The notes below the pieces were generated by a model that worked only from the letters and a program-made list of their open reading frames with translations, ran no database searches and had not been told where the DNA came from. Source: Physocladia obscura (Eukaryota > Chytridiomycota > Chytridiomycetes > Chytridiales > Chytriomycetaceae). Taken from it: DNA of 10,933 nucleotides. Position numbers and translations under genes: made by a program. Of this stretch, positions 1-10,933 are shown piece after piece; within the stretch, counting starts at the first letter, position 1; every line of letters starts with the position of its first letter. The stretch spans positions 1 through 10,933 of the forward strand of contig JADGJH010001273.1 in NCBI GenBank assembly GCA_027596945.1, in the 5' to 3' direction.

Positions 1-60
1 AAAAAACAAAGACTCAAATAACCCCAAAAAAAAAAAAAAAAGAAAAAATTGAGCGAATCA

Positions 61-2432
61 ATGCAGCCGAATTCCCCGTCGTGTGGACAAACAGACATGA
101 TTTTTTTATATTCCAGCCTGTTAAAAACAAAAAACAAAACAAAACAATAGGTCTGAATCTTCTTTAACTTATTTTGGGGTTCATGTGCTTTATACTTTGC
201 CAGCCATCGCAACTCTGAGCTTTATTCTGCGTCCATTTCTGACTCGTCTCGATTTTTATAAACTGAGTGCTATGGCCACCATTGCCGTGCTTTACACTAC
301 TGCTTGGGATAACTGGATTGTCGTGAGTATGCTGTCGCCCGCATTTTTTTTCGGTTGCGATCGTGATTGATAAAAGCACGTTGCGGTATATTTTTTTCTA
401 GGCTATGGGAACTTGGGATTATGATCCAAAGAAAGTTTTGGCTGTTATCGGCTATGTTCCTGTAAGTTCGAAAAATTTTTTTTTTCTATTTTTGGTGCTT
501 GGCTGACAGAACAAAAAACAAAAACTGAAAACAGATTGAGGAGTACGCGTTCTTCGTCATTCAGACTGTTTTAACAGGACTAATGTGCGTATTCGTTCTG
601 CCATGGGATATGTACGTGTTTCACTTGAGACCTGCATCGTTTCTTGTCAGAGTTCTCCCTCTTTCGCTGTTTTTTTCAATGACTGCATTCGGAATATGCA
701 TGGCTGTACCCAAAACTTCGACTTTCTATCTCGGTGCATTATTGGCGTGGACAGGCCCTATTTTAGCACTCCAATGGGTTGGTTTATTTATATTTAATTA
801 CCCACGACCTTACAACTCAGGAAAAATCAGTTACTTGCTGGACCTTTTCTTTGGAGTCTTCGAAAACCCATTTTATTCGTAGTAATGATACCCACTGCTT
901 ATCTCTGGTTCGTCGATCATACTGGTATTATGAATAGAGTGTGGACAATCAGCAAGTCTGGAACAACCGGAATCATGGTTACAGCACACCTGCCGCTTGA
1001 AGAAGCATTATTTTTCTTTCTTGTGAATTGCATGATTGTATTTGGCATACTCGCTATTGAACGGTCCTTTGCCATTATGCGAATCGTACACTCGCGTATT
1101 GGTGCGCGTGGTGGGCGAATTTCTGTTGTTGGAAGCAATCCAAAGAAAAGCGCTGAGAACTCGTTTTTGGAAGATTGGACCATCAAAGACGAAATTAAGT
1201 GTGTTGTTCAATGCGCTTTCATGCATGAGTCGCAAGTCGATCAACAAGCTGTTTCGGACTTGATCGCGGTGCACAAGTTAATTTGTGCACACAGCAAAAC
1301 GTTTTCAATGGCATCGAAATTATACCCACAGCCGTTACGCGAGGATATCGTTGCGCTTTATGGATTCTGTCGCATCAGTGACGACGTTGCGGATATCGCG
1401 GACGAGAATAGTGATTATGAGCAGATGAAAATCTGGGCGAATGCCGTTATGGTCATGATTCAAGATTTTATTGAGGCTTGCTATTTACCGTTTGACGCGA
1501 ACGATCAGCAAGATACTCTGAATAGATTGATTAGTGGTATATGTACGGGAATTTCAAACTTCGAGAGGTTTCCAGCAAATTCTAGTGATGTGGAGTCGGT
1601 GTTCAGGCTTTTTTCAACGCGCATTCCCCGCAGTGTTCCTAAAAAATGCATCCAGGAGCTTTTGGATGGTTTTAAGTGGGATATGGCCAAGAGACAGATT
1701 GACAGTGATGCAGATTTGGTAAAATATTCTGAACATGCTGCGAGTTCTATTGGAGAGGCTTGTTTGTATCTCATGATTCTTCATGACGCCGAGAGTAAAT
1801 TGGGTGCATGCGTTGAAACTATAAACAATGGGCACATTAAGCCTTCCGAAAACGTAATTCAAAAAGCAAGAGACATGGGAGTTGCCTTGCAGCTGGCGAA
1901 TATTGCAAGAGATTTGATCTCTGACGCTGAAGAATTGCACAGAAGCTACGTTCCATTGCCATGGTTTTCTCCAAACTATTTTCAAAAGGAGGCTGCAACT
2001 GCAACTACCGCTACCAACTACTCCGACTTCAAAGTCGGTGAGCCAACAAAATCTGAGGACGTGACACTTCGTTTACGTAAAATAACTGGAAAATCGAAAA
2101 CAGCACCGGTAGCATTACTCAACTCTGCTGAGCTTTCGGAAAAAAGTAATCTTGAAAAACTTCGCGACAGATTTATTTCTCATCCAGACAAAAACAAGAC
2201 GACGCTCAAGCATTTTTCCAGAAAAATCGTTTCTATGGCGCAGCCGTATACGATTTCAGCCGTGGCGGGTATTGAAAGCCTTCCTAGAACTCACCGTGGC
2301 GCAGTTAAAACTGCTTTGCTCATGTACATGCAAATTGGAGAGATTATTCTCGCATCTGAGGAGTATCCACGTCGCGCTGTTGTTTCCACGCCAGTGAAAT
2401 TGGTTATTTTGCTCAAGGGATTGTATTTTTAA
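61..2432 (+). CDS. carRA: Bifunctional lycopene cyclase / phytoene synthase (spliced)
   Basis: The product condenses two GGPP to phytoene (C-terminal domain) and cyclises lycopene to carotene (N-terminal membrane domain). Exons that fit the family: 151-322, 402-461, 535-829 and 883-2432; introns 323-401 (GTGAGT..TAG), 462-534 (GTAAGT..CAG) and 830-882 (weak GTTACT donor). Seen in the protein: WDNWIV before intron 1, IGYVP then IEEYAFF across intron 2, a second cyclase repeat with LPLEE near residue 220, then phytoene synthase with SKTF near 320, first Asp-rich motif DDVAD near 350, second ANIARDLISD near 521-530, and a family-typical C-terminus ending GLYF. Predicted length is about 698 residues, against about 600-670 for the family. 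A spacer rich in Ala/Thr/Lys lies after the second Asp motif. Odd point: the family-like N-terminus (SLTYFGVHVLYTLP) has no in-frame ATG after the stop at 122-124. A first exon 61-80 with an intron 81-150 (GTGTGG..TAG) restores one, but this is inference. The alternative names crtYB and al-2 refer to the same fusion. Confidence 0.93.
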
Positions 2433-2463
2433 CTTTTTCCCAATATGGATACCATCCAGCAAG

Positions 2464-2469
2464 AATAAA
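2464..2469 (+). terminator. Polyadenylation signal AATAAA for carRA
   Basis: A perfect AATAAA lies about 30 bases after the carRA stop codon; a second copy occurs at 2553-2558. Either could direct 3' end formation. The positions are seen in the sequence; the use is inferred. Confidence 0.5.
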
Positions 2470-2623
2470 AATACTAGGATTTTGTTTTATTCTGTTTCAT
2501 GATAAAAGCGTATTCAAATACTTTCTCCTTCAATTTTGATTCAGTTCAATGGAATAAAAATCTATTATTGCGAATTTCTGGGAAGTTACAGTGCAGAGAG
2601 TCATTTAAACAAACACTCTCTTG

Positions 2624-2629
2624 TTTATT
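2624..2629 (-). terminator. Polyadenylation signal for the minus-strand locus
   Basis: TTTATT on the + strand reads AATAAA on the - strand. It sits about 55 bases beyond the last stop (2683-2685) of the minus-strand open frame. This fits a gene whose 3' end converges on carRA, although the hexamer is common by chance in AT-rich DNA. Confidence 0.35.
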
Positions 2630-2682
2630 TTTTTAACTCTCCCATGCATTATTGAGAACTGTGAAATTTCAAACATAGAAGA

Positions 2683-3357
2683 TCAGCGGCAGCCAACTAA
2701 AATGGCACTAAAATGATCCTGCAAGGTTCTTTTCGATGTCTGCTCCTCACACAAATTATAAAACTGGCATCCAGCATTCTCAAAACCAAGAATACCATCT
2801 TCACCACGTTCATCGACTACAATAAACATGTCAAATCGTAACGACAGTACGTTTGTGAATGGGAACGCCAACCAAAGGATAGATCCGAATTGTAAACAAA
2901 AACTTGCCGTATTGATAATTAATTTCGTATCAGCAGCGCAGTGGATTGAGCATCATATTCTTCATTTTTAATGCCACTCTTTGTCAATTGAAGAACCGAA
3001 GATGCCCACATGAAAATATCAATGTGTTCATCAAAAGAATATTGAATACTGTTCGCCTTCAACAATGCATGTACAGCATCAATAATTATCGTTAATGTAT
3101 GGAATCTGTTTGTCGCGCCCCAGCATGTGGCAACATATGTTGGCCCGTGTACATTCTCAGCAGCTAGATATTCGATGATATGTCCTTGAGCCAGAGGGAC
3201 ATTGTCTGGAACGCAAATATACACGTGGAATATAAACTATTTCTTGGCGAGTGGAGGTAATACTGTAGCTGCTGCTGCTGCTATTGTCCTTGTCGATTTT
3301 ATTTGTTCCAGCAAAACGATTGTTCTTGGTTTCACTTTTTGTAAGGTTGACAAACAT
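2683..3357 (-). CDS. Unrecognised minus-strand protein locus (spliced or frameshifted)
   Basis: I do not recognise this protein. Three open stretches on the - strand form a plausible single locus. From 3357 an ATG opens a polar, Ser-rich segment with a run of five Ser. From about 3236 to 2919 another frame reads a globular-looking sequence (ICVPDNVPLAQGHIIEYLAA, later WGATNRFHTLTIIIDAVHALL). From about 2950 to 2683 a third frame reads a segment containing LRFDMFIVVDERGEDGILG and ends at TGA 2683-2685. Composition is that of normal protein, not low-complexity noise, and CpG content matches the neighbouring genes. The frame changes near 3220 and near 2930 could be introns (an AAATAG acceptor ends at 3237; GCGTTCCAG and CGGCAAG are other candidates), sequencing errors, or decay. 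I could not find donor/acceptor pairs that join all three frames with the right phase, so exon limits are open. The locus is convergent with carRA and divergent from SEY1. Confidence 0.42.
3268..3282 (+). repeat. (GCT)5 trinucleotide repeat
   Basis: Five perfect GCT units. On the - strand they read AGC and encode the five-Ser run at the start of the unrecognised locus. Such triplet runs slip easily; this one is short. Confidence 0.8.
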
Positions 3358-3461
3358 CCCCTACTTCTCACTTCATTATCAGTTCAGTGACTTGAATTAT
3401 TCTTACAAAATAGAGCCCCAAGCAAAGAGCTTTTTCCCCGCTGTGATCGATAATAGCCGAA
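3358..3461. promoter_or_regulatory. Putative short bidirectional promoter
   Basis: About 104 bases separate the minus-strand ATG at 3355-3357 from the SEY1 ATG at 3462. If both starts are right, the two genes share this compact divergent promoter. In-frame stops precede each ATG (TGA shortly upstream of the minus-strand ATG; TGA at 3444-3446 for SEY1). It contains TGATCGATAA at 3444-3453, but I cannot assign a factor. Confidence 0.3.
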
Positions 3462-6293
3462 ATGGCCGGAGAAATCAAACAAAAAACAGAAATAAACAAT
3501 TCAATCCAACATACCAAATCGATGATGGCAGATCACACCGTGCCAGGCGGAGCCTCCGATGAATCTCCATCTGAGGTTCCCGACAAAGAACTACGCTTCT
3601 CCCGCTTCGATCCAGTCGATCAGCGCTTACAGATTATCAATGATGACAAGAACTTTTCGTGAGGATCCATCGAGCAAATTAAACCATATAGTACTAACCA
3701 ATCGCCTTCACATATTCTTCCAGTCCTATTGTTTCGGAATATATGAAAAAACACTGGCATCTCGCAAACAGCGGCTTTAATTACAATATTGTCGCCGTGT
3801 TTGGCTCCCAATCAACTGGAAAATCGACATTGCTTAACAGGTTATTCGGCACGAATTTTGACGTCATGAATGAAGCATCTGGCCGCCAGCAAACGACAAA
3901 AGGTTTGTGTTTCGTTTTTTTCTTTCATCGACATGTAACAAAGCATTGATATCCATCTGAAATCAACTTCAAGGCATTTGGGTATCGAAATCCGATGAAT
4001 CCAACACCTTAGTCCTAGATGTAGAGGGAACTGATGGCGGTGAACGCTTCGAAGACCAAGACTTTGAGCGTAAATCCGCCCTCTTTTCCCTTGCAATTTC
4101 GGAAGTGGTTATTGTAAACATGTACGAAAATAACGTTGGTCTCTACAACGGCGCGAACCTCGGACTCCTCAAAACCGTTCTCGATGTAAACCTTCAACTT
4201 TTCCAACAGGCCGGAAATCCAAAAACGTGTCTTCATTTCGTCATTAGAGATTTCACAAACCAAACCCCACTGGAACGCTTGCAAGCCACCGTAACCACAT
4301 ATCTCGAAAAAATCTGGTCTACGCTGAATAAACCAGCTGGAAAAGAAGATTGTTCCCTTTACGACTTTTTTGTGCTTAATTTCTCTGGCCTACCACATAA
4401 GATTTTTGCACGAGAGGCCTTCGAGTCTGCTGTCGCGAAACTGCGTACACGGTTTTCCGACCCGACGGCACTAGATTATGTGTTTTTGCCTGTTCTACAT
4501 AAGCGCGTGCCTGCTGATGGTTTTAGCTCGTTTGCGCATGATATCTGGGAACGCATCTCTGCCAGTAAGGAACTCGACTTACCGACACAAACTCAACTTC
4601 TTGCTGAGCATCGATGTGAGGAGATTGCAAAGGAGATTTTCGACGAAGAATTTTTGGTTGAGAGTATTGCTGCTTTGAAGCGCGGTGTGGAGGTTGGCCG
4701 CGTTGTCGAGGAATTTGGCGAAGTTGTTAATAACGTTGTTGACGAATGCATTAGTATGTTACGATCTGGTCTCATGATTGTTACATTCTCACTTTTATTT
4801 TTTAAAAAAAGTGAAATTTGACGAAAACGGATCCCGTTACAACAGCATCGTGTATAAACGGAAACGCGCAGAATTTTACAAACGCATGGCTACATACCTT
4901 CTCCCTGTCTATAATGCGCAACTTACAAACATTACAAAAACCCGTATTGCGGCTTTTTCTGCAAGTTTATCAGCGGGCCTCGCCGCTGACGTCGATGCCG
5001 GTGTGCCAATAAATTTTGCAAAGCATACCACAGCCGTACGCCGCGAAGCTGAAAACTCATTCCTTGCTGGTGCTGCCAGCAGTCGTTTGAGTCAAGTTGC
5101 GGATGATGAGTGGAGCGCTGCTGGTCAGTACGGCCAGCTTGTGGAAGAGATTGAGAGAATTTCTGCAGAATTGCGCAGTGGTGCGGTGGATAAGATGTTG
5201 AAGGCTGTGGAAGGATTGGCGGTTGGAAATATGAATGATAATGTGTTGGGACGGATGAACTCTGGGGCCAGTGTTGGAATGTGGGTTTCCATTTTGGAAT
5301 CTTTCAAAGAAGCACTGGACTTTGAAGAACTTCAAATTCAAAAGAGAGGTCAAGGTGAGCATTTAATTTTTTTTATTTTTATTTTTATATTAATGATTAT
5401 GTATTTATGATAGGGTTTGAGGCATCTGCGGAGGAATTGGAACTGTGGAAATCAACTCTAAGATGGCAAACTTGGACAAGTCTGTTGGAGACTTTGAAGA
5501 AGGAAACGGCAGATGATGCAATTTTGGCTCGCCTCAAAGTAATAGTAACAGTGTTTAATTTTGGTTCTTAATTTCTAACTATTATTATATTTTCTATCAG
5601 GGAATTTTTGACAACAAATTCAGATATGATGAGCAAGGGATTCCAAGGTTATGGAATTTAGATGACCCTATCGACTCGTACTTTGCTTCTGCCACTGAGG
5701 ATGCGGAAAAAGCGCTGAGCATTTTCGCAAAGCTGGATGTCCCATTAAAGCTTATTGGAGACAATATAATCGATGACCAGGTTAAAAATATTCTATAACT
5801 CGTAATATCATATTAATATTTTTAACAACAGCGATTTGATCCAGCATGTGTCACCATTATTCCAGCAAATCGGTTGCAAAATATTCGCGAAAGATTCAAA
5901 AGAGATGCGCAAACTCTATTTGTTGAAGCTAAACGATCAATGGTTGTAACAACAGCCAAAATTCCCCCTTGGTTTATTGCTCTCACACTCGTACTTGGAT
6001 GGAACGAATTTATGATGGTTCTCTTCAATCCAGTATATTTCGCTCTTCTGGCCATCTTTCTTGGAATTGGGTACTTATCATGGCAGATGGGCATGGTTGG
6101 ACCCGCTTATCAGGTGGCAAAAGTTACTGTCAGAGAAGTTACAAACCAGGCAATTGAAAAGCTGGAGAATAACGGAGTTGAAGTTCCCGAGTTCATGCGA
6201 AGTTCCCAAGCTTCTGAAAGAAAAAGGAAGAGTACGGTGGTGAAACGAGTGGAAAGTGTCAATGAGAATATTGAAATGACCAAGATTGACTGA
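3462..6293 (+). CDS. SEY1: Sey1/RHD3-type dynamin-like GTPase of ER membrane fusion
   Basis: Sey1 is the fungal counterpart of atlastin: an ER membrane GTPase that tethers and fuses ER tubules. Seven exons join in frame to 821 codons plus stop: 3462-3658, 3724-3902, 3974-4753, 4812-5354, 5414-5538, 5601-5780 and 5832-6293, with introns of 51-71 nt. Intron 1 has a perfect TACTAAC at 3692-3698; intron 5 has CTAAC at 5575-5579. Seen motifs: P-loop GSQSTGKST at residues 93-101, switch QQTTKG ending at 126, G3 DVEGTDG at 141-147, and RD (G4) at about 217-218. A long helical middle domain follows. Two hydrophobic segments at about 714-733 and 736-756 form the membrane hairpin typical of the family, with a charged cytosolic tail to 821. 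Yeast Sey1 is 776 residues, so length is normal. The start is supported by an in-frame stop at 3444 and a good ATGG context; a later ATG pair at 3522 is possible. Donors GTTTGT (3903) and GTTAAA (5781) are weak, but phase and homology support them. Confidence 0.96.
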
Positions 6294-6533
6294 GTTTGTG
6301 GAAAAGTCATTTGTTTGTTTTATTTTTTTCAGTCGTTGGATGTGGAAAATCTTCCAGTACAACAAAAATAGCCGAATTATTTGCAATATTGTTAGAAATC
6401 AAGAAAATTAAAACACAGAAAACCCAAAAAGTAACTGAAAACCAAGTCAAAAAGGTGAACAATCAATCAAATGCACCAAGCAGCCATAAACCTAAGAGAA
6501 AACAAAAACAAAAAAACGAACACAAATGAGTGA
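6294..6533. other. SEY1 3' flank, no gene seen
   Basis: This holds the SEY1 3' untranslated region and A-rich sequence. An open + frame runs through 6296-6529, but it is Lys/Gln/Asn-rich from A-runs and has no recognisable domain. No canonical AATAAA is present just after the stop; the nearest A-rich stretches at 6400-6430 may serve. Confidence 0.5.
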
Positions 6534-6815
6534 ATTTAATGTCATAATAGTCAATAATGAATTTGGTGTTGTATTTATACCCACATTACCACCTGTCATA
6601 AAAAGAGATCCTATTGTATTACTTTTAAATGTAACTAATAGTCCACCACTTGAAATAATTTAATCAACAATGTTTGTAGTGGTTAAATTTGTACTATAAA
6701 ATGCCACTGAACTTACATTAGTTGTAGCATATAAATTTGCTGTTGTAATTACAGTACCAACGATATTTGTAGTTGTTAAATTTGTACTATATAAACTTGC
6801 AGTAGCTAAACCATA
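6534..6815 (-). pseudogene. Fragment of viral/phage-fibre-like repeat protein
   Basis: On the - strand a continuous frame reads a Thr/Asn-rich repeat (LYSTNLTTTNIV occurs, and a near copy follows 31 residues later), then, after a TAA at 6660-6662, the same frame goes on to SSGGLLVTFKSNTIGSLF and TGGNVGINTTPNSLLTI. From knowledge of the families, Asn/Thr repeats leading into a GGNVGIGTxSP-type motif are typical of fibre or spike proteins of phages and large DNA viruses, often just before an S74-type chaperone domain. No search was run, and cellular adhesin-like proteins with the same motif exist. The piece lacks a start, is broken by the stop, and fades into unrelated sequence at about 6534, some 240 bases from SEY1. 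It is best read as an integrated, decayed fragment. Confidence 0.55.
6665..6790 (-). repeat. 93-nt in-frame tandem repeat in the fibre-like fragment
   Basis: CAAC(A/G)AT.TTTGTAGT begins at 6665 and again at 6758, an offset of 93 bases, which is 31 codons. Both copies encode YSTNLTTTNIV on the - strand. The exact codon-multiple spacing supports a coding origin. Confidence 0.7.
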
Positions 6816-7037
6816 AATGAACTCAAAGTGATAGAGATAAGATGGCAGTATGCTGCTATGAGAAGATATTACTGCCAATGTAGTTGTGAAGTTTATGATG
6901 GAGGTGGTCATGCCAATAATAACCACAATGATCACTGAGGTTATCAATCAAGTGGAAAAAAAACCGGAGGAGTAAGAAGCCAAACTAATGGAGAAGTTTT
7001 CAGCCATGAATATGCAGCTCAAAAGTCTATCAAATAG
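6810..7037 (+). pseudogene. Small Cys-rich coding relic, unrecognised
   Basis: The frame is open from 6810 to a TAG at 7035-7037 apart from one TGA at 6936-6938. It reads KVIEIRWQYAAMRRYYCQCS, then CEVYDGGGH and an Asn/His-rich stretch, and after the stop a Gly/Ser/Lys-rich part ending EYAAQKSIK. The CxCxC cluster with later His residues could be a metal-binding motif of a mobile-element protein, but this is a guess. There is no clear start or promoter, and overlapping frames also look partly open. It may be unrelated to the fibre-like fragment on the other strand. Confidence 0.25.
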
Positions 7038-7570
7038 GGCACTGAGCAGGAATACTGATGCGTCAGTCGCTCTGTTTGCGTGGGTTTAGGATTAGCAAAA
7101 ATCAGCTGCTCGATACGGTATCTAAATTTTCTCAGACTATCTTCAGCCAAGTTCATATCTGATAGCCTGAGTCAATAGATTTTGGCGCTAGTTTCACATC
7201 TTTTTCTTTCATCCTAATATCTTCTGCTAACCACCCGTTTTTTTATTTTTCAGGATCTTATGTTAAAACTGAGTTTTTGCTGTTTGGGTTTGGTGTATTT
7301 TATCTTCAGTTTGAGATTTGTGTTTGGTCTGATAATATATTCACTTGATAACGAGGGATACCCTTTTAATAACGCGCCATATTTATAACCTAGATTTTGC
7401 GTTTAATTCGCGGTCCTTCAAACTTGGAATACATCTTGAGAATCATAATCAATCAATAGGGATAATAAAATTCCATTAAAAAGCATCATGATTATATCAG
7501 AGATTAAGCTTTCGAGGTTCTTGTGCTGAATTCTATAAAACATGAAAATTATCAAACATCTGTCGGATTT
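7038..7570. other. AT-rich intergenic sequence with normal CpG
   Basis: No open frame of note on either strand. CpG dinucleotides still occur (for example around 7060-7080, 7108-7120, 7370-7412), unlike the block that follows. It contains the first copy of the diverged repeat at 7412. Confidence 0.5.
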
Positions 7571-7856
7571 TATCAAATACAATGCTTTTTAATTTGGCAG
7601 AGATTAACCTATTAGAGCAAAAATGTTCTTATTCCATCCAATTTTCTGAGCAGAATTATTGAAAGAATTCTAAATTAGAATCTAACTAGAATCTAAATTG
7701 CTAAAATTTAAAAAAATAATAGTGAAAATATAAGAGATAATATAACCAATATTTTATTGGAGATTCTGTGCCAACTTTACATCAACTTTAAACAATAAAA
7801 ATAGACCACAAATGGTCCTTACAAACTTGGAATAATCCTGAAAATGATTATGGATA
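7412..7856 (+). repeat. Two diverged direct copies of a short repeat
   Basis: GGTCCTT(A)CAAACTTGGAATA occurs at 7412 and at 7814, followed by alignable but diverged sequence (ATCTTGAGAATCATAATC against ATCCTGAAAATGATTATG). The match covers about 40 bases in the same orientation, about 400 bases apart. These are probably pieces of two old copies of one repeat family. Confidence 0.55.
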
Positions 7857-8149
7857 TGTTTCTGATCACTTTTGATTGAATTTAGTAGAGACTGTCCAAA
7901 AAAAAACACAGTATTATATGCTCTCTTACATATGCTACTAACATATTTTTATACACCTATCTTTATTTCAAGAACAGTGCATACTGTCTGGGATGGCATC
8001 ATCTTGTTTCACATATAATCACAAAGAATAAAAAATTGAGTTGTGTTATCTGAGAAAATATACAAGAATGAATAATTTAATTGCAACATGTTTAAAAATA
8101 CTCAATTCTTTCTGGCTCAATCAAATTTAATTCATTAAATTTTGGCACG
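7571..8149. other. CpG-poor non-coding flank of the decayed element
   Basis: AT-rich, with no useful open frame and only one or two CpG. It lies just beyond the apparent C-terminus of the decayed minus-strand coding sequence and may be its 3' untranslated part, or separate repeat debris. Confidence 0.4.
7888..7912. repeat. Terminal-repeat-like end (Tc1/mariner style), unpaired
   Basis: GAGACTGTCC followed by nine A and CACAGT, preceded by TA, resembles ends of Tc1/mariner-type elements. I found no inverted partner in the window, so this is only a resemblance. Confidence 0.2.
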
Positions 8150-8725
8150 TTACTTGCCATAAATAGCAGCTCTACCAGCTCGTGTGTTCAAAAAATTTCC
8201 AAAATTTTCTTTATCAAGGTGATGATCTTTAGATTCACAACAAATGATACACCTGTGATCTGTCTGAAGATTTCCAATAATATGGTGCCCAAGAGTTTTT
8301 TATGAGTCAGCCAGAGTATCTTGCAAAAATTGAGCTAAAGCACAGCATTTTGCAGTTGAGGTATTTAAGACATTTGAATTAATTTGCAGTGCAGAATCTG
8401 CTGTAATACAAGTGAGTAAAAATTTCTTGAAAGAACCTGTTATATTTGTTGTATGACACTGAAATTGAGCATATGTGCAGTAGTTTTCAGATCAAAAAAA
8501 TTGATTCACATTTAAGATCTGAAGTTTGTTCATCCAACACAAATTAATAAATTGGTGAGTAATAGCTTGTGTAGGAGACTACTTTTGGTTTCCAGTAGCA
8601 ATTTCTGATAAAAAATGAGAAGTGACATCTATGCCTCCTTTCACAAGATTCCAAACAGCAAATTGGGAAGGAATTATATTAACACAGCAAGATAATGATC
8701 CATTGATTTCAGCATGTAGTTTTTA
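8150..8725 (-). other. C-terminal part of the pseudogene: GGID motif and CxxCC cluster
   Basis: After the TAA at 8723 the same frame continues: FAVWNLVKGGIDVTSHFL with GGID at 8627-8638, a His/Gln-rich helical part, then HRCIICCESKDHH with the Cys cluster at 8237-8251, ending before TAA 8150-8152. KGGIDV recalls the GG(V/I)D region near the last acidic residue of piggyBac-type DDE transposases, which also end in a Cys-rich zinc motif. However, I see no preceding DDE domain, so the likeness may be superficial. Confidence 0.3.
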
Positions 8726-8899
8726 CAATTTGAAATTTGCATAATTTTTCAAAAGTATACAAATCAACAGCATCCCATAAGTAGAAATAATTTTGAAACT
8801 GTTTGGCATAGGATCATTTTTAAATATCCAGTCAATAAATTTTGCACCAAACATTTGAAAAAGATTTGAGTATTGCCTTTGAGTTTGTCTCGAAGCACA

Positions 8900-9290
8900 A
8901 ATCAGAATCACATGGATAATTTCTGTTGATTTTACATAGACCAATAGTGCATACTCCAAATTTCCAGATGCCAAAAAGTGAAATACCTGGCATTTGTATT
9001 GCTTTGCAAAGTTTGATGAGTCTACTTCAATCTCAATAAAATGTCCTAGTCCATTCACAGAATCACAAAAAGCTTCTTGATTGAAGAATTCAAAATTGTT
9101 TTTGTTTTGATTTCCAAACCAACAAGATATATTGTATTATCAGTCTGTGACTTCTGCTGAAATATTAGAATCCTATCTGGAGAGAATATAAGGCATTGAG
9201 TAGATCTGCTTTGTAGGAGACCATAACTTTTGGTAGCAAGCACTTTCCACTTAGAATGTGTTTCAACAAACTCTGCCAGATGACTCACTA
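8900..9290 (-). other. YqaJ/lambda-exonuclease-like PD-(D/E)XK nuclease core within the pseudogene
   Basis: Seen in order: KSYGLLQSRSTQCLIFSPDR with Asp at 9175-9177, VGLEIKTKT with Glu at 9112-9114 and Lys at 9106-9108, a frame change in an A-run, then AKQYKCQVFHFLASG with Gln at 8987-8989, followed by EYALLVYV. This D...ExK...Q pattern, with Q-x-x-H before a strand predicted from ALLVYV, matches the core of YqaJ-type recombinases and lambda exonuclease as known for that superfamily. Such nucleases occur in phages, large DNA viruses and some eukaryotic mobile elements. The assignment is from motifs only. Confidence 0.5.
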
Positions 9291-9629
9291 CATTACCCTC
9301 ATTTTTGGTGCCAATTTTTGTGTCTTAATTTCCTTTGGTTTTATGAACCACAAATCAACAAGGATTTGCTCCATGCTGAATGGATCAGCATCAGTTTGAA
9401 GTTCAGAAGTGTTGACTTTGCCACTATGACTACTGTGACAACCGTTGCTTCCACCTCTGCCCTGTTTATCTTGGCCATGGCTTCTACTACTAGATAGGCT
9501 ATTATTAATGACTGCCACATTTTCAGAAATTGTTAATGCTGCCCCAATTTCTACCAAAAGTCTTTACTTTAGACTTGACATCCAGATCCATCTGTTCAGA
9601 TGGATTCTATTATTTCAAGTAGCAAAAGC

Positions 9630-9825
9630 CATACCACCAAATAATCTGCAAACCCATTGGTTATAAGAGCAGCAAAAACTGCAAAAATGGCTATTTTCTC
9701 ACTTATTGATGTATTTTGACACTTTCACTTGCTTTGCAAGTGGGCATTCACATGCTGGAACACTAAAATTGGGGTGCACACTGCAAATTTTAATGTATGG
9801 ATCAGGACCAAGGCCAAGTCTTATC
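9630..9825 (-). other. Zinc-ribbon-like Cys cluster within the pseudogene
   Basis: PDPYIKICSVHPNF then VPACECPLAK (9730-9820), followed after a stop and frame change by FCSFCCSYNQWVCRLF (about 9632-9682). Spacing of C, CxC and CxxC pairs would suit a zinc ribbon. The fold is inferred from Cys spacing only. Confidence 0.35.
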
Positions 9826-10857
9826 AATAATGATCTGAAAATTCTTTTCAATCTCCTTGCAAAACATCCAGACTGGTACTTCAAACAACTTGTTTAAAAC
9901 ATCATCATATGCCTTATCCTTTTTGGCACCATTCATATTACCTGAATTTATTGCTGCGGCTATATTTTCTTTTTTTTGGCCAACAGAGCTAGCTTGATGC
10001 TTGTTTGGAGAATTTTCATGAGGAATAGACACCTGTTTTTGAGCAGTGGAGATTGATGGGACAAGGTTTGCCACCTTTCTGAATTTGACAGAGATGATCC
10101 AGTTGCATGTGATTTTTGATCTATCTCAGCAAACTGTGTAAATTTTGATTGCATCATCAAAGATATTGTTCTCTGTTCACTTTTCCATTTGGTTTACAAT
10201 GCTTCAGCAAGAAGATTGGTGTACCTAACTGCTTTCCAAACAATGTACCGATCTCATCCTATTACATTGATATAAATGCAGGTTACAGTATTATGTTGAT
10301 TTGCTGTGTGTAACAAAGGGTTTTAGAGATGATATAATTTTATTGATTTGTTTTGACTTTCAGAAAAGAAACCAACTGTTTTTATACATTTTCCAGTGTC
10401 TTGATGTCACTGTGGCTTGATTGATCACCTGGTATCTTAACTAAGTGGCAAATGCTCTATTTGTAACTTTTGGTGTTACCAGTGGTGTTTTTAATCAAGA
10501 TCCTGATAGATGGCACCAATTTTTCCATTTTTGTATGCCTATTCAAAGTTAGAGCATGTGGAAAAACTTGCCTATCAATCCATCACTTGTAAAACACACA
10601 ACATGTCACAAGTGCATACAATTAATACAGAGCCATTTCTAGGCTTCCAGTATCTCCTAAATAGTTCTATCTTTGCAGCCCATTGTGGCACATTGCACTG
10701 AGTACCACTACAGCAGTGTGAGCTGTTGTACCAATAGTGTCTTTGGCAAAAAGTACAGCTTTATTCATCCCTTTTATCATTACAATTTGTTATCTGTTGA
10801 TGTTCTGGTGACTCTGTGGAGAGAATTAATAGAATAAGACAAATAATACAAAGAAAC

Positions 10858-10933
10858 GTAATAAATAAATAAAAGATATATTATTATTATTATTTTGGTC
10901 CAAATTAAATAAATAAAAATAAATAAATGGTTT
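10858..10933. repeat. AT-only simple repeats at the window end
   Basis: (AAAT)n-type units at 10861-10874 and 10907-10928 flank a (TTA)n run at about 10879-10895. CpG-free decayed coding sequence stops just before this, so it may mark the edge of the inserted block, or be simple microsatellite. Confidence 0.7.

Follow-up and report, generated by a model that had tools for sequence, protein, structure and literature searches.

The window analysed here is the whole of contig C1105 (10,933 bases) of a Physocladia obscura assembly that comprises 21,758,710 bases in 1222 contigs. Two host genes, both on the plus strand and both apparently with introns, occupy its left part: a gene for a bifunctional lycopene cyclase/phytoene synthase (125-2432, limits approximate) and one for a SEY1/RHD3-like GTPase (3462-6293, start codon inferred). 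In Pfam scans, the open reading frame at 798-2432 matches SQS_PSY (E 7.1e-37), with Lycopene_cyc below the cut-off, and the SEY1 gene matches RHD3_GTPase (E 3e-76) and Sey1_3HB (E 2.4e-16 and 4.1e-27). The carotenoid gene has 16 relatives at E <= 1e-30, one of which is the window's own; the best of the others are from Rhizoclosmatium globosum (48%), Entophlyctis luteolus (47%) and Podochytrium (45%), all Chytridiales of the family Chytriomycetaceae. The right part of the window is marked by sequences that recur elsewhere in the genome, based on 40 of 211 candidates scored. The nearest of these is at 7665-7941 (C864, 73%), followed by 8727-8985 (C140, 95%), 9135-9574 (C910, 84%) and a dispersed host repeat of ~500 bases at 10290-10790, which has at least 40 matching pieces (75-89% identical) on at least 36 other contigs. 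The intervening 6816-7664 has no match elsewhere in the genome among the candidates scored, and scans of the window for tRNAs and Rfam families gave no match.

Between the SEY1 gene and these repeats, on the minus strand at ~6541-6815, lies a fragment of ~270 bases that resembles part of a viral fibre gene. The SEY1 stop codon ends at 6293, ~240 bases to its left. Read on the minus strand, the translation of 6534-6815 passes from an Asn/Thr-rich stretch through a TAA stop to a stretch with SNTIGSLFMTGGNVGI. Piece 1 (6663-6815, in a frame open to 6947) is an Asn/Thr repeat with a 31-residue period, seen in the DNA as a 93-base period in which 6650-6701 and 6743-6794 are 79% identical. The in-frame TAA occupies 6660-6662. 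Piece 2 (6534-6659) sits in a 55-residue open frame and reads IISSGG...SNTIGSLFMTGGNVGINTTPNSLLTI, with homology fading at ~6541. The original prediction, made from the letters of the window, had described a minus-strand 31-residue Asn/Thr repeat, a TGGNVGI motif and a single in-frame stop, and all three are there. The motif pattern matches once in the window and in none of 200 dinucleotide-preserving shuffles.

Judged by sequence alignment, homology is firm over about 6541-6815, and its upstream edge beyond 6815 is uncertain because some alignments reach 6911-7076 through low-complexity sequence. About half of the fragment is compositionally biased (Thr/Asn-rich). Its GC content is 28%, compared with 42-43% for the host genes and 29-33% for the viral stretches, a low value that is not distinctive because the right flank is AT-rich too (33% GC). 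Pfam scans of both pieces returned no families at E <= 1, and no second copy was found in the assembly. A 12-base near-repeat (6462-6473 and 6943-6954) flanks the fragment; we do not claim it as a target-site duplication because equally good near-repeats occurred in 16 of 200 simulated flank pairs, which places it within chance. Beside the fragment, on the plus strand at 6817-7088, a frame reads ITEVINQVEKKPEE, a stop and then EAKLMEKFSAMNMQLKSLSNRALSRNTDASVALFAWV, and resembles a degraded part of a coiled coil or a retroelement.

Viral fibre-like relatives

A protein search, proposed with the original prediction as its check, returned relatives, most of which bear the S74 domain. With X at the stop, the fragment was compared with 5.8 billion proteins (997 candidates), and nine relatives were found at E <= 10, three of them below 1e-3 (7.6e-9, 1.3e-6 and 8.2e-5). 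Peptidase_S74 is present in six of the nine. Their sources are ena, jgi and lgn; three are named 'hypothetical protein' and the others are nameless. One of the nine, the fibre-like protein P0009, used as a query in its own right, matched 2107 proteins at E <= 1e-5 out of 7871 scored candidates. Counting the query itself, 120 of these were listed; S74 is present in 111 of them, and seven are on contigs of >100 kb. The names among those listed, which include 'hypothetical protein' and 'trimeric autotransporter adhesin' as well as a single UniRef entry from a viral metagenome, do not settle the taxon.

The fragment aligns to residues 176-274 of the relative P0002, with a score of 84.7 bits over both pieces. 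This homology, which spans the repeat and the TGGNVGI module, places it in the shaft of S74-type viral fibre-like proteins. What it shares with these proteins (P0002-P0010 and L030-L033, often S74-terminated and encoded on unnamed and giant-virus-like contigs) is a series of Thr/Asn-rich STNxTTTNIV repeats followed by SNTIG..TTGGNVGI modules. In the relatives, other sequence comes after the modules, often a C-terminal S74 chaperone domain, whereas the fragment consists of only ~90 shaft residues interrupted by a stop, and the C-terminal S74 domain (Peptidase_S74, PF13884) is absent from it. Having neither a continuous frame nor an S74 end, the fragment should make no working protein.

A degenerate DNA version of the motif pattern was found in four stretches on three IMG/VR contigs. 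We scanned ten chosen open reading frames of at least 150 aa on these contigs with Pfam (6 of 12 on L030, 3 of 7 on L032 and 1 of 2 on L031). Those on L030 encode D5_N/DUF5906, a protein kinase, a tail collar protein, a glycosyltransferase 41 with TPR, a nuclease and a histidine kinase; L032 has DHFR-thymidylate synthase, Hsp70 and one frame without a family, and L031 a Bro-N protein with T5orf172. Giant viruses commonly carry such a combination of genes. The three records may be fragments, and a capsid search found no domain in any of them; it is from the other genes that they take their giant-virus label. An IMG/VR protein search gave no relatives for piece 1 or for P0003. One IMG/VR relative of P0009 (L024) was set aside, its match being confined to the last 105 residues of P0009.

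The original prediction had called the motif typical of phage and giant-virus fibre proteins. In tblastn searches of 50,697 phage records, the open frame of piece 1 gave one match (E 0.2) and a 70-residue shaft segment none at E <= 1; the only PHROGs matches to piece 1 were at E 0.048 and 0.73. Whole P0002 matched 15 phage records at E <= 1 (best 1e-5). The ten of these that were listed are 26-36% identical to it, all from P0002 residue 256 or later, and are annotated as tail fibre, virion structural, chaperone of endosialidase or hypothetical proteins. Phage fibres are therefore only distantly related to P0002, and mostly in the part that follows the shaft. Given a single phage match at E 0.2, and P0002-phage similarity that starts at residue 256 or later, near the end of the part matching the fragment, we consider a phage origin less likely. 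A viral fibre-like origin is supported, with S74 in six of the nine relatives and large-virus-like genes on the contigs that bear the motif.

Search for viral genes elsewhere in the genome

No other viral genes were recognised among the window open reading frames scanned, and the extended stretch carrying multiple viral core genes that defines a giant endogenous viral element was not found at the fragment. Across the genome, Peptidase_S74 (PF13884) had no match at E <= 1, and its control matched in 2 of 14 genomes. The markers proposed for checking with the original prediction included capsid and an A32-like ATPase. Capsid_NCLDV (PF04451) and Pox_VLTF3 (PF04947) had no matches above cut-off in the genome, which are weak negatives because the controls were silent. 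Pox_A32 (PF04665) and Pox_D5 (PF03288) likewise had none above cut-off in the genome, with four sub-threshold matches and one, respectively.

The marker check did bring up one remnant. D5_N (PF08706) has a single match, on a different contig (G000:C394:8378-8563), at 26.9 bits against a cut-off of 22.4 and with a stop inside. The same piece was found again by Pfam (E 6.2e-6) and as a DNA primase family in PHROGs (1.5e-5), and it is 24% identical over 79 residues to the D5 protein of L030 (E 2e-6, in a single comparison). A nucleotide-binding-loop-like sequence, recognised by eye, occurs near it in another frame. The piece has no confirmed IMG/VR relative and none in the phage records at E <= 0.01, and its PDB matches are weak (best 0.064). 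This broken primase-helicase remnant may be another viral scar in this genome, weakly supported and not linked to the fragment. The region on C394 also corresponds to L036 1507-1818 and L037 8384-8695. C394 bears F-box and copia-type reverse transcriptase pieces as well, the latter (L038 2728-3078) matching RVT_2 at E 2.2e-17.

Origin of the fragment

We conclude, with a probability of roughly 0.7, that the fragment is a decayed, non-coding remnant of a virus attachment-fibre shaft gene, most likely giant-viral, integrated downstream of SEY1. Directly established are the homology and the stop, the failure to find a second copy, and the flanking of the fragment by host sequence on both sides in a single contig of 10.9 kb. 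SEY1 on the left and host repeats at least 850 bases to the right make it likely, as far as sequence can tell, that the fragment is integrated in host DNA. In this reading, DNA of a virus, most likely one of the giant viruses (Nucleocytoviricota), would have entered the chytrid nucleus and been joined into the chromosome downstream of SEY1, and the remainder would have been lost or never inserted.

So, was the donor a giant virus? Probably it was, and possibly it was a polinton-like virus; the fragment alone does not separate the two. A polinton-like virus or virophage is the alternative that survives best, although we give it a clearly smaller chance. Such viruses insert in protist genomes, often integrate and carry S74 fibre genes, and part of one account (PMC12220804) describes S74 genes as ubiquitous across polinton-like viruses of most eukaryotic groups. 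It also gains from the fact that the weak D5_N remnant is the only giant-virus core marker seen. Against it, the seven contigs of >100 kb among the 120 listed P0009 relatives exceed the 14-40 kb given for polinton-like elements in the same source (PMC12220804), and the scanned neighbours of the motif on L030 and L032 look giant-viral. The original idea of a scar left by large-DNA-virus integration thus holds for the viral origin and, given the flanks, for likely integration, and the choice between giant and polinton-like donors is one that the fragment itself leaves undecided.

An improbable source of the fragment is an assembly chimera or contamination, with reads of a virus present in the culture or in a bait organism having been assembled into a chytrid contig. 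The shortness of the contig (10,933 bases) and the division of the assembly into 1222 contigs would favour such an error. However, a host gene lies to the left of the fragment and host repeats to the right, its frame is broken, and no further copy or S74 gene was found in the assembly.

Similarity by chance was assessed with 127 proteins pooled from the fragment and P0009 searches, with low-complexity filters off. Scored apart, the two pieces reached 52.8 and 52.8 bits, and the best of 500 shuffles per piece reached 37.4 (piece 1) and 33.1 (piece 2). At the place of the fragment, 117 of the 127 proteins match with E <= 10 on the minus strand, 75 of them with E < 1e-5, compared with two plus-strand matches; elsewhere in the window there are 271 weaker matches, none above 28.9 bits. 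The real pieces scored 45.1 and 38.9 bits against the viral stretches, and reversed pieces up to 28.5. Part of the score is composition, since it is reversed piece 1 that still reaches 28.5 bits (against L032). The fibre family also matches 27 other genome loci (one inside another), at no more than 34.7 bits. Piece 2 is 76% identical to L033 over 17 residues and 63% over 27. That low-complexity host sequence came to resemble the fibre family by chance is therefore largely refuted and very improbable: the Thr/Asn-rich half of the fragment, the reversed piece and the other loci speak for it, but each piece exceeds its shuffle maximum, the two together score far higher still, and the agreement with L033 lies in piece 2.

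Comparison with viral insertions in other fungi

Genomic scars of this kind matter for the question of whether viruses infect, or once infected, early fungi. Fibres of large DNA viruses probably serve attachment to cells, and a gene for one probably has to do with recognising the host. A 2023 paper, 'Genomics discovery of giant fungal viruses', reportedly proposes candidate fungal giant viruses. Another source states that, as of 2023, there was no known double-stranded DNA virus of fungi (PMC10640383). We put forward only tentatively, as a reading we would not bet on, that giant viruses with fibres infected members of the Chytridiales and left scattered, decayed gene scraps in their genomes, the shaft fragment and the D5_N piece on C394 among them. 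The fragment is too small to decide the host question, and the virus may have been one of algal prey, or of some other organism that the chytrid came across. PMC5294986 raises this caution for two lower fungi, Gonapodya prolifera and Allomyces macrogynus, whose viral genes may stem from viruses of algal prey.

We found no report of the fragment in the open-licence literature on chytrids or Chytridiales and giant viruses. S74-type genes are described for both kinds of candidate donor: a cryptophyte giant virus has one at its terminal repeats (PMC10960955), and polinton-like viruses integrated in eukaryotic genomes carry S74 fibre genes (PMC12220804). Unlike the polinton-like insertions, the fragment has no recognised polinton gene next to it.

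Among the closest parallels are large-DNA-virus genes in the genomes of early-diverging fungi. Core genes of large DNA viruses occur in Gonapodya prolifera, Allomyces macrogynus and Rhizophagus irregularis (PMC5294986), and R. irregularis contains a 1.5-Mb endogenous large-DNA-virus region (PMC10640383). Those cases involve core genes, islands or a megabase region, whereas here there is one ~270-base scrap with no core markers next to it. Remnants of large viruses have thus been published before from early-diverging fungi, and the fragment downstream of SEY1 is a small, dead relic of a known kind.
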